From assembly GCA_019634925.1 (NCBI GenBank), contig JAHCAL010000002.1, positions 434,001 through 498,000 of the forward strand: a stretch of DNA of 64,000 bases. The letters are read 5' to 3'. The notes under the pieces were generated by a model. It searched no databases and had not been told where the DNA came from. It was given only the letters and a program-made list of their open reading frames with translations. Source of the stretch: Pseudomonadales bacterium (lineage in GTDB: Bacteria; Pseudomonadota; Gammaproteobacteria; Pseudomonadales; Azotimanducaceae). Shown here piece by piece: positions 1 through 64,000 of the stretch (position 1 is the stretch's first letter; each line of letters begins with the position of its first letter). Both the position numbers and the translations under genes were made by a program.

Positions 1-111
1 CTTGATCACGTCCGCGCCGAGATCGGCGAGCATGGTCGCGGCGGTGGGTGCGGCGATCCAGGTGCCGACGTCGAGCACCTTCAATCCCTCGAACAGAAGC
101 GCGTCGGCCAC
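1..111 (-). CDS. CaiB/BaiF family III CoA-transferase, N-terminal part only (runs off the window)
   Basis: The first 37 codons are visible, read leftward from a GTG at 109-111. They include GLKVLDVGTWIAAPTAATML and then LADLGADVIK, the N-terminal Rossmann strand and the LGADVIK element typical of family III CoA-transferases, which move CoA between carboxylic acids. The catalytic Asp lies in the missing part, so the substrate cannot be guessed. The start was chosen because the family motif begins about nine residues later; no strong ribosome binding site is seen. Confidence is high for the family and low for the exact start. Confidence 0.8.
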   Translation of the reverse strand, partial: MADALLFEGLKVLDVGTWIAAPTAATMLADLGADVIK

Positions 112-207
112 CAGTCTCCCCCCAGATTGGAACGGTACGGTACGATCGTGAGCCGTGAATGATCCCGTGTATCCGGGGTCCGGGGCAATCCCCGTTGGCG
201 CAGCGGC

Positions 208-245
208 TGACTCTGACCCCAACTGTTGACTCTGACCCCAACTGT
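208..245. repeat. Exact 19-bp tandem repeat (two copies), dispersed GGGGTCAGAGTCA-type element
   Basis: The unit TGACTCTGACCCCAACTGT occurs twice without gap (208-226, 227-245). A third 19-bp segment at 264-282 matches at about 14 of 19 positions. The reverse complement contains TTGGGGTCAGAGTCA, and two degenerate copies in that orientation lie at 54649-54685. The array sits in the 215-bp gap between a CoA-transferase and the NIPSNAP gene. Function is unknown. Confidence 0.85.
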
Positions 246-326
246 TGCCGGCCGCGCCGCGGCTGACGCCGGCCCCGGCTGTTGCTACGATTGCTAACCA
301 TTCCATTCGAACGGGGAGCGATCCTG

Positions 327-647
327 ATGATCTACGAACTGCGCACCTACTACGCCGCACCCGGGCAGACCGAGCGTATTCACCGCCGGTTCGCGGACCA
401 TACCCGCAGGCTCTTCACCAAACACGGCATCGGCATGGTCGGCTTCTGGATTCCGACCGACAATCCCGACTGCCTCGTCTACATGCTGAAGTTCGACGAC
501 GAGGCGCACATGAAGGCGGCCTGGGCGGCATTCGCGGCCGACCCCGAGTGGAAGGAGGCCAAGGCCGCGAGCGAAGTCGAGGGCCGGCTGGTCCGCGACT
601 TCACCAGCCAGGTCCTGCGCGCGACCGACTACTCTCCCCCGGTCTGA
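327..647 (+). CDS. NIPSNAP family protein
   Basis: A 106-residue protein beginning MIYELRTYYAAPGQTERIHR, the hallmark of the NIPSNAP dimeric alpha/beta-barrel fold. It contains the usual central GFWIPTDNPDCLVYML strand. An upstream in-frame ATG at 282 would add 15 unrelated residues; ATG 327 is preferred because the family begins at MIYELR and GGGGAG lies 10 bases upstream. NIPSNAP proteins often sit beside CoA-transferase and catabolic genes in Proteobacteria, as here, but their biochemical role is not established. It is followed after 22 bp by the serine hydrolase on the same strand, so the two may be cotranscribed. Confidence 0.88.
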   Translation: MIYELRTYYAAPGQTERIHRRFADHTRRLFTKHGIGMVGFWIPTDNPDCLVYMLKFDDEAHMKAAWAAFAADPEWKEAKAASEVEGRLVRDFTSQVLRATDYSPPV

Positions 648-669
648 TCCGCGCGGCCGAGTCCCGACC

Positions 670-1932
670 ATGCACATCGAAACGCGCGCCGGCGAGGCGA
701 CGGTACACGGCTACTGCGCGGCGGGCTTCGAGTCCGTGCTCGACACGTTCGTCGACAACTTCGCCGAACGCGGCGAAGTCGGCGCATCGGTATGCCTGTC
801 CGTCGAAGGGGAAACCTGCGTCGATCTCTGGGGTGGATTCCGCTCGAGTGGACCGGATGCCGCCCCGTGGACTCGCGACACCCTGTCGGTGGTGTTCTCG
901 TGCACCAAGGCAGCGACCGCGCTCTGCGCGCACGTGCTCATCGACCGCGGTGCGCTCGACCTGCACGCACCGGTCGCGCGCTACTGGCCCGAGTTCGCGT
1001 GCAACGGCAAGGAAGACACCACGGTCGCGATGATGCTGAATCACAGCGCGGGCGTACCCGCGCTGCGCGCGCCGGTGAAGAAGGGCGGTTTCATCGACTG
1101 GGACTACATGAGCGCGCGCCTCGCCGCCGAAGCGCCGTTCTGGCCACCCGGCACGCGCAACGGCTACCACATGTCCACCTTCGGCTGGACCGTCGGAGAA
1201 CTCGTGCGTCGCGTATCGGGCCGCTCGCTCGGCACGTTCTTCCGCGAGGAGATCGCCGGCCCGCTCGGACTCGACTTCTGGATCGGCCTGCCGGATACCG
1301 AGCACGACCGGGTCGCACGGATCATCCCATGGGTGCCGGACCGCAATGCGCCGCTCGCTGCTTTCACACGGGCGCTGCAACGCGGCATCCGGCTGAACGA
1401 CCCGAGCGATCCCGGTTCGCTGCAATACCTCGCCCTGATGAACACCGGCGGCCACCGGGCCGACGACCCCGACGCCTGGCGCGCGGAATTCGGCGGTGGC
1501 GGCGGCATTGCCAATGCCCGCGGGCTCGCAGGGATGTATGCGCCACTCGCCAACGACGGCGTGCACGGGGGCGTGCGCCTGCTCGGCGCCGACCACATCG
1601 TCCGGATGAGCGAAGTGTCGGTGGCGACCGAAGAAGACGCCACGCTGCTCATGCCCACGCGCTTCGGCCTCGGCTTCATGCGCTCGATGGACAACCGCCA
1701 TCGCGCGGCCGGCCACATGGAAACCATGATCCTCGGTCGCCAGGCCTTCGGCCATGCCGGGGCAGGCGGCAGCGTGGGTTTCGCCGATCCCGAGGCACGG
1801 CTCGCGTTCGGCTACTCCATGAACCGCATGGGCGCCGGGATCCTGCTGAACGAACGCGGCCAGGCGCTGGTCGACGCCGCCTACGTCGCGCTCGGTTACC
1901 GGACCAACCAACCGGGTGTGTGGGTACGCTGA
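670..1932 (+). CDS. Class C beta-lactamase-fold serine hydrolase (EstB-like esterase)
   Basis: A 420-residue protein of the beta-lactamase/penicillin-binding-protein-like family PF00144. The SxxK nucleophile motif is SCTK at residues 77-80. The tyrosine motif region is NGYHMSTFGW around residue 166, as in family VIII esterases rather than true AmpC enzymes. A C-terminal GHAGAGGSVGFADP segment takes the place of the KTG box. No signal peptide is present, which argues for a cytoplasmic esterase and against an antibiotic-degrading enzyme. The substrate is unknown. It follows the NIPSNAP gene closely on the same strand. Confidence 0.9.
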   Translation: MHIETRAGEATVHGYCAAGFESVLDTFVDNFAERGEVGASVCLSVEGETCVDLWGGFRSSGPDAAPWTRDTLSVVFSCTKAATALCAHVLIDRGALDLHAPVARYWPEFACNGKEDTTVAMMLNHSAGVPALRAPVKKGGFIDWDYMSARLAAEAPFWPPGTRNGYHMSTFGWTVGELVRRVSGRSLGTFFREEIAGPLGLDFWIGLPDTEHDRVARIIPWVPDRNAPLAAFTRALQRGIRLNDPSDPGSLQYLALMNTGGHRADDPDAWRAEFGGGGGIANARGLAGMYAPLANDGVHGGVRLLGADHIVRMSEVSVATEEDATLLMPTRFGLGFMRSMDNRHRAAGHMETMILGRQAFGHAGAGGSVGFADPEARLAFGYSMNRMGAGILLNERGQALVDAAYVALGYRTNQPGVWVR

Positions 1933-1944
1933 CGCTTCATCCCG

Positions 1945-4008
1945 TCACCGTTCGATCGCACCGATATCCGCCAGGCTGCCCGCCGGCCGCGTGCGCCCGA
2001 GCTGATCCGTGGCCAGCCGTTGTACGCTCAGCCGAGGCCGCGTATCGACACGCATGCTGATCTGCGGATTCTCGGCCAGGGTGCCGCTCGCGAACAGGCC
2101 GCGCCAGGCTGCGTCACCGAGGAGCTCGGCGCCCATGCCGGGTAGCCCGGCCGCGGCGAGCGCGAGGTCCAGCCGATGCCAGAAGTGGATGTAGGGATGG
2201 TTTTCCAGCTCCCGGGGCCACGTCTGCGCAGGCCCGAAGAACCGCGTCTCCGCGAGCGTCAGGATGGGTGCACCCGAAGGATCCCGGTACGGCTGCAACC
2301 CCGGCGCTGCCGGATCGAGGTCGACCGCCTGCAGAAACGACTCGAACGCGGCCGTGAAGTCATCGGCAAAGCCCGCAAGCCCGTAATGGCCCTCCAACCG
2401 GGACAGGACGATCGCGAGGAAATCGTCGCTGCCACCGGCCGCGACACGATAGTCGGCCAGCGTCTCGGCGAGTTCGTAAGCGGCGGCGGGAACCCGGCCC
2501 AGCGCATCGCCCTGCGGCTGGTAGTGGAGCACCGCGGGCTGACCCACATCCACGCCCGCCGAGACCATCGACGCGGCGTAGCCGATCCCGTCGTCCAGGT
2601 CGAGCACGTCGCCGACCGCCACGCCGTCGACGTCGCCGATCTGGGGATAATGCTTGCGGCTCAATGACTGCCAGGTCCATTCACCGACGGGCACGAGGAT
2701 CTGGCTGAAGTCCAGCACCCCGATCCGGTTGTAGCCACCGCTGCGGAAATAGAACAGCGAGCCGGTGAAGACGTCGTGCGCATAACGTGCGCCAGCGCTC
2801 GGCTGCACGACGTTACCGGCAACGATGGAATGGGCGAGGATCAGGTGCTCGGTCGCATGGGCGTTGCCCACAGTGGCCGCGATCCCGCCGGCGAGGTTGG
2901 CGCGGCCCAGGCTGTCGGTGCGCGGTACGCCATACGTCTCGTTCTCAACGACGGTGCAGCTGCGAATCTCCATGTAGCCGTTCGACATGTACACGCCACC
3001 GCCGCGCCAGTAGCCCATGGCAAGCAGGAAGCCGGGCAGCCCGGGAGCGGGTTCGGCGACGTTGCGCGCCACCGTACTGTTAGTCAGCCGCAAGGTCTTG
3101 CGGTTGCCGATCCCGCCACCGTCGGAGTACACGCCGCCGCCGTAGACGAACAGTCCGCTGATCCGGTTGTCGGTGATCGCCGACCGGTCGATGGCCGACG
3201 TAGTGCCCGGCTGCCCGGCGCCCCCCACCGAATACACGCCGCCGCCGGCCGCGCCAGCACCGAGCACGGTATTGCCGCTGACGACACAGTCCTGCATGTC
3301 GACGATGTCGGCATACACGCCACCCCCGAATGCACCGCGATCCCGCGACGAGTCGAAGTCGCCCCGAACGTGGTTGTCGTGGAACGCGCAGTCGCGCAGC
3401 CGGGCCACCCCCCAGACTGCCACGCCGCCGCCGCGGGCGAGCGTCCAGGGTTGCGGGTGGGCGCCGGCCGGCGCGATCGGCTCGGCCTCGACGCGTCCGC
3501 CGGTGATCGAGACGTTGACCAGTGTCAGGTCGCCTTCCACCGCGAGCACACGCGCGCCGGGCTGCGCGAGGCCCGCCCAGGCGAAGGTGATACCGTCGGG
3601 GAGGCTCGAAGCATCGATGTGGACGTTCTTGCGCGCCACCAGCGCGGAGCGACCGTAGTCTCGGTCGAACCAGCCGACCAGGTACGAGACGGGACCGCTC
3701 GGTTCGTCGCGAATGCCCATGACCTCGCCCTTCAGGCGGGTATGTTCGTCGGCGACGCGGGTCAGTTCGATGGTGCGCCCGTTCAGACCGGCGTCGAACA
3801 CGATCCGCTGCCCGGGCGCGGCCGCGGCAAGCGCGGAACGGAGCGTCACCACACCCTGCGCCGGTGTGACCGGATCTTCCAGGCTGTTGACGACGATGGG
3901 TTCGACGGGCTGCGGGGCGGCCGTACCACCACCGCTGCCGCCACCGCCGCCACAACCGCCGAGCAGGGCGAGTGCCGCCGCAGCCAGAACCGTGACCAGC
4001 GCCTTCAT
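1945..4008 (-). CDS. Predicted lipoprotein with right-handed beta-helix (choice-of-anchor Q type)
   Basis: A 687-residue protein. ATG 4008 gives a classical lipoprotein signal, MKALVTVLAAAALALLGGC, followed by a Gly-rich spacer; an upstream in-frame start at 4059 would put a basic, non-signal stretch in front. A CSLREA-like segment (VVNSLEDPVTPAQGVVTLRS) comes next. The middle holds many GGGVY and LTNSTVARN-type turns typical of Omp/beta-helix repeats. The protein ends LADIGAIER, as in choice-of-anchor Q proteins. It is probably a surface or periplasmic lipoprotein; the ligand is unknown. Its 3' end lies 12 bp from the converging serine hydrolase. Confidence 0.85.
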   Translation of the reverse strand: MKALVTVLAAAALALLGGCGGGGGSGGGTAAPQPVEPIVVNSLEDPVTPAQGVVTLRSALAAAAPGQRIVFDAGLNGRTIELTRVADEHTRLKGEVMGIRDEPSGPVSYLVGWFDRDYGRSALVARKNVHIDASSLPDGITFAWAGLAQPGARVLAVEGDLTLVNVSITGGRVEAEPIAPAGAHPQPWTLARGGGVAVWGVARLRDCAFHDNHVRGDFDSSRDRGAFGGGVYADIVDMQDCVVSGNTVLGAGAAGGGVYSVGGAGQPGTTSAIDRSAITDNRISGLFVYGGGVYSDGGGIGNRKTLRLTNSTVARNVAEPAPGLPGFLLAMGYWRGGGVYMSNGYMEIRSCTVVENETYGVPRTDSLGRANLAGGIAATVGNAHATEHLILAHSIVAGNVVQPSAGARYAHDVFTGSLFYFRSGGYNRIGVLDFSQILVPVGEWTWQSLSRKHYPQIGDVDGVAVGDVLDLDDGIGYAASMVSAGVDVGQPAVLHYQPQGDALGRVPAAAYELAETLADYRVAAGGSDDFLAIVLSRLEGHYGLAGFADDFTAAFESFLQAVDLDPAAPGLQPYRDPSGAPILTLAETRFFGPAQTWPRELENHPYIHFWHRLDLALAAAGLPGMGAELLGDAAWRGLFASGTLAENPQISMRVDTRPRLSVQRLATDQLGRTRPAGSLADIGAIER

Positions 4009-4071
4009 GATATGCCTGCCCTCCGCGCGAGCGACGCGAGGCAGTCTAGCGGCACGCACGATCGCGGCGCA

Positions 4072-4863
4072 TCAGGGCAAGTGCTGAGCCGGCACCGCCC
4101 GTTCGCCCGATGCATACCAGCGCGTGAACGACTCGACGGGCGCTTCGGTGAGCAGCGCCGGCAGCGGAAAGACGCGCCAGGGCTCGGCGGGATCGAGTCG
4201 CGGCAGGCCACCCAGCAACCGGTCGATCCGGTCGGCGTGGACGCCGCCCTCATGGGTCAGGAACTGTCCCCAGTTGGAATTGCCCTGGTAGCGGGCGCCC
4301 CGCGGTGGCAGCCGCCGCGACGCGCCATATTCGGTCGGGAACAGCCGACGATAGGCTTCGAGGTGATAGAGCCAGGAGGTACCGCGGACCAGGCGCGCCG
4401 TCGGGTGACGGCTGCGAACCTGGGCGAACATGGACCGCAGTTCCGCCTCGCGCTGCGGCTGACGCGCACGACTCAACGGGCTCACGCCGCTGTCGCGATT
4501 CACGAAGTGGATCCGCACCACACCTTCTGCGTCCGGCGGGTCGTAGTTGAAGCAGCCGAAGTGCCGATCGGTCAGCTCTTCAGACTCCGGCGGGCTTTCG
4601 ACGTACGTCCGGCGCGTCCACGCGAGTCGCGCCGCATGGTCTGGACAGCGCTCGAGACCCACGGTATAGGCGAACCACGCGGGATCGGTCGGGTCGCCGT
4701 GAATGCGACCGAGACCGAACCGGCGGTGCAGGGTCGTGAACGTCGCGACCGCCGTCGCCAGCGTGAGACCCGAACATTCCGCCTGCCGACCGGCGAAGCG
4801 CAGCTGTGCGTCGAACCAGGGCAGCAGAACGTCGGCCCGTTCCTCGCGCTGCCGGGCATTCAT
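4072..4863 (-). CDS. Conserved hypothetical protein
   Basis: A 263-residue soluble protein with no signal peptide or membrane segment. I do not recognise the family. It is rich in Arg, Trp and aromatic residues and contains WFAYTVGLERCPDHAARLAW and a RYQGNSNWGQFLTH segment. ATG 4863 was chosen over an upstream start at 4911 because it leaves 7 bp after the thioesterase stop, whereas the longer form would overlap the thioesterase by about 40 bases and begin with an unlikely Cys-rich stretch. It probably forms an operon with that upstream thioesterase gene. No function is claimed. Confidence 0.75.
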   Translation of the reverse strand: MNARQREERADVLLPWFDAQLRFAGRQAECSGLTLATAVATFTTLHRRFGLGRIHGDPTDPAWFAYTVGLERCPDHAARLAWTRRTYVESPPESEELTDRHFGCFNYDPPDAEGVVRIHFVNRDSGVSPLSRARQPQREAELRSMFAQVRSRHPTARLVRGTSWLYHLEAYRRLFPTEYGASRRLPPRGARYQGNSNWGQFLTHEGGVHADRIDRLLGGLPRLDPAEPWRVFPLPALLTEAPVESFTRWYASGERAVPAQHLP

Positions 4864-4870
4864 TGGGAAT

Positions 4871-5332
4871 TCACCCGGCGCGCAGCGCGTACAGCACCCG
4901 GCCGCGTGCACACAGTTCGCCGGTATCGTCGGTCACGCTGACCTCGACGGTGCAGAGCTGGCGGCCACGCTTCAGCACGACCGCCTCGGCGTCGAGCCAC
5001 GCACCCTTGGCCTGGCGCAGGTACGTGACGTGCAGATCGGCGGTACCGGCCGGCAGGGCGCCCGCCTTCATCCCCGTGAACACCGCCGGAATCGTGGCCA
5101 TGTCGATCATGGTGGCGATGACGCCGCCGTTCACGCTGCCGCCGATACCGGTCGGGGTATCCGCCGTCCGGGTCAGGCGCAGGCGCGCGTACCCGTCGCG
5201 CCGCTCCATCAGCTCGAGGCCCAGGTAGCGATGAAACGGGATGTCGTCGAAGCCGGCCAGGAGCGCGGATTGCGCCGGCGTGGATTCGCCGGTCGATCCG
5301 CCGGTCGATCCGCCGGTCGATCCGCCGGTCAT
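4871..5332 (-). CDS. PaaI-like hotdog-fold thioesterase
   Basis: A 153-residue protein with the hotdog/PaaI thioesterase core: GGSVNGGVIATMIDMATIPA (hot-dog helix) and ADLHVTYLRQAKG, which predict hydrolysis of acyl- or aryl-CoA thioesters in the cytoplasm. The N-terminus is unusual: after Met it reads TGGS three times and TGES once, encoded by a four-copy 12-bp tandem repeat. An ATG 5332 start includes this repeat; a shorter form starting inside the domain cannot be excluded. The gene is followed after 7 bp by the hypothetical gene at 4072-4863. Confidence 0.85.
   Translation of the reverse strand: MTGGSTGGSTGGSTGESTPAQSALLAGFDDIPFHRYLGLELMERRDGYARLRLTRTADTPTGIGGSVNGGVIATMIDMATIPAVFTGMKAGALPAGTADLHVTYLRQAKGAWLDAEAVVLKRGRQLCTVEVSVTDDTGELCARGRVLYALRAG
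5283..5330. repeat. 12-bp tandem repeat, four copies, in the 5' end of the thioesterase gene
   Basis: The unit GATCCGCCGGTC is present in three exact copies and one with a single change (GATTCGCCGGTC). Because 12 is a multiple of three, copy-number change would lengthen or shorten the TGGS stretch of the protein without a frameshift. Confidence 0.9.
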
Positions 5333-5505
5333 GGCCGGCGCTCCCGGGCATTCGATGTCACGGACTGCACTGCGCTACTCCTCCCCGGTTACGGCTGCGG
5401 GCGCCATCTTAGCCGAACTGCCCGCCCAGGCGGGTCACGCTGACTGCGGGACTGCGCCTTGCGCTATGATCCGGGGGCCATTTTCACTGTCCGGGGGAGG
5501 ACACC

Positions 5506-7176
5506 ATGCACCAGACCGCCGACCTGCTGATCCAGAACGCCCGAATCGTGGACGGTACCGGGGCGCCCGCCCGCAGCGGTGACGTGGCCGTACACGACGG
5601 ACGGATCGTCGCCGTGGGACGGTTCGACGGTACGGCCGCCCGGACGCTCGATGCCGCCGGACGCATCCTCACGCCTGGATTCATCGACATCCACACCCAC
5701 TTCGACCCACAGCTGTGCTGGGACGGACTCGCGACGCCGTCGATCGAGCACGGCGTCACGACGGTCTTCATCGGCAACTGCTCGCTGAGCCTGGCGCCCG
5801 TACGACCCGACGGAAAAAACAAACTCATCAACATGTTCCAGGTCATCGAAGACATCAAGAAGGGCACGTTCGACGCGGCGGTGCCGTTCTCCTGGGAAAG
5901 CTTCCCCGAATACCTCGGCTTCATCAGCCCGAACCTCGGCATCAACGTGGCCGCACTGATCGGGCACTCGGCGCTGCGCTATTACGTGATGGGGCCGGCC
6001 AGCCAGCAGCGCACGGCGACGCCGGCGGAGCTGGCCGAGATGTGCCGGCTGGTCGAGGAAGCCATGGCCGCGGGCGCGGCCGGCATCTCCTCGTCGTACG
6101 TCGACATCGACGAGAACATGCAGCCGGTACCGAGCCGTTTCGCGGATCTCGACGAAAAGATCGCGCTGGCGCGCGCCATGGCAAAGAGCGGCCGCGGCGT
6201 GTGGCAGGTGGTGCCGTACTTCCCGGACATCAAGGTCGAACTCGAGAACATCCGTGAACTCGGCGAAATCAGCCTGGCGGCGGGTATTCCGTGTTCGCTG
6301 CAGCCGGTGCTGTCGTCACCGCTGTCGCCGCTCGCCAACGAGATCATCGCGGCGCTCGAGGCCGAGCAGGCGCGCGGCGCACGCGTGTACGGCCAGGTCA
6401 TGCCGCGCTGCTTCGATCTCAACATGCGGCTCGCCGAAACCAGCATGCTGCTCTACGCCCTGCCGGGCTGGAAAACGATCATGGACCTGCCGCGCCACGC
6501 GCGGCGCGCACGCTTCGAGGACCCGACGACACGCGCAGCGCTGGTGAGCGAGATGAAGCAGGCCGCCGGCATGAGCGGCGCACTGCCGTTCCTGATCGTC
6601 GGCAGTGTCACGCACCCCGACAACAAGCCCTACCAGGGGCGCAGTCTCATGGAGATCGCGCAGACCGAAGGCCGTGAGCTCGGCGACGTGATCCTCGACC
6701 TCTCATTGCGCGACGACCTCAACACCGAGTTCAAGCTGGTCAACGTGCTGAATGCCGACAAGGCTTCGGTCGCCCAGCTCATCGGCCATCCGCTGCTGCA
6801 CTTCGGCGCATCCGACGCCGGCGCCCACATCACGCAGTTCTGCGGCACCGGCGACACCACCCACATGCTGGAGCACTACGTGCGCGACACCGGACGCCTG
6901 ACGCTCGAGCAGGCCGTGTACCGGATGACCGGCGAACTGGCACGCGACTGGGGCCTCGCCGACCGCGGCACCATCGAGCCGGGCAAGGCGGCCGACCTGG
7001 TCCTGCTCGACCTCGACCAGCTGCACTGCGGCGCCGAGGAATTCGTCGACGATTTTCCCGGCGAAGCGCGACGCTACGTGCGGCGCTCGACCGGGTACGC
7101 GGCGGTGATCGTCAACGGCGAGACCGTGTTCGAGAACGGCCGGTACACGGACGCGCGGCCGGGCCGAATCGTCTGA
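5506..7176 (+). CDS. N-acyl-D-amino-acid deacylase / D-aminoacylase-type amidohydrolase
   Basis: A 556-residue metal-dependent amidohydrolase. The HxH motif is HTH at residues 63-65 (FIDIHTHFDPQLCWDG). GVTTVFIGNCS supplies the Cys that serves as a metal ligand in D-aminoacylases, ALIGHSALR a further His, and HFGASDAGAHITQF the catalytic Asp region. The C-terminus has the usual IEPGKAADLVLLD composite-domain strand. It would hydrolyse an N-acyl amino acid or related cyclic amide in the cytoplasm. GGGGGAGGA directly upstream of ATG 5506 is a strong ribosome binding site. The gene stands alone and is followed by hairpin-rich repeats. Confidence 0.9.
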   Translation: MHQTADLLIQNARIVDGTGAPARSGDVAVHDGRIVAVGRFDGTAARTLDAAGRILTPGFIDIHTHFDPQLCWDGLATPSIEHGVTTVFIGNCSLSLAPVRPDGKNKLINMFQVIEDIKKGTFDAAVPFSWESFPEYLGFISPNLGINVAALIGHSALRYYVMGPASQQRTATPAELAEMCRLVEEAMAAGAAGISSSYVDIDENMQPVPSRFADLDEKIALARAMAKSGRGVWQVVPYFPDIKVELENIRELGEISLAAGIPCSLQPVLSSPLSPLANEIIAALEAEQARGARVYGQVMPRCFDLNMRLAETSMLLYALPGWKTIMDLPRHARRARFEDPTTRAALVSEMKQAAGMSGALPFLIVGSVTHPDNKPYQGRSLMEIAQTEGRELGDVILDLSLRDDLNTEFKLVNVLNADKASVAQLIGHPLLHFGASDAGAHITQFCGTGDTTHMLEHYVRDTGRLTLEQAVYRMTGELARDWGLADRGTIEPGKAADLVLLDLDQLHCGAEEFVDDFPGEARRYVRRSTGYAAVIVNGETVFENGRYTDARPGRIV

Positions 7177-7317
7177 GTGCGAGCCGCTGGCTCGCCAGGC
7201 GCGCTACTCGCGCGCACGAGTGCGAGCCGCTGGCTCGCCAGGCGCGCTACTCGCGCGCACGAGTGCGAGCCGCTGGCTCGCCAGGCGCGGTACGCCCGCG
7301 CACGAGTGCGAGCCGCT
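7177..7317. repeat. 43-bp tandem repeat, three copies plus a 12-bp partial fourth; each with a perfect hairpin
   Basis: Copies lie at 7177-7219 and 7220-7262 (identical) and at 7263-7305 (slightly diverged), with a partial copy at 7306-7317. Each unit contains GCGAGCC-GCT-GGCTCGC, a perfect 7-bp stem with a 3-base loop, and a second GC-rich dyad (GCGCG...CGCGC). The array begins at the base after the amidohydrolase stop codon and ends 72 bp before the Mrp operon start, so it may terminate or attenuate transcription. No T-tract follows. Confidence 0.9.
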
Positions 7318-7389
7318 CACTGAACGGTCCGGACATGGGATTGTCCAACAGGCTCCGCGCCGGTGGTGCCTGCAGACAGACCCACGAAG

Positions 7390-7893
7390 ATGCAACGGAA
7401 TACGCAAAATCCTGCGACACTCGCGACCCGGTTCGTCCTGCTGTTCGGCATCTGGCTGGTCATCACCGGTTTCGCCGCTTCGGCTTGGCCCGTCGGCGCG
7501 ATTGCGGCTGCCACCGGTACCGTGCTCAGTCGGTCACTGCTGCCCCGGGGCCACGCGTGGCCGGCGCCCGGCCCGCTCCTGCGCCTGTTGGCCGGATTCC
7601 TCTGGGGCTCGATCCGCGGCGGATTCGACGTGGCCTCCCGCGCTTTTCACCCGCGTGCTCCGCTGCGACCTGCCTGGCTCGAGTATCGCCTCCGGCTGCC
7701 GGAGGGTCCCGCGCGGGTTTCGCTCGGTAATCTGCTCAGCCTGATGCCGGGAACCCTCTGCGCAGGCTGCAAGCGCGAACTCCTGTACGTGCACTGCCTC
7801 GATCGCGAGCATGCCGACCTCACGGCAATCGCCACCGAGGAAGCCCGCATCGCCGCGACACTGGGCATTCAGCTGGAGCCGCGGCATGGCTGA
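7390..7893 (+). CDS. mrpE: Na+/H+ antiporter subunit E (MnhE/MrpE-like)
   Basis: A 167-residue membrane protein with two hydrophobic segments in the first 50 residues (RFVLLFGIWLVITGF and the VGAIAAATG stretch), a third around LLRLLAGFLWGSIRGGFDV, and the family's soluble C-terminal domain (NLLSLMPGTLCAGCK, YVHCLD). ATG 7390 was chosen; an in-frame ATG at 7363 would add nine residues and has no better ribosome binding site. It is the first gene of an eight-gene antiporter operon and overlaps the next gene by 8 bp. Cys129 and Cys132 of LCAGCK are uncommon in this subunit. Confidence 0.88.
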   Translation: MQRNTQNPATLATRFVLLFGIWLVITGFAASAWPVGAIAAATGTVLSRSLLPRGHAWPAPGPLLRLLAGFLWGSIRGGFDVASRAFHPRAPLRPAWLEYRLRLPEGPARVSLGNLLSLMPGTLCAGCKRELLYVHCLDREHADLTAIATEEARIAATLGIQLEPRHG

Positions 7894-8173
7894 GATCCTG
7901 ATCGGATTCGCGGCAGGCATCCTGCTGCTGGTCCTGCTGAGCCTCGCCCGCGTCGTCGTCGGACCGACCGTTGCCGACCGGATGATGGGCGCGCAACTGG
8001 CCGGCACCGGTGGCATTGCCATGCTGATGCTGCTCGCCGGCGCGACCGACCGCCCGGCAGTGCTCGATGTCGCGCTGGTGCTCGCGCTGCTGGCCGCGTT
8101 CGCCGTGGTCGGTTTCGCCAAGGCCACCAGTCCCGACGGTGCGGGCGATCCGGAGGAAAGCGATCCGCCATGA
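7886..8173 (+). CDS. mrpF: Cation/H+ antiporter subunit F (MnhF/MrpF-like)
   Basis: A 95-residue, three-helix membrane protein. The family signature LARVVVGPTVADRMMGAQL is clear. ATG 7886 overlaps the end of mrpE by 8 bp (ATGGCTGA), which makes this start more likely than an in-frame upstream one at 7811. The last 15 residues are acidic and cytoplasmic. It ends in a 4-bp ATGA overlap with mrpG, so translation is probably coupled. Confidence 0.92.
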   Translation: MAEILIGFAAGILLLVLLSLARVVVGPTVADRMMGAQLAGTGGIAMLMLLAGATDRPAVLDVALVLALLAAFAVVGFAKATSPDGAGDPEESDPP

Positions 8174-8481
8174 CGGTCTTCGATATCCTGACCCTGGCCT
8201 GTGCAGCGCTGGGCATGGTGTTCTTTGCCGCGGGAACCGTCGGCCTCCTGCGCTTTCCGGACGTCCACAGCCGTCTCCACGCACTCACCAAGGCTGACAA
8301 CCTGGGGCTTGGACTGATCGCGCTCGGCCTTATTTTCCAGGCCGAGGGAATTGCGACCGCGCTCAAGCTGCTGCTGGTCTGGCTGCTGGCCATCTTCGCT
8401 GCTGCCACCGCCTCGCAGCTGATCGCGCGCGCGGCACTGACGGGCCTCGACGACGACACGCCGGCGGACCCGCGCCCATGA
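8170..8481 (+). CDS. mrpG: Cation/H+ antiporter subunit G (MnhG/MrpG-like)
   Basis: A 103-residue protein with three membrane helices. The conserved GLLRFPDVHSRLHALTKADN loop identifies the MnhG/PhaG family. It starts in an ATGA overlap with mrpF and ends in an ATGA overlap with the next gene. Together with E and F it forms the small-subunit half of the antiporter complex in the cytoplasmic membrane. Confidence 0.93.
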   Translation: MTVFDILTLACAALGMVFFAAGTVGLLRFPDVHSRLHALTKADNLGLGLIALGLIFQAEGIATALKLLLVWLLAIFAAATASQLIARAALTGLDDDTPADPRP

Positions 8482-9428
8482 CCGCGCTCGCCTTCGACAC
8501 GCTGCTCGCCATCGCGATCGCCGCCACTGCCGCGGGTGCCGTCGTGGCCCGGGGACTGTACGCATCGATCGCCCTGTTCATCATCTACGGCCTGATGCTC
8601 GCCGTGGCCTGGGTCAGGCTCGAGGCCATCGATGTCGCGCTGGCAGAGGCCGCCATTGGCGCGGGGCTCACCGGCATACTGCTGGTAGGTGCCGCGGCCC
8701 GCTGCCGCGCCGTCGAGCGCCGGACCGGCGCGATCGGAGATGGCTCGGGCGAGCGCCGCACCCTGCTCCGAACGATTCAGGGTGCCATGGCCGGCGTGCT
8801 TGCCGCAGCCGTCGGCGCGGCGGTCCTGCTGCTGCCCGACAGCGCGCCTGGCCTCACCGCGACGGTCGCGGGCACGATCGAGCGATCGGGCGTCAGCAAC
8901 CCCGTGACCGCGGTGCTGCTGAACTTCCGCGGCTACGACACACTGCTCGAGTCCATGGTTCTCGTGGTCGCCCTGGTCGGCGTCTGGTCGCTCGGCGCCG
9001 AGCAGTTCTGGGGCGGACGCCCGGGACTCAAGCAGCACGCCCGAACCGACGGCGTGCTCGCCTATTTCGGACGCATGCTGCCCCTGGTCGGACTCCTGGT
9101 GGGCATTCACCTGCTCTGGGCTGGCGCCCATGCACCCGGCGGGGCTTTCCAGGCGGGGACCGTGCTTGCCGCGGTGTGGTTGCTGGTGGCGATGGCCGGC
9201 CTGCGCGACGCTCCCCCCATCGCGAGCATGCGCCTGCGATTGCTGATCGTCGTGGGGCCCGCCTGGTTCCTCGCGGTCGGCGCGATCGGCGCACTCGCCG
9301 GCAGCTTTCTGGGGTTGCCGGAGGCCTTCGCCAGCGAACTCATTCTGGCCATCGAGGTGCTCCTGACCCTGTCGATTGCCGTCACGCTGGTGCTGCTGGT
9401 GCTGGGCGTACCGAGGCGGACCACATGA
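8478..9428 (+). CDS. Fused MbhD-MbhE-MnhB antiporter subunit (MrpA tail domains joined to MrpB)
   Basis: A 316-residue polytopic membrane protein built of three family domains. Residues 1-75 resemble DUF4040/MbhD (IDVALAEAAIGAGLTGILLV). Residues about 95-175 resemble MbhE (NPVTAVLLNFRGYDTLLESM). Residues about 190-310 are the MnhB domain (HAPGGAFQAGTVLAA). In canonical Mrp complexes the MbhD and MbhE domains form the C-terminus of MrpA, and MrpB is separate; here they are fused to MrpB. ATGA overlaps join it to the genes on both sides. The domain calls rest on motif recognition and should be checked by profile search. Confidence 0.85.
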   Translation: MTALAFDTLLAIAIAATAAGAVVARGLYASIALFIIYGLMLAVAWVRLEAIDVALAEAAIGAGLTGILLVGAAARCRAVERRTGAIGDGSGERRTLLRTIQGAMAGVLAAAVGAAVLLLPDSAPGLTATVAGTIERSGVSNPVTAVLLNFRGYDTLLESMVLVVALVGVWSLGAEQFWGGRPGLKQHARTDGVLAYFGRMLPLVGLLVGIHLLWAGAHAPGGAFQAGTVLAAVWLLVAMAGLRDAPPIASMRLRLLIVVGPAWFLAVGAIGALAGSFLGLPEAFASELILAIEVLLTLSIAVTLVLLVLGVPRRTT

Positions 9429-9745
9429 CCGGCATCACGCTGTTCGGACTCACCGGCGCGCTCGTCATCGGACTCGGCGTCTTCGGACTCGTGGCCCGGC
9501 ATCACCTGGTGCACCGCGTGCTCGCCTTCAACCTGATCGGCAGCGGCATCTTCCTGCTGTTCGGCGCGCTCGCGAGCCGCTCACCGAACGGTACCGATCC
9601 GGTACCTCAGGCGCTCGTGATCACCGGCATCGTGGTGGCCCTGGCCGCTACAGCGCTCGCCGTCACGCTGATCACCCGCTTCGCCGAGGCAAGCGGCCGT
9701 ACCCATCTGCCGGACGACTCGGAGGATGGTGATGGCGCTGTCTGA
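9425..9745 (+). CDS. mrpC: Cation/H+ antiporter subunit C (MnhC/NuoK-like)
   Basis: A 106-residue, three-helix protein of the NuoK/MnhC family, with GVFGLVARHHLVHRVLAFNL in the first half and DPVPQALVITGIVVALAATA in the second, both conserved family segments. ATG 9425 lies in an ATGA overlap with the preceding gene; a much longer open frame from 9176 is ignored because it overlaps that gene. It would sit between the antiporter-like subunits and the E/F/G group. Confidence 0.92.
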   Translation: MTGITLFGLTGALVIGLGVFGLVARHHLVHRVLAFNLIGSGIFLLFGALASRSPNGTDPVPQALVITGIVVALAATALAVTLITRFAEASGRTHLPDDSEDGDGAV

Positions 9746-11240
9746 TTGGCTCGCACCGGACATGGCCTGGGCGGCGTTCTCGGTGATCGTCCCGCTGGCC
9801 GCCGCACTGCTGAGCCTGCCGCTCGCCCGGCACGCCCGCTACATCGCGCTGCCCGCCGCCCTGCTCGGGCTGATCGTCGCGTGCGCGAGTGCAGCGCAGG
9901 TGTGGTTGCACGGCGCCGTCCTGCTCGCGGCCGGCGGCTGGGCACCGCCCCTCGGCATCGTGCTGCGGCTGGATGGCCTGGCAGCCGCGTTTCTGGTGCT
10001 GACAGCAGCGATCTCGACCGCCGTGGCCTGGTACGCCTTGCCGCAATTCGCGGCCCGTGGCGCCTCAGAATCCCGCAGCGGGTTCGCGTTCTGGCCGCTG
10101 CTGTTCTTCCTGTGGGCGGGATTGAACGCACTGCTGGTCAGCAATGACCTGTTCAACCTCTACGTGGCACTGGAACTGATCGGGCTCACGGCGGTGGCGC
10201 TGGTGGCGCTGGACGGCAAGCCCGCGGTGATCGCCGCGGCGCTGCGCTACCTGCTGTTCGCCCTGTTCGGTTCGCTCGCCTACCTCCTCGGCGTGGTACT
10301 GCTGTACGCCCAGTACGCGACCCTCGACATGACGCTCCTCCGTCACGTCGCGCAGGCGGACTTCGCGACCCTGCTCGCTGCCGCACTGATGACTGCCGGC
10401 CTGCTCGCGAAGACGGCACTCGTGCCACTCCATGCGTGGTTGCCACCGGCTCATGCGGGCGCACCAGCGCCGGCCAGCGCCCTGCTGTCGGCCCTGGTGG
10501 TGAAAGGCTCGTTCTACGTGGTGATTCGCCTCTGGTTCGACGTGCTGCCGAACCAGGCAGGCGCGGCGTTCACGACGCTGCTCGGCACATTGGGCGCACT
10601 CGCGATCCTGTACGGATCCGCGCTCGCCTTCCGGCAGAACCGGCTCAAGCCGATCATCGCCTATTCGACGGTGGCTCAGCTCGGTTACCTGTTCCTGGTC
10701 TTCCCGCTCGCGGGTGGCGCGGGCGAGGCACAGCCCTGGGGTGCTGCCGCGTGGTCCGGCGGCATGTTTCACGCGCTATCCCACGGGCTCGCGAAAGCCG
10801 CGATGTTCCTGGCCGCCGGCACCCTGATCCAGGCGGTGGGTCACGACCGCATCGACGGTCTCGACGGCATCGCGCGCAGCATGCCGATTGCCGCATTCGC
10901 GTTCGGACTGGCCGCCATCTCCCTCATGGGCCTGCCGCCGAGTGGCGGCTTCACCGCGAAATACCTTCTGCTGACCGCTGCGCTGGCCGCGGGGCAATGG
11001 GGCTGGGCGATCATCATGATCGTCGGCGGGTTGCTTGCCGCCGGCTACCTGTTCCGGGTGCTCAACCGATTCCTGCTCGAAGGTGATCGCAGCGCAACCC
11101 TGCAGGCGGTACCCGCCGGTGGACAGATCATCGCGCTGCTGCTCGCACTGGCGGCGATTCTGCTCGGACTGCTGTCGGCTACGCCGTATGCGCTGCTGCA
11201 GATCGGCCGTCCGGATGCCGCGGCCGGAGGCCTGTCGTGA
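9732..11240 (+). CDS. mrpD: NuoL/M/N-like antiporter subunit 1 (MrpD-like)
   Basis: A 502-residue protein with about 14 membrane helices of the proton-conducting transporter family PF00361. The conserved TM5 glutamate is present (NLYVALELIGL), as are the TM7 lysine (LLAKTALVPLHAWLPPAH) and the TM8 lysine (ALVVKGSFYVVIRL). ATG 9732 is preferred over ATG 9726 because GGAGG at 9721-9725 is then six bases away. It overlaps mrpC by 14 bp and the next gene by GTGA. It should carry out proton or sodium translocation. Confidence 0.9.
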   Translation: MALSDWLAPDMAWAAFSVIVPLAAALLSLPLARHARYIALPAALLGLIVACASAAQVWLHGAVLLAAGGWAPPLGIVLRLDGLAAAFLVLTAAISTAVAWYALPQFAARGASESRSGFAFWPLLFFLWAGLNALLVSNDLFNLYVALELIGLTAVALVALDGKPAVIAAALRYLLFALFGSLAYLLGVVLLYAQYATLDMTLLRHVAQADFATLLAAALMTAGLLAKTALVPLHAWLPPAHAGAPAPASALLSALVVKGSFYVVIRLWFDVLPNQAGAAFTTLLGTLGALAILYGSALAFRQNRLKPIIAYSTVAQLGYLFLVFPLAGGAGEAQPWGAAAWSGGMFHALSHGLAKAAMFLAAGTLIQAVGHDRIDGLDGIARSMPIAAFAFGLAAISLMGLPPSGGFTAKYLLLTAALAAGQWGWAIIMIVGGLLAAGYLFRVLNRFLLEGDRSATLQAVPAGGQIIALLLALAAILLGLLSATPYALLQIGRPDAAAGGLS

Positions 11241-12703
11241 GCGCCTGGCTGCCGGTGCTCGTGCTCTCGACGTCGCTGGTCACTGCGATCGCCATTTTCC
11301 CGCTGGCGCAGGCGCGGCAACGCCTGCGCACCGGGGTGAACCTCGCCGGCGCTCTCGCCAAGCTCGCGCTGGTCGCCATCATGCTGGAGGGTGTCGCACG
11401 CGGCGAGATCTACGAAACGCGGCTCGCCCTGCTGCCCGGGCTCGATTTTCTGTTGCGGGTGGACGCTCTCGCGCTGCTGTTCCTCACGCTGTCCGCCGTG
11501 CTGTGGCTGCTGACCACGATCTATGCCATCAGCTATCTCGGCGACAGCCCGCATCTGTCGCGGTTCTTCGGCTTCTTCAGCCTGTGCGTGGCCGCCACCA
11601 CCGGGATCGCCCTGTCGGGAACGTTGATCACGTTCTTCATCTTCTACGAACTGCTCACGCTCGCCACCTGGCCGCTGGTCGTGCACCGCGGCAACGCCGA
11701 ATCCATGGCGGCCGGCAGTCGCTACCTCGCCTACACGCTGGCCGGAAGCGCCGTGCTGCTGATCGGCATCGTCTGGCTCGAGAGTCTCACGGGACCGATC
11801 GAGTTCGATCGACCCGGACAACTGGTCGGTCTGGACCCCGCTGCGCTGCAGGCCATCTTCTGGCTGCTGATCGCCGGGCTCGGCGTCAAGGCAGCCATCG
11901 TCCCGCTGCACGGCTGGCTGCCCAGCGCGATGGTCGCACCGGCGCCGGTCAGCGCGCTGCTCCACGCGGTCGCGGTGGTGAAGGCCGGCGCGTTCGGCAT
12001 CGTACGCATCATCTACGACGTCTACGGCACCGGGCTCGTATTCGAGCTCGGTATAGGTCTGCCACTCGCGCTAGTCGCCTCGTTCACGATCATCTACGGC
12101 TCGATGCGCGCGCTGCAGCAATCCGACATCAAGCGCCGGCTCGCCTACTCCACGGTGAGCCAGGTTTCCTACATCGTGCTGGGTGCGAGCGTGTTCGGGC
12201 CTTTCGCGACCATTGGCGGACTGGTCCACCTGGTGCACCAGGGCCTGATGAAGATCACCCTGTTCTTCGCGGCCGGCGCCTTTGCCGAGCGCATGCACGC
12301 GTACCGGGTCACGGATCTGGCCGGTGCCGGACGCAGCATGCCCTGGACCGCGGCCGCATTCACCATCGCCGCCCTCGGCATGATCGGTGTGCCACCGATG
12401 GCCGGCTTCATCAGCAAATGGTACCTCGGCGTAGGCGCCGTTCAGGGCGGCTTCATCTGGGTGATCCCGGTCCTGATCGGCAGCAGCCTGCTGAACGCCG
12501 CCTACTTCCTGCCGGTCGTGTACCGGCTCTGGTTCGCACCGGCGTCGGGTCGGGCCGATCCAGGCTCCGAAGGTCCGTTGTGGCTCATTGCACCAGCGGT
12601 GATCACCGCGTTCGCAGCCCTGTTCGCGGGGCTGCTCGCCGGACTGGGGCTCAGTCCGCTCGGTTGGGCGACAATGATCGTCACGCGGAACTACAGCCCA
12701 TGA
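11237..12703 (+). CDS. NuoL/M/N-like antiporter subunit 2 (MrpD/NuoN-like)
   Basis: A 488-residue polytopic protein of the same family. It starts at GTG 11237 in a GTGA overlap with the previous gene. The TM5 glutamate is present (FFIFYELLTLATWPLV), with AGLGVKAAIVPLHGWLPSAM and ALLHAVAVVKAGAFGIVRII carrying the two channel lysines and GFISKWYLGVGAV a further lysine. This is a full proton-channel set. It is the second of three tandem antiporter-like paralogues, and ends in an ATGA overlap with the third. Confidence 0.9.
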   Translation: MSAWLPVLVLSTSLVTAIAIFPLAQARQRLRTGVNLAGALAKLALVAIMLEGVARGEIYETRLALLPGLDFLLRVDALALLFLTLSAVLWLLTTIYAISYLGDSPHLSRFFGFFSLCVAATTGIALSGTLITFFIFYELLTLATWPLVVHRGNAESMAAGSRYLAYTLAGSAVLLIGIVWLESLTGPIEFDRPGQLVGLDPAALQAIFWLLIAGLGVKAAIVPLHGWLPSAMVAPAPVSALLHAVAVVKAGAFGIVRIIYDVYGTGLVFELGIGLPLALVASFTIIYGSMRALQQSDIKRRLAYSTVSQVSYIVLGASVFGPFATIGGLVHLVHQGLMKITLFFAAGAFAERMHAYRVTDLAGAGRSMPWTAAAFTIAALGMIGVPPMAGFISKWYLGVGAVQGGFIWVIPVLIGSSLLNAAYFLPVVYRLWFAPASGRADPGSEGPLWLIAPAVITAFAALFAGLLAGLGLSPLGWATMIVTRNYSP

Positions 12704-14400
12704 ACACGCCGGCCATGCTGCTCCTGGCGCTGACGGTGACGGTACCGGTTGCCTTGCTGGCAGCCGTGCCGCTGGTGGCTCGACCGCTGCGGCTGCTGCC
12801 GTGGGCTGCACTGCCGGGGCTCGCGACGGCGTTGATCGCGCCGGCCGGCACCACGCTGCACGTCCCGGTGCTGCTGATCGGTCTCACGTTCGAGATCGAC
12901 CAGACCGCAAAGGCGTTCCTCGGCTTCGGCGCACTGCTGTGGCTGCTGGCGGGCATCTACGCAAGCGCGTACCTCGAGAGGGCGCGCAACAGGGGGTCCT
13001 TCGCAATCTTCTGGCTGCTCACGCTGGCCGGCACGCTCGGCACATTCGTCGCAGGCGACCTGGTGAGCTTCTACCTGGCGTTCTCCATGATGTCGCTCTC
13101 GGCCTATGGACTCGTCATCCACGAACGGACCGACGCGGCCCGCCGGGCCGGACGCATCTACATCGCGCTGGCCGTGATCGGCGAGAGCGCATTGATCGCA
13201 TCGTTCATGGTGGTAGCGACCGGTGCGACGAGCCTCGGCTTCGCCGACGTCCGCCAGGCGCTCGCCGACGCACCAGACGCGCACTGGGTGCTGGCCGGTC
13301 TAGTCGTCGGATTCGGCATCAAGGCCGGGCTGGTACCGCTGCACGGTTGGCTTCCACTCGCCCACCCACAGGCGCCGACGCCGGCATCGGCCGTGCTGAG
13401 CGGGGTCATCGTGAAGGCCGGCATTCTCGGTCTCATCCGACTCCTCCCCGACCAGGGCGTGTGGCCCGAATGGAGTGCGCTCCAGGTGGTGGTCGGGCTC
13501 GTCACAGCAGGATACGGCGCGATCGTCGGTCTGACCCAGCGTGACGCCAAGGCCGTACTCGCCTATTCGACCCTGAGCCAGATGGGGCTGGTGGTGAGCG
13601 TGCTCGGCATTTCGCTGGGCCTGCACGAGCGCTCCGCACACGCGGACGCCGTCACCCTCTACGTGCTGCATCACGGGCTCGCGAAAGGCGCGCTGTTCCT
13701 CGGTGTCGGTGTCATGGCGGCGATCGCCACGCGCTGGCGGCGCCCGGTCCTGGCCGCGCTCGCATTGACAGCGCTCGCGATCGCCGGATTGCCCCTGACC
13801 GGCGGCGCACTCGCGAAGCTTGCCATCAAGGCCCCGCTCGGGGACGACCTGGCGGCCACGCTGGTCACCCTGTCGGCCGTCACCACCGCGCTGCTGATGC
13901 TCCACTTTCTTCGCGTCGTCGCGGGGTCGTCCGCGAGCGCGCACCGACCTGCGCCCGCGATGATCTGGTCCTGGGCGACTGCGACGGCCGCCGCATTCGG
14001 CGCGACGTGGTACACATTCGAAGGCCTCGTTCACGCGCCGCCTTCCGCCGTGTTCGCGTTGCAGAACCTCTGGGGTGGTGCCTGGCCCATCCTGCTCGCC
14101 GCAGCCGTCGCGGCCGTGCTGATACGCACTACCCGGCAGCTGCCCGGCCTTCCCCAGGGCGACGTGGTCGTACTGGCAGAGCGCCTCGGCGCAAGCCTGC
14201 GCCAGGTCGGATCCGTTCGCTTCCGCGCGCTGCCCCGGCTTCCCATGCGGCTGAACGAGTTCCTCCGCGACTGGGTTCCGGGGCGATTCGAGAGCATCGA
14301 ACGCAGCCTTCGCGCCTGGCCTGTCGCCGGGTTCTTCATCACGCTGGTGGTGCTCGCCCTCGTGCTCAGCCTGGCGCCTGGCACAAGCCCGCCGGGCTGA
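12700..14400 (+). CDS. NuoL/M/N-like antiporter subunit 3, lacking the TM5 glutamate
   Basis: A 566-residue polytopic protein and the last gene of the operon. It starts at ATG 12700 (ATGA overlap). The channel lysines are kept (GFGIKAGLVPLHGWLPLAH, SGVIVKAGILGLIRLL), but the aligned TM5 segment reads FYLAFSMMSLSAYGLV, with Ser129 where its two sister subunits have Glu. The C-terminus has about 70 extra residues (a soluble Arg-rich stretch and a final helix, GFFITLVVLALVLSLA), recalling the longer NuoL and MrpA-type subunits. It may be a coupling rather than a translocating subunit; that is inference. Confidence 0.87.
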   Translation: MNTPAMLLLALTVTVPVALLAAVPLVARPLRLLPWAALPGLATALIAPAGTTLHVPVLLIGLTFEIDQTAKAFLGFGALLWLLAGIYASAYLERARNRGSFAIFWLLTLAGTLGTFVAGDLVSFYLAFSMMSLSAYGLVIHERTDAARRAGRIYIALAVIGESALIASFMVVATGATSLGFADVRQALADAPDAHWVLAGLVVGFGIKAGLVPLHGWLPLAHPQAPTPASAVLSGVIVKAGILGLIRLLPDQGVWPEWSALQVVVGLVTAGYGAIVGLTQRDAKAVLAYSTLSQMGLVVSVLGISLGLHERSAHADAVTLYVLHHGLAKGALFLGVGVMAAIATRWRRPVLAALALTALAIAGLPLTGGALAKLAIKAPLGDDLAATLVTLSAVTTALLMLHFLRVVAGSSASAHRPAPAMIWSWATATAAAFGATWYTFEGLVHAPPSAVFALQNLWGGAWPILLAAAVAAVLIRTTRQLPGLPQGDVVVLAERLGASLRQVGSVRFRALPRLPMRLNEFLRDWVPGRFESIERSLRAWPVAGFFITLVVLALVLSLAPGTSPPG

Positions 14401-14428
14401 CTCGACCCTCTGCGCGCGCAATGAACAA

Positions 14429-14449
14429 GGACCGCAAGGTCATCGGTCC
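14429..14449. terminator. Possible weak bidirectional hairpin between convergent genes
   Basis: GGACCG and CGGTCC form a perfect 6-bp stem around a 9-base loop in the 70-bp gap between the antiporter operon and the converging DUF3604 gene. There is no T-run on either side, so a Rho-independent terminator is only a weak possibility. Confidence 0.3.
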
Positions 14450-14470
14450 CACCTCCGTCGATCCTCTTCG

Positions 14471-16216
14471 TCAGCCGCTGCCGTCCGCACCGGGCAGGTA
14501 CCAGATCGGAGACGACCACGCGCGCTCGGTGACCAGGCGGTCCGCGCGCGGGAACTCGTCGCAGCGGCCGGTTTCGCGACACTTATGGGCGGACCACCGC
14601 GGCGACGCGACCTCCTGCACCCGTGCGTACCAGAACGCGGGGTGCAGTGGATCGAACGCCGGGTCTTCCCAGCTGACGCAGATCTCGCGTTCCTCGCCGG
14701 TCCAGACGGCGATCACTTCCTCGTGGAATGCGCCGTCGCGGAAACCGCCCTTGATGATCTCGACCCGCTCGAGCGGCACTCGATCGAACAGCGCCTGCAC
14801 GCGGAACCGGGGCCGGCTCGTCGCGGAAGCGAACTCACCACCCATGACCACACGATCGGCGGCATCGGCCGCGACCGCATCGCAGCCGAGCGGCTGCCCC
14901 GCAGGACTCGCTTCGAATCGGAGTCCGATACGGGTACCGCTGGTCGCATAGACCTCGCGGCGCGCCAGGGCATCGAATATCGCGGCGCGCGTGTTCTGCT
15001 CCGCCCAGACGCCGGTCAACCCACCCGGGTTCCAGTCGAGCCGACTCATCGTGCGATCGAGGTCGCCCATGCCGAATACCGTACCCGGCCAGGCGTCCTC
15101 TTCGACCAGACCCGGGGTGGCGGAATGGGTATCGGTGCTGCCCACGATGCCGAGCTGCAGCGGATTGCGGCGCGCCGAGCCGGACGCGCCGTACCCCTCG
15201 AGTCCGCGCAGCAGGAGCGATCGCACGTACGTGGAACGCGTACGTTCCCATTGTTCGGCGGTCAGGTCGGCGGGCGCCGGGCTGCGCGACTGCCAGCTGA
15301 GCCGGACTTCCATGCCGCAGTCCGCTTCGTCCGTGACGCCGAACGGCGCGAGGCATTCGCTGTTGCCCTTCTCCTGGAAGACCTCCACCAGGCGCTCGTA
15401 GCGTGCCCGTGCACGGAGCTGTTCGTCGCTCTCACTCTCCACGTCGAACGACTTGCCGTCGCCCATGTTGGTGTTGTGTGGAATGGTCATGACCGAGCAC
15501 CCGGCCGCGGGATCGCATTGCCTGTCGAGGGCCTCGAACAGGTCGTCGAGACGCGGATAGCGGATGTAGTCGATGGCGTCCGCCGTCACCACGCTGCCGC
15601 GGAAGATCACGTTGCGATGGTTGTGACTGGCATCCGGCGTGGCCGACCACTCGAATCCGATCAGCGCGGAGAAATGGCATGGATCGTCCGCCGCATTCGC
15701 CTGGTCCTGGATGCTCCGCCACTGGCTGCGCGCGACCGCCATGCAGTGCGCACCGTCCTCGCGGCAGACCGACAGCGCCTGCGGCGCTGGCTGGGTGATG
15801 GACGGGACGACGAAGGTCGCAAAGTTTTTCGACCCGTTCAGCGGATCGTTGTTGCTGTTCAGCAGTTCGCAGTCGGGGTGCCCGGCGTTGGCCGGATCGG
15901 CGCAAATGGCCAGGAAGTCCAGCCACTCAGCGTGGTCGGTGACCGCTACGAAGTCGAGCGGCCGGTCGAGCTGCACGCGCGACCCATCGGCCAGCCTGGC
16001 GGGCGCGCCGCGCGCAAAGCCGTATGCCTCCGCGGGTGTCGCCAGCGTGCCGAATCCGAACGCATCGAGCGAATAGGCCGTATGGACGTGCAGGTCACCC
16101 CAATAGAGGTGTTTCACACCGTCCTGGCGGCCTTCGCACAGCACCTCGTCCACAACGCCGGCGACAGCGCCGATACAGAACAGCGAAGTAAGCAGAATGA
16201 CCGGAATGCTACGCAC
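14471..16216 (-). CDS. Exported DUF3604 domain protein
   Basis: A 581-residue protein of the DUF3604 (PF12228) family, recognised by YWGDLHVHTAYSLDAFGFGT, the FVAVTDHAEWLDFLA motif and GIVGSTDTHSATPGLVEEDA. These His/Asp motifs resemble the PHP-type metal site, so hydrolase activity is plausible but unproven. GTG 16216 is chosen: GAGGGGG lies six bases upstream and the protein then opens with a signal peptide (RSIPVILLTSLFCIGAVAG). The longer frame from 16282 would bury it. It is probably periplasmic. It is transcribed divergently from the membrane regulator at 16407, with 190 bp between the start codons. Confidence 0.88.
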   Translation of the reverse strand: MRSIPVILLTSLFCIGAVAGVVDEVLCEGRQDGVKHLYWGDLHVHTAYSLDAFGFGTLATPAEAYGFARGAPARLADGSRVQLDRPLDFVAVTDHAEWLDFLAICADPANAGHPDCELLNSNNDPLNGSKNFATFVVPSITQPAPQALSVCREDGAHCMAVARSQWRSIQDQANAADDPCHFSALIGFEWSATPDASHNHRNVIFRGSVVTADAIDYIRYPRLDDLFEALDRQCDPAAGCSVMTIPHNTNMGDGKSFDVESESDEQLRARARYERLVEVFQEKGNSECLAPFGVTDEADCGMEVRLSWQSRSPAPADLTAEQWERTRSTYVRSLLLRGLEGYGASGSARRNPLQLGIVGSTDTHSATPGLVEEDAWPGTVFGMGDLDRTMSRLDWNPGGLTGVWAEQNTRAAIFDALARREVYATSGTRIGLRFEASPAGQPLGCDAVAADAADRVVMGGEFASATSRPRFRVQALFDRVPLERVEIIKGGFRDGAFHEEVIAVWTGEEREICVSWEDPAFDPLHPAFWYARVQEVASPRWSAHKCRETGRCDEFPRADRLVTERAWSSPIWYLPGADGSG

Positions 16217-16406
16217 GAATACCCCCTCGAGTTCCGGGCAACACTCGGCGATGCGCGCGGCAGGGTCAAGCCTCACGCGCAATGCCTGCCTGGCACCGAC
16301 CCGACAACGGTCGACACAGGTGAACGTTCTCGGACCTTGCGCCTGTGCCGCTCGCCCGGCTGATTCAGATACACTTCCGTTCCGCCCGTGACCGTTCCCG
16401 AATCAC

Positions 16407-18356
16407 ATGGACCTGAGCGATGGATTCCACCTCGGCGACTGGCAGGTATTGCCGCTCGAAGGCCGCATCGTGGCGGCCGACGGTGGTGATTCAAGGCGCG
16501 TCCGTCGTAAAGCCATGGACGTGTTGTGTGTGCTCGCTGCACGCGCGGGCCAGGTCGTGGAGCGAGACGACCTGCTGGCCGAGGTCTGGGGCCGTACGGC
16601 TGTCACCGATGAACCGCTGACCGCCACCATCGGCGAGCTCCGCCGCCTGCTCGGTGAGCGGAGCGGGTCGGAGCGGCGCTACATCGAGACCATCCCGAAG
16701 CGCGGCTATCGACTCCTGTGCGAGGCGTTACCGCTCATCCCTCGGCAAGAACCCGACACCGAAGCGCCGGCGCGTCCCGCGCTTGTGCCGCCGCCGGTGG
16801 ACCGCGTAACGCATCCACCGTACCTGGCCCGCCAGCAACCAAGAGCGCGCTTCGGCTGGCGGGCGGTGCTCGCTGTCAGCACGATTGCCATCGTGAGTTA
16901 CCTCGTCTACCAGGAGCTCTCAGCACCAGTACCGGTTCCGGAACGTTCCATCGCGGTTCTGCCGTTCGACGACCTGAGTCCCGCGGGGGACCAGGCCTAC
17001 CTCGCCGATGGCGTCGCGGAGGAACTGGTATCGCTGCTGACGCGCATCCCGACGCTCCAGGTTGCGGCGCGCAACTCGGCCTTCTCGTTCCGCGACCAGG
17101 CGCTCGACGTGCACCAGATCGCAAGCCGCCTGAAGGTAGCCCATGTGCTGATAGGCAGCGTGCAGAGAGTCGGCGACCAGGTCCGCGTGACAGTGCAACT
17201 GGTGGACGCACGCGCGGGCTACCAACGCTGGTCCGATACCTACCATCGTACGCTTGACGACATTTTCGCCATCCAGGCCGAAATCGCCGGACGCGTCGCC
17301 GATCAGTTGCGCGTGCAACTGGTTGGCCGTGCGGCGCAGATCCGTGAGACCGACACGCGTGCGTACACGCTCTATCTCAAGGCGCGTCATATCGGCCGGC
17401 AACACACGGAGCAGGGTCTCACGCAGGCCGCGACGCTCTACCGGGAGGCACTCGAGATCGACGCCGACTATCTGCCGGCATGGAACGAACTGGCCGGGAC
17501 GTATTTCAACCTGGTCGGTTTCGCGCTGATGCCGCGCGAGGAAGGCTATCGGCTGGCACGCGAAGCGGCTTACCAGGCACTTGCACGGGACCCCGACTAT
17601 GCGCCGGCTCACGATCGGCTCGGCTGGCTTGCCCTGTACGAGGACAGCGACCTGGTGGCGGCAGCTGCGCACTACGGCCGAGCCCTCGCACTCGAACCGG
17701 ACGACGACGTCATCCGCTCTAACGCCGCGCTCGTCGCGCTCGCCATCGGCCGAATGGACGATGCCATCGCGCTGCTCGAAGACGGCGCGATCCGCGACCC
17801 GGTATCGGCGGTGAGCCACGCCAACCTTGCCAACGCCTACCTGCTGGCACGCAAGTACACAGAAGCGGAACGCAGCATGCGCAACGCGCTGACCCTGAGC
17901 CCGCAGTATGCGGCCGGCCACTTTCGCCTGGCTCGAATCCTGCTCGCGCGGCGAGACCTGACCGGCGCCAGCGCTGCACTGGACGCCGAGCCGCTCGAAG
18001 CCGGCAGATTGCTCGGCCGCGCATTCCTCGGCAACGCAATCGGCGCCATCGAGGACGCCGACGCGGCCATTGCCGACCTCGAGACGCGTTTCGGCAATCG
18101 GGCCGCCGGCAACATCGCCCAGGTCTACGCGCAGCGGGGCGATCTCGAGCAGGCCTTCGAATGGCTCGAAACCGAGTACCGGACCAACGGGACGGCCGGG
18201 TTCCTCGAATACCGCTGGGACCCGGTCTTCGACCCGATCCGGGCGGATCCACGCTGGGCCGACCTGCTCGATCGGATCGGATTCGGTGACGACCAGCTGG
18301 CGGAGGTGGAATTTCCCCGCCTCACGGCGCTGCGGGGAAAAGTTTCGGCGAAATAG
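16407..18356 (+). CDS. Membrane-bound winged-helix regulator with FlgO/TolB-like and TPR domains (CadC-type)
   Basis: A 649-residue protein. Residues 1-105 are an OmpR/CadC winged-helix domain (RRKAMDVLCVLAARAGQVVE, RRYIETIPKRGYRLL). One membrane helix follows near residue 155 (AVLAVSTIAIVSYLVY). Next comes an adenylate-cyclase-associated/FlgO-like domain (RSIAVLPFDDLSPAGDQAYL to TVQLVDARAGYQRWSDTY), then about eight TPR units to the end. It probably senses a periplasmic signal through the C-terminal part and binds DNA in the cytoplasm. The divergent DUF3604 gene is the nearest candidate target, but this is inferred from position only. Confidence 0.9.
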   Translation: MDLSDGFHLGDWQVLPLEGRIVAADGGDSRRVRRKAMDVLCVLAARAGQVVERDDLLAEVWGRTAVTDEPLTATIGELRRLLGERSGSERRYIETIPKRGYRLLCEALPLIPRQEPDTEAPARPALVPPPVDRVTHPPYLARQQPRARFGWRAVLAVSTIAIVSYLVYQELSAPVPVPERSIAVLPFDDLSPAGDQAYLADGVAEELVSLLTRIPTLQVAARNSAFSFRDQALDVHQIASRLKVAHVLIGSVQRVGDQVRVTVQLVDARAGYQRWSDTYHRTLDDIFAIQAEIAGRVADQLRVQLVGRAAQIRETDTRAYTLYLKARHIGRQHTEQGLTQAATLYREALEIDADYLPAWNELAGTYFNLVGFALMPREEGYRLAREAAYQALARDPDYAPAHDRLGWLALYEDSDLVAAAAHYGRALALEPDDDVIRSNAALVALAIGRMDDAIALLEDGAIRDPVSAVSHANLANAYLLARKYTEAERSMRNALTLSPQYAAGHFRLARILLARRDLTGASAALDAEPLEAGRLLGRAFLGNAIGAIEDADAAIADLETRFGNRAAGNIAQVYAQRGDLEQAFEWLETEYRTNGTAGFLEYRWDPVFDPIRADPRWADLLDRIGFGDDQLAEVEFPRLTALRGKVSAK

Positions 18357-18464
18357 AGGAAAACTACCGCTTTAATTTCAGTCGGTTGGCTCTTCGAACG
18401 GGAATCATGCCCGGCCAGCAGCGACCACTCCGGACGCTGCCTGACGCATCGAGAGGAGCCGATC

Positions 18465-19223
18465 ATGATCGACGCTACGACCTTCCTGACCTTTCTTCCC
18501 CTGGCACTGATCGCCGGATTCATGCTGCTGGCACTGTTGCACGATGCGCGCCGCTACGAGAAGCCGCGCTGGTGGAAGACCCGGATGACGCTCGCAACCA
18601 TCGCGGTCGTGGCGGGCTCCATGGCCATCACCGGGCTGTGGGGAACGCTGCTCGACGACTTCCACCTGCTCGACGGTGCCGTGCTGGGTACCTGGCCGGG
18701 CGCGGGTGCCGGGATCATGGTCTACGAGTTCGTGCACTACTGGTACCACCGCGCCGTCCACCGTTTCGACTGGCTGTGGCGGGTCACGCACCAGATGCAC
18801 CACAGCGCCGAGGCGATGGACGCGTTCAGCGCCAACTATCTGCACCCCGGAGACGTGGTGGGGTTTACGACCGCGAGCAGCCTGGTCTTCTTTCCGTTGC
18901 TCGGGCTTGACGTGGAAGCAGGACTGATCTGCGGTGCATGGCTCGGCTTCAACGCCATGTTCCAGCACGCCAACATCCGCACGCCACGCTGGCTCGGTTA
19001 CCTGATCCAGCGCCCGGAAAGCCACGTCGTCCATCATCAGCGGGGTCGGCATCGGTACAACTATGCGAACCTGCCCCTGTGGGACATGGTTTTCGGGACC
19101 TTCCGCAATCCGGGACGCGTGGACGCAATGAAGGCGGGCTTCTACACCGGCGCCTCCACACGCATCCTGGATATGCTGCTCGGCCGCGACGTTTCGCAAC
19201 CGGTGCGCGGGGCGGCACAATGA
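18465..19223 (+). CDS. Sterol desaturase / fatty acid hydroxylase family protein
   Basis: A 252-residue membrane protein of the fatty acid hydroxylase superfamily (PF04116). The di-iron histidine clusters are clear: HYWYHRAVHRFDWLW, HQMHHSAEAMDAFS and HVVHHQRGRHRYNYANLPLW. Three to four hydrophobic segments precede or separate them. It should hydroxylate or desaturate a lipid or sterol-like chain in the cytoplasmic membrane. GAGAGGAG lies just before ATG 18465. It stands alone; the substrate cannot be predicted. Confidence 0.92.
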   Translation: MIDATTFLTFLPLALIAGFMLLALLHDARRYEKPRWWKTRMTLATIAVVAGSMAITGLWGTLLDDFHLLDGAVLGTWPGAGAGIMVYEFVHYWYHRAVHRFDWLWRVTHQMHHSAEAMDAFSANYLHPGDVVGFTTASSLVFFPLLGLDVEAGLICGAWLGFNAMFQHANIRTPRWLGYLIQRPESHVVHHQRGRHRYNYANLPLWDMVFGTFRNPGRVDAMKAGFYTGASTRILDMLLGRDVSQPVRGAAQ

Positions 19224-19317
19224 CCTGACAGCCAAGGCAAGGGCGCCGCGCCACAGGGGACCGGGGAGGGGGGAACACTGCCGCCCGGCGTGTTCCTGCC
19301 GCCGATCCCCTGATCGT

Positions 19318-19419
19318 TCACGGTTCGCTCAACTTCACCTGCATCGCTTCCGGCAGCGGCAGACGCACCGTTTCCGCGAGGTTGCCCTTGCCCGGCACAT
19401 GGTTGACCTCGAGGCGGGT
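19318..19419 (-). repeat. 102-bp partial duplicate of the 3' end of the VOC gene (copy 1)
   Basis: This segment is almost identical, with only a few substitutions, to 20086-20187, the last 34 codons of the VOC gene, in the same orientation. It would encode TRLEVNHVPGKGNLAETVRL and the remaining C-terminus to the same stop, but no VOC domain precedes it. The two copies are 768 bp apart and flank the GNAT gene. The wider gap 19224-19536 holds otherwise only the truncated reading frame at 19335-19478. Confidence 0.9.
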
Positions 19420-19478
19420 ACGGCGAGGCAGCCGAAGCCGGCCAGCACGAGCAGGCATCCCGGAATACTGCGCACCAT
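19335..19478 (-). pseudogene. Truncated signal-peptide gene running into the duplicated VOC fragment
   Basis: ATG 19478 has a good ribosome binding site (GGAGAAG, three bases upstream) and opens MVRSIPGCLLVLAGFGCLAV, which looks like a lipoprotein or secretion signal. After about 20 codons the frame enters the 102-bp duplicate in a different phase from the VOC frame and ends after 47 residues with an Arg/Cys-rich nonsense tail. It looks like the 5' remnant of a secreted-protein gene whose body was replaced. A tiny functional protein cannot be ruled out. Confidence 0.5.
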
Positions 19479-19536
19479 GCTTCTCCAACGGCCGCGCTGC
19501 GTGGGCCGCCAACCCTCGACCATGGCGTCGGCCACG

Positions 19537-20061
19537 TCAACCCTCCAGCGGCTTGCCGAGCCGCCTGGCGCGCAGATCGTCGGATGGCCCATCGACGTCA
19601 TAGCCGAGCTGGCGCGCCAGCGCCTGCATGCGCCCGTTCTCGCGCAACACGTTGGCCACCAGCCGACGGATGCCGGCCGCCTGCGCCAGGTCGCGCAGCG
19701 CCAGCAGTAGGTGCGTGCCGACCCCTTTGCCCTGCCAGGCGTCGGCGACGACGATCGCCATCTCAGCGGTGTCGCCGGTACCCTCGCGTACGTAGCGCGC
19801 CACGCCGATCTGTTCGTCCCCTGCCGGGCCGGGCAGGTACGCAACCAGGGCGAGCGCATCTGGATAGTCGTTGTGGACGAACCGCTCGAGCATGTCGGGC
19901 GTGAGCTCCCGGAGCGCGCTATGGAAGCGAAAGTAGCGCGACTCACGGGAGAGTCCACGCACGAACGCCGCCTCGCGCTCGCGATCGTCGGGACGGATCG
20001 GGCGGATCCAGACGGTGTGGCCGTCCGCCTCGAAGCTGGAGAGGTAGTCGGGTGTCGCCAT
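19537..20061 (-). CDS. GNAT family N-acetyltransferase
   Basis: A 174-residue GNAT protein. The acetyl-CoA binding motif A is AEMAIVVADAWQGKGVGTHL, followed by LLLALRDLAQAAGIRRLVAN. The N-terminal half (RPIRPDDREREAAFVRGLS, SRYFRFHSALRELTP) resembles the acetyltransferase domain attached to acyl-CoA synthetase-like (Pat) enzymes and its stand-alone relatives. ATG 20061 is chosen because GAGGAGA lies upstream; GTG 20076 would add five residues that overlap it. Substrate unknown. It lies between the two copies of the VOC 3' duplication, directly downstream of the VOC gene. Confidence 0.88.
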   Translation of the reverse strand: MATPDYLSSFEADGHTVWIRPIRPDDREREAAFVRGLSRESRYFRFHSALRELTPDMLERFVHNDYPDALALVAYLPGPAGDEQIGVARYVREGTGDTAEMAIVVADAWQGKGVGTHLLLALRDLAQAAGIRRLVANVLRENGRMQALARQLGYDVDGPSDDLRARRLGKPLEG

Positions 20062-20085
20062 CTCAGGTCTCCTCACCCCCTGCCG

Positions 20086-20187
20086 TCACGGCTCGCTCAA
20101 CTTCACCTGCATCGCTTCCGGCAGCGGCAGTCGCACGGTTGCCGCGAGGTTGCCCTTGCCCGGCACATGGTTGACCTCGAGGCGGGT
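20086..20187 (-). repeat. 102-bp direct repeat (copy 2, inside the VOC gene)
   Basis: This is the source or sister copy of 19318-19419. Only a few substitutions separate the two, for example GGTTCG versus GGCTCG and CAGACGCAC versus CAGTCGCAC. Confidence 0.9.
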
Positions 20188-20550
20188 GCCGCACGGGTCC
20201 TCGAACAGCACGGAGTAATAGCCCGGCGCCCATTCGTCGTCCTGCGGCGGGTGCACGACACGGCCGCCGTATTCGCCGACGGCCCGGGCAACGGCATCGA
20301 CATCCTCACGCGAGCGGGCGCGGAAGCAGAGGTGGTGCAGGCCGGCCCGGTACTGGTCGAACGGCTCGGGGCTGCGCGCGCGACGGATGCCGACACCCGT
20401 GCGCGCGCCGACGCAGTAGAAGAGATCGTCGGTATCCACCAGGCACTGCATGTCGAACAGTGCGAGCAGGCGGCGGTAGAACGGCAGCGCCAGGTCGTAG
20501 TCGGCGACCGTGAGGTACACGTGGGCAATGCCGTTGATGGCAACGGTCAT
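20086..20550 (-). CDS. VOC (glyoxalase/dioxygenase) superfamily protein
   Basis: A 154-residue protein with two beta-alpha-beta-beta-beta modules: INGIAHVYLTVADYDLALPF at the start, GLHHLCFRARSREDVDAVAR in the middle and GYYSVLFEDPCGTRLEVNH near the end. His, His and Glu positions of the metal site appear conserved. It may be a lyase, isomerase or dioxygenase; the substrate is unknown. Its last 102 bp are duplicated at 19318-19419. It is transcribed in the same direction as the GNAT gene, 24 bp upstream of it. Confidence 0.87.
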   Translation of the reverse strand: MTVAINGIAHVYLTVADYDLALPFYRRLLALFDMQCLVDTDDLFYCVGARTGVGIRRARSPEPFDQYRAGLHHLCFRARSREDVDAVARAVGEYGGRVVHPPQDDEWAPGYYSVLFEDPCGTRLEVNHVPGKGNLAATVRLPLPEAMQVKLSEP

Positions 20551-20694
20551 GGGAGGCTCCGTGGAAAACGACTCGCGGCTTCGAGCTTACCAGCTGCGTG
20601 CCTTGTCCGTTCGGCGCGAATGGCTGTCGCGCACGGCCCCGACGGTCCGCGGCCACCTGCACAGCCGATCGGTCCGACGATCTATACTCGCGCC

Positions 20695-21744
20695 ATGACT
20701 CCCGCCGAGCGCCACGTACTGACGGCCCGCGAACTCTCGACGCTGCTGGCGGATCCGGCCGCGGTGGAGGCCTGCTCTGTGGTCGCGCAGACCACGGCGC
20801 CTTGGCTCATCGTGGATCTGCACGACGCCGGGCGGCTCGACCGAGCCGCCCTGCCCCAGCCTGCCTGCGTGGTGATCGGTCTGCATGACGGCGCGGCGAC
20901 ACACGTGCCGGAGATCGTGGACGTGGTGGCCGATTCGGATCAGGCGCTCGAGGCACTGTGCCAGGCGATCGCGGCACGGCCCGTGGCCAGCACCGTGCTC
21001 GTGCAGGTGCTGCGGCACAACTCGGGAGCCCCCGTGCACGCCGGACTGCTCGTCGAGTCGCTCGCGTATTCCACGCTGCAACACGGCGCGGAATTCCGCG
21101 CCTGGCTTGCCGCGCGTGGCGTCACGCGCACCCACACACCGGAACGGCTGCCCGACGACCCCGACCCCGTGCGCGTCGAACGCGCGGCCGAGCTCCTCCG
21201 GATCACCCTCGACCGACCGGCACGGCGCAATGCCTATTCGCGCGCGATGCGGGATGCGCTGTGCAGCGCCCTCGAAGTTGCATGCCATGACGCGGCGGTC
21301 ACGCGCATCCTACTGACCGGCGCCGGACCGGCATTCTGCGCCGGCGGCGACCTCGACGAGTTCGGCCACGCACGCGACGCGGCACTGGCGCACGCGACCC
21401 GGATGACCCGCAACGCGGCCACGTTGCTGCACCGGCTGCGGGAGCGGGTCGTCTGCGAGGTGCACGGCGCCTGCATCGGCGCCGGGATCGAACTGCCGGC
21501 CTTTGCCGGGCATATCCGGGCACAGCCGGACAGCTTCTTCCAGCTGCCCGAGGTCGGCATGGGTCTGATTCCGGGCGCCGGCGGCACGGTGAGCATCACC
21601 CACCGGATCGGACGGCTGCGGACCGCGCAGATGGCGCTGACCCGCGCACGCATCGACGCACCGACCGCCCTGCACTGGGGGCTGATCGACACGATCGTCG
21701 ACGATGGCCGGGGTCAGGCGAGCGCGGCCACGCGCTCGCGGTAA
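20695..21744 (+). CDS. Enoyl-CoA hydratase/isomerase family protein with N-terminal extension
   Basis: A 349-residue protein whose crotonase domain occupies about residues 165-345. The oxyanion-hole segments are LTGAGPAFCAGGDLDEF and CIGAGIELPAFAGHI; PEVGMGLIPGAGGTVS carries the acidic active-site position. The first 165 residues are an extension without a catalytic signature, ending GLLVESLAYSTLQHGAEFRA, which resembles a crotonase tail. It should hydrate, isomerise or hydrolyse an acyl-CoA. ATG 20695 begins the frame; a longer frame starting near 19711 crosses other genes and is rejected. Its 3' end overlaps the converging SRPBCC gene by 31 bp. Confidence 0.88.
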   Translation: MTPAERHVLTARELSTLLADPAAVEACSVVAQTTAPWLIVDLHDAGRLDRAALPQPACVVIGLHDGAATHVPEIVDVVADSDQALEALCQAIAARPVASTVLVQVLRHNSGAPVHAGLLVESLAYSTLQHGAEFRAWLAARGVTRTHTPERLPDDPDPVRVERAAELLRITLDRPARRNAYSRAMRDALCSALEVACHDAAVTRILLTGAGPAFCAGGDLDEFGHARDAALAHATRMTRNAATLLHRLRERVVCEVHGACIGAGIELPAFAGHIRAQPDSFFQLPEVGMGLIPGAGGTVSITHRIGRLRTAQMALTRARIDAPTALHWGLIDTIVDDGRGQASAATRSR

Positions 21745-22232
21745 GCCGCACGCGTCTCCTGAAAGCGCTGAAACGGGAACCTGATCGGTACACCCTCGAG
21801 TGCTGCGATCAGCATCATGAGGTGGGCTTCCCAGCCGGCGCAGGCCCGCGCCACGTCCTCGTCGCGCGGCACGCGCAGCGTGAGCGTGAGGCGCGTGGCC
21901 CCACCCGATTCAGCCGCGAGCGCCCAGCGCACCGGACGCAGCGGTTCGCCCGGGCCGCTCCAGGAATACTCGAGCAGGCGCGGCGGCTCGATGGCGGATA
22001 CCGCACTGTCGATCACCGTGCCGCTGTCCTCGAAGGCGAGTTTCACGACACCGCCCGGAACGAGTTCGATGCTGCCCGGTGCAAGCCACTGCACGACCCG
22101 AGCGGGCTCGGTGAGCATGGCCCAGACCTGCGCCTGGTCGTGGTTCAAGGAGCGTTCCAGGGTCGCGACGAATCCAGCGGCGTCCCGTTCGATGGTACCG
22201 AGCGAGTCGTGATCGAGAGACATGCCAGACAT
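21714..22232 (-). CDS. SRPBCC (START/AHSA1-like) domain protein
   Basis: A 172-residue protein with the SRPBCC fold: ERSLNHDQAQVWAMLTEPAR at the start and VVQWLAPGSIELVPGG, typical of AHSA1/polyketide-cyclase-like ligand-binding proteins. ATG 22232 begins one base after the acyl-CoA ligase stop, so the two are probably coupled; ATG 22223 is an alternative. The ligand is unknown. The 3' end overlaps the converging crotonase gene by 31 bp. Confidence 0.82.
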   Translation of the reverse strand: MSGMSLDHDSLGTIERDAAGFVATLERSLNHDQAQVWAMLTEPARVVQWLAPGSIELVPGGVVKLAFEDSGTVIDSAVSAIEPPRLLEYSWSGPGEPLRPVRWALAAESGGATRLTLTLRVPRDEDVARACAGWEAHLMMLIAALEGVPIRFPFQRFQETRAAYRERVAALA

Positions 22233-22233
22233 G

Positions 22234-23748
22234 TCAGGCACCCTGGTCGGTACCCAGCCACTCGCGCACCACGCGGCGCAGCAGCTTGCCGGTTTCGTTG
22301 TACGGCAGCTCGTCAAAGAACACGACCCGCTGCGGCACCCGCGAGGAGCGCATCCTCGCCTTGACCCACTCCTGGAGCTCACCGCCCGTGACGGACTGCC
22401 CGGGCTTCGCGACGATCGCCGCAGCCACGCCCTCACCCCACTGTTCGTCCGGTATCCCGACCACCGCCGCATCCCGCACGGCCGGATGTTCGAGCAGCAC
22501 GTCTTCGATCTCGCCCGGCGAGAGGTTCTCGCCGCCGCGGACGATCACGTCGTCGGCGCGCCCCTCGAGGAACAGGTAGCCGGATTCGTCCATGCTGCCG
22601 GCGTCGCGGGTCGGGAACCAGCCCTCCGTGTCGGTCACCCGGCCGCGACCCTCGTATTCGCCGGAGACCTGCTCCCCACGCACGTAGATCTCGCCGCGTT
22701 CGTTCGGGCCGAGCACCCGGCCCATGTCGTCGCGGATCTGGATCTCGACACCGGGCAGCGGTACACCGGCTGACGCGAGCCGGCGCCGTACGGCCGGATC
22801 CGCGCTCGACGCGGCGGCACGGTGCTCCTCGGGTCCGAGCACGGTGATCGTGGAACTGGTTTCGGTCAGCCCGTAGGCATTGGTGAAATCGGTGTCCGGG
22901 AACAGCGCCATGGCACGCTCGATGACCGACAGCGGCATGCGCCCGCCGCCGTACGACACGCTGGCGAGCGCCGGCAGGTCCGCGGTGCGCCGACCCTCCA
23001 GTGCCTCGACGATCCGCGCGAGCATGGTGGGCACCAGGAATGCGCTGGTCACCCGTTCGCGGCGCGCCACGTCGAGCCATGCTTCCGCGGAGAAACTCGG
23101 CAGCTGCACCACGCGGCGCCCCGAATAGACCGAACTCAGGATCGCCGCGATCCCGGCCACATGATACGGGGGTACCGATACCAGCGCGGCTTCCGCTTCG
23201 TCTGCGCCGGCGAACTCCACCGACCCGAGGATGTAGGAAACCAGGTGCCGGTGGCGCAGCACGGCCGCCTTGGGCGCGCCCGTGGTGCCGCTGGTGAACA
23301 GCAGCACCGCGATCTCGTCCGGATCCATGGACCACTCGTCCGCGTGATCCTCGGGATGCAGGGTGTCATCGAGGAAGTGGTGGCGGGTCGCCGCCGCGAT
23401 GTCCGCGAGGCCCCCGAGGCGGCCGTGCCGTGCCGCGTCGGTCACCAGGTACGCCGGCGTGACCCGGGCGAGCAGCGCTTCGATCTCGGGATCGGTCAGC
23501 CGATAGTTGAGCGGCACATAGGGCAGTCCCGCCCACGCGCTCGAGAACAGTCCGAGCGGGGTCGCGACGCTGGTGACGTCGAGCATCGCCATGCGGTTGG
23601 CACCGCTCTGGCGCAGGCTCGCCGCGCGCCGGCCGGCAGCGCTGAACAGCTGTCCGTAGGTGAGCGACGAGCCGTCGCTGCTGTCGGTGAAAGCGACCCG
23701 CTCGGGAAATGCGGCGCTCGCCATCTCGAGCAACATCATGACGTTCAT
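22234..23748 (-). CDS. AMP-dependent acyl-CoA synthetase/ligase
   Basis: A 504-residue member of the ANL adenylating family. The nucleotide-binding P-loop is LLFTSGTTGAPKAAVLRH; motif A5 is FTNAYGLTETSS; YLFLEGRADDVIVRGGENLS is the hinge; and NETGKLLRR carries the catalytic lysine. It activates a carboxylic acid to an acyl-adenylate and then an acyl-CoA. ATG 23748 is seven bases after the upstream 100-residue gene's stop. It is the middle gene of a three-gene operon ending with the SRPBCC gene. The natural acid is unknown. Confidence 0.92.
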   Translation of the reverse strand: MNVMMLLEMASAAFPERVAFTDSSDGSSLTYGQLFSAAGRRAASLRQSGANRMAMLDVTSVATPLGLFSSAWAGLPYVPLNYRLTDPEIEALLARVTPAYLVTDAARHGRLGGLADIAAATRHHFLDDTLHPEDHADEWSMDPDEIAVLLFTSGTTGAPKAAVLRHRHLVSYILGSVEFAGADEAEAALVSVPPYHVAGIAAILSSVYSGRRVVQLPSFSAEAWLDVARRERVTSAFLVPTMLARIVEALEGRRTADLPALASVSYGGGRMPLSVIERAMALFPDTDFTNAYGLTETSSTITVLGPEEHRAAASSADPAVRRRLASAGVPLPGVEIQIRDDMGRVLGPNERGEIYVRGEQVSGEYEGRGRVTDTEGWFPTRDAGSMDESGYLFLEGRADDVIVRGGENLSPGEIEDVLLEHPAVRDAAVVGIPDEQWGEGVAAAIVAKPGQSVTGGELQEWVKARMRSSRVPQRVVFFDELPYNETGKLLRRVVREWLGTDQGA

Positions 23749-23755
23749 GGCGGGC

Positions 23756-24058
23756 TCAGTCGGTCTTCGGCAGCTGGCGGGTGTCTTTCTGCAGCAGGAG
23801 CTGGCCGTTCGCGGCGATGCCGCCGTCGCCGGCCTTGACGCAGAGCACCTCGAGTTCGCCGTCCTCGGTGATGTAGCGCTTGCCGATGCGGATGCCGACC
23901 GCATGATCGGGGTGGATCGTGCCCCGCTCGGCAGGGGCCGTCTCGACCATCGGCGCGCCGCCGCAGGTCAGTTCGACCGGCCCTGCCGGCGCCTTGACCA
24001 CCATGATCTCGCCGTCACACACACTGCTCTTCAGGCGCGCGCCCGTCTTCAACTGCAT
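23756..24058 (-). CDS. Small conserved hypothetical protein preceding the acyl-CoA ligase
   Basis: A 100-residue soluble protein (MQLKTGARLKSSVCDGEIMV...). It is rich in beta-strand-type sequence, with VVKAPAGPVELTCGGAPMVE and later IRIGKRYITEDGELEVLCVK, and has three cysteines without a metal-binding spacing. I do not recognise a named family. GGGAGGAGTTGCG precedes ATG 24058. The tight spacing (7 bp) to the acyl-CoA ligase suggests that it serves the same pathway. Confidence 0.72.
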   Translation of the reverse strand: MQLKTGARLKSSVCDGEIMVVKAPAGPVELTCGGAPMVETAPAERGTIHPDHAVGIRIGKRYITEDGELEVLCVKAGDGGIAANGQLLLQKDTRQLPKTD

Positions 24059-24173
24059 CTCGCAACTCCTCCCGTTCCAAGGGGATCGATTCTAGCCCGG
24101 AATCCGCCGCAACGGGTGGCCTGCCGGCGTGGCGCAGCGGGGGCACGGTGTGTTAGATCTTCACCCGTAGCTC

Positions 24174-24231
24174 TACACGCAGGGCTGTTCACGCAGGCCT
24201 CTTCACGCAAGGCCTCTTCACGCAAGGCTAG
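24174..24231. repeat. Four 14-15-bp tandem repeats just upstream of a TTG start
   Basis: Units resembling TCACGCAAGGCCTCT lie at about 24174, 24189, 24203 and 24218. The last unit runs into AGGGAG, the ribosome binding site of the CoA-transferase gene at 24242. The array occupies the middle of the 183-bp divergent intergenic region between the ligase operon and the CoA-transferase operon, where a shared control region would be expected. Confidence 0.8.
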
Positions 24232-24241
24232 GGAGCGCGTC

Positions 24242-25273
24242 TTGGCGGACCGGGTACTCGAGATCGGACATTTCGCCGCGGGTTTCTGCGGGCGGCTGTT
24301 CGCCCGCACCGGCCACGAGGTCGTTCGCCTGGAATACGAGGACCCGGCACCGGGCTGGGCATCGCGCACGGCCGGCGAGCTGTTCCTGCACGCCGGCAAG
24401 CGACGCATCGCGCTGCGCGATCGCGACCTGGTCGGCGATCTCGCCGCCCGCGCCCAGGTGGTGATCGTCGAGGCGTCTACCGCAGACGCGCTCGCGGCCT
24501 GGGGATTCGACGACTGGCCGACACCGGTCAAGGTGGCACTGACGCCGTTCGGCCGCACCGGGCCACGACGCAACTGGCAGGCCACGCCGCACGTCATCCT
24601 CGCCATGGGCGGCTACACGCAGCTGATCGGCGATCCCGGTCGGGCACCGCTTTCACTGCCCGGCCACTACCTCGAGTTCCAGGCCGGTCACTACGCATTC
24701 ATCGCCGCCAGTGCGGCGCGCCTGGCGGAACGTCCGACCGCGATCGACATCGGTTTCTACGAGACGCTCATGTCGCTCTCGCAGTTCACCACCGTGCAGT
24801 GGCACTGCATGGGCGAAATCCGCACCCGGCACGGCAACGAGTTCTGGTCGGTCTGCCCGACCAACCTGTACCGCCTGGCGGATGGCTGGGTCTACGTGAA
24901 CGTCGTACCGGCGTTCTGGGACGCACTGACCCTGTTCCTCGACCGGCCGGAGCTCACCATCGACGAACGCTTCCTCACCAACGACCTGCGCATGCAGCAC
25001 CGCACGGCGCTGAACGAAATCGTCGCAGGCACGCTGCTGCCGCTCACCCGTAGCGAGGTCGCCGCGCGCGCCGATGCCGCGCGGGTGCCCGCCGGCGTGG
25101 TCCAGACGTTCGCCGAGGTGCTCGACGATCCGCATCTCGCCGACCGCGACTTCTGGCAGCACGTGTGTGGTCCGGACGGCCGCGTCGTGCGCGCGCCCCG
25201 GCTGCCGTGGCGCATCGACCACGCGCCGCCCGAACCGGTGGTGTTGCATCCGGTGGAGCACACGGATGACTGA
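24242..25273 (+). CDS. Family III CoA-transferase-like protein, subunit A of a tandem pair
   Basis: A 343-residue CaiB/BaiF homologue, shorter than the usual 390-410. TTG 24242 is chosen because AGGGAG lies six bases upstream and the protein then starts at the family's first strand (ADRVLEIGHFAAGFCGRLFA). The long frame upstream to 23660 overlaps other genes. At the position of the catalytic Asp of formyl-CoA transferase it has Glu174 (AIDIGFYETLMSLSQF). ATGACTGA joins it by an 8-bp overlap to a second CoA-transferase gene, so the two products may form a heterodimer. Substrates unknown. Confidence 0.85.
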   Translation: MADRVLEIGHFAAGFCGRLFARTGHEVVRLEYEDPAPGWASRTAGELFLHAGKRRIALRDRDLVGDLAARAQVVIVEASTADALAAWGFDDWPTPVKVALTPFGRTGPRRNWQATPHVILAMGGYTQLIGDPGRAPLSLPGHYLEFQAGHYAFIAASAARLAERPTAIDIGFYETLMSLSQFTTVQWHCMGEIRTRHGNEFWSVCPTNLYRLADGWVYVNVVPAFWDALTLFLDRPELTIDERFLTNDLRMQHRTALNEIVAGTLLPLTRSEVAARADAARVPAGVVQTFAEVLDDPHLADRDFWQHVCGPDGRVVRAPRLPWRIDHAPPEPVVLHPVEHTDD

Positions 25274-26489
25274 CGGCCCGCTGCGCGGCGTACGGATTCT
25301 CGACCTGACCCATGTCTGGGCAGGACCGCTGGCCGTACGGGTACTGGCTGACCTCGGCGCGGAGGTCGTCAAGGTGGAAGCGCCGTACGGCCGTGGCCCG
25401 CGCGACCCGCGCGAATCACCCATCGCCGGCTGGCTCGGCGGCGAGCGCGGCAGCGATCCATGGAATCGCAACGCGGTGTTCGTCAAGCTGATGCGCAATC
25501 GCAGGAGCCTGTGCCTGGATCTCAAGACCCCGGACGGTCGCGCGACCTTCCTCGAGCTCGTCGGCCAGGCCGACGTAGTCATCGAGAACTTCAGTGCGCG
25601 CGCGATGCCATCGCTCGGGCTCGACTACAAAACGCTGCGGCGCGCCAACCCGCGCATCGTCTACGTCACCCTGCCCGGCTTCGGCACGCACGGTCCGTAC
25701 CGGGACCGCGTCGCGTTCGGACCCACGGTGGAACCGCTGTCGGGTCTCACCAGCGTGCTCGGTTACGGCCCCGACGAGCCGCGCTGCACTGCCATGGCGC
25801 TGATGGACCCGATCGCCGCGCTGTCCGCTGCGTCCGCCGTGCTCACCGCGCTGCGCCGGCGTGCCGCGAGCGGGCGCGGGGCGTATGTGGAACTGTCGCT
25901 CCACGAAGCGGGCGTCGCGTTCAGCGGCCCGTGGCTGGTCGACCACCAGCTCGGCGCGCACGTCGGTCCGGTCGGCAACCGGCATCCCGGAATGGCGCCA
26001 CACGGGGTCTATCCCTGCGCGGGCGACGATGCCTGGGTCGCTGTCGGCTGCGCCACGGACGCGCACTGGCGCGCCCTCTGCGGCGTGCTCGACGCGGGTT
26101 TCGATCCCGCCGCTGACCGCGCAGCCCGCTTCGCGGCCCACGACACTATCGATGCGGCCATCGCGGGCTGGACTCGAATCCATGACAAGCACACGGCCGC
26201 AACGCTACTCCAGGCCGCTGGGGTCCCTGCAGGGCCCGTGAATACGACCCCAGACATGATCGCTGACCCGCAGGTGCGCCAGCGCGGCTTCTTCGTGCCA
26301 CTCGAGGACCGGACGCCGGTGCCCGGCAATCCGATCCATCAACCGGGCTCGGGCAGCGCGGACTGGACCCCCTGCCCATCGCTCGGCGCCGACAACCAGG
26401 GGGTGCTGGCGGAGTGGCTCGGCTATCCGCAGGCGCGGATCCGCGCCCTCGAGGAACGCGGCGTGCTGTTCGACAGCCCACCCGGCTGA
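25266..26489 (+). CDS. Family III CoA-transferase, subunit B of a tandem pair
   Basis: A 407-residue full-length CaiB/BaiF protein: GVRILDLTHVWAGPLAVRVL and LGAEVVKVEAP at the N-terminus, ADVVIENFSARAMPSLGLDY, and YVTLPGFGTHGPYRDR. The catalytic Asp position is Glu214 (GRGAYVELSLHEAGVAF), as in its partner subunit. It overlaps the upstream gene by 8 bp and is followed after 42 bp by an aminotransferase. Heterodimeric pairs of this family (for example benzylsuccinate CoA-transferases) are known; whether this pair uses Glu as nucleophile is open. Confidence 0.9.
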   Translation: MTDGPLRGVRILDLTHVWAGPLAVRVLADLGAEVVKVEAPYGRGPRDPRESPIAGWLGGERGSDPWNRNAVFVKLMRNRRSLCLDLKTPDGRATFLELVGQADVVIENFSARAMPSLGLDYKTLRRANPRIVYVTLPGFGTHGPYRDRVAFGPTVEPLSGLTSVLGYGPDEPRCTAMALMDPIAALSAASAVLTALRRRAASGRGAYVELSLHEAGVAFSGPWLVDHQLGAHVGPVGNRHPGMAPHGVYPCAGDDAWVAVGCATDAHWRALCGVLDAGFDPAADRAARFAAHDTIDAAIAGWTRIHDKHTAATLLQAAGVPAGPVNTTPDMIADPQVRQRGFFVPLEDRTPVPGNPIHQPGSGSADWTPCPSLGADNQGVLAEWLGYPQARIRALEERGVLFDSPPG

Positions 26490-26531
26490 TGCCGGCGTTA
26501 GACTGGCCCTCCGGCAAGACAGGACAATCCA

Positions 26532-27842
26532 ATGAGCAACAGCGGCACCAACCTGGATCTCGAGACCGCGCTACGCGGCGCGGAGGCCCGCTACGCCGCC
26601 GCGAACCCGGCGAGCCGCGCGGCCTTCGAAGCGGCGCAGGCACACATGCCCGGCGGCAACACGCGGTCGGTCCTGTACTACCCGCCTTTTCCGCTGACCC
26701 TGACCGGTGGCGAGGGCTGCCACGTGACCGACGCGGACGGCCATCGTTACATCGACACGATCTCCGAGCAGACCGCGGGGCTCTACGGCCACTCGAATCC
26801 CACGATCGAGCGCGCCGTCATCGAAGCATTGCGCCACGGCATCGTGCTCGGCGGACCGACGCCGCGCGAGGCGGAACTCGCCGACCTGATGTGTGGCCGG
26901 TTTCCCGCGCTCGAGCAGGTGCGCTTCACGAACTCGGGCACCGAAGCGAATCTCTATGCCGTCTGTGCTGCGCGCGCGGTCACCGGCCGCCCCGCGCTGC
27001 TCGCCTTCGAGGGCAGCTATCACGGCGGGGTGCTGAGCTTCGGGGGCTACGGCGCCGCCATGAATGCGCCGTTCCCCGCGGTGCTGGCACCGTACAACGA
27101 CCCGGCGCGCACCCTGGAACTGATCGAGGCACACGCCGGCGAATTGGCCGCGGTACTGCTCGAGCCCATGGTGGGCAGCGGCGGTTGCATCCGCGCAGAC
27201 GACGAGTTCGTGCGTGCCCTGCGCGAAGCGACCGCCCGGCACGGCATCGTGCTCATCTTCGACGAGGTGATGACTTCACGGCTAGCGCCCGGCGGACTGC
27301 ATTCGGTGCTCGGCGTGCAGCCGGACCTGCTCTGTCTCGGCAAGTACCTCGGCGGCGGACTGAGCTTCGGTGCGTTCGGCGGGCGAGCGGAGATCATGGC
27401 GCGCTTCGATCCCGCCCGGCCGGACGCGTTCGGTCACGCGGGCACCTTCAACAACAACGTGCTCAGCATGGCGGCGGGGATCGCGGGCCTGCGCGACGTC
27501 CTGACCCCGGAGGCTTCGCTGCGCATCAACCGTGACGGCGACCGGCTGCGCGCGCGCCTGAACGGACTGCTCGCAGCCCGCGGCGTGCCGGGCACCGTGA
27601 CCGGCTACGGCTCGATGATGATGATACAGCTGGCCGAGGGAACCTATCTGCGTCCGCGGGATACCGCCCGCGTCCCGCCTGCCGCCCGGGCGCTCTGCCA
27701 GCTCGAGATGATCGCGCAGGGTATCTACGTCTCGCGGCGCAACATGTTCAATCTCTCGCTGCCCATGGGCGATGCGGAGTTCGACCGGATCGCCGGCGCA
27801 TTCGATGCGTTCCTGGCCGAGTACGGGCGCGTGCTCGGCTGA
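26532..27842 (+). CDS. Class III aminotransferase (glutamate-1-semialdehyde aminomutase-like)
   Basis: A 436-residue PLP enzyme. Lys271 in LCLGKYLGGGLSFGAFGG is the Schiff-base lysine, Asp244 in LIFDEVMTSR pairs with the pyridine nitrogen, and FTNSGTEANLYAVCAAR binds the cofactor phosphate. MPGGNTRSVLYYPPFPL is the N-terminal motif of GSA-aminomutase-like proteins. Its place after two CoA-transferase genes rather than among haem genes argues against a HemL role. It more likely acts on an amino acid or amine in the same unknown pathway. Confidence 0.88.
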   Translation: MSNSGTNLDLETALRGAEARYAAANPASRAAFEAAQAHMPGGNTRSVLYYPPFPLTLTGGEGCHVTDADGHRYIDTISEQTAGLYGHSNPTIERAVIEALRHGIVLGGPTPREAELADLMCGRFPALEQVRFTNSGTEANLYAVCAARAVTGRPALLAFEGSYHGGVLSFGGYGAAMNAPFPAVLAPYNDPARTLELIEAHAGELAAVLLEPMVGSGGCIRADDEFVRALREATARHGIVLIFDEVMTSRLAPGGLHSVLGVQPDLLCLGKYLGGGLSFGAFGGRAEIMARFDPARPDAFGHAGTFNNNVLSMAAGIAGLRDVLTPEASLRINRDGDRLRARLNGLLAARGVPGTVTGYGSMMMIQLAEGTYLRPRDTARVPPAARALCQLEMIAQGIYVSRRNMFNLSLPMGDAEFDRIAGAFDAFLAEYGRVLG

Positions 27843-27861
27843 ACCGGGCCGCCGCCGCGGG

Positions 27862-28206
27862 TCAGTGCGGATTGTGTTCGGATGCGGTCATCGTGAACGC
27901 GATCTGCTCTGCCGTTGCGAGCAGTTCATCGATCGCGCGCGCCACCTTGGGCGTGTACTCGAAGCCGAGGAACGCGCTCGCCGAGAGTTCGAAGAACAGC
28001 GCCAGTACGTCTTCCTCCGCCTGCATGGCCTGGGCCTGGTGCAGCACGTTGGCGAAGAACGCCTCGAGCGCCCGGTCCGCCTCGGCCGGCCCCGACCCGT
28101 CCGTTGCGACCGCGGACCGCTGCGCCGCGGCGTCCGCTGCTGCAAGCTCGCGCACCCGCACGATCAGCGGCAGCAGCTGGCTGCGCGCCTGTCCGGCGAA
28201 TTCCAT
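27862..28206 (-). CDS. Small helical hypothetical protein
   Basis: A 114-residue, mostly alpha-helical, acidic soluble protein. It contains EAFFANVLHQAQAMQAEEDV and ALFFELSASAFLGFEYTPKV. No known family is recognised. GAGGGGG lies upstream of ATG 28206. It follows the carotenoid oxygenase gene on the same strand after 78 bp and converges on the aminotransferase gene. No function is claimed. Confidence 0.65.
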   Translation of the reverse strand: MEFAGQARSQLLPLIVRVRELAAADAAAQRSAVATDGSGPAEADRALEAFFANVLHQAQAMQAEEDVLALFFELSASAFLGFEYTPKVARAIDELLATAEQIAFTMTASEHNPH

Positions 28207-28284
28207 GCTCGCGCCCCCTCGGTGACCCGGGGACGAAGCTAGGTCGGGGCGCGTGAAAGCCGAGTCAAAATTCGGCAGCGCCGC

Positions 28285-29631
28285 TCAGACGCTCGGGCCG
28301 TCGAATCCGTCGGGGATCCAGCTGCCGTGGAATCCGTATGGCACCCGCGCCGGCAGCAGCACGCGCGCGAGCGGCGCCTCCAGCGGTGCCCGGGCATCGA
28401 CCACCATCAGTTCGCTCGCCGCACGGCCCGCGTCGTAGACCAGGCAGAGCAGGTAGCCGTCATCCTCGTCTCGCGCTCCCTGGCGCGGCACGAAGTACGG
28501 TTCGCCCGCGTGCCGGCCGGGACCGAGGTCGACACGCTCGATCACTCCCGACGCGAGATCGACCTTGTTGATACCCGGGAAACCGTCCTCGCCGACGGCG
28601 ACGGAGTAGCCGAACCGGTACGGCTTGCTGTTGTAGTGCGGGTTGCAGCGCGGGAACTCCTGGGCCCGGTCGTCGATGCGCTGCTCGCTGACCCTGCGGC
28701 TGCGCGGATCGATCGTCCAGCGATCGAGCGTGGCGCGGCTGTCGCCGAACGGACCATGCACGTCGCGCTGGAACATCCGTTCGTAGCGGCAGACGTCCAG
28801 CACGACATTGCCGGTCGCGTCCTCGAACGCGTTCATGGGGTGGAACACGTAGCAGGGTTCGACCTCGCACCAGATCACATCGGCAGCACCACCGGCGCGG
28901 GGCAGCAGTCCGACGCGCGGCACGTGCTCCGCATTCCAGCCGAATGGAAAACGCATGCCGGCGCCGATCAGGTCGAAGCTGATCGTGACCGGCAGGTCGT
29001 AGACGACCACGTAGTTCGCGGTCAGGCTCATGTCGTGGATCATCGGCATGCCCTTGACCGGTACGTTCACCGTGCGCCGCACCCGGCCGTCCTTACCCAC
29101 GTGCACGTACTGGACGTGATCCATGAAGTCGGGCCAGTGGTAGGCGATCGCATGCAGATCGCCCGTGTCCGGATCGATCTTGGGATGCGCCGTGAAGGCC
29201 TGGTCGGTCAGCGTGCCGAAGAAATCGTTGACGCCGACGGTGTCCAGCTCATAGCCGAGTTCCACCGGCGGCGCACCCGCCTCGACCAGCGCCCAGGTCC
29301 GGCCGGCGAGCCCGATGACGTGGGTGTTGTTGACGCCACCGAGCCGGCGTTCGCCGACCGACTCGCCGAGTGCCGCCACGACTTCCGCGGAACGCACCCA
29401 GCGGTTGCGGTACCAGCGGGCCCGGCCGTCCTCGAGACGAACCCCGTGCACCATGCCCGCACCGGTAAACCAGTGATGGGTGGCCTGGTCGACCGAACCG
29501 AGGGGATTCGGACCGTTACGCAGGTAGCGCCCATTCAGCTCCGCGGGCAGCGCGCCGATGACCTCGAGTTCGGTCTCGGTGATTTCACGATCGACCGGTG
29601 CGAAGTTGTCCGTGAGATAGCGGTCGGCCAT
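28285..29631 (-). CDS. Carotenoid oxygenase (RPE65/CCD family)
   Basis: A 448-residue non-haem iron oxygenase. The four iron-binding histidines appear at His149 (FTAHPKID), His199 (PMIHDMSLTANY), His264 (YVFHPMNAFED) and His435 (YGFHGSWIPDG), with the N-terminal GRYLRNGPNP motif. It cleaves a polyene or stilbene-type double bond; such enzymes in heterotrophs may act on carotenoids, apocarotenals or lignin-derived stilbenes. It lies 59 bp downstream of the aldo/keto reductase, whose activity could process an aldehyde product. Confidence 0.92.
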   Translation of the reverse strand: MADRYLTDNFAPVDREITETELEVIGALPAELNGRYLRNGPNPLGSVDQATHHWFTGAGMVHGVRLEDGRARWYRNRWVRSAEVVAALGESVGERRLGGVNNTHVIGLAGRTWALVEAGAPPVELGYELDTVGVNDFFGTLTDQAFTAHPKIDPDTGDLHAIAYHWPDFMDHVQYVHVGKDGRVRRTVNVPVKGMPMIHDMSLTANYVVVYDLPVTISFDLIGAGMRFPFGWNAEHVPRVGLLPRAGGAADVIWCEVEPCYVFHPMNAFEDATGNVVLDVCRYERMFQRDVHGPFGDSRATLDRWTIDPRSRRVSEQRIDDRAQEFPRCNPHYNSKPYRFGYSVAVGEDGFPGINKVDLASGVIERVDLGPGRHAGEPYFVPRQGARDEDDGYLLCLVYDAGRAASELMVVDARAPLEAPLARVLLPARVPYGFHGSWIPDGFDGPSV

Positions 29632-29690
29632 GGTCGTGTCCCCGTTCGGCTGAGGCAGGCATCTTCGCGCACGAACTTGACACCGTCAAC

Positions 29691-30722
29691 TTAGGAGAAT
29701 CCGATCGACAGCAGGTTCTCGACCGGCTGGTAGAGCGCTTCCAGGTACGCGACATCCTCCGCGTCCAGCACGATGCCCATCGCCGCCACCAGTTGCTCGA
29801 GCTGCTCCACGCGCGACACGCCGACGATCGGCGCGACCACGCCAGGTTTGCCGCGCAGCCAGGCGAGCGCGATCTGGGCCGGCGTGCGGCCGTATTTCTG
29901 CGCCACCTCGATCACCCGGTCGGCGATGCCGAACGTGTTGGCGCCACGGTAGAGACCTTCGGTCCTGGCGCGGTCCTGGCCCTTGGAACGCTGCGTGCCG
30001 CCTTCGTCGAAGCTGCCCCGGTACGCGCCTGCCAGGATGCCGCGCGCGAGCGGCGACCACGGGGTGAGCGCGATGCCGTTGCGCACGCAGTACGGGTTCA
30101 TCTCGCGCTCTTCCTCGCGGTAGACGAGGTTGTAGTGATTCTGCATGGAAACGAAGCGCGTGAAGCCGTGCTTTTCGGCCGTGTGCTGCAGTTCGACGAA
30201 CTGCCAGGCGAACATCGAGGATGCGCCGAGATAGAGCACCTTGCCGGCGCGCACCAGGTCGTGCAGCGCCTCGAGCGTCTCCTCGATCGGGACCTCGACG
30301 TGGCCGGGCACGCCGTGTGGATGGCGGTGGATCACCAGGTGATCGATGTAGTCGAGCCCGAGTCTGCGCAGCGACGCGTCGACGCCTTCCATGACGTGTT
30401 TGCGCGACAGGCCGCCCTGGTTGGGGCCACGGCCGAGCGGCATCGCCACCTTGGTGGCCAGCACGTACTGATCGCGCGCCAGCAGTTCGCGCAGCAGCGC
30501 GCCCACCACTTCCTCGCTGGCGCCGAGCCCGTAGACGTCCGCGCAGTCGAAATAGAAGAGCCCCTGCTCGATCGCCGCGCGCAGGATCGGCCGGGCTTCG
30601 TCGGGGCCGAGCGTCCAGTCGCCCTGGTGCCCGCGCCCCGGCACGCCCATGTTCATGGTGCCGAGACACAGTTCCGACACCCGCAGGCCGCACTGCCGGC
30701 CGAGTTGCACCGCCTTCAGCAT
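29691..30722 (-). CDS. Aldo/keto reductase
   Basis: A 343-residue AKR-family (beta/alpha)8 oxidoreductase. Catalytic residues appear in YFDCADVYGLGASEE (Asp, Tyr), YVLATKVAMPLG (Lys) and DHLVIHRHP (His). The C-terminal APIVGVSRVEQLEQL loop binds NADP(H). ATG 30722 starts directly at LKAVQLGRQCGLRVSELCLG, the usual N-terminus; the longer frame to 31310 overlaps the hemN-like gene. It would reduce a carbonyl compound with NADPH. It is transcribed toward the carotenoid oxygenase and diverges from the hemN-like gene. Confidence 0.9.
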   Translation of the reverse strand: MLKAVQLGRQCGLRVSELCLGTMNMGVPGRGHQGDWTLGPDEARPILRAAIEQGLFYFDCADVYGLGASEEVVGALLRELLARDQYVLATKVAMPLGRGPNQGGLSRKHVMEGVDASLRRLGLDYIDHLVIHRHPHGVPGHVEVPIEETLEALHDLVRAGKVLYLGASSMFAWQFVELQHTAEKHGFTRFVSMQNHYNLVYREEEREMNPYCVRNGIALTPWSPLARGILAGAYRGSFDEGGTQRSKGQDRARTEGLYRGANTFGIADRVIEVAQKYGRTPAQIALAWLRGKPGVVAPIVGVSRVEQLEQLVAAMGIVLDAEDVAYLEALYQPVENLLSIGFS

Positions 30723-30788
30723 CCTGTACGCTCCGCTCCACCTGGCTGGGCGGCAGATTGTCGGCGCGCGGCCGTGCCTTCGGCAACT

Positions 30789-30844
30789 CGGCCCAATGCA
30801 CCCGGCCCAATGCTGCCGGGCCAGTGCGGCCGACCCGGCGCTGC
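30789..30844. repeat. 14-bp tandem repeat, three to four copies, in the AKR/hemN divergent region
   Basis: CGGCCCAATGC recurs at 30789 and 30803, CGGGCCAGTGC at 30817 and a weaker copy at 30831, giving an exact 14-bp period. Part of it can also fold (CCCGGC...GCCGGG). It lies about 80-135 bp upstream of the hemN-like start codon in the 203-bp intergenic region. Confidence 0.8.
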
Positions 30845-30925
30845 GGGGACCGCGTATTCCGACCTGCGTGCAGCGTCGGAACAATGCCCGCTGGATATCA
30901 CCCATCCACCCGCTGGAAAACCGCC

Positions 30926-32302
30926 ATGACCGAGGTCCTGTTCGACCGCACCCTGATCGAGAGGTACAACGTGGCCGGGCCGCGCTACACCTCGTATCCC
31001 ACGGTGCTGCAGTTCGACCCGGAGTTCGGTGAGGCCGACTACCGCCGGCTGGCGGCGGCATCCAACGCCGGGTCGCCGCCGCCCGATCTGTCGCTCTACT
31101 TCCACCTGCCCTTCTGCGCGCGCCTCTGCTATTACTGCGCCTGCAACAAGGTCGTGACCCGCAGGCGCGAAACCGCACTCCCCTACCTCGCCGCCCTGCA
31201 CGAGGAGATCGCCCTGCAGGCCGCGCTGTACGATCCTGCGCGCAAGGTGCGTCAGCTGCACTGGGGCGGCGGCACGCCGACGTTCCTCTCCGAGGCGCAG
31301 ATGACCGCACTGATGGCCGCCACGCGCCGCCACTTCAATCTCGCCGGGCCGGACGACAGCGAATTCGGAATCGAGCTGGACCCGCGCGAGATCCGTCCCG
31401 GCACGCTCGAGACGCTGCGCGCGATCGGGTTCAATCGGGCGAGCCTCGGCATCCAGGATTTCGAACCCGCCGTGCAGCAGGCGGTGAACCGCATCCAGAG
31501 CGAATCGCTGACCGGCGACGTGATCGAGGCTGCGCGACGGCTCGGGTTCCGTTCGGTCTCGGTGGATCTCATCTACGGCCTGCCGTTCCAGACCCAGGTC
31601 ACCATGGGCAACACGCTCGACAAGGTGATCGCGCTCGACCCGGATCGAATCTCGATCTACAACTACGCACACCTGCCGGAACGCTTCGCCCCGCAGCGAA
31701 GGCTCGATCCCGCGACCATGCCGGCACCGGCACAGAAACTCGACATGCTGAAGCTCTGCATCGACCGGTTCACGGCGGCCGGCTACGAGTACATCGGCAT
31801 GGATCACTTCGCCAAACCCACCGACGAGCTGGCGCGCGCCCAGGCCGCGGGCACGCTGCACCGCAACTTCCAGGGCTATTCCACCCATGCGGACTGCGAC
31901 CTGGTCGCCATGGGCATGACCGCGATCGGCACGGTCGGCGGCAACTTCTACCAGAATCACAAGGAACTCGACGCCTACGTCGCGGCCGTGGAAGCCGGCC
32001 GGCTGCCGATCGAGAAAGGCCTCGAGCCCGACGCTGACGACCGCCTGCGGCGCGCGGTGATCATGCGCCTCATCTGCCAGTTCGAACTGCGCTACCGGGA
32101 TTTCCCCGGCGATTTCCGCACGACGTTCGCGACCGAGCTGGAACGCCTTGCGGCCATGGCCGATGACGGCCTGCTGCAGTTCGACGCGGGCGGGCTGGTG
32201 GTGACGCCGCGCGGGCGGCTGCTGATCCGCAACGTCTGCATGGTGTTCGACCGGCACCTGGCGCCCTCGGTGCAGCAGGCGCGGTTCTCGCGCGCCATCT
32301 GA
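30926..32302 (+). CDS. hemN: Oxygen-independent coproporphyrinogen III oxidase-like radical SAM enzyme
   Basis: A 458-residue HemN-type protein. The radical SAM cluster is C64-x3-C68-x2-C71 with C73 (FCARLCYYCACNKVVTR), the same spacing as in E. coli HemN. LHWGGGTPTFLS, FGIELDPREI and the C-terminal GRLLIRNVCMVFD motif support true HemN over HemW. It decarboxylates coproporphyrinogen III under low oxygen. ATG 30926 is chosen because it begins the family's conserved start; the longer frame from 30758 reads through the repeat region. No clear FNR/Anr box was seen upstream. Confidence 0.92.
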   Translation: MTEVLFDRTLIERYNVAGPRYTSYPTVLQFDPEFGEADYRRLAAASNAGSPPPDLSLYFHLPFCARLCYYCACNKVVTRRRETALPYLAALHEEIALQAALYDPARKVRQLHWGGGTPTFLSEAQMTALMAATRRHFNLAGPDDSEFGIELDPREIRPGTLETLRAIGFNRASLGIQDFEPAVQQAVNRIQSESLTGDVIEAARRLGFRSVSVDLIYGLPFQTQVTMGNTLDKVIALDPDRISIYNYAHLPERFAPQRRLDPATMPAPAQKLDMLKLCIDRFTAAGYEYIGMDHFAKPTDELARAQAAGTLHRNFQGYSTHADCDLVAMGMTAIGTVGGNFYQNHKELDAYVAAVEAGRLPIEKGLEPDADDRLRRAVIMRLICQFELRYRDFPGDFRTTFATELERLAAMADDGLLQFDAGGLVVTPRGRLLIRNVCMVFDRHLAPSVQQARFSRAI

Positions 32303-32315
32303 CCATGCCGGCAAC

Positions 32316-33305
32316 GTGACCCGAATCCTGACCCGGAAACGCACATCGACATGCGCGCGCCCGTTCACGCGCACGCTGCTCGCATGGCTGCTGTGCGTGC
32401 TGTGCGCCGCAGCCGCGTCTGCAAGCGAGCGTGGACCCGCGGTAACGCATGCCACCCGCGACGATTGCGAAACGGCTTATCGGCCCGCCCCCGGGCAACC
32501 CGGCAAGGATGTCGTGTGGCTGGCGACGCCCGACGCGCTGGTCGAACGCATGTTACGGCTGGCCGAAGTCACCGCCAGCGACTACGTGATCGACCTCGGC
32601 GCCGGCGACGGCAAGATTCCGATCGCCGCGGCGCGTGATTTCGGCGCGACCGCGCTCGGCATCGAGTACGACGCCGACCTGGTTCGGCTGGCGCAGTGCC
32701 TGGTGGAGGTGGCGGGCGTCGGTCGTCGCACGCGCATCGTGCAGGGCGACATCTTCGTCGCGGACTTCTCCGACGCGACCGTCCTGACCCTGTTCCTGCT
32801 GCCGCAGTTGAACCGCTGCATCCGGCACCGGATCCTCGCGATGCAGCCGGGGACTCGGGTGGTGTCCCACCAGTTCCGCATGGGCGAATGGCGCCACGAC
32901 GCGACGGTGCACCATGAGCAGCGCACCGCCTACCTCTGGATCGTGCCGGCACGGGTCGGCGGCAGCTGGACGTTCCGCGATGCCGCCGGCGAGCCGGTGT
33001 TCGACGCGGACATCGTTCAGACGTTCCAGGAGATCTCCGGACACGTTCATCAGGCGCGTGGGCAGTCAGAGCCCGCCCCGCTGCAGGCGGCGTCACTGGT
33101 CGGCGCAAGGATCTCGTTCGCGTTCCGCGACCGAGCCGGGGAACCGGTGCGCTTCGAGGGGCGCGCGGAAGACGGCGACCTCCGCGGCACGCTGACCGCG
33201 CCCGACGGCACGGCCCGACCGGTCACCGCGCAACCGCGCCGGACGCCCGATCCGGCAGTGTGGGCCAGCATGTTTCCCGGCTGCGAACGCTACTACCGCG
33301 ACTGA
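32316..33305 (+). CDS. SAM-dependent methyltransferase with an N-terminal export signal
   Basis: A 329-residue protein starting at GTG 32316, 13 bp after the hemN-like gene. The first 38 residues look like a Sec signal: a basic stretch (TRILTRKRTSTCARPFTR), then LLAWLLCVLCAAAASASE with an AxA cleavage site. The mature part has a class I methyltransferase fold: YVIDLGAGDGKIPIAAARDF (motif I), LGIEYDADLV and TVLTLFLLPQLN. The C-terminal third (about residues 215-329) is a separate beta-rich region. How SAM would reach an exported enzyme is unclear. The substrate is unknown. Confidence 0.8.
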   Translation: MTRILTRKRTSTCARPFTRTLLAWLLCVLCAAAASASERGPAVTHATRDDCETAYRPAPGQPGKDVVWLATPDALVERMLRLAEVTASDYVIDLGAGDGKIPIAAARDFGATALGIEYDADLVRLAQCLVEVAGVGRRTRIVQGDIFVADFSDATVLTLFLLPQLNRCIRHRILAMQPGTRVVSHQFRMGEWRHDATVHHEQRTAYLWIVPARVGGSWTFRDAAGEPVFDADIVQTFQEISGHVHQARGQSEPAPLQAASLVGARISFAFRDRAGEPVRFEGRAEDGDLRGTLTAPDGTARPVTAQPRRTPDPAVWASMFPGCERYYRD

Positions 33306-33332
33306 AGCGGCAGGCGCCGGGATCCGACGCGC

Positions 33333-34460
33333 CTATTTCGCGCCGTCGAGGAAGCTCTCGAAACCGGCCGGCGCATACGGGCCGATGCAGATCTGTTCCA
33401 GCACCCCGACCCCGCTACGCGTGCCGTCGGTCGCCTTGACCACCTGCTGCACGTGGATGTTCTCACGGTCGAGCATGTCGAGCTGGCGCGGGTCGAAGGA
33501 TTCTCCGCCCACCACCTCCTCGCCCTTCCACATGCCCTGCCCCCACTCGGGGTGCCCGTAGCCGAGGCCTTTCATCTGGAACTTCAGGATCGGTTCGAGC
33601 CTGATCGTGCGGATCTCGCCGGCGAGCGGCACCAGGTCGATTTCCGCCGATTGCGCGAGCCGCGTGCCCTTGTGGTAGGTGATCCGGTGACGCGCCGTGG
33701 CCATGCGCTCGTCCCGGCCGTCGTGCACGCCGGGCACGGCTTCCTCGGTCGGATAGAGCGGCGCGACGATGCCTTCGCGGACCAGCGCCTCGCCGCGCGG
33801 GCCGTCGAAGAAGATCGCATGGGAGATGTGGTCGTCCCAGAACAGCGGCGCCCACAGGAAGAACGCACTCGGCATGCGGCGCAAGGGCGCACCGCCCGAC
33901 TCCGGCTCGCCCACGCCACGCACGCCCCACGACCGATCCTTGGTGCCGAGGCAGACCGCCGGATCCACCCGGATCTCGCCCTCCGGATGGCGGACCACGC
34001 CGGACCAGCGGCCGAACTGGTCGAAGCGCGTCGCATCCATGGCCCGGCGGGTGCCGTTCCAGAGCGTCTGGCGCGCTTCCTGGATCGCGGCCGTGCGCGC
34101 CGAGAAAGTCAGATCGCAGGAAATCCCGCTCGAATTGTCGTCGAGGATCACCCGCGTGCGTTTCATGGGCTCGAGGATCTCGATCCGGAACGGGCCGACC
34201 CGCATGTCGGTGCGCTCGTCCGGCGCGCGGCGCGAACCATAAAAACAGTGCTGGCGCAGGCCGGGCTGTACCACGCTGAACGCACAATCGAGGATCCCCC
34301 GATGCGGGTACACGGCCATGCCGATACCGAAGTAGTAGGAGCCGTCCGGCGCATAGCCGTTGAACCAGGTCCGGTCGTACACGTTGCGGTCGCTGGTGGC
34401 GGGATGTGCCAGCGGCTCGGGCGTCTGGTGAACGGGGTAATCGTCCAGCTTGTTCAGCAT
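33333..34460 (-). CDS. AttH/CrtC-like (DUF7064-type) conserved protein
   Basis: A 375-residue soluble protein with WFNGYAPDGSYYFGIGMAVY, GSRRAPDERTDMRVGPFRIE and SAFFLWAPLFWDDHISHAIF. These repeated beta-rich Trp/Tyr segments resemble the lipocalin-like AttH/hydroxyneurosporene-synthase family. Such genes often lie beside thiolases and CoA genes in terpene or steroid degraders, and here a thiolase gene is directly upstream on the same strand (103 bp). GAGG precedes ATG 34460. The family call is tentative; no catalytic residue is evident. Confidence 0.65.
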   Translation of the reverse strand: MLNKLDDYPVHQTPEPLAHPATSDRNVYDRTWFNGYAPDGSYYFGIGMAVYPHRGILDCAFSVVQPGLRQHCFYGSRRAPDERTDMRVGPFRIEILEPMKRTRVILDDNSSGISCDLTFSARTAAIQEARQTLWNGTRRAMDATRFDQFGRWSGVVRHPEGEIRVDPAVCLGTKDRSWGVRGVGEPESGGAPLRRMPSAFFLWAPLFWDDHISHAIFFDGPRGEALVREGIVAPLYPTEEAVPGVHDGRDERMATARHRITYHKGTRLAQSAEIDLVPLAGEIRTIRLEPILKFQMKGLGYGHPEWGQGMWKGEEVVGGESFDPRQLDMLDRENIHVQQVVKATDGTRSGVGVLEQICIGPYAPAGFESFLDGAK

Positions 34461-34563
34461 GGTGGATCCTCACGCGGTGACGGAGTCATCCGGCCCCCCG
34501 GACCGGATGACGAACCAGGATTCGCCCAGCCGGGCCGCGGGCCGGACCGGCGGCGGGTCGCGG

Positions 34564-35793
34564 TCAGATACGCTCGATGATGGTCGCCGTACCCATGCCG
34601 CCACCGGTGCACATGGCGATCAGCGCCGTGCCCTTGCCGGTACGCTCGAGCGTATCGAGCGCCGTGCCGATCAGCATGCCGCCGGTCGCGCCGATCGGGT
34701 GACCGAGCGCAATGGCGCCGCCGTCGATGTTCACCCTGTCGTGCGGTACGTCGAGGTCCTTCATGAACTTCAGCACCACGGCCGCGAACGCCTCATTGAT
34801 CTCGAACAGATCGATGTCGTGTTTCGACATGCCGGCTTTCTGCAGCACGCGTTCGGCGGCCGGGCCCGGTGCGGTCAGCATGATCAGCGGCTCGGTGCCG
34901 GCGGTCGCGATGGCACGAATGCGGGCGCGCGGCTTGAGACCGTGCGCTTTCGCGTACTCCGGGCTCGTCACCAGCACCGCGCTCGCGCCGTCGACCACGC
35001 CCGACGAGTTGCCGGCATGGTGGACGTAGTTGATGGCCTTCACGCCGGGGTACTTCTGCATTGCCATGCCTTCGAAGCTGGCAGGGTAATCCTCGGCGTG
35101 GTGCGCGCCCATGCCCTGGAACGAGGGCTTGAGACCGGCCAGCGCGGCGAGGTCGGTACCCGGGCGCGGGTATTCGTCACGGTCCAGCGCGAGCGTGCCG
35201 TCCTCGTTGTAGATCGGCACCAGCGCGCGCTTGAAATAGCCCTTCTCGATCGAGTTGATCGCCCGGTTCTGGCTCTCCACCGCGTAGCGGTCGCAGTCCT
35301 CGCGACTGAACCCCTCGATGGTGGCGATCAGGTCGGCGGAAATGCCCTGCGGGATCTGCGGATGCAGCTTCAGCAGATGTTCGTTGTTGGCATGGAAGCC
35401 ATTGGCATGCAGCGGCGAATAACGCGACATGAACTCGACCCCACCGCCGATCACCGCCTCCTGCTGACCGGACATGACACCGGTCGCGGCGAAGTTGACC
35501 GCCTGCTGGCCACTCCCGCAGAACCGGTGCAGCGTGACGCCGGTGACCGAGATCGGCCAGCCGGCATCGAGTACCGACATGCGCGCGATGTCGTGTGCAT
35601 GATCGCCGCTGCCGGCGCCGCAGCCCGCGACCACGTCCTCGATGTCGGCCGGGTCGAACCCGACCTTCTCGCGCAGGCCGTTCAGGACCTGTGCCATGCA
35701 GCGCTGCGGGTGGATGTGGCTCAGGCTGCCGACTCCCGGCTTGCCGCGACCGCGCGGCGAGCGCACGGCGTCGATGATCCAGGCTTCCCTCAT
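34564..35793 (-). CDS. Acetyl-CoA C-acetyltransferase (thiolase)
   Basis: A 409-residue thiolase. The nucleophile is Cys92 ([13 protein letters not shown]). [35 protein letters not shown] and [18 protein letters not shown] carry the other catalytic residues (Asn/His, His, Cys). ATG 35793 follows GGGAGAG and starts at the normal family N-terminus ([19 protein letters not shown]). It either condenses two acyl-CoA units or cleaves a 3-oxoacyl-CoA with CoA in beta-oxidation. The AttH/CrtC-like gene follows it. Confidence 0.93.
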
Positions 35794-35924
35794 GATGACT
35801 CTCCCGGTGTGATCAGAATGCTGGTTGACGGACGGGTTGCTAGACGAGGCCACGGATTGTAACCGCGGGCCGTCCGGCGGTGCCACGGCGGCGCGGCCGG
35901 CCCGGCAACCGGCACGCGCCGGCC

Positions 35925-35954
35925 TTGCACTCTGAGCGCTTGGCTGGCTATTTT
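35925..35954 (+). promoter_or_regulatory. Possible sigma-70 promoter of the toxin-antitoxin pair
   Basis: TTGCAC (35925-35930) and TATTTT (35949-35954) are separated by 18 bp, a plausible -35/-10 pair for the antitoxin gene starting at 35975. The operator dyad lies immediately downstream. An alternative TTGACA at 35953 has no partner at the right distance. This is a pattern match only. Confidence 0.35.
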
Positions 35955-35973
35955 GACATGGCTATCATAGCCA
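35945..35973. promoter_or_regulatory. Palindromic operator of the Phd/PIN toxin-antitoxin operon
   Basis: TGGCTA-TCA-TAGCCA at 35959-35973 is a perfect inverted repeat ending two bases before the antitoxin ATG. An additional half-site TGGCTAT occurs at 35945-35951, 14 bp upstream in direct orientation. Phd/YefM antitoxins repress their own operon by binding such dyads, so autoregulation is likely. Confidence 0.7.
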
Positions 35974-35974
35974 C

Positions 35975-36271
35975 ATGAAAACCGCATCCATCTCCAAAGC
36001 CAAGAACCAGCTCTCCGCGCTGATCGATCTGGTTCGCCAGGGCGAGACCGTCATCATCACCGACCGCGATCAGCCAGTCGCACAACTCGCGCCGCTCGCG
36101 GCGGAGCAGATGGGCGAGGAATCGCTGCTGGCGGAACTCGAGCGCTCGGGACTCGTGCGGCGCGCCCGCGTGCAGGCACCCAGGGGGCTCCTGAAGAAGC
36201 TGCCGCCGATGCCCGACAGGCAGGTCGACGTACTCGGCGCCTTGCTCGCCGACCGGGACGAAGGCCGATAA
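35975..36271 (+). CDS. Phd/YefM-type (prevent-host-death) antitoxin
   Basis: A 98-residue protein. The Phd/YefM DNA-binding N-terminus is clear: KTASISKAKNQLSALIDLVR, then GETVIITDRDQPVAQLAPL. The longer than usual C-terminus (about residues 46-98, PRGLLKKLPPMPDRQVDVLG) would wrap and neutralise the toxin. The PIN toxin gene begins 6 bp after its stop. The operator dyad at 35959-35973 suggests autoregulation. Confidence 0.9.
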   Translation: MKTASISKAKNQLSALIDLVRQGETVIITDRDQPVAQLAPLAAEQMGEESLLAELERSGLVRRARVQAPRGLLKKLPPMPDRQVDVLGALLADRDEGR

Positions 36272-36277
36272 AACCGG

Positions 36278-36715
36278 ATGAGATTCTGGGACAGTTCCGC
36301 GCTGGTACCGCTTCTCGCGCCGCAATCATCCACCCAGGCAGCGGAAGCGCTCCTGCGCACCGATCACCTGATGCTGGTCTGGTGGGGCACGTCGGTCGAG
36401 TGCACTTCTGCGCTCGCAAGACTCGAACGGGAACGGGCCCTGGCTCCCAGCGACGTCGCGATGGCTCAGGTTCGCCTGCGTGCCCTCGCCGAGACCTGGC
36501 ACGAAGTCTTGCCGCACGTCCGGATACGCGCGACTGCAGAACGGCTGTTACGCGTGCACCCGCTGCGCGCGGCCGATGCGCTGCAGCTTGCCGCCGCGCT
36601 CGAGGTGACCGGCCCGCTGCGCGGCCTGACGGCGTTCGTCTGCTTCGATCAACGCCTGGCTGAGGCGGCCGCCCGGGAAGGGCTGGTCGTCATCGAGCCT
36701 GGGACTTCCGGCTGA
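36278..36715 (+). CDS. vapC: PIN-domain ribonuclease toxin (VapC-like)
   Basis: A 145-residue PIN domain. The acidic active-site set is Asp5 (RFWDSSALVPLL), Glu41 (GTSVECTSALARLE), Asp100 (LRAADALQLAAAL) and Asp124 (FVCFDQRLAEAA), which coordinate Mg or Mn for RNA cleavage. It is paired with a Phd-type antitoxin, forming a complete toxin-antitoxin module. The 3' end faces the convergent DUF4340 gene, 31 bp away. Confidence 0.92.
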   Translation: MRFWDSSALVPLLAPQSSTQAAEALLRTDHLMLVWWGTSVECTSALARLERERALAPSDVAMAQVRLRALAETWHEVLPHVRIRATAERLLRVHPLRAADALQLAAALEVTGPLRGLTAFVCFDQRLAEAAAREGLVVIEPGTSG

Positions 36716-36746
36716 CACGGACCGCTCGCAGTTCAGCCTGGTCGTG

Positions 36747-37685
36747 CTACTCCGCCAGGTCTGCCGCCCGGTCCGCTCCGGCATCCAATGCGGCGTCCGC
36801 CGGCTCGGCGTTCGGCAGCAGCGCGTCCGCCTCGACGAGCAGCTGCTCCGCGAGAAACGCAGCCAGCCGGAATCGGCCCGGGAAGCGGTCCGAAGTCAGT
36901 TCGTACTCGTTCTCCGTGGCGCCGACGCCGAGCGTCAGCCGATGCGTGCCGTTCGCGTCGGTCACCAGGAAGGTCGCGCGCGTTTCCGCAGGTGCGGCGT
37001 CATCCGGCACCAGGCCGAGCACGCGCAGGTTGGTGAACCGGCTGGCCATCTGTTCCGCCGCGCCGGTATCGGCCGCACCGTCGTCGAGCATCCAGCCAGC
37101 GTCGCTCCGGGCCAGCCGCCAGGCACCTTCGCGCGCGATGGCGGTCACCTCGCCGGCCGCCTGCAGGAGGCCGCGGTCGAGCCACTCGTCCGCCGCGGCC
37201 GAGAGCTGGAAGTGGGTCAGGTCGACTTCGTAGACGGCGTCCTGCCCTGGAACCCGCGCGTGCAGACGGCGGAAACCGGGCGACGTGCCGAGGTAGAGCT
37301 CCGCCACGGCCCGCTCGCCCGCCAGCAGCCGCACATGGCGCTGGCGGTTGTCGTCCGCCACTTCGAACCGCGCCCGCGCGGCGGCGGAGGTGGCGACCGG
37401 CCAAGGCGCGCGCAGGTCGGCGAGTTTGTTCAGCACGTCCTCGATCTTCGCGCTGTCCGCCGGTGCGCCGGACGGAAGCGTCCAGCGCCCGTCGGTCAGC
37501 GCCAGCCGCAGCGGCTCGGCACTACCTTCCGTGATCTCCAGGCCATCGACCGAATCGGTCGCGAATACAAGCAGCGGTTCGTTGTCCGGCTCACGGAATC
37601 CACCGCGCCCGGCGAGCAGCGCGACGAACAGCAGCAACTGGACCACCAGCAGCCCGACCAGCCAACCGATACGTCTGCCGCTCAT
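36747..37685 (-). CDS. DUF4340 domain protein of a Gld-like ABC system
   Basis: A 312-residue protein with one N-terminal membrane anchor (RIGWLVGLLVVQLLLFVALL) and a periplasmic part built from DUF4340-like repeats (PLLVFATDSVDGLEITEG, EPLRLALTDGRWTLPSGAPA, GAWRLARSDAGWMLDDG). ATG 37685 overlaps the stop of the upstream permease gene (ATGA), which rejects a longer start at 37751. It ends in an Ala/Asp-rich tail. DUF4340 proteins regularly accompany GldFG-like ABC exporters, as here; the cargo is unknown. Confidence 0.87.
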   Translation of the reverse strand: MSGRRIGWLVGLLVVQLLLFVALLAGRGGFREPDNEPLLVFATDSVDGLEITEGSAEPLRLALTDGRWTLPSGAPADSAKIEDVLNKLADLRAPWPVATSAAARARFEVADDNRQRHVRLLAGERAVAELYLGTSPGFRRLHARVPGQDAVYEVDLTHFQLSAAADEWLDRGLLQAAGEVTAIAREGAWRLARSDAGWMLDDGAADTGAAEQMASRFTNLRVLGLVPDDAAPAETRATFLVTDANGTHRLTLGVGATENEYELTSDRFPGRFRLAAFLAEQLLVEADALLPNAEPADAALDAGADRAADLAE

Positions 37686-40618
37686 GCCGCACCTCCACGC
37701 ATCCAGGCCGCGTAACGCCGCTCCTCCGCCCACAGGCGCCGGCGATGCCACAGGAACACCAACCCGACACCGAGCAGCGCGAGGCCGTAGTTCAGCGCCT
37801 CGATGAACACCTGGTCACCGCTCTCCATGGGCGGCAGGGTGCGGTTGAAGTGCCCGCGCGAGCGGATGTCGAGCAGGCTGCGGTCCTCGACGGACCAGTC
37901 GACGATGTTGGTCATGAACTCCACGCTGTTCGTGTAGACCGTGCCGTCGGCCGAGCCCAGCACGCGCAGCACCTGGTCGTCGACGATGCTGTTGGAACCG
38001 ATCACGAACAGGCGTGCGGACTCCGGCGAGCGGTCGATGACGCTCGTGACCACGCCGAGCCGATCGGCAGCCGCGGCGGCCTGCTCTGCCGGATCCGGCA
38101 ACGTCGCCGCCGTGATGTCGGTTTCCGGTTCGGCACCCGCGTCCGCGGCCGCGAGCAGGGGCGAAGGCTTGCCGCGGAAGAAGGAATCGAAGCGGCCTTC
38201 CAACAGCACCGCCAGCAGGTGTGACTGCTGCGCGCCCTCGGGACGGAAACCGCTCGAGCCCGACTCGTCGATGCGCGGCATGACGTCCGGGTCCGTGCTG
38301 ATCCAGCTGCGCTCGGAACTCGTCAGCAGCCGGGTGACGCGTCGCGCCGACTCGGCCGGGACTTCGACCTCGAGCGGCGACGCCCACGGCACCGTCACCT
38401 GGGGCAGACGCGCCGTGATGCCGTTGTCGGGATCGAGCCCCGCACCGCGCACGTCGATGAAGTAGGGATAGTCGAGCATGACCAGCTCCTGGAAGCTGAA
38501 GCCGCCGACCTGGCGCGTCACCGGTGCCGGGAACGCCGCGTTCTGCGGATCCATCACCATGCCGTCCCCGAGCCGCACGCCGTGATGCGCGAGCCACTCG
38601 GCGAGCCCCGAGACCTGCGGGTTCGCGGTCAGCGCCTGCTGGTCGAGCCGCGCCGCATAGTTGCCGGTCGCGATCACCACGGTACCGCCCTGCATCAGGA
38701 ACTGATCGAGCGCGAAGACCTGCTTTTCGTCGAGATCGGCGGGCGCCAGCATCATCACCAGTTCGACACCGTCGGGCACCGTGCCTTCGGCGAGATCCGT
38801 GCTGACGACATTGAAGTCGTACTGCAGGAAGCTCTTGAGCTCCTCCACCCTGCTGCCGCCGGGGGCCTGCGGCATGCCCATCATCATCGGGGCCGCCTCG
38901 TCCACCACGAGCGCCACCGATTTCAACATGCCGGTCGCGAACCGCTTGAGCCCGTCCTCGATCGAACGACGCGTCGCGTCCGCGCCGAGTCCCTGCGGGA
39001 TCGGCACCTGCAGCACCGTCTCGCCGTCGGTCAGCGTCATGTAGAAGTAGAACTGGTTGAGATCGAACAGGCTCGAGGCCATGGGCTGGAAGCCGTAGCG
39101 CTCCTGGATTTCCTGCGCGAGCGAGCCGTCGCCGGCCTCCGGGTCCAGCAGCTCGGCGGAGAACTTTTCGTCACCCGCCCCGGTCAGCTCCTCGAGCACC
39201 GTCTGCAGGGTCTGCCGGTACTCGACCAGCGCTTCCGGAAGGTTCCGGTCCGGCGACAGATACCCGACGAAACGCACGCTGCCGGAGATGTTGTCGAAGA
39301 TGCTGCCGCCGCCCTGGAAGCCATACAGGACCTTGCGGATGCTGCGCGTCAGGTCGTATTCGGGATTGCGCAGCTGCACGTCGAGGCTGTCCTCGCCCAG
39401 CACCTTGACTTCGATGAGGTCGCGGAAGCCGAGCGCCTCCCACTGGTCGCCATAGCTCACCAGCACGTCGAAGTACGAGTTCACCAGCGTCGCCTGGTAG
39501 CGATCGGCGATCTGGAACGGCACCGGGCGAATGCCGTACTTGCCGTTCGCTTCCTCCTCGGCTTCCGGATCCGTCGCCGGATCGATGAACTCGACTCGCA
39601 CCCGCCCGGCGCCCGCCACCTCGAACTCGGTGAGCAGATCGCGCATGCGCGGCACCAGCGGGGCCAGCAGCGGATGCGTGCGGTTGCTGAAATAGCCGCG
39701 GATCAGGAGCGGCTCCTGCAGCTGCGCCAGGTAGCTGCGGGTCGCCGGCGAAATGGAGTAGATGCGGCCCTCGGTCACGTCGATCCGCAGCGTATTGAAC
39801 TGGCCGAGCCAGAGATTGGCGGCGACCAGGTTCGCGACGACGAGCAGTGTGCCCATCCGCCAGCGCTGGTGGCGCGCCTTCGCGCCGTCCGCGGCCCAGC
39901 GCTGGGTTTCGAGCGAATAGACGTTGAGCGTCAGGAACACCGCGAGCAGCGACACGTAGTAATAGAGGTCACGCAGATCGAGCACGCCGCGGGTGATCGA
40001 CGCGAAGCGCGATCCGCTGCCGAGGCTGCGCAGCAGGTCGGCGCCGCCACTGGCGAAGAGGTTGGTGACGAGCGGGCTGCCGAGCACATAGAACAGCGTG
40101 CCGGCGAACACCGCCACGATCAGGCTGACGATCTGGCTTTCGGTCCGCGCGCTGACGAACAGGCCGATGGCGAGGTAAGCGCCGCCGAGCAGCATGGCCG
40201 CGACGTAGCCCGCGAGCACCGGCCCCCAGTCGAGGTCGGCGATGAAGGCCACCGTCACCGGGAGCGGCAGCGTGAGCAGCAGCGCGACGCCGAGCAGGGT
40301 CCAGCAGGCGAGGAACTTGCCGAGCACGAACTCCCACGTGCCGACCGGCAGGGTCGCTACGAACTCGAGCGTGCCGGTACGCCGCTCCTCGCTCCACATG
40401 CGCATGGTGATCGCGGCGGAGAGGAAGATGAGCAGAATGGGCATCCACTCGAACATCGGACGCACGTCGGCCACGTTGCGCGCGAAGTACGCGTCGACCC
40501 AGAAGAAGACGAACAGCGTGACCGCCAGGAAACTGGCGAGAAACAGGTAGCCGATCGCGGAAGCGAAGAAGAGACGCAGCTCCTTGCGCGCGATGCGCCG
40601 GATGACATCAAGCCGCAT
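37682..40618 (-). CDS. ABC-2 permease fused to a GldG-like auxiliary domain
   Basis: A 978-residue fusion. Residues 1-260 form a six-helix ABC-2 permease similar to GldF (ELRLFFASAIGYLFLASFLA, MRMWSEERRTGTLEFVATLP). A further helix near residue 270 leads into a GldG/ABC_transp_aux periplasmic region (IYSISPATRSYLAQLQEPLL, MMMLAPADLDEKQVFALDQF). A final helix (ALNYGLALLGVGLVFLWHRR) anchors the C-terminus. In gliding Bacteroidota GldF and GldG are separate. It overlaps the ATPase gene by 11 bp and the DUF4340 gene by 4 bp, forming one operon. Confidence 0.9.
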   Translation of the reverse strand: MRLDVIRRIARKELRLFFASAIGYLFLASFLAVTLFVFFWVDAYFARNVADVRPMFEWMPILLIFLSAAITMRMWSEERRTGTLEFVATLPVGTWEFVLGKFLACWTLLGVALLLTLPLPVTVAFIADLDWGPVLAGYVAAMLLGGAYLAIGLFVSARTESQIVSLIVAVFAGTLFYVLGSPLVTNLFASGGADLLRSLGSGSRFASITRGVLDLRDLYYYVSLLAVFLTLNVYSLETQRWAADGAKARHQRWRMGTLLVVANLVAANLWLGQFNTLRIDVTEGRIYSISPATRSYLAQLQEPLLIRGYFSNRTHPLLAPLVPRMRDLLTEFEVAGAGRVRVEFIDPATDPEAEEEANGKYGIRPVPFQIADRYQATLVNSYFDVLVSYGDQWEALGFRDLIEVKVLGEDSLDVQLRNPEYDLTRSIRKVLYGFQGGGSIFDNISGSVRFVGYLSPDRNLPEALVEYRQTLQTVLEELTGAGDEKFSAELLDPEAGDGSLAQEIQERYGFQPMASSLFDLNQFYFYMTLTDGETVLQVPIPQGLGADATRRSIEDGLKRFATGMLKSVALVVDEAAPMMMGMPQAPGGSRVEELKSFLQYDFNVVSTDLAEGTVPDGVELVMMLAPADLDEKQVFALDQFLMQGGTVVIATGNYAARLDQQALTANPQVSGLAEWLAHHGVRLGDGMVMDPQNAAFPAPVTRQVGGFSFQELVMLDYPYFIDVRGAGLDPDNGITARLPQVTVPWASPLEVEVPAESARRVTRLLTSSERSWISTDPDVMPRIDESGSSGFRPEGAQQSHLLAVLLEGRFDSFFRGKPSPLLAAADAGAEPETDITAATLPDPAEQAAAAADRLGVVTSVIDRSPESARLFVIGSNSIVDDQVLRVLGSADGTVYTNSVEFMTNIVDWSVEDRSLLDIRSRGHFNRTLPPMESGDQVFIEALNYGLALLGVGLVFLWHRRRLWAEERRYAAWMRGGAA

Positions 40619-41558
40619 GGTGGGCCACCTCCGCTTCAGCTGCCGGCCCTTCCTCAGGCGGTGGTGCTTCGTTGGCCTCGCGGAAGACGGTCTCCAGGTC
40701 GCGCTGGATCGGCGCGATCTGGTAGATCGGCAGCGCCTGCTCGACCAGGTGCCGCGCCACGACTTCAGCCGCCGAGTCGAGTCCCATGGCGACCTCGACT
40801 TCCCACGCGCCGACGCCCGTCTGGCGCAACCCAGCGAATCCTTCGAGGCCGGCCAGCACTTCCAGGAGATTGCCTTCGCTCGAGGTCCGGATCGCCAGGC
40901 GATTGCTCGCGCGCAGCTGCTCGAGCCGTTCGTCGAGCACCAGCGCTCCGCCGCGCAGGATCAGCACACGATCACAGATGGCGCTCACCTCCTGCATGAT
41001 GTGGGTGGAGAGGATCACGGTCGCACGCTCGGCGAGGCGCCTGATCAGCTGGCGCATCTGCTGGGTCTGGCCCGGATCGAGTCCGTTGGTCGGCTCGTCG
41101 AGCACCAGGAAGCGCGGCTCGTGCAGGATCGCCTGCGCCACGCCGACGCGCTGCTTGTAGCCACGCGACAGCGTACTGATCGGCTCGAGCGCCTTCGACT
41201 CGAGCTCGGTCGCCGCGACCGCGCGCGGTACCGCGACGGCAGGATCGACCCCGCGCAGCTCGGCGGTGTAGGCGAGGTAGTCGGCGACGGTCAGCTCGGG
41301 ATACAGCGGCAGATTCTCGGGCAGGTACCCCATCTGCTGCTGGACCCGCTGTCGATCGGCTTCCACCTCGACACCTTCAACCCGCACCTGCCCGGCGCTC
41401 GGCTCGAGATAGCCGGTCAGCATCTTCATGATGGTGGTCTTGCCGGCACCGTTGTGGCCGAGCAGGCCGACCACTTCGCCGTGGCCGATGGAAAACGAGA
41501 CATTGTCGACCGCCAGGAACTCGCCATAACGGCGGGTCAACCGGTCCGCTTCGATCAT
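40608..41558 (-). CDS. ABC transporter ATP-binding protein (GldA-like)
   Basis: A 316-residue ABC ATPase. Walker A is GLLGHNGAGKTTIMKML, the signature LSRGYKQRVGVAQAI, Walker B FLVLDEPTNGLDPGQ, and the H-loop LSTHIMQEV. ATG 41558 is preceded by GGGAGGAA, which settles the start against 41603. It powers the fused permease encoded immediately downstream. The last 80 residues form the extra C-terminal domain common in ABC-2-type exporters. Confidence 0.93.
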   Translation of the reverse strand: MIEADRLTRRYGEFLAVDNVSFSIGHGEVVGLLGHNGAGKTTIMKMLTGYLEPSAGQVRVEGVEVEADRQRVQQQMGYLPENLPLYPELTVADYLAYTAELRGVDPAVAVPRAVAATELESKALEPISTLSRGYKQRVGVAQAILHEPRFLVLDEPTNGLDPGQTQQMRQLIRRLAERATVILSTHIMQEVSAICDRVLILRGGALVLDERLEQLRASNRLAIRTSSEGNLLEVLAGLEGFAGLRQTGVGAWEVEVAMGLDSAAEVVARHLVEQALPIYQIAPIQRDLETVFREANEAPPPEEGPAAEAEVAHHAA

Positions 41559-41732
41559 CTGCTTCCTCCCGGAACTGTCAGCGCGCGTTGCGCAGGAGAT
41601 CAAGACATCCGCACGACGCGCAGCGACGCAGAGGATGGGGCTGCCGCAGAAAAATTCAAGTAGTGCCGGACAAGCGAACCATGAGGTCAGCGCGCCTTCG
41701 CGAAGCTCGGCAGGAGACCTCTCCGGCGACGC

Positions 41733-42158
41733 TCAATCCGCAGCGCGAAGGCCCATCAGATCGGCGAAGGCGCGAGCCGTGAGCACCTGAACCGTCTCGA
41801 CCCTGCCGAGCGACAGCAGGTCTCGTTTGTCGCCTGTTACGAGAAAGTCGGCCATTCCGGCGATTGCAGCAGCCAGTATCGGGTTGTCGTCAGGGTCTGG
41901 CGACAACTCCAGTTTCGGCAGTTGTGCCAGCACGATCGCCTGGCGCTGCAGTCCGTTCACCAACGTCCCGACCTCGACGGGTTTGAGGTACCTGCGCAAT
42001 CTCGGATACCGGGAAGCGCGGCGGAGTTCTTCGAGTTGCCACTGCGAGGTGATCAGTTCGAAGGCCTTCCTCCGCCAAGCCCGATAGATCAGATCGGGCG
42101 GCGTGCCGGACGTGATCAACGCCGCAAGCAGGATTCCGGTATCGAGAACGACCCGCAA
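41733..42158 (-). CDS. PIN-domain protein, putative toxin of a second TA module
   Basis: A 141-residue PIN protein of the PF13470 type. VVLDTGILLAALITSGTPPD carries the first Asp, ITSQWQLEELRRAS the Glu, and LSPDPDDNPILAAAIAGMAD the central acidic cluster, followed by FLVTGDKRDLLSL. It is a probable ribonuclease. It lies 5 bp downstream of a small ribbon-helix-helix-like gene that would supply the antitoxin. The 173-bp stretch between this gene and the ABC ATPase start holds nothing recognisable. Confidence 0.88.
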   Translation of the reverse strand: MRVVLDTGILLAALITSGTPPDLIYRAWRRKAFELITSQWQLEELRRASRYPRLRRYLKPVEVGTLVNGLQRQAIVLAQLPKLELSPDPDDNPILAAAIAGMADFLVTGDKRDLLSLGRVETVQVLTARAFADLMGLRAAD

Positions 42159-42163
42159 AACGG

Positions 42164-42391
42164 TCAGCCGTTCGTCAGGGCTTCGTCGATCGCCTCCAGG
42201 ATTTCTTCCTGCGAGTACTCCCGGTTGTTCTGCTTGATGTCCTGCACCGTCAACTCGAACAAGCGCGCCTGGACCGCCTCCTCGACAAACTGGGAAAGGT
42301 CACCTTTTTTCGTGCCACGCCGTGCCAGATAGGTCCGCAGGGCCTTGTCCACGTCGTCCTGAACGACGATGGACCATCTGACGCTACTCAT
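42164..42391 (-). CDS. Ribbon-helix-helix-type antitoxin
   Basis: A 75-residue protein (VRWSIVVQDDVDKALRTYLA, then KGDLSQFVEEAVQARLFELT), typical of a ribbon-helix-helix DNA-binding antitoxin with an acidic C-terminal tail. It is directly upstream of the PIN gene and most likely represses the operon. Upstream of its start, two 8-bp direct repeats (ACAAGTGC, ACAAGCGC at 42439-42454) and the near-palindrome ACGTATATGCGT could serve as binding sites. Confidence 0.85.
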   Translation of the reverse strand: MSSVRWSIVVQDDVDKALRTYLARRGTKKGDLSQFVEEAVQARLFELTVQDIKQNNREYSQEEILEAIDEALTNG

Positions 42392-42528
42392 TCCGGCTCT
42401 CCAGCGTGTTCCAAGGCCAAAACTTTACGTATATGCGTACAAGTGCACAAGCGCACGAGATAGCGAGGCATGCATCGGCCACCGTCGGCCCGCGCTAAAA
42501 TGCCTCCGGCACGCATTCAGAGGCCAAC

Positions 42529-43683
42529 GTGACAGACTCGAGACCCAACATCGAGGCCGCTTACGGCGCGGAGCTTCTACCACCTGGCATCAGCTCGCGG
42601 TTCGTCGACAACGGCCGCGGACTGAACATGCACCTGCTCGAAGCGGGACGGCCCGGCAACCCGGCGGTGCTCCTGCTGCACGGCTTCCCGGAACTCGCGT
42701 TCAGCTGGCGCAAGGTGCTGCTACCGCTGGCGGACGCGGGCTACCACGTACTCGCGCCCGACCAGCGCGGTTACGGCCGCACCACCGGCTGGGACGACCG
42801 CTACGACGGCGACGTCCATTCCTTCCGCTACCTGAACCTCGTCGCCGACCTGGTGGGCCTGCTCGACCGCCTCGGCATCCGCTCGGTCAAGGCGGTCGTC
42901 GGTCACGACTTCGGCTCACCCGTTGCGGCCTGGGCCGCGCTGACGCGGCCCGAGCTGTTCCGAGCGGTGGTGCTGATGAGCGCGCCGTTTGCCGGCCAAA
43001 CGGCGGCACCTGCGGGGGCGAAGGCCCCCGGCGCATCCGGTCGCCCGGACATGCAGACCGCGCTGGCCGCCCTGCCGCGCCCGCGCAAGCACTACATGTG
43101 GTACTATCCCACCCGCGCGGCCGACCAGCACATGCGTCAGCCCCCGCAGGGCCTCCACGACTTTCTGCGCGCTTACTATCACGTCAAGAGCGCCGACTTT
43201 GCGGAGAACGATCCAAGCCCGCTCGACGGCTGGACGGCAGCGGAACTTGCGCGCCTCCCGACCTACTACGTCATGAATCTCGAGCAGGACATGCCGGCTA
43301 CGGTCGAACCGGACATGCCGTCCGCCGCACGGATCGCCGCCTGCACCTGGCTGACCGAAGCGGAACTGTCCGTATACGTCAGGGAATACGCACGCACCGG
43401 ATTCCAGGGCGGTCTCAACTGGTACCGCTGTGCGATCGATCCCGCGTGTACCGCCGAGCTCGCGGGCTGGGCGGGGCGAAAGATCGAGGTGCCTGCCGCC
43501 TTCATCGGCGGCCGGCAGGACTGGGGGGTGTTCCAGACGCCCGGGGCGCTCGAGCGCATGGAGACCACCGCCTGCGCCGATTACCGCGGCACACTCCTGC
43601 TCGCCGGCGCCGGGCACTGGGTGCAGCAGGAGCAGGCCGGCGCGACGACACAACGCCTGCTCGAATTCCTTTCGGGCACCTGA
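42529..43683 (+). CDS. Alpha/beta hydrolase, epoxide hydrolase-like
   Basis: A 384-residue alpha/beta hydrolase. LLLHGFPELAFSWRKVLLPL supplies the HG oxyanion motif, GHDFGS the nucleophile Asp127, and LAGAGHWVQQEQA the catalytic His. A cap domain with paired tyrosines (RKHYMWYYP, GLNWYRCAID) fits an epoxide hydrolase. The start is GTG 42529. A similar but shorter enzyme is encoded at 48968-49903. The substrate is unknown. Confidence 0.87.
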   Translation: MTDSRPNIEAAYGAELLPPGISSRFVDNGRGLNMHLLEAGRPGNPAVLLLHGFPELAFSWRKVLLPLADAGYHVLAPDQRGYGRTTGWDDRYDGDVHSFRYLNLVADLVGLLDRLGIRSVKAVVGHDFGSPVAAWAALTRPELFRAVVLMSAPFAGQTAAPAGAKAPGASGRPDMQTALAALPRPRKHYMWYYPTRAADQHMRQPPQGLHDFLRAYYHVKSADFAENDPSPLDGWTAAELARLPTYYVMNLEQDMPATVEPDMPSAARIAACTWLTEAELSVYVREYARTGFQGGLNWYRCAIDPACTAELAGWAGRKIEVPAAFIGGRQDWGVFQTPGALERMETTACADYRGTLLLAGAGHWVQQEQAGATTQRLLEFLSGT

Positions 43684-43687
43684 ACGG

Positions 43688-44872
43688 CTATGCGGCAGCC
43701 ACCGACGGATGGTCGTGCAGATCGCGCGGCAACGCCGGGCCCATCAGGTCGATGAAGTTGTCACGATAGAAACGGCGCCGGGCAATCGCGCTGGTCGCGC
43801 CGAGGTTCTCCTCGAAGCGTTTCACCGGATTGCGCCCGCCCTCGACGTGCGGGAAGTCGGAGGAGAACATCAACATCGCCTCGCTCGAGTTCTCGATGAT
43901 CCAGCCCGTGGGTTCATGGGGATACGGCGTCACCCGGAACTGGCGCTTCAGGATCTCGCTCGGCAGATCGGACAGCTTCTGCAAACGTTCCTCGCCCTTG
44001 CGGAAGGCATGGAAACCGGAGTCGAGAAACCGCATCCAGCTCGGCAACCATGAAGCACCGAGTTCGATGGCACCGAACTTCAGCCGCGGGAACCGGTCGA
44101 GCACGCCGTCGAAGACCAGCGCTGCCATGGTCTGCCACAGCGACAGGGGAATCGCCATGAAGCTGAGGCCGGTGAAGTTCTCGGCGCCGCCGTGGAAATC
44201 CAGTACGCGCGGCAACCCGTTCTCGAAGTAGGCCGGGCGCATCTTCTCCTCGCCGCCGACGTGGAACAGGATCGGCACGCCCGCCTCCTCGGCGGTCGCC
44301 CAGAGCGGATCCAGGGCCACGTGGCTCGGGCTGTGGCGCGCCGGACACGCCGACGGGATGATCAAACCCCGGCAGCCGAGTTCGATCGCCTCGCGGGCGA
44401 TCACGGGCGCTGCCGTGAAGTCCACCAGCGGCACGTATCCGGTCGCGAGCAGGCGCCGGTCGACGGTACAGAAGTCGGTGTTCATGCGGTTGTGGGCGCG
44501 CGCCGCGGCGAGCGCGAGCGCGACGTCGTCGCCATCGTCGAGCCCGTAGTTGCCGAGCGCCGCGGTGGTGAAGACGAGCTGGCTGGTGAAGCCGAGCAGG
44601 TCCAGCGTGCGCGGCCGATCGTCGCGCCGGAACGCGCCGAGCGCCAGGTGGTTCTTGCGCAGCAGCAGGTTGGCTTCGTCGCCGGCACGGAACGCCGGAT
44701 CGTCGTGCCTGGCGGCCGCTTCCGCCTGCGACCCGGAGCTCACCAGCTTCGGACCCAGTCGGGCCGCAAAGTCGTCGCGATAACGCGCCTCGAAATAGTC
44801 GAGGATCGTCTCCGGGAGCTCCATCACATGGGAATCGGCGTCGTGGACCGTCCGGTTTTCGATATAGGCCAT
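43688..44872 (-). CDS. Amidohydrolase 2 family (ACMSD-like) metal hydrolase/decarboxylase
   Basis: A 394-residue TIM-barrel protein of PF04909. Metal-binding candidates are VHDADSHVMELPETILDYF near the N-terminus, ILFHVGGEEKMRPA in the middle, and FSSDFPHVEGGRNPVKRFEE near the C-terminus, the usual Asp-His signature. The family includes decarboxylases and C-C hydrolases acting on aromatic or ring-cleavage acids. ATG 44872 begins the family's MAYIENR start and has GGGGAG upstream; a longer frame to 45742 crosses a divergent gene. The 3' end converges with the epoxide hydrolase 4 bp away. Confidence 0.88.
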   Translation of the reverse strand: MAYIENRTVHDADSHVMELPETILDYFEARYRDDFAARLGPKLVSSGSQAEAAARHDDPAFRAGDEANLLLRKNHLALGAFRRDDRPRTLDLLGFTSQLVFTTAALGNYGLDDGDDVALALAAARAHNRMNTDFCTVDRRLLATGYVPLVDFTAAPVIAREAIELGCRGLIIPSACPARHSPSHVALDPLWATAEEAGVPILFHVGGEEKMRPAYFENGLPRVLDFHGGAENFTGLSFMAIPLSLWQTMAALVFDGVLDRFPRLKFGAIELGASWLPSWMRFLDSGFHAFRKGEERLQKLSDLPSEILKRQFRVTPYPHEPTGWIIENSSEAMLMFSSDFPHVEGGRNPVKRFEENLGATSAIARRRFYRDNFIDLMGPALPRDLHDHPSVAAA

Positions 44873-45031
44873 GGCGAATCTCCCCTCCACCCGGTTTCCG
44901 ATCGAGGATACCCGGCACGGTGGGGCCCGATCCAGCAACCGGTCCGGTCGATGGGGTTCGCGCGGGAACGGCTCGGGTCGCGGCGTCCACCCGTGGTAAC
45001 GTCGGCGGATCACAGGGATCCGGATTTCACG

Positions 45032-45616
45032 ATGCGCATTCCGTCCAGCCAGGGCCACCTGGAGGCCCGACTCGACCGCCCCACCGAGCCTGCCGGCATC
45101 GCCGCCGTGCTCTGTCACCCGCACCCGCTCTATGGCGGCAGCCTGCACGACGGCGTGCTGGACCACGCGGCGCGTGCGCTGCTCGGCTGCGGCGTCAGCT
45201 GCCTGCGTTTCAACTTCCGTGGTGTCGGCGCAAGCGACGGCCGGTTCGACGGCGGTGATGGAGAAACCGACGATCTCATGGACGCCGTTGCCTGGCTGCG
45301 CGCAAACGAAACACCCCGGCAGCTCTGGCTCGCCGGCTACTCGTTCGGCGCACACGTGGTCTGGCAGGCTCTCGGCCGGGGTGGCGAAGCGGACCGCGTA
45401 CTGCTGGTGGCGCCGCCGGTCGGCCGGATGGCTTTCGCGGTACGCCGGCTCGCCTGTCCCGTGGACGTGTTTGCCGGCGACGCGGATGAATTCATCGATC
45501 AGCAGGCTCTCGCGGCCTGGGACGGCGTAAACGTCCACCTGCTGGCCGGAGCCGATCATTTCTTCGTCGGCTGCGGAGCCGACCTCGAGCGGCGGATCGA
45601 ACTCGCGGTCGGGTGA
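45032..45616 (+). CDS. Small alpha/beta hydrolase
   Basis: A 194-residue alpha/beta hydrolase without a cap. AAVLCHPHPLYGGSLHDGVL is the typical N-terminal signature of this small dienelactone-hydrolase-like group. The nucleophile elbow is AGYSFGAHV, and the C-terminal Asp and His lie in VFAGDADEFIDQ and LLAGADHFFVG. ATG 45032 is the first start matching the family N-terminus. It is divergent from the amidohydrolase gene with 159 bp between them. Confidence 0.88.
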   Translation: MRIPSSQGHLEARLDRPTEPAGIAAVLCHPHPLYGGSLHDGVLDHAARALLGCGVSCLRFNFRGVGASDGRFDGGDGETDDLMDAVAWLRANETPRQLWLAGYSFGAHVVWQALGRGGEADRVLLVAPPVGRMAFAVRRLACPVDVFAGDADEFIDQQALAAWDGVNVHLLAGADHFFVGCGADLERRIELAVG

Positions 45617-45626
45617 GCGCCGCCGG

Positions 45627-46316
45627 TCAGGGGATGGCGACGCCCGCAAGCCAGGGATGTGCCCAGTACAGGAGTCCGTAGCCGGCCAGACCCACCGCGA
45701 TCGGCAGCAGCAGTTCCTTCGGGACCAGGCGATTGCGCCCACCGATGATGGCCGCGAAGGGAACGTTCGAAGTCGCTGCCGCGAACGGTGCCCAGTCCGC
45801 GCCCAGCCTTGCCGCTTTCTTGCGATCGATCAGTACACCGCCGGCGAGCCCGAGCACCAGGAACGTGCCGAAGAACACGACCGACACCTGGTCGCCGTTG
45901 GCCGCGAGATGCACGGCCGCCCAGAGCACGATCGACCACTGCAGCGGATGGCGCGTGATGCGATTGACCCCGCGGGCCATCCGGTCGACCGCGCCGGCCG
46001 CTCCGAGCGCGCCTTCCATGCCCACCGCGGTCGGATTGCGCACCAGGAAACCGCCGAGCAGCAGGATCGACGCGATGGGCATCACCACCTTGGTCAGTTG
46101 GTAGAACTCGGGGTCGGGCAACCAGAAGTACGTATGGCGCGGCAGGTTGCCATACAACCAGATCATGAGCCCGAGGGTCAGGAACGCGAGCAGCGAATAA
46201 AAGCCGAGATAGCCGCGCTCGCCGAGGCGCGCGACGAGAATGGCGCGCAGCGGCGTGCTGCTGATGCCGAGGTGCGTACCGAGGAACAGGATACCGGCGA
46301 TCAACATGAGTTCCAT
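45627..46316 (-). CDS. NnrU family membrane protein
   Basis: A 229-residue polytopic membrane protein with about six helices and the NnrU signature: GTHLGISSTPLRAILVARLG at the start and VNRITRHPLQWSIVLWAAVH in the middle. The family is distantly related to isoprenylcysteine methyltransferases and was first linked to nitric oxide metabolism; the true activity here is not known. ATG 46316 has GGAGGCGG upstream; the longer open frame to 46988 is rejected because it overlaps the isomerase gene. Confidence 0.88.
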   Translation of the reverse strand: MELMLIAGILFLGTHLGISSTPLRAILVARLGERGYLGFYSLLAFLTLGLMIWLYGNLPRHTYFWLPDPEFYQLTKVVMPIASILLLGGFLVRNPTAVGMEGALGAAGAVDRMARGVNRITRHPLQWSIVLWAAVHLAANGDQVSVVFFGTFLVLGLAGGVLIDRKKAARLGADWAPFAAATSNVPFAAIIGGRNRLVPKELLLPIAVGLAGYGLLYWAHPWLAGVAIP

Positions 46317-46400
46317 GGTCCGCCTCCGATTTGACAGGCACGCATCATAGCGCGGATGCTCCTCGGCGCCAGGACTGCGACTGATGCGGAGCGATCGAAC

Positions 46401-47174
46401 ATGAGTACGGGTGTCACGAAGGGCGGCGTCGCGGCGCCCGCCATCGGCATTCAGCTGTATTCGCTGCGCGAACGGATCGCCGCCATGGGGCTCGCGCACG
46501 TGCTGGAGGAAGTCGCCGCCATGGGTTTCGCCGGAGTGGAGCTCGCCGGCCTGCACGATCTTTCGGCAGCTACGTTTCGCGACACGCTTGCCCGCCTGGG
46601 CCTGCAACTGGCGGCCGCACACGTGCCGCTTCCCGACCGGGACGGCTTTACCGCCCTGCTCGATGCCGAGGCCGCCATCGGCGCGAAACGGATCGTGGTC
46701 GCGTTCCAGCCACCCGAGTGTTTTGCCGACGCGCCGGCCATCGCCGGAACGGCGCAGCGGCTGAACGCGCTCGCGGCCGCGGCCCGGCGTTACGGCATGA
46801 CGCTCGGCTACCACAATCATCACTGGGAGTTCGCGAGCCGTATCGACGGCCGGCCCGCGCACGACATCCTGTTCGCCGACCTCGATCCCGCCGTGTTCGC
46901 CGAGATCGACACCTACTGGGCCCGGGTCGGCGGCGCCGACCCCGTCGCGCTCGTGACCGGATTCGCCGGGCGCGCGTCGCTGCTCCACCTGAAGGACGGC
47001 CCGCTCGACGACCCGCGGTCACCGATGACCGCGCTCGGCACGGGCCGCATGGACATCCCGGCGCTGCTCGCGGTCAGCCGCGCGGCGTGGCACATCGTCG
47101 AACTCGACCGCTGCGCCACGGACATGCTGGCGGCGGTCCGCGCGAGCCACGCATTCCTCGCCCGGCACGCCTGA
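46401..47174 (+). CDS. Xylose-isomerase-like TIM-barrel (sugar phosphate isomerase/epimerase family)
   Basis: A 257-residue AP-endonuclease-2-type TIM barrel. IGIQLYSLRERIAAMGLAHV begins the barrel, GYHNHHWEFASRIDGRP carries metal-binding histidines, FAEIDTYWARVGGADPVAL an acidic ligand, and SLLHLKDGPLDD a further His. It may epimerise or isomerise a sugar-like metabolite. ATG 46401 is preferred over ATG 46356, which adds 15 residues with no homology. It is the first of a run of four plus-strand genes. Confidence 0.87.
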   Translation: MSTGVTKGGVAAPAIGIQLYSLRERIAAMGLAHVLEEVAAMGFAGVELAGLHDLSAATFRDTLARLGLQLAAAHVPLPDRDGFTALLDAEAAIGAKRIVVAFQPPECFADAPAIAGTAQRLNALAAAARRYGMTLGYHNHHWEFASRIDGRPAHDILFADLDPAVFAEIDTYWARVGGADPVALVTGFAGRASLLHLKDGPLDDPRSPMTALGTGRMDIPALLAVSRAAWHIVELDRCATDMLAAVRASHAFLARHA

Positions 47175-47246
47175 ACCGTTGTATCTCCCCCGGCCTTTGA
47201 ACGACACTCACCGGCTCACTTTTCGATCCAAACCGCCGGGGGGCAA

Positions 47247-48116
47247 ATGAAAGATCTGGCAGGCAAGGTCGCGTTCGTGACCGGTGGCGCGAGCGGCATG
47301 GGACTCGCGATGGTGCGCGCATTCGCCGCCGCCGGCATGAAGGTGGTGGTGGCGGACATCGAACAGCAGGCGCTCGACGCCGTACGCGATGAGTTCGCCG
47401 GCAGCAATGCGGAAATCCTGACGGTCCGGCTCGACGTCACGGACCGCGACGCGATGGCCCGCGCGGCGGACGCAGCAGAATCCGCCTTCGGCCGCGTCCA
47501 CGTGCTCTGCAACAACGCCGGCGTGGCAGTGGGCGGCACCATCGACACCATGAGCTACCAGGACTGGGACTGGGTACTGCGCGTGAATCTCGACGGCGTG
47601 GTGAACGGCATCCAGACCTTCGTCCCGCGCATGCTCGCGCATGGCGAGGGCGGCCACATCGTGAACACCGCGTCCATGGCTGGCCACATGGCCGTCCCCG
47701 GCATGTCGGTCTACAACACGTCGAAGTTCGCGGTGGTCGGGATGTCCGAGACCTTGCACGTCGAACTCGCCTCGCACGGCATCGGCGTGTCTGTGCTCTG
47801 CCCGGGCGTCGTTCGCACCAACATCTTCGATTCCGGGCGCAATCGGCCGGCCGAACTCGCCGGCGAGCGCGACACCGCGAGCGCGCTGCTGGCGGCCGAC
47901 GTCGACGACGCCGAGCGCAAGGCGCGCATCGACCAGCTGCTGGCCAATGCGCTCGACCCGTCGGTCGTCGGTGACATGGTGGTGCACGCCATCCAGACCG
48001 ACGAGCTGTACATCTTCACGCATCCGGAACTGAAACAGTTCACTGATGCCCGCGCAGCCCAGATGCAGGACGCATTCGCGCGCTGGTCCGCCTATCGCCA
48101 CCAACACGGAGTCTGA
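47247..48116 (+). CDS. Short-chain dehydrogenase/reductase
   Basis: A 289-residue classical SDR. Cofactor motif TGGASGMG, then CNNAGVAVGG, active-site Ser in NTASMAGHMAVPG and catalytic YNTSK. ADIEQQALDA after the second strand (Asp) suggests NAD(H) preference. GGGGGGCAA precedes ATG 47247. The C-terminus after the fold is longer than usual (about 60 residues). The next SDR gene starts 2 bp after its stop, so the two are probably translated together. Confidence 0.92.
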   Translation: MKDLAGKVAFVTGGASGMGLAMVRAFAAAGMKVVVADIEQQALDAVRDEFAGSNAEILTVRLDVTDRDAMARAADAAESAFGRVHVLCNNAGVAVGGTIDTMSYQDWDWVLRVNLDGVVNGIQTFVPRMLAHGEGGHIVNTASMAGHMAVPGMSVYNTSKFAVVGMSETLHVELASHGIGVSVLCPGVVRTNIFDSGRNRPAELAGERDTASALLAADVDDAERKARIDQLLANALDPSVVGDMVVHAIQTDELYIFTHPELKQFTDARAAQMQDAFARWSAYRHQHGV

Positions 48117-48118
48117 GC

Positions 48119-48937
48119 ATGGATCGTCTCGCCGGAAAAATCGCCCTCGTCACGGGCGCTGCGCGCGGCCTCGGCGCGCAGATCGCTCGCCGCTTCGCCG
48201 AGGAAGGCGCGACGGTGATCGTCAACGACCTGAACCTCGCCGCGGCAGAGGCAACTGCGAAGACTTTGGGTGGCCATGCGCTCGCCTGCGACGTTAGCGA
48301 CGCGGCATCGGTCACCCGCATGTTCGCGGAGCTGCGCGAAATCACCGGCGGGCGCCTCGACGTACTGGTGAACAATGCCGGGATCAGCGGCATGGAAGGC
48401 GACAACGCCGCACGGGCGCGCATCGCGCGCCTCGCGGAACAGGCGCTGGCCGGAGAGCAACCCGAAGAGTCGCTCAGCGGCGGGATCACCGACGTGAGCG
48501 ACGCACAGTGGCACAGGATGATCGGCGTACACCTCGACGGCACGTTCTTCTGTTCCCGCGAAGCCGCGCGGATCATGATCCCGCAGAAGTCCGGCAACAT
48601 CGTCAACATGGGCAGCATCATGGGCACGTTCGGACGGCCGGGCGGGACCGCGTACTGTTCCGCCAAGGCCGGCATCCTCGGTTTCACGCGCGCACTGGCG
48701 CACGAACTCGCGGCGCATACCATCCGCGTGAACGCGATCGCACCAGGTTGGATCCTCACCGACATGACCGACCCGCTGAAGCCCATGCACCCCATGCTGG
48801 CGGCGCAGACCCCGCTCGGGCGGCTCGGCGAACCCGACGACATCGCCTGGGCCGCGGTCTACCTGGCGAGCGACGAAGCGAAATTCGTCACCGGACAGGT
48901 ACTGTCGCCGAACGGCGGCTGGTACATGAGTCAGTAG
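48119..48937 (+). CDS. Short-chain dehydrogenase/reductase
   Basis: A 272-residue classical SDR with TGAARGLGAQ, VNNAGISGMEG, Ser in NMGSIMGTFGRPGG and catalytic YCSAK. The end (GQVLSPNGGWYMSQ) fits a FabG-like enzyme. An insertion of about 30 residues between NNAG and the active site (RLAEQALAGEQPEESLSGG) is unusual. It lies directly after another SDR and before an epoxide hydrolase-like gene, which together could oxidise a diol or alcohol. Confidence 0.92.
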   Translation: MDRLAGKIALVTGAARGLGAQIARRFAEEGATVIVNDLNLAAAEATAKTLGGHALACDVSDAASVTRMFAELREITGGRLDVLVNNAGISGMEGDNAARARIARLAEQALAGEQPEESLSGGITDVSDAQWHRMIGVHLDGTFFCSREAARIMIPQKSGNIVNMGSIMGTFGRPGGTAYCSAKAGILGFTRALAHELAAHTIRVNAIAPGWILTDMTDPLKPMHPMLAAQTPLGRLGEPDDIAWAAVYLASDEAKFVTGQVLSPNGGWYMSQ

Positions 48938-48967
48938 CCCGTAGACCCGGTGACAAGGAGCAGAACG

Positions 48968-49903
48968 ATGGTCGAATTTCCGCAACCCACGCTGATCGAC
49001 GTCAACGGCATCACCCTGGAAGTGTTCGAGGCCGGTCGGCCCGGGCGCCCGATCGTGCTGTGTCACGGGTTTCCCGAACTCGCCTATTCGTGGCGGCACC
49101 AGGTCGCCCCGCTGGTGGCGGCCGGCTACCACGTGATCGCGCCGAACCAGCGTGGCTATGGCCACTCGTCCCGTCCGGGCCCGGTCGAGGACTACGATTT
49201 GCAGCACCTGTGCGGGGACCTGGTCGCGCTGCTCGATCACTACGGCTACGCAGACGCCATATTCGTGGGGCACGACTGGGGCGCGATCGTCGTGTGGGGC
49301 CTGGCCATGCTGCATCCCACGCGGGTCAGCGCGCTCGCCAACCTGTCGGTCCCGTTCCTTGAACGCGGGCCGGTGGAATGGGTGCAGGTCTGGGAACAGG
49401 CGCTGGGCGGCGACTTCTACATCGTGCATTTCAACCGCCAGCCCGGCGTGGCCGACGCCGTGTTCGACGCCAATGTCGAGCGCCTGCTCGGCAACCTGTA
49501 CCGGACACGCCAGTGGCTGGCCCCGCCGCGCGCGCCCAAGCCGGGCATGGCGCTGGTCAACCTGGCGCTGTCCGACGAACCGTCCGGCGATCCGCTCATG
49601 AGCCCCGCGGAACTGGCGGTGTTCGTCACGGCCTTCCGGCACTCCGGCTTCACCGGGCCGATCAACTGGTACCGCAACTTCACGCGCAACTGGAGCCTGC
49701 TCGCGAACGTCCCGCAACGGGTCGAGCAGCCGGTTCTCATGATCCACGGGCAGTACGACATGGTCCCGGCGAACCCGCGGCTCACCCAATTCGCCCCGCT
49801 GGCCGAGGTGCACACCCTGCCCTGCGGGCACTGGATCCAGCAGGAGGAGCCGGCACAGACCAATCGACTGCTGCTCGAGTGGCTCGGTCGGCGCGCAAAC
49901 TGA
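48968..49903 (+). CDS. Epoxide hydrolase-like alpha/beta hydrolase
   Basis: A 311-residue alpha/beta hydrolase. VLCHGFPELAYSWRHQVAPL contains the HGFP oxyanion motif, FVGHDWGAIVVWGL the nucleophile Asp103, GPINWYRNFTRNWSL one cap tyrosine, and LPCGHWIQQEEP the catalytic His. All key features of a soluble epoxide hydrolase are present. AAGGAG six to seven bases before ATG 48968 sets the start. It ends the SDR-SDR-hydrolase run. Confidence 0.9.
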   Translation: MVEFPQPTLIDVNGITLEVFEAGRPGRPIVLCHGFPELAYSWRHQVAPLVAAGYHVIAPNQRGYGHSSRPGPVEDYDLQHLCGDLVALLDHYGYADAIFVGHDWGAIVVWGLAMLHPTRVSALANLSVPFLERGPVEWVQVWEQALGGDFYIVHFNRQPGVADAVFDANVERLLGNLYRTRQWLAPPRAPKPGMALVNLALSDEPSGDPLMSPAELAVFVTAFRHSGFTGPINWYRNFTRNWSLLANVPQRVEQPVLMIHGQYDMVPANPRLTQFAPLAEVHTLPCGHWIQQEEPAQTNRLLLEWLGRRAN

Positions 49904-50073
49904 GGGAAAAACGCGCACGCCACGTGAAATCCTGCCGAGGCCTATTGTAAACTCCGCGTTAACCACTATGGCGGCCGGCCCGGCCCGGCGCCAGAGTGGG
50001 TCTCTGAGCAGAAGCCCGCACGAGCACAAGCAATCGCGATGAGTGGTCCGGACCCGGACCAAGGAAGTTCACG

Positions 50074-50391
50074 ATGTTCAGGCGCAAGCCTCCCAAGACA
50101 CCCCGTCTTACCGGGGTCGTCCGGCATCTCTTTCACGGCGTGGCCATCGAAACCGGCAGGTACGACTGCTGTGGGGCGGCGCGCGCGATCGGCGGCCAGC
50201 GCTTCCTGAGCGACGACGCGCCGCTGCTTCCCCTGGAAGGCTGCGATCGCCGGGACCAGTGCAGCTGCCGGTACCGGCACTATTCCGACCGGCGGACCGC
50301 CCTGCGCAGGGAAGTGGATGACGGATTGCCGGCACGCCTCGTCCTGGAGGAGAAGCGCAACGGAACCGGGCGCCGTATCACCGACGGCTGA
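50074..50391 (+). CDS. Small cysteine-rich hypothetical protein
   Basis: A 105-residue basic protein with five cysteines arranged as YDCCGAAR and [19 protein letters not shown]. The spacing suggests a small metal-binding or disulfide-linked site, and the CDRR-C-C-H-DRR pattern looks conserved rather than random. No signal peptide is present. AGGAAG precedes ATG 50074. The 170 bp upstream contain a TATTGTAAACT-type AT-rich stretch but no clear promoter. Its 3' end overlaps the converging Nudix gene by 14 bp. Function unknown. Confidence 0.75.
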
Positions 50392-50827
50392 GATCCGGCT
50401 TCGACCCCGCGGCGCACCGCTGCAGATAGTCCGACAGGATCCGCGCGTGATCGAATGCGAGCGGCGGCGGCGCCTCGGGGTCCCAGGCGAGCGCCGCACG
50501 GGCATCGTCGCCACCTCGAGGCATGCCGTGCGCCTGTCCGATGTACACCACCGAGACGGTGTGACCACGCGGATCCCGCGCCGGGTCGGAGTAGACGCCG
50601 AGCAGTCCGACAAGCGTCACCACGAGCCCGGTCTCCTCCCGCGCCTCGCGCACGGCAGCCTGCTCGACGGTTTCACCGATGTCCACGAACCCCCCCGGCA
50701 GCGCCCAGCCCGGCGGCGGACTGGCCCGCTCGATCAGCACGATCCGACCCGGGTCATCGAGCAGTTCGATGACGACGTCGACGGTGAGTAGCGGCGTAGT
50801 CGGGCGCGGCATGGCGGGTCTGGTCAT
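50378..50827 (-). CDS. Nudix hydrolase
   Basis: A 149-residue Nudix protein. The Nudix box [24 protein letters not shown] (split here as [12 protein letters not shown] and [12 protein letters not shown]) is complete. The N-terminus ([20 protein letters not shown]) resembles ADP-ribose or ADP-sugar pyrophosphatases. It starts in an ATGA overlap with the upstream peptidase gene and ends inside the small Cys-rich gene on the other strand (14 bp). Confidence 0.9.
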
Positions 50828-52605
50828 CCATCGAGGCTGGCGAGCGTGCGTTCAGCCGAGGTCCGGGCGCCGCGCGATGCTTCCGGGTCGTCGGCGATCG
50901 ACCGGAACAGACGGCGCGCGCGATCCAGATCGCCCCTGTCGAGCGCTTCCAGGGCCTCAAACTGTCTGCGATACACGCGCGCCTCGATGGCGAACCGGCG
51001 CAGAGCCTTATCCATGAGCTGGGATCTCTCCGCGGCCACTGCGCTTTCGGCAAGCAATGCATCGATCCGGTCGAGGTCGTCGAGGCCCGCCACCGCCGTA
51101 AACCGGTCCGCCAGGGCATCGAGGACCCAGCGATCATCGAGCTGCGCGGTCGCAATCCGGAACGACGGCGGAAGTTCGCGCGCATCGGATCGCGCCTCGC
51201 GCAGCAGATCCCTGGCCCGTTCCAGATCGCCGCCCCGATTGGCCGCAACGGCACGCACCAGCGCTACCAGCCCAGTACGCGGCAACAGCTGTTCACCCAG
51301 GCCGAGCGCGCGTTCGTCCTGTTCGGTCAGTTCGGCGACGTTTGCGAGCGCCAGCGCAAGCGTTTCGAATGCCGGGGGATTGCGTGGCTGGAGGCCGAGC
51401 GAACGCAATACCGAGTCCGCGACCGTCCGCGCCTGCGCGGCCGGCATCAGCTGGTCGATCCAGCTGTTCGAGGCAAGCAGCGGCTCCAGAGCCAGCTGCG
51501 CGTCCAGCAGGTACAGGCCGGCATCCTGGGAACCGAGCTCCATGGCCCGCGCCAGGGCATGCCGCCCAGGCTCGCGTGCACCGCGCTGCAGGTGCACCTG
51601 GGCCAGCACCTCATACCCGGGCGACTGCCCGGGCACAGCCTCCACCACCGCCAGCGCATGGCGCTCGGCGAGGTCGAGGTTCCCGCCGACCAGCGCAAGA
51701 CGTGCGAGCGCGAACTGCACCTGGACCGGAGATGCAACAGTCACCTCGTACGCGGCGCTGCGATCGGTCAGGTCGAGCACGGCGATTCCGTATTCGCCAC
51801 CCCGGAGGTACCGCTGCAGCTCGCGGTCGATTGACTCGAAATCCGCGCCGAACGCAGCCTGAAAAGCCACCTCCGCAGGTTCCCGACGCAGCAGCCGCAG
51901 GAACTCCGCCAGCTTCTCGCGGTGCGCGCCGCGGCTGCCGAACATCCCGTAGTGAACGAACGCCCAGGCCTGCGGATAGAAGCGTCGATTGTCGTGAAGG
52001 GCTTCGTCCTCGCTGACCCGGAAGAACTCCTCCAGCGGCTGCAGGCCTCGCTGGTTCAGGTAGCCGACGTGTTCGGGAATGGCCGCACCCCAGCGGGCCT
52101 GTCCATCGACGACCTCGAAGGTCGAAAAGGCTTCGGCGAATCCTTCCGCGAACCAGAGCGGCGGGCGTACGACGAACGCGCTGGTGAACCAGTGCACGGC
52201 CTCGTGCTGGACGGTACGCAGCGTCTCTTTCGATCCGCGGGCGCCGGACATCCCGATCACGCTCCAGTTGGCGCGCCGGCCGAACAGCCCAGCGACCCGG
52301 TCGGCCTGCCCCGAGCGGGTCACCGGTCGATAGGGGGCGAACGCGCGCGCCCGGTCGAACAGGACGATCGTGAGCGCGGGTAGCGCTGCTTCTTCGATGG
52401 CATAAAGCTGGCCGAGCGCTTCGACGAACTGACCGAATTCACCTGCCCAGCGCCGCGTGTCCCGCTCGTTGAGCTGGGACACCACCCCGAACAGCGGCGT
52501 ACGCAGGGCGAGCCACTGCTTCTCCGCGGGTACCGCGGAGGGGGACGCAAGGCCGAGTATCAATACCCCAAGCCAGCCCGCCACCCGTTCCGCGCGCCGA
52601 TTCAT
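50824..52605 (-). CDS. Exported peptidase-MA-like metalloprotease with TPR-like region
   Basis: A 593-residue protein with a signal peptide ([20 protein letters not shown]). The zinc motif is HEAVHWF (His134, Glu135, His138), and [10 protein letters not shown] sixteen residues later supplies the third ligand, as in gluzincins of the peptidase MA family. Residues about 290-590 form repeated helical pairs of TPR type. It is probably a periplasmic protease or binding scaffold. The Nudix gene follows with a 4-bp overlap. Confidence 0.85.
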
Positions 52606-52739
52606 CTTCCGACCCGCCGTGACGGCCGCTGCATCGAGACAGGCATCGGGACACCTCCCCGCGCTGGAGTAGAACTGGCGGCTGGTCCGACGCGCCTCCC
52701 AGCGCTACCTTAAGCGCCGATCGAGACGGAGAGCCGAAC

Positions 52740-53030
52740 ATGTCTACCGTAACCGACAACCCGCAACGCCACCGCTTCGAACTCGAAGTCGACGGCCAGA
52801 TCGTGTTCGCCGACTACCGCCGCGACGGCAACCTGATCGTCGTGCCGCACGTCGAGGCACCGCCGGCCCTGCGCGGTACCGGCGCTTCGCGGCGTCTCAT
52901 GGAAGGTATGCTAGCGCTGCTGCGCGCACGCGGCGAGCGGATCAAGCCCCTCTGCTCCTATGCCGCGGATTACCTGCGCCGCCATCCCGAGCACCACGAC
53001 CTGCTGGCCGAGGTCCGGCAGGCACGCTGA
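52740..53030 (+). CDS. YjdJ-type small GNAT acetyltransferase
   Basis: A 96-residue minimal GNAT domain (PF14542-like). IVFADYRRDGNLIVVPHVEA, PPALRGTGASRRLMEGML with the acetyl-CoA loop, and IKPLCSYAADYLRRHPEH with the family's conserved Cys are all present. ACGGAGAG lies just before ATG 52740. The 3' end lies 30 bp from the converging MAPEG gene. Confidence 0.9.
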   Translation: MSTVTDNPQRHRFELEVDGQIVFADYRRDGNLIVVPHVEAPPALRGTGASRRLMEGMLALLRARGERIKPLCSYAADYLRRHPEHHDLLAEVRQAR

Positions 53031-53045
53031 ACCGGGCGCCTTCGG

Positions 53046-53075
53046 CTGGAACGCCTGCAGCTAGAACGCCTGCAG
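53046..53075. repeat. 15-bp tandem duplication spanning the MAPEG stop codon
   Basis: CTGGAACGCCTGCAG (53046-53060) and CTAGAACGCCTGCAG (53061-53075) differ at one base. Read on the minus strand, the second copy ends LQAF-stop, and the first would continue LQAFQ. The single difference (CAG versus TAG) is the stop codon itself. Confidence 0.85.
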
Positions 53076-53444
53076 GAGGGCCCCCACCAGGCCGGCGATG
53101 ACGAGCACGACATTCGCGACGAACGTGAGCAGCATCCCCGGGCCGCGTGTGGTCGGGTCCTTCACGTAGGTCCGGAAGTACAGCGAACGGCCGATCAGAT
53201 AGACCGCGCCCGCCCCCACCGCCAGCAACTCGTTCGCGAAATGGCCCGCCGCGTACAGGGCCGGCAGGAACACGACGATCTGCTCGAGTGTGTTGTAGTG
53301 CGCGCGGAAGAAGCGTTCGAACACCGGATCACCGGTGGTTGCCGGCGCCTGCACGCCCGTCTGCCCGCGCGCGCGGCCGACCAGCAGGCCGAACACCATG
53401 TACTGGATGAGCGCGAGCATCGCGATGATCGTGACGAATGCCAT
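53061..53444 (-). CDS. MAPEG family membrane protein
   Basis: A 127-residue protein with four membrane helices and the MAPEG signature FFRAHYNTLEQIVVFLPALY. It ends GLVGALLQAF. The family includes glutathione-dependent transferases and peroxidases, but many bacterial members are uncharacterised. ATG 53444 is chosen; the longer frame to 54065 runs through the thioesterase gene. The thioesterase gene lies upstream on the same strand (59-bp gap). Confidence 0.9.
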   Translation of the reverse strand: MAFVTIIAMLALIQYMVFGLLVGRARGQTGVQAPATTGDPVFERFFRAHYNTLEQIVVFLPALYAAGHFANELLAVGAGAVYLIGRSLYFRTYVKDPTTRGPGMLLTFVANVVLVIAGLVGALLQAF

Positions 53445-53503
53445 GTCAGTTCTCCCTGTGAGCGTGCGGTCGGTGGAATGGCTGCGGTCGCGCCGGGCGC
53501 GGA

Positions 53504-53905
53504 TCAGCGCTCCCGGAGCATGAAAGAGCCGCCGGCCTCGGCAACCACGGCTGCGTTGTCGAGGCGTACGATGCGCCCTTCCATCATGGCGAGCCGCCCC
53601 TTGCGCCGGACACAACGGCTTTCGAGCCGAACCGGCGTGCCGACCGGCAGTTGCTCGCGATAACGGATCTCGGCGCGCGCGGTGAAGCACTGGATGCCCT
53701 GAATCCAGAGCCAGTTGGCCATGACATCGTCGAGCAGGCTGAACTGGATGCCGCCGTGGGTCACCTGGTCGTAACCCATGTGCTCGGAGCGCGGCGTGAA
53801 TTCGCCGACACAGACATCGCCCTCCATGCGGAACCGCACCTTGAGGCCGATCGGATTGTCGGGCCCGCAGACGAAACACCCGTTCGCGCGGCGTTCGGTG
53901 CTCAT
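53504..53905 (-). CDS. PaaI-like thioesterase
   Basis: A 133-residue hotdog-fold protein of the PaaI type, beginning ERRANGCFVCGPDNPIGLKV, with THGGIQFSLLDDVMANWLWI as the hot-dog helix and FTARAEIRYREQLPVGTPVR as the conserved strand. It should hydrolyse an acyl-CoA thioester. ATG 53905 is chosen because it begins the family's N-terminus; the open frame to 53974 would overlap the divergent Nudix region. The MAPEG gene follows. Confidence 0.88.
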   Translation of the reverse strand: MSTERRANGCFVCGPDNPIGLKVRFRMEGDVCVGEFTPRSEHMGYDQVTHGGIQFSLLDDVMANWLWIQGIQCFTARAEIRYREQLPVGTPVRLESRCVRRKGRLAMMEGRIVRLDNAAVVAEAGGSFMLRER

Positions 53906-54023
53906 GCTCTGGCGCGGCTCCCCGGAAACCAAAGCCGGCATCATAACGGACTTGCCGGCTGCTCGACATTGCACGCGGTTCCGTGCAGCCTTCGCTGCCT
54001 CTCATCGCATCGACGCACGGTTC

Positions 54024-54644
54024 GTGTACCCGCTCAATCACATCAGGAAACGGCTGGAGATCCACCGTCCGCAGGCTCCGGAGCCGGGGTCAGGCATCCG
54101 CCAGGCGGCGGTGGCAGTGATCCTGCGCGAACGGCAACGGATACCCGGCTGGCCGGAAACGGAGATCCTGTTCATCCGGCGCGCAGAGAAGCCCGGCGAT
54201 CCGTGGTCCGGCCACATGGCGTTTCCCGGCGGGCACCGCGAAGCGAGCGATATCGACCTCTGCGCGGCCGCCGTGCGCGAGACACACGAGGAGATCGGGA
54301 TCGACCTCGCCGATGCCGTGCACCTGGGACCGCTCGAGCACGTGCAGGCGGCACCGCGCGGGCGCCCGATCCACCTGGTCGTCGCGCCGCACGTCTTCGA
54401 ACTGACCCGCGAAGTCTCGTTCCGGCCCAATCACGAAGTGGCGGAAGTGGTCTGGGCACCCCTCGCGCCACTCATGCGCGGCATCTTCCACACCGCCGAA
54501 CGCCGCCCGGTGGGCGGCGAACACACCTGGTTCAACGGCTATCGACTGACCGAAGGCCACTTCGTCTGGGGCCTCACCTATCGCATGCTGAAGTCGTTCT
54601 TCAGCGTCATCGATCCCCACTGGACCCCACCCCCCGAAATCTGA
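54024..54644 (+). CDS. CoA pyrophosphatase-type Nudix hydrolase
   Basis: A 206-residue Nudix protein. RQAAVAVILRERQ is the first strand, MAFPGGHREASDIDLCAAAV and RETHEEIGIDL form the Nudix box, and the QAAPRGRPIHLVVAPHVF stretch resembles NudL-type CoA pyrophosphatases. GTG 54024 is the best in-frame start at the domain edge, though it has no clear ribosome binding site; the open frame runs back to 53778, so the start is uncertain. It is followed immediately by the second GGGGTCAGAGTC repeat array. Confidence 0.82.
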   Translation: MYPLNHIRKRLEIHRPQAPEPGSGIRQAAVAVILRERQRIPGWPETEILFIRRAEKPGDPWSGHMAFPGGHREASDIDLCAAAVRETHEEIGIDLADAVHLGPLEHVQAAPRGRPIHLVVAPHVFELTREVSFRPNHEVAEVVWAPLAPLMRGIFHTAERRPVGGEHTWFNGYRLTEGHFVWGLTYRMLKSFFSVIDPHWTPPPEI

Positions 54645-54648
54645 CCAG

Positions 54649-54685
54649 ACGGTTGGGGTCAGAGTAACAATCGGGGTCGGAGTCA
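54649..54685. repeat. Two degenerate copies of the 19-bp GGGGTCAGAGTCA element
   Basis: ACGGTTGGGGTCAGAGTAA (54649-54667) matches the reverse complement of the 208-226 unit at 17 of 19 positions. CAATCGGGGTCGGAGTCA (54668-54685) is a weaker copy (about 15 of 18). The array begins 4 bp after the Nudix stop codon, and its last three bases are the stop codon of the converging Hsp70 gene. Confidence 0.8.
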
Positions 54686-56071
54686 GAACGCCAGCCGCCG
54701 CCAGCTCGCGATCGCCAGCCCCGCCGCGACGCTCGTGAAGGGATCGTGGTCGACCACCTGGGTGGGGAAACGCGCCTCGAGAATCCCGCGCACGGCCGGA
54801 ATCAGGCTCGAACCACCCGTCCGCAGCACGATGTCGATCGCCCCGGGCGCGAGTCCCGCTCGCGCGAGCGTCGCATCGAGGGCCTGCTCCACCTGGGCGA
54901 GCTGGTCGGCGATAATCGTTTCGAACTCGGCACGGGTAAGCCGAACCTCCACATCGATCTCGGGAATGTCGAGTGTCGCTTCGGTATCGTAGGAGAGCCG
55001 CGCCTTGAAATCCTTGATGGCCTGGAACACCAGGTAGCTCAAGTTACGCTGAATGAGCTCGTTCAGGCGCCGGAATTTCACTGCGCCAGGACCACCCTGA
55101 TCGATGCAGTCGCGCACCGGCGTGCTGTACCGGTTCTGATTGAGCGTATAGGTCACCGCCCAGTTGACCAGCAGATCCTCGTAGTCCTCGAACGGAAAGC
55201 GGGTTTCGATCTGGCGGTCCATGCCGCGCCGACGCCAGGTCTCGCCCTTGCCGAGCAAGGGAAACAGCAGCACCCTGAACAGGCGCTGGTCGATGTGATC
55301 GCCGCCGAGCGCCACGCCGTGAGTCGTGAGCACCGAGAAGCCGTCGCCCGCACGACGCAGCACACAGAAATCGAGCGTGCCCCCGCCGAAGTCCAGGGTC
55401 AGCACGTGTTCGCCCGTGACCTCCGGATTGGCCGCGAGGTAGCTCACCGCTGCCGCCACCGGCTCCGGATAGAAGTGCTGTTCACGAATGCCGGCATACC
55501 GGTACGCCTCGCCGAGCCGGGCGAGCGCGGTCTGGTTGCGGAACGCATCGCGGCCCTCGAAATTCACCGGCCGACCCAGATGCGCCGCGGTCACGGGACC
55601 CACTTCCGCCTCGAGCGCCTTGCGGATCCGAAGCAGCAGCGGCGTGATGAGCGCCACCAGCCGGAACGGATGGTCGAACACCATGAGCCGGCGGATCCCG
55701 GGGTCACCGAGGAGTCGCTTGGTGCCGCGGAACAGCCTGCCCTGCAGGCCCGCGTCGATCATGGGTTTGCCGTAGTGTTTCTGCGTCGACGTGTCGACCG
55801 CGGTCGGATTGTCCGGATCGTCGTGCTCGACGAACTGACTGGTCTCCGAAATGATCTCGGGAATCAGTTCGACCGTGCGACCCATGTTGTCCTGGATGTA
55901 GCGGTCGATGGCCGCCTGGCCGGTCAGCGTCTGCAGCTGTCGGTCGACGTAGGTCGCCGACGGCATCAGCGGATCGTCGCCCTCGAGCGGGACGAGGCGT
56001 ACGCGAACGCCATCGTAGATCGCCGCGACCGAATTCGTGGTCCCGAAATCGATGCCGACACCGACCGTCAA
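54683..56071 (-). CDS. Hsp70/YegD-like actin-fold ATPase
   Basis: A 462-residue Hsp70 nucleotide-binding domain without a substrate-binding domain. Phosphate-1 motif GIDFGTTNSVAAIYDG, phosphate-2 motif LTLDFGGGTLDFCVL, and adenosine motif VLRTGGSSLIPAVRGIL are intact. It resembles YegD, a chaperone-like protein of unknown function. TTG 56071 is chosen: GAGGTGG lies seven bases upstream and the TTGA overlaps the stop of the CoA-transferase gene; GTG 56089 would add six residues. The coupling to a CoA-transferase is unusual. Confidence 0.88.
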   Translation of the reverse strand: MTVGVGIDFGTTNSVAAIYDGVRVRLVPLEGDDPLMPSATYVDRQLQTLTGQAAIDRYIQDNMGRTVELIPEIISETSQFVEHDDPDNPTAVDTSTQKHYGKPMIDAGLQGRLFRGTKRLLGDPGIRRLMVFDHPFRLVALITPLLLRIRKALEAEVGPVTAAHLGRPVNFEGRDAFRNQTALARLGEAYRYAGIREQHFYPEPVAAAVSYLAANPEVTGEHVLTLDFGGGTLDFCVLRRAGDGFSVLTTHGVALGGDHIDQRLFRVLLFPLLGKGETWRRRGMDRQIETRFPFEDYEDLLVNWAVTYTLNQNRYSTPVRDCIDQGGPGAVKFRRLNELIQRNLSYLVFQAIKDFKARLSYDTEATLDIPEIDVEVRLTRAEFETIIADQLAQVEQALDATLARAGLAPGAIDIVLRTGGSSLIPAVRGILEARFPTQVVDHDPFTSVAAGLAIASWRRLAF

Positions 56072-57231
56072 GCGCGCGCCACCTCGCACAGCGCGGGCGC
56101 CCAGCGCGCCGGATCGCCGAGTTCCGGCCCGAGCCAGTCGCGCAACGCCGCCGCGTTGTGTTCGCCCTGGTGCGGCGCGCCGGCACGCACCGCCGACGTG
56201 GCGCCCGAGAACCGGTACGGAGACTGCGTCACCGGTCGCCGGCCGCCGCCGCGATCGTCGACCGTGGTGATCGTGCCGCGCTGGCGCACGGTCGGCAGCT
56301 CCAGCGCCATGCGTGACGTGCGTACGTCGCCCCAGGCGAGGTTCATGCGATCGAGCGCCGCGATCACCGCCGCACGGTCGGCGCAGGTCACGGTGAGATG
56401 GTGGCCGAACGCGGCACGGCGCGCCGCGATCTTCTGCGCAAGGTCAGCCCCGGGCGGCGCGGGATCGGCTACACGTTCCACGCCGTTCAACTGCCGCCAG
56501 AGATGCCGGAAGTCACCGGAGATGACCATCGCACCGCCCGCGGTCTGCCAGACCTCACTGCGCGGCGCGTCCGCCTCCTCGACGCCGTCGAGCACGGCAT
56601 GCAGATGATCGTCGGTCACCAGCATGGCATCGATCATCGCGACCTCGACGTGCTGGCCGAGCCCCGTCGCGTGACGCATGTGCACCGCAGCGAGCAGCGC
56701 CACCAGTCCATGCAGCGCCGAAAACGTATCCGCCATCGACACGGCCATGTCGACCGCAGTGCCGCGCGCGAATCGCGCCTGCCGCGCGAGCACGCCGGAT
56801 TCGCCGTGGATGATCGGGGCATACGCGGCACGCCGGGACTCCGGCCCGTCTGCGCCGAAGCCCGAGATCGAGAGCATGATCAGTCCGCCATTGAGATCGC
56901 GCAGCACGGGGTACCCGAGCCCGAGCCGGACCATGACATCCGGACGGAAATTCTCGATCAGCACGTCGGCCCGTGCAGCGAGCGCCTTGACCAGCGCGAC
57001 GCCTTCTGGGACCCCGAGATCGATCGAGACGCCGCGTTTGCCCGCGTTCTGCTGGTTGAAATAGCCGGAGATTCCGTGGATCGACGCGCCCCACAGGCGC
57101 GTAATGTCCCCTTCGGGTGGTTCGACCTTGACGACGTCCGCACCGAGATCCGCGAGCATTCGCCCGGCGAACGGACCGGCCAGCACTCTCGACATGTCGA
57201 GCACCCGCACACCCGCGAGCGGGGCGTTCAT
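56068..57231 (-). CDS. Family III CoA-transferase with intact catalytic Asp
   Basis: A 387-residue CaiB/BaiF protein: GVRVLDMSRVLAGPFAGRML, LGADVVKVEPPEGD, and ADVLIENFRPDVMVRLGLGY. The catalytic Asp is Asp201 in GQHVEVAMIDAMLVTD, in contrast to the Glu seen in the pair at 24242-26489. ATG 57231 is chosen as the first start before the family N-terminus; an upstream start at 57288 adds an unlikely stretch. The Hsp70 gene follows in a TTGA overlap. The acid substrate is unknown. Confidence 0.92.
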   Translation of the reverse strand: MNAPLAGVRVLDMSRVLAGPFAGRMLADLGADVVKVEPPEGDITRLWGASIHGISGYFNQQNAGKRGVSIDLGVPEGVALVKALAARADVLIENFRPDVMVRLGLGYPVLRDLNGGLIMLSISGFGADGPESRRAAYAPIIHGESGVLARQARFARGTAVDMAVSMADTFSALHGLVALLAAVHMRHATGLGQHVEVAMIDAMLVTDDHLHAVLDGVEEADAPRSEVWQTAGGAMVISGDFRHLWRQLNGVERVADPAPPGADLAQKIAARRAAFGHHLTVTCADRAAVIAALDRMNLAWGDVRTSRMALELPTVRQRGTITTVDDRGGGRRPVTQSPYRFSGATSAVRAGAPHQGEHNAAALRDWLGPELGDPARWAPALCEVARA

Positions 57232-57390
57232 GCGAGCCCACCCGAGCGCGGAGGAGGGGTCGGCGTGATCAGCTCGTCCATGCCACAATCGCTACGACCG
57301 AAGGGCTCGGGAGTCTAACCGGCACCTGTGGCTTTGAGTAGTTGCCGGCGACCACCGCGTCACCAGCATCACCAGAAGAAAGGAGCATGC

Positions 57391-57606
57391 ATGGCCGACG
57401 TGATTTCGCTCGACGAGGCGGCCAGACGCAAGGCGGCACGCGGGAAGCGTGCGCGGCAGGCACGCGCCAGCGGCCGCACGCTGTGCAGCCGCGGGTTCCA
57501 CAAGTGGGCCGTCGACCAGCGCAAGCAGTTCGACGTCCGCGCAGGCAAGCTGGTCACGCTCGAACGCTGCGAGCGCTGCACGGCCACCCGAACACGCCTG
57601 GATTGA
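57391..57606 (+). CDS. Small basic protein with zinc-ribbon-like cysteines
   Basis: A 71-residue protein. The first half is an Ala/Arg/Lys-rich helix (SLDEAARRKAARGKRARQAR), and the second half contains LCSRGFHKWAVDQRKQFDV and LERCERCTATRTRLD, with a Cys/His set suited to a small zinc site. AAAGGAG lies upstream of ATG 57391 and fixes the start; the open frame to 57328 is ignored. Basic, possibly nucleic-acid-binding; no named family is recognised. Confidence 0.75.
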   Translation: MADVISLDEAARRKAARGKRARQARASGRTLCSRGFHKWAVDQRKQFDVRAGKLVTLERCERCTATRTRLD

Positions 57607-57669
57607 CCGCAACCCGGACAACCGACAAGCGCGCCGGCAGGCCGCCGCGACGCAGCCCGGATCGTGCGC

Positions 57670-58323
57670 TCAGACGGCCGCCACACCCGTGGGCAGGCCG
57701 CATGCGACACCGGTACCGCCGAGCCCGCAGTAGCCGTTCGGCACCTTCGCGAGATACTGCTGGTGGTAGTGCTCCGCGTAGTAGAACGGCGGCCCGGGCA
57801 GGATCTCGGTCGTGATCGGACCGTAGCCGGCCTGGGTGAGGGCCGCCTGGTAACGGTCCCGTGACGCCTCGGCGGCCGCCTGCTGGCGGGCGTCGGAGGT
57901 ATAGATCGCCGAGCGGTACTGCGTGCCGACGTCATTGCCCTGGCGCATGCCCTGGGTCGGATCGTGCGACTCCCAGAACACCTTGAGCAGTCCGTCAAAT
58001 GCCACCCGGCGCGGGTCGAAGACAACCAGGACCACTTCCGTGTGTCCGGTCAGTCCGCTGCAGACCTCTTCGTAGGTCGGATTCGGGGTACTGCCACCCG
58101 CATAACCGGCCGCCGTCGTAAATACCCCGTCAACCTGCCAGAATCGCCGCTCGGCGCCCCAGAAACAGCCCAGCCCGAACACGGCGGTCTCGAGCCCCGC
58201 GGGGAACGGCGGCTGCAACGGCGCACCATTGACGAAATGTCGTGGCGGAACCGGCATGGCGGCGGCACGCCCGGGCAGTGCTTCGGCCGCGGTAGGGATA
58301 CGGAGTTTTTGGCCCCAGGACAT
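57670..58323 (-). CDS. msrA: Peptide methionine sulfoxide reductase A
   Basis: A 217-residue MsrA. The active-site motif is [50 protein letters not shown] and [20 protein letters not shown] are conserved; and the C-terminal [17 protein letters not shown] carries the resolving cysteines. It repairs methionine S-sulfoxide with thioredoxin. The roughly 45-residue N-terminal extension ([20 protein letters not shown]) is shared by the longer MsrA type. ATG 58323 is chosen over the in-frame TTG two codons upstream. Confidence 0.95.
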
Positions 58324-58356
58324 GTCCAACGCCTCGTGTCTGATTTAAAGAGAGTC

Positions 58357-60111
58357 GTGTCAAGCGTGTCGTGTGAAGACAGGAGCGGAACGATCATACC
58401 TCCCACCCTCTCCCTGACAAAGACCGGACCCAGATCGGAACGTCGGACCGGCCCGCAGGCGCTGGCATTCTGGATCCTTGCACTCGCCGTACTGTCCGCC
58501 GGCTGCCAGACCGCACCGCCGACCTACCGGGTCCTGACCGAGCAGATCGCGGCCGGCGCAGATGTCAGCGTAGGGGACCTGCGCCAGGCCTTCCTGGCCG
58601 CGCCCGACAGCGCGGAACGCATGGCGCGCCTCACCGACCTCGAACTGCAGGCGTTTTCCATCATCGAGGACGAACCGCTCAAGCTCGGCTCGATCGGCAC
58701 CGCCATCATCGATACCTACTACGGCAGCCTCACCGGTCACTACGTGCTGGCCCGGTTCTATCGACACGTCGACAACGAGGCCGCCGCGCTGCCTCACGAA
58801 ACCTGGGTCGAGCGCATCCAGGCGAGCATGGCGGAAGGTGCGTCGGACCGACGCGGCGCCGGCACGCAACCGATGCTCGTGGCGGTGACACCCATCGAAG
58901 CACAGGTCTATGCGCTTTCGCGCGATCTCGATCCGATCGGCTCCATCTACCAGACCAGCGAAGCCGTACCGTTTTCTCTCATGCTGCAAGCCACCCGGGC
59001 ACCGGGACCCGTGGAAACGTTGCAGTTCGACCTGACGAGCCTGCTGACCGGCATGCAGACGGCACTCGGCGGCGATCCCGAGGATCCCGATTTCACACCA
59101 CTCAACCTGATCGGCTACCTGGCCAAGCAGGGTGACTCCGCAGCCCAGACAGCGGTCGGCGCGTTCCTGGCCTCGCAGGGCCGCCTGGACGATGCGATCA
59201 ACTGGCTCCGTTCGGCGTCCCGGACCGGCAACATGCTCGCCAACACCCTCCTGGCACGGATCTTCTGGGAGCAGGCGCGCCAGACCGAGGACGAGGCGCT
59301 ACGCCAGCAGGCGCTCGACGAGGTGCTGGAGAACTACCTGCACGCCATCGCACTCGGCTCACCCGACGCTATGTACGCGCTCGGCGTGCTGTACCTGAAC
59401 GGCCACTTCGGCGAAGACAACCTGAACTCCGGTGTGCCGCTCCTGAACCAGGCGGCCGCGCTGGACCACAGCGACGCGATCATGTTCCTCGCGCACCTGC
59501 ACTATGCGGGCGAAGTGGTCGAGCGGGACCTCACAGCTGCACGTACCTACTACGCCCGCGCAGCGGAACTCGGCAATCCCTACGCCCGGCGCAGCTATGC
59601 GCGTTTCCTGCTCGATCGCAGTACCGAACAGAGCGGCGATCCACAGGCGCTGGCCTGGCTCGAGGAACTGGCCGGCGAAGGCGACGCCGAGGCGATGCTC
59701 CTGATCGGCAATCTGCACGCACGCGGACTCGGCACGCAACAAAGCGCCCGGGCGGCGGTGAACTGGTTCCGCAAGGCCGTCGCGGCCGCGCCCGGTGATG
59801 CGAGCATCGTGAACGAAGTGGCCTGGACGCTGACCGTGAGCGATCAGACGTCGCTGCGGCGTGTGCGTTATGCGCGGCAGATCATGGACCGCCTGATGAC
59901 CAACGACAGTGCCGCACGCGCGCGACCCGAGTACCTGGATACCTGGGCCGCGATCTACGCGGCCAGCGGCGACTTCGAGCGCGCGGTGTCGCTGCAGGAA
60001 GAGGCGATCGCGGCAGCGACGGCCGGTGACTTCGGTGACGTCGAGGAAATCCTGCGCAAGCATCTCGAGTACTTCAGATCCGGGCAGACCATCTCCGAAG
60101 CCATCCCGTGA
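58357..60111 (+). CDS. Sel1/TPR-repeat lipoprotein
   Basis: A protein of about 584 residues. After a polar N-terminus of about 30 residues comes a lipoprotein signal (ALAFWILALAVLSAGC). From about residue 230 onward the protein is made of Sel1-like and TPR repeats (ALGSPDAMYALGVLYLNGHF, DHSDAIMFLAHLHYAGEVVE, GDAEAMLLIGNLHARGLG). It is probably anchored in the cell envelope as an assembly scaffold. The start is uncertain: GTG 58357 or GTG 58366 are the only candidates close to the signal, and both lie within 45 bp of the divergent msrA start. GTGA links it to mnmH. Confidence 0.82.
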   Translation: MSSVSCEDRSGTIIPPTLSLTKTGPRSERRTGPQALAFWILALAVLSAGCQTAPPTYRVLTEQIAAGADVSVGDLRQAFLAAPDSAERMARLTDLELQAFSIIEDEPLKLGSIGTAIIDTYYGSLTGHYVLARFYRHVDNEAAALPHETWVERIQASMAEGASDRRGAGTQPMLVAVTPIEAQVYALSRDLDPIGSIYQTSEAVPFSLMLQATRAPGPVETLQFDLTSLLTGMQTALGGDPEDPDFTPLNLIGYLAKQGDSAAQTAVGAFLASQGRLDDAINWLRSASRTGNMLANTLLARIFWEQARQTEDEALRQQALDEVLENYLHAIALGSPDAMYALGVLYLNGHFGEDNLNSGVPLLNQAAALDHSDAIMFLAHLHYAGEVVERDLTAARTYYARAAELGNPYARRSYARFLLDRSTEQSGDPQALAWLEELAGEGDAEAMLLIGNLHARGLGTQQSARAAVNWFRKAVAAAPGDASIVNEVAWTLTVSDQTSLRRVRYARQIMDRLMTNDSAARARPEYLDTWAAIYAASGDFERAVSLQEEAIAAATAGDFGDVEEILRKHLEYFRSGQTISEAIP

Positions 60112-61142
60112 ACGTGGACCTCGCGGCGCTGCTCCGCACCGGCACGCCCTTCATCGACGTGCGTGCACCAGCGGAGTTCAGCCGCGGGACCGTACCCGGT
60201 GCCGTCAGTCTGCCGCTCGTGAGCGACGAAGAGCGCGCGCGCATCGGCATTACCTACAAGCAGCAGGGTCACGATGCCGCGGTGCGGGTGGGCCATCGTC
60301 TCGTGCACGGGCCGATCCGGGCGGAGCGGGTCAACGGGTGGGTCGAGTTCGCCCGCGCGAATCCCGGCGCCTGGATCTACTGCTGGCGGGGTGGCGAACG
60401 TTCCGCGATCGTGCAGCAGTGGCTCGCCGAAGCGGGCATACCGTTGCCGCGTGTTCCCGGCGGATTCAAGGCGTTGCGCCACACGTGCATCGACACGCTC
60501 GAGGGCGCCGCGCGGGACGATGTGCCCTGGCTGATCCTCGCGGGGCGCACCGGATCCGGCAAGACGACGCTGCTGCGCTCGCTCCCCCACGCGATCGACC
60601 TGGAAGCGCTCGCCGAGCACCGCGGTTCGGCGTTTGGCGCGTACGCGGACATACAACCACCACCGGTCACGTTCGAGAACCGTTTGGCAGTTGCCTGGCT
60701 CGGACATCGCGCCGCAACCCTGGTGCTCGAGGACGAGAGCCGTACGATCGGCCGGCTCGCGCTGCCGGAGTCCTGGCACGGGCGCATGCAGGCGTCGAGC
60801 GTGGCCCTCCTCGAGGTGTCGCTCGCGGAGCGCTGCGCGAACATCGAGCGCGAGTATGTGACCGAGCCACTTGCCGACGGCGTGCCGCCTGGGGCGCTCC
60901 ACGCGAGGTATTCCAGCGCGCTGGCACGCATCGAGCGGCGGCTCGGCGGGCTGCGTCGGCGCGACGTGCAGGCAGCGCTCGATCATGCATTCGCCCACGG
61001 CACCCACACGTGCTGGATCGAACGGCTGCTGGCCTGGTACTACGACCCGCTCTACGACTACCAGCTGGCTGCCAAGCGGCCACGCATCGTCACGCAAGGC
61101 GATGTCGGGCGGGTGCGCGCGTTCCTGCTCGAAGCAGCCTGA
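60108..61142 (+). CDS. mnmH: tRNA 2-selenouridine/geranyl-2-thiouridine synthase
   Basis: A 344-residue SelU/MnmH protein. An N-terminal rhodanese domain has its active-site cysteine at Cys92 (WIYCWRGGERSAI). A P-loop NTPase domain follows (LILAGRTGSGKTTLLRS, residues about 142-157) and then the family C-terminus (NIEREYVTEPLADGVPPGAL, YYDPLYDYQL). It replaces sulfur by selenium in the wobble uridine of tRNAs via a geranylated intermediate. GTG 60108 overlaps the upstream lipoprotein stop by 4 bp. No selD is in the window. Confidence 0.93.
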   Translation: MNVDLAALLRTGTPFIDVRAPAEFSRGTVPGAVSLPLVSDEERARIGITYKQQGHDAAVRVGHRLVHGPIRAERVNGWVEFARANPGAWIYCWRGGERSAIVQQWLAEAGIPLPRVPGGFKALRHTCIDTLEGAARDDVPWLILAGRTGSGKTTLLRSLPHAIDLEALAEHRGSAFGAYADIQPPPVTFENRLAVAWLGHRAATLVLEDESRTIGRLALPESWHGRMQASSVALLEVSLAERCANIEREYVTEPLADGVPPGALHARYSSALARIERRLGGLRRRDVQAALDHAFAHGTHTCWIERLLAWYYDPLYDYQLAAKRPRIVTQGDVGRVRAFLLEAA

Positions 61143-61153
61143 GCGTCCCCGCC

Positions 61154-61540
61154 TCAGGCGTGATCGTGATCGTGATCGTGATCGTGATCGTGAGGATGAG
61201 AATGCGGATGGGCGTGTCCCGCGTGGTCGTGATCCGCAGCCCGGGCCGCCAGCACCGCCGCGCGCGCCGCGAGCAGACCGCCGGGGATCACGTCGAGTTC
61301 GCGCAGCGTGCGTTCGAGCGCGCGCTGGAAATGCGCGTAGTACTCGAACGCACCGTCGCCGTCGGGCGCCCGGCCCGCGAGTTCCACGATGAGCCGCGCC
61401 CGGAAATCGTCCCAGGAAAACACGCCCGCCGCCGCGAGCGCCTGCGCCATGCCGAAAACGCGCCCCTGCCAGGGCGCTTCGAACACCGCTTCGCCGTTCT
61501 CGAGCGGTGGCGCGAGCACGCCGTCGAGCGCTTCGTTCAC
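61154..61540 (-). CDS. Nitrile hydratase accessory protein (P14K/activator-like) with His-Asp tail
   Basis: A 128-residue protein. Residues 1-100 match the nitrile hydratase beta-subunit N-terminus/activator family ([60 protein letters not shown]). The remaining tail is rich in His and ends [23 protein letters not shown] 61540 lies in a GTGA overlap with the alpha gene. P14K-type proteins deliver cobalt to the alpha subunit; the tail could bind metal, which is inferred from composition. Confidence 0.88.
61159..61194. repeat. Hexanucleotide CGTGAT repeat coding for the His-Asp tail
   Basis: CGTGAT occurs five times in a row (61159-61188), followed by CGTGAG. In the minus-strand reading frame each unit encodes His-Asp, so slippage by whole units would change tail length without frameshift. 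Confidence 0.9.
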
Positions 61541-62121
61541 GGCCGCGCGACCCCGATCATGGCGTCGCGCGTCACGTGTGCGACGAGCGCCGCCTCGTCG
61601 AGTCCGGCGAGGGGCGCGGGGCGTTCGGGCAGCACCAGGTAGCGCACCTCCGCACTGGAATCCCAGACCCGGATCTCCACGTGATCGGCGAGCACGAGAC
61701 CAAACTCGCGCAGCAGCGCGCGCGGTTCGCGCACGGCGCGCGAACGATAGGCCGGATCCTTGTACCAGCGCGGCGGCAGGCCCAGCACGGCCCACGGATA
61801 GCAGGAACACAGCGTGCAGACCACGAGGTTGTGCACCGTTGTGGTGTTCGGCACCACCACCAGCTTGTCGGTCTGGGCGCCGCCGAAGCCCAGTTCCGCA
61901 ATGGCGGCGGTGCCGTCCTCCAGCAGTCGCGCGCGGTACGCCGGGTCGCTCCATGCGCGCGCCACGACACGCGCACCGTTCAGTGGACCGATGCGTTCGT
62001 TGTACTGTTCGACGACCGCGTCGACATCCGCCGTCGTGAGCAGACCGCGCTCGATCAGCAGCGCTTCCAGGGCTTCGGCCCGGATCGAGGGTTCACGCTC
62101 GGAATCGCCGGCGTCGCTCAC
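61537..62121 (-). CDS. Nitrile hydratase alpha subunit, cobalt type
   Basis: A 194-residue alpha subunit. The metal site is [10 protein letters not shown] (Cys102, Cys105, Ser106, Cys107). Thr between the first two ligands marks the cobalt class; iron enzymes have Ser there. [20 protein letters not shown] and the [20 protein letters not shown] end are family-typical. With the beta subunit it hydrates nitriles to amides. GTG 62121 overlaps the beta stop (GTGA), fixing the start. No amidase gene lies next to it in this window. Confidence 0.95.
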
Positions 62122-62792
62122 GCAGCCTCCAGGTATGGCTCGAACAGATCGAGATGAATCCTGGTCGCGGGTTCGGCTTCGGCACCCCACAACGCGCGAC
62201 CGTCGAACACCACCGTGTAGAGATACTGCGGCGCCTCGCCGCGGCCGTGTGCGTTGCTGTCAGGGAACACCCACGCACCGTGCACGGCGGTGACCGCGCC
62301 GGTCCGACCGCGGGCATAAGCCGGCAATCGCGTATGTCCGCCGACGCCGTGGGCAAGGGTTAGGACCCGCGCACCCACCGCGAAACGCGGCGCATGCGCG
62401 ACCACCCGCCCCGCGTGTGTGGCGGCCGGCGCATAGTCCACCCGGTCCGGCGCTACCGAAGGCCGTGCGGCTACTCGCGCGGTCGGGTCGCCACCCCGGG
62501 CCACGACCCGGGCATCGAGTTCGGCACGCGTCACGACGCCCGCCTCCACGAGCAGCGTCTCCACGCCGCCGAGCCAGCGTCCGTAGTAGCCATGGGTGAG
62601 ATAGGCAACCGGGTCGATGCGCTCGATCGCATGCCGAAACTGGTCCGAATTGCTGAGCGCACCGGCTGCGCCCGCGGCCCGCAGCATCGCGAAGACCCGT
62701 GCTTCCCAGCGTGCGTGGAATGCCGGCTCGTCGGGCTCGACCGTCACCGGACCGAAGCCCTGCCTGCCGCCCATGTCGTGAATGCCGTCCAT
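62118..62792 (-). CDS. Nitrile hydratase beta subunit
   Basis: A 224-residue beta subunit starting [16 protein letters not shown], the canonical N-terminus. [20 protein letters not shown] is in the helical half, and [20 protein letters not shown] and [12 protein letters not shown] in the C-terminal SH3-like domain. GGGGAG lies five bases before ATG 62792. Gene order beta-alpha-accessory is typical for the cobalt enzyme group. A hydrolase gene is 22 bp upstream. Confidence 0.95.
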
Positions 62793-62814
62793 GCCCGCTC
62801 CCCTGGTGTGCGCT

Positions 62815-63702
62815 TCAGCCGCCGCCTGGAACACGATCGAGAAACGCCCGCACCGCGGTGACCACGTCATCGAACCGGTCGTGGTGCGCCCAATGGCCGG
62901 CCCCGGGCACGTCGACCACCTCGGCATCGCGGAAGTGCGCAAGCGTGCCGTCCTGGCCGATCCGGTGCGGATATCCCTCCGTGCCGTTGATCAGCAGCAC
63001 GGGACAGGTGATGCGTTGCCAGAGCCCGACCATGTCCTGCTCCGGAACCCGGTAGGGCGGCCATGCGTGCGTATAGTTGTCGTATTTCCAGCTGAACGAG
63101 CCATCCTCGTTCTGGTTGCTGCCGTGCTGCGCCAGGTGCCGGGTGTGTTCCGCGGACAGGTGCGCGTTGACTTCGAGCATGCGCTGGTACGCCTGGTCCC
63201 ACGTCGGATAGCGGCGCGGCACGCGTGACGCCAGTTTGCGGGTGTTGTCGATCCAGTCGCGCAGGCGCTCCGCCGGCGGCCGCGCGCTGTCGCTCCAGCC
63301 CGGCCAGAGGCCGACCCCTTCGATGATCACGAGCGCACGCACGTTCTCGGGAAAGACGCCGGCATAGAGACTGGCGAGTGTGCCCCCCATCGAATGGCTG
63401 ACTACGACGAGTGGCGCCAGTGCGCGCTGACGGACCAGCTGGTCGATGTCGTAGACGTAGTCCGCGTGGTGGTAGCTCGAGCCGCGGACCCACTCGGAAT
63501 CGCCGTGCCCACGCAGATCGGGCACCAGCACGTGGTGGCTCTTGGCGAACTTCCCGGCGAACCAGTCCCAGGCATGCGCATGGTCCTGCGATCCGTGCAC
63601 CAGGAGCATGTGGGGCGCCGACGTGTTGCCCCAGTCGAGGTAGTGCAGGCGCAGGCGCTGGGAGAAATAGCTGTGCGAGGTCGGTTGGGCAGCGCTCGGC
63701 AT
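62815..63702 (-). CDS. Alpha/beta hydrolase
   Basis: A 295-residue alpha/beta hydrolase. MLLVHGSQDHAHAWDWFAGK contains the oxyanion HG motif, VVVSHSMGGTLASLYAG the nucleophile Ser, and VDVPGAGHWAHHDRFDDVVT the catalytic His. LINGTEGYPHRIGQDG lies at the acid strand. Ser rather than Asp at the elbow indicates an esterase-type enzyme, not an epoxide hydrolase. It is probably cotranscribed with the nitrile hydratase genes 22 bp downstream. Confidence 0.9.
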   Translation of the reverse strand: MPSAAQPTSHSYFSQRLRLHYLDWGNTSAPHMLLVHGSQDHAHAWDWFAGKFAKSHHVLVPDLRGHGDSEWVRGSSYHHADYVYDIDQLVRQRALAPLVVVSHSMGGTLASLYAGVFPENVRALVIIEGVGLWPGWSDSARPPAERLRDWIDNTRKLASRVPRRYPTWDQAYQRMLEVNAHLSAEHTRHLAQHGSNQNEDGSFSWKYDNYTHAWPPYRVPEQDMVGLWQRITCPVLLINGTEGYPHRIGQDGTLAHFRDAEVVDVPGAGHWAHHDRFDDVVTAVRAFLDRVPGGG

Positions 63703-63709
63703 ACGATTC

Positions 63710-64000
63710 TCAGGCTCCTGCGGCCTGCCCCTCGAGGCGGGCCCGATCGATGATCCACGACTCCTGCACGAAGCCTAACAGAGCCTGCAGTCGGGCGATG
63801 CCGCGGCTGTCCGGATGGCTGAGCAGCCACACGCCGCCGGCTTCGAGCGGGCGCGCGGGTTCGGTACGGACGAGACCCGGGGTCGCGTCGCCGACGACAC
63901 AGGGCAGCACGGCGACACCGAGCCCGGCGCGCGCCGCGACGACTTGGGCGGCGATCTCGCGACAGTGCAGGCTCGCCTCGACGGCCGGGGTGCGTTCCGA
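63710..64000 (-). CDS. LysR family regulator, C-terminal part only (runs off the window)
   Basis: The last 96 codons of an open frame that continues past the window edge. It matches the C-terminal half of a LysR effector domain: VVAARAGLGVAVLPCVVGD, then GVWLLSHPDSRGIARLQALL. The DNA-binding domain is not visible. Its stop lies 7 bp upstream of the hydrolase gene's ATG on the same strand, so it could be the first gene of the nitrile hydratase operon. Confidence 0.85.
   Translation of the reverse strand, partial: SERTPAVEASLHCREIAAQVVAARAGLGVAVLPCVVGDATPGLVRTEPARPLEAGGVWLLSHPDSRGIARLQALLGFVQESWIIDRARLEGQAAGA

Follow-up and report, generated by a model that had tools for sequence, protein, structure and literature searches.

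An eight-gene operon in a Pseudomonadales genome probably encodes a stand-alone group 3 Mrp complex that would act as a Na+(or K+)/H+ antiporter, in which two proton subunits (D1 and D2) are canonical and the terminal subunit (D3) is NuoL-like and rewired. The operon occupies positions 7390-14400 of the window, the whole 64,000-nucleotide stretch of DNA that was analyzed. Group 3 Mrp systems are defined by the lack of mrpA and the presence of mrpD only, sometimes in several copies (PMC8415708). The operon fits this group (CPA3): mrpD-type genes are present and no mrpA was detected in the assembly, which is 87% complete, and MrpE, MrpF, MrpG, MrpC, and MrpB-type domains are clustered, with MbhE alone below its Pfam cut-off. 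Gene content, gene order, residue patterns, fold matches, and spread were all computed.

The eight open reading frames (ORFs) lie on the forward strand and overlap by 8, 4, 4, 4, 14, 4, and 4 bp. Pfam profiles identified them in order as MNHE, MrpF_PhaF, PhaG_MnhG_YufB, MbhD + MbhE + MnhB, Oxidored_q2, and 3 Proton_antipo_M proteins. The first genes are mrpE-like (7390-7893, 167 aa; PF01899, 85.9 bits), mrpF-like (7886-8173, 95 aa; PF04066, 41.4 bits), and mrpG-like (8170-8481, 103 aa; PF03334, 84.2 bits). They are followed by an MbhD-MbhE-MnhB fusion gene, equivalent to the MrpA C-terminal part plus MrpB (8478-9428, 316 aa), and an mrpC-like gene of the NuoK family (9425-9745, 106 aa; PF00420, 56.2 bits). 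The last 3 genes, each matching PF00361, encode the MrpD-like D1 (9732-11240, 502 aa), the antiporter-like D2 (11237-12703, 488 aa), and the NuoL-like terminal D3 (12700-14400, 566 aa). The first-pass annotation had read the region as an Mrp operon of eight overlapping genes with 3 separate NuoL/M/N-like subunits; the ORF overlaps of 4-14 bp, the profile search of each gene (E, F, G, MbhD/MnhB, C, and D families), and the 3 PF00361 matches agree with that reading. A search for sigma-70-like promoters found none.

The 316-residue protein had been described as carrying, ahead of an MnhB domain, the domains normally found at the C-terminus of MrpA, and both profiles and structure confirm this arrangement. 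MbhD (PF13244, 50.0 bits) and MnhB (PF04039, 39.2 bits) were recognized, so the expected MbhD match held; the expected MbhE match failed on score, this portion being the sole one below the Pfam cut-off (PF20501, 21.1 versus 27 bits). Yet the MbhE stretch matches subunit E of the MBH complex in a PDB comparison and contains an invariant LNFRGYDTLLE motif, and a paralogous fusion in the same genome scores above the cut-off (33.4 bits). Together with the structure match, these observations indicate that the MbhE part is real. The AlphaFold model of the fusion (pLDDT 79.5) aligned colinearly over 289 residues with residues 597-920 of Dietzia MrpA (Z 20.2), and the second-best match was MBS subunit E (Z 14.2). 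By the Dietzia match, the fusion corresponds to the last third of a group 2 MrpA, encoded by its own gene. Residues E57, R151, D154, and E158 are invariant in an alignment of 42 relatives. In Bacillus pseudofirmus MrpA, mutation of R773/E780 abolishes antiport (PMC5703873); the same R-x6-E spacing occurs in the fusion and also in the canonical MrpA of one relative. From these residues, we infer that the fusion may retain the cation path.

The absence of MrpA extends beyond the operon. PF00361 had six matches genome-wide, all D-type ORFs, 3 in this cluster and 3 in a second, divergent E-F-G-fusion-C-D-D-D Mrp cluster on contig C5 at 78-86 kb (6374-13800 of C5:72000-91999). A third set of PF00361 matches considered as a normal nuoLMN was rejected, as these belong to the second Mrp cluster. 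The 87%-complete assembly yielded no full-length MrpA with antiporter and C-terminal domains, the hallmark of group 1 or 2 Mrp, and none of the 61 genomes of the family reached the MrpA family cut-off; one relative has a canonical mrpA that is truncated where its contig ends. The proposal that the operon lacks MrpA therefore stands, and a full-length mrpA elsewhere as the real partner was sought in this assembly and not found. Likewise, the assembly gave no match for the anchor NuoH (PF00146), for a NuoD/group-4-hydrogenase-like large subunit (PF00346), as complex I, MBH, or MBS would have, for NqrA, or for DabA (PF10070), the partner in DAB/DAC systems. PF00146 was also missing from two congeners (96% complete). 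NuoH is present in 26 of the 61 sampled genomes of the family.

D1 and D2 are most likely canonical antiporter-like proton subunits, judging from their key residues. The TM5 glutamate and TM7 lysine (Glu148 and Lys227 in D1, Glu138 and Lys218 in D2) are present in all 78 D1 and all 74 D2 sequences, and the column of NuoL D178 holds Ser, Gly, or Ala. In the family tree, D1, D2, and D3 each form a single clade (support 99-100). The D1 clade lies on the MrpD/NuoN side with weak support, and the D2 clade also takes in the D2 of the second cluster. All D1, D2, Nuo, Hyf, and Mrp subunits in the comparison have the TM5 glutamate, whereas it occurs in none of 66 D3 sequences, which have Thr, Ala, Ser, Val, or Gly instead (Ser129 in the window) in an ungapped alignment beside a mostly conserved GD motif. 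D3 therefore lacks the canonical TM5-Glu/TM7-Lys pair, although the TM7 lysine (Lys208) is kept in 65/66 and replaced by Arg in 1/66. An acid at the NuoL D178 column of TM6 (Glu162 in the window) is present in 66/66 (Glu in 38, Asp in 28), which led us to abandon the view of D3 as merely a dead subunit. Where NuoL has its TM6 arginine, all 66 carry a hydrophobic residue. Thus, by residue pattern, D3 is a subunit in which exactly the inner TM6-acid/TM7-Lys pair is retained.

The second half of D3 is variable. The window D3 retains Lys208 (TM7), Lys239 (TM8), His325, Lys329, and Lys373 (TM12), and with its second-half lysines in place a full proton path would be possible. These lysines are also missing in the 28 Asp-type sequences, which come from gammaproteobacteria, Nitrospinota, and one unassigned locus; in most of them, the part after TM7 is shorter by about 140 residues. 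The Shewanella frigidimarina D3 (13633-14970 of its locus), for example, has 445 aa and no second-half lysines; this shortened protein and other Asp-type loci retain the TM6 Asp, the TM7 Lys, and an HL-like C-terminal tail. In the window D3, the tail comprises 66 residues with no predicted TM helix and then one last TM helix, resembling the helix HL brace, and the same elements occur in 9/9 long and short D3s checked. The D3 model (pLDDT 88.8) has its best structure matches in NuoL, ND5, and MrpA (Z 38-41). Since D3 groups with neither MrpA nor NuoL in the tree, its likeness to NuoL is one of fold and one residue and does not imply descent.

The residues altered in D3 belong to known ion pairs. 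NuoL contains Lys229/Asp178 and Arg175/Glu144 pairs (PMC13144422). DabB2 keeps the Lys/Asp-type pair but lacks the Glu of the second; an open state has been proposed for it, and restoring the Glu with I151E halved growth yield (PMC13144422). When the TM5 Glu of Nqo12 and Nqo13 was changed to Gln, proton conduction rose strongly (PMC11496545). The coupling role of the TM5-Glu/TM7-Lys switch in antiporter-like subunits is a central question, debated for both Mrp and complex I. We found no report of consistent D3 rewiring in the open-access literature, a search result that does not show it to be unreported.

We propose the following model, in which assembly order, antiport activity, ion identity, and stoichiometry are putative. 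The proton motive force would drive multi-subunit Na+(or K+)/H+ antiport, with MrpA split over two genes. MrpE, MrpF, MrpG, and the MbhD-MbhE-MnhB fusion would form the cation-path module, which MrpC would link to D1 and D2, the subunits predicted to move protons. D3 would be the terminal NuoL-like subunit, with its C-terminal amphipathic helix bracing the arm. Its coupling pair would be rewired, as the TM5 Glu and TM6 Arg that pair in NuoL are gone and the inner TM6-acid/TM7-Lys pair is kept. If DabB2 is a guide, D3 may be held "open" or non-switching, acting as a terminal conduit or brace and not as a third equal switched pump.

The first-pass annotation favored a three-channel version of the complex, possibly with a different ion stoichiometry or partner. 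If D1, D2, and D3 were three equal, fully switched channels, the proton-to-cation ratio would exceed that of a two-channel Mrp. Three PF00361 subunits in one operon fit this reading, as do the NuoL-like full fold of the window D3 and its retention of Lys208, Lys239, His325, Lys329, and Lys373. However, the TM5 glutamate, invariant in the D1, D2, Nuo, Hyf, and Mrp subunits compared, is missing from all 66 D3s, and 28 of them, most with the truncation after TM7, also lack the second-half lysines. We therefore consider three equal channels rather unlikely, and D3 probably does not serve as an ordinary third channel. The number of PF00361 genes should accordingly not be equated with the number of proton channels when ion stoichiometry is inferred from genomes.

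A different partner found no support either. The cluster could encode the membrane arm of a redox-driven complex not yet described, akin to complex I, MBH, or MBS, with the genes for electron input located elsewhere: its E-F-G-MbhDEF-C-D set resembles the MBH and MBS arms, complex I likewise has 3 antiporter-like subunits (PMC7684303), and the 87%-complete assembly holds no complex I of its own. Yet that assembly contains neither NuoH nor a NuoD/hydrogenase-like large subunit, no redox module was recognized among the recurrent neighbors of 80 related loci, and the group 3 Mrp known from Pyrococcus furiosus stands alone, with no energy-input module (PMC8415708), which makes a redox-driven complex highly improbable. 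Equally remote is the notion that D3 is a DabB-like module, merely co-transcribed with Mrp, that couples proton motive force to the uptake of inorganic carbon or to some other partner. Its coupling pair does resemble that of DabB2, with the TM5 Glu lost and the TM6 acid and TM7 Lys kept (PMC13144422), and in Nitrospira, bicA, a bicarbonate transporter gene, lies in the same locus as the Mrp genes (PMC7784846). But DabA was not found in the genome (assembly incomplete), the TM6 Arg kept in DabB2 is lost in D3, and D3 overlaps D2 by 4 bp and takes eighth place in most of the loci sampled. The stand-alone antiporter with a rewired D3 thus remains the preferred reading.

Several known systems share parts of this design. 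The stand-alone Mrp of P. furiosus (mrpEFGBB'CD) likewise has no mrpA, the E-F-G-B-B'-C-D order, and no energy-input module, and its MrpB is an MbhD-MbhE fusion (PMC8415708); it differs in having one D subunit instead of three, and in its separate MrpB and MrpB', which are fused here. 'Candidatus Nitrospira alkalitolerans' has two copies of a group 3 Mrp per genome, with two further NuoM/NuoL-like genes described directly after mrpD (PMC7784846), as here; BicA, NhaB, and motB neighbors, absent from the window, are named for those loci, which that source treats only in passing. One Nitrospira locus that we sampled has the same eight-gene order. Given the group 3 definition (PMC8415708) and the extra NuoM/NuoL-like genes noted for Nitrospira (PMC7784846), the operon is a further case of an already published kind. 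In the Dietzia group 2 Mrp (PDB 7d3u), which contains an MrpA-MrpB fusion, the whole MrpA C-terminus and MrpB are covered in order by the model of our fusion; there, the N-terminal antiporter domain shares the MrpA chain, whereas here this domain is missing from the chain and 3 separate D proteins are encoded. D3 resembles DabB2 of DAB2 (PMC13144422) in keeping the TM6-acid/TM7-Lys pair without the TM5 Glu, in its NuoL-like character, and in a short HL helix; unlike DabB2, it also lacks the TM6 Arg, and the partner DabA was not found in this genome. NuoL/ND5 of complex I is its best fold match (Z ~41), with the TM6 acid at the D178 column and an HL-like tail before the final TM helix; Glu144 (TM5) and Arg175 (TM6) are replaced by uncharged residues in D3, and there is no peripheral arm.

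The D3 of the second cluster forms a clade apart from the window D3, which suggests that third subunits may have been gained or modified on more than one occasion. It keeps the TM5 Glu, and Asn replaces its TM7 Lys in 11 of the 16 sequences of the family. A universal relocation of the lost lysine was not found, as a TM6 Lys is present in only 7 of the 11 Asn-type sequences. We tentatively suggest, with somewhat less confidence than doubt, a multi-phylum bacterial Mrp subclass whose third antiporter-like subunit lacks the outer Glu-Arg pair, keeps the inner pair only, and is permanently open or non-switching, with the D3 of the second cluster changed in the opposite partner. If so, both altered D3s would be natural experiments on how switch pairs couple ion movement. 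A widespread operon in which two copies are canonical and invariant and the third is consistently altered offers a built-in comparison.

The arrangement is widespread. At least 248 relatives of the fusion turned up in a pattern scan that covered about 85,000 species genomes, and 80 loci were kept. Most of them show the E-F-G-fusion-C-D1-D2-D3 order, or whatever portion of it the contig or search could show; the fusion is sometimes split into two ORFs, and in a few loci mrpE is placed elsewhere. They span Pseudomonadota (alpha, beta, and gamma), Nitrospirota, Nitrospinota, Planctomycetota, Verrucomicrobiota, Myxococcota, Gemmatimonadota, and Thermodesulfobacteriota. The eight-gene order of the earlier description held, and the arrangement is less unusual than that description suggested: the order occurs in several phyla, and the operon falls within the published group 3 Mrp (PMC8415708, PMC7784846). 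The fusion profile matched in 42/150 genomes, a figure that is no direct count of phylum-level prevalence because most matches were C-termini of full-length MrpA in 930-1040-aa frames. Recurrent neighbors in the 80 loci are ion-homeostasis and stress genes: Usp (24), P-type cation ATPase (13), CPA2 antiporter (8), and MscS (6). The nearest relatives come from other classes, namely a Bradyrhizobiaceae MAG (64-65% identity for the fusion, 81% for D2), Roseitalea, and Ramlibacter, and cluster copies in two same-family genomes share only 41-42% identity, which suggests horizontal acquisition of the cluster. Just 5' of mrpE and 3' of an amidohydrolase gene, the window carries a tandem repeat at 7175-7317 (43-bp unit, 3.3 copies, 97% matches).
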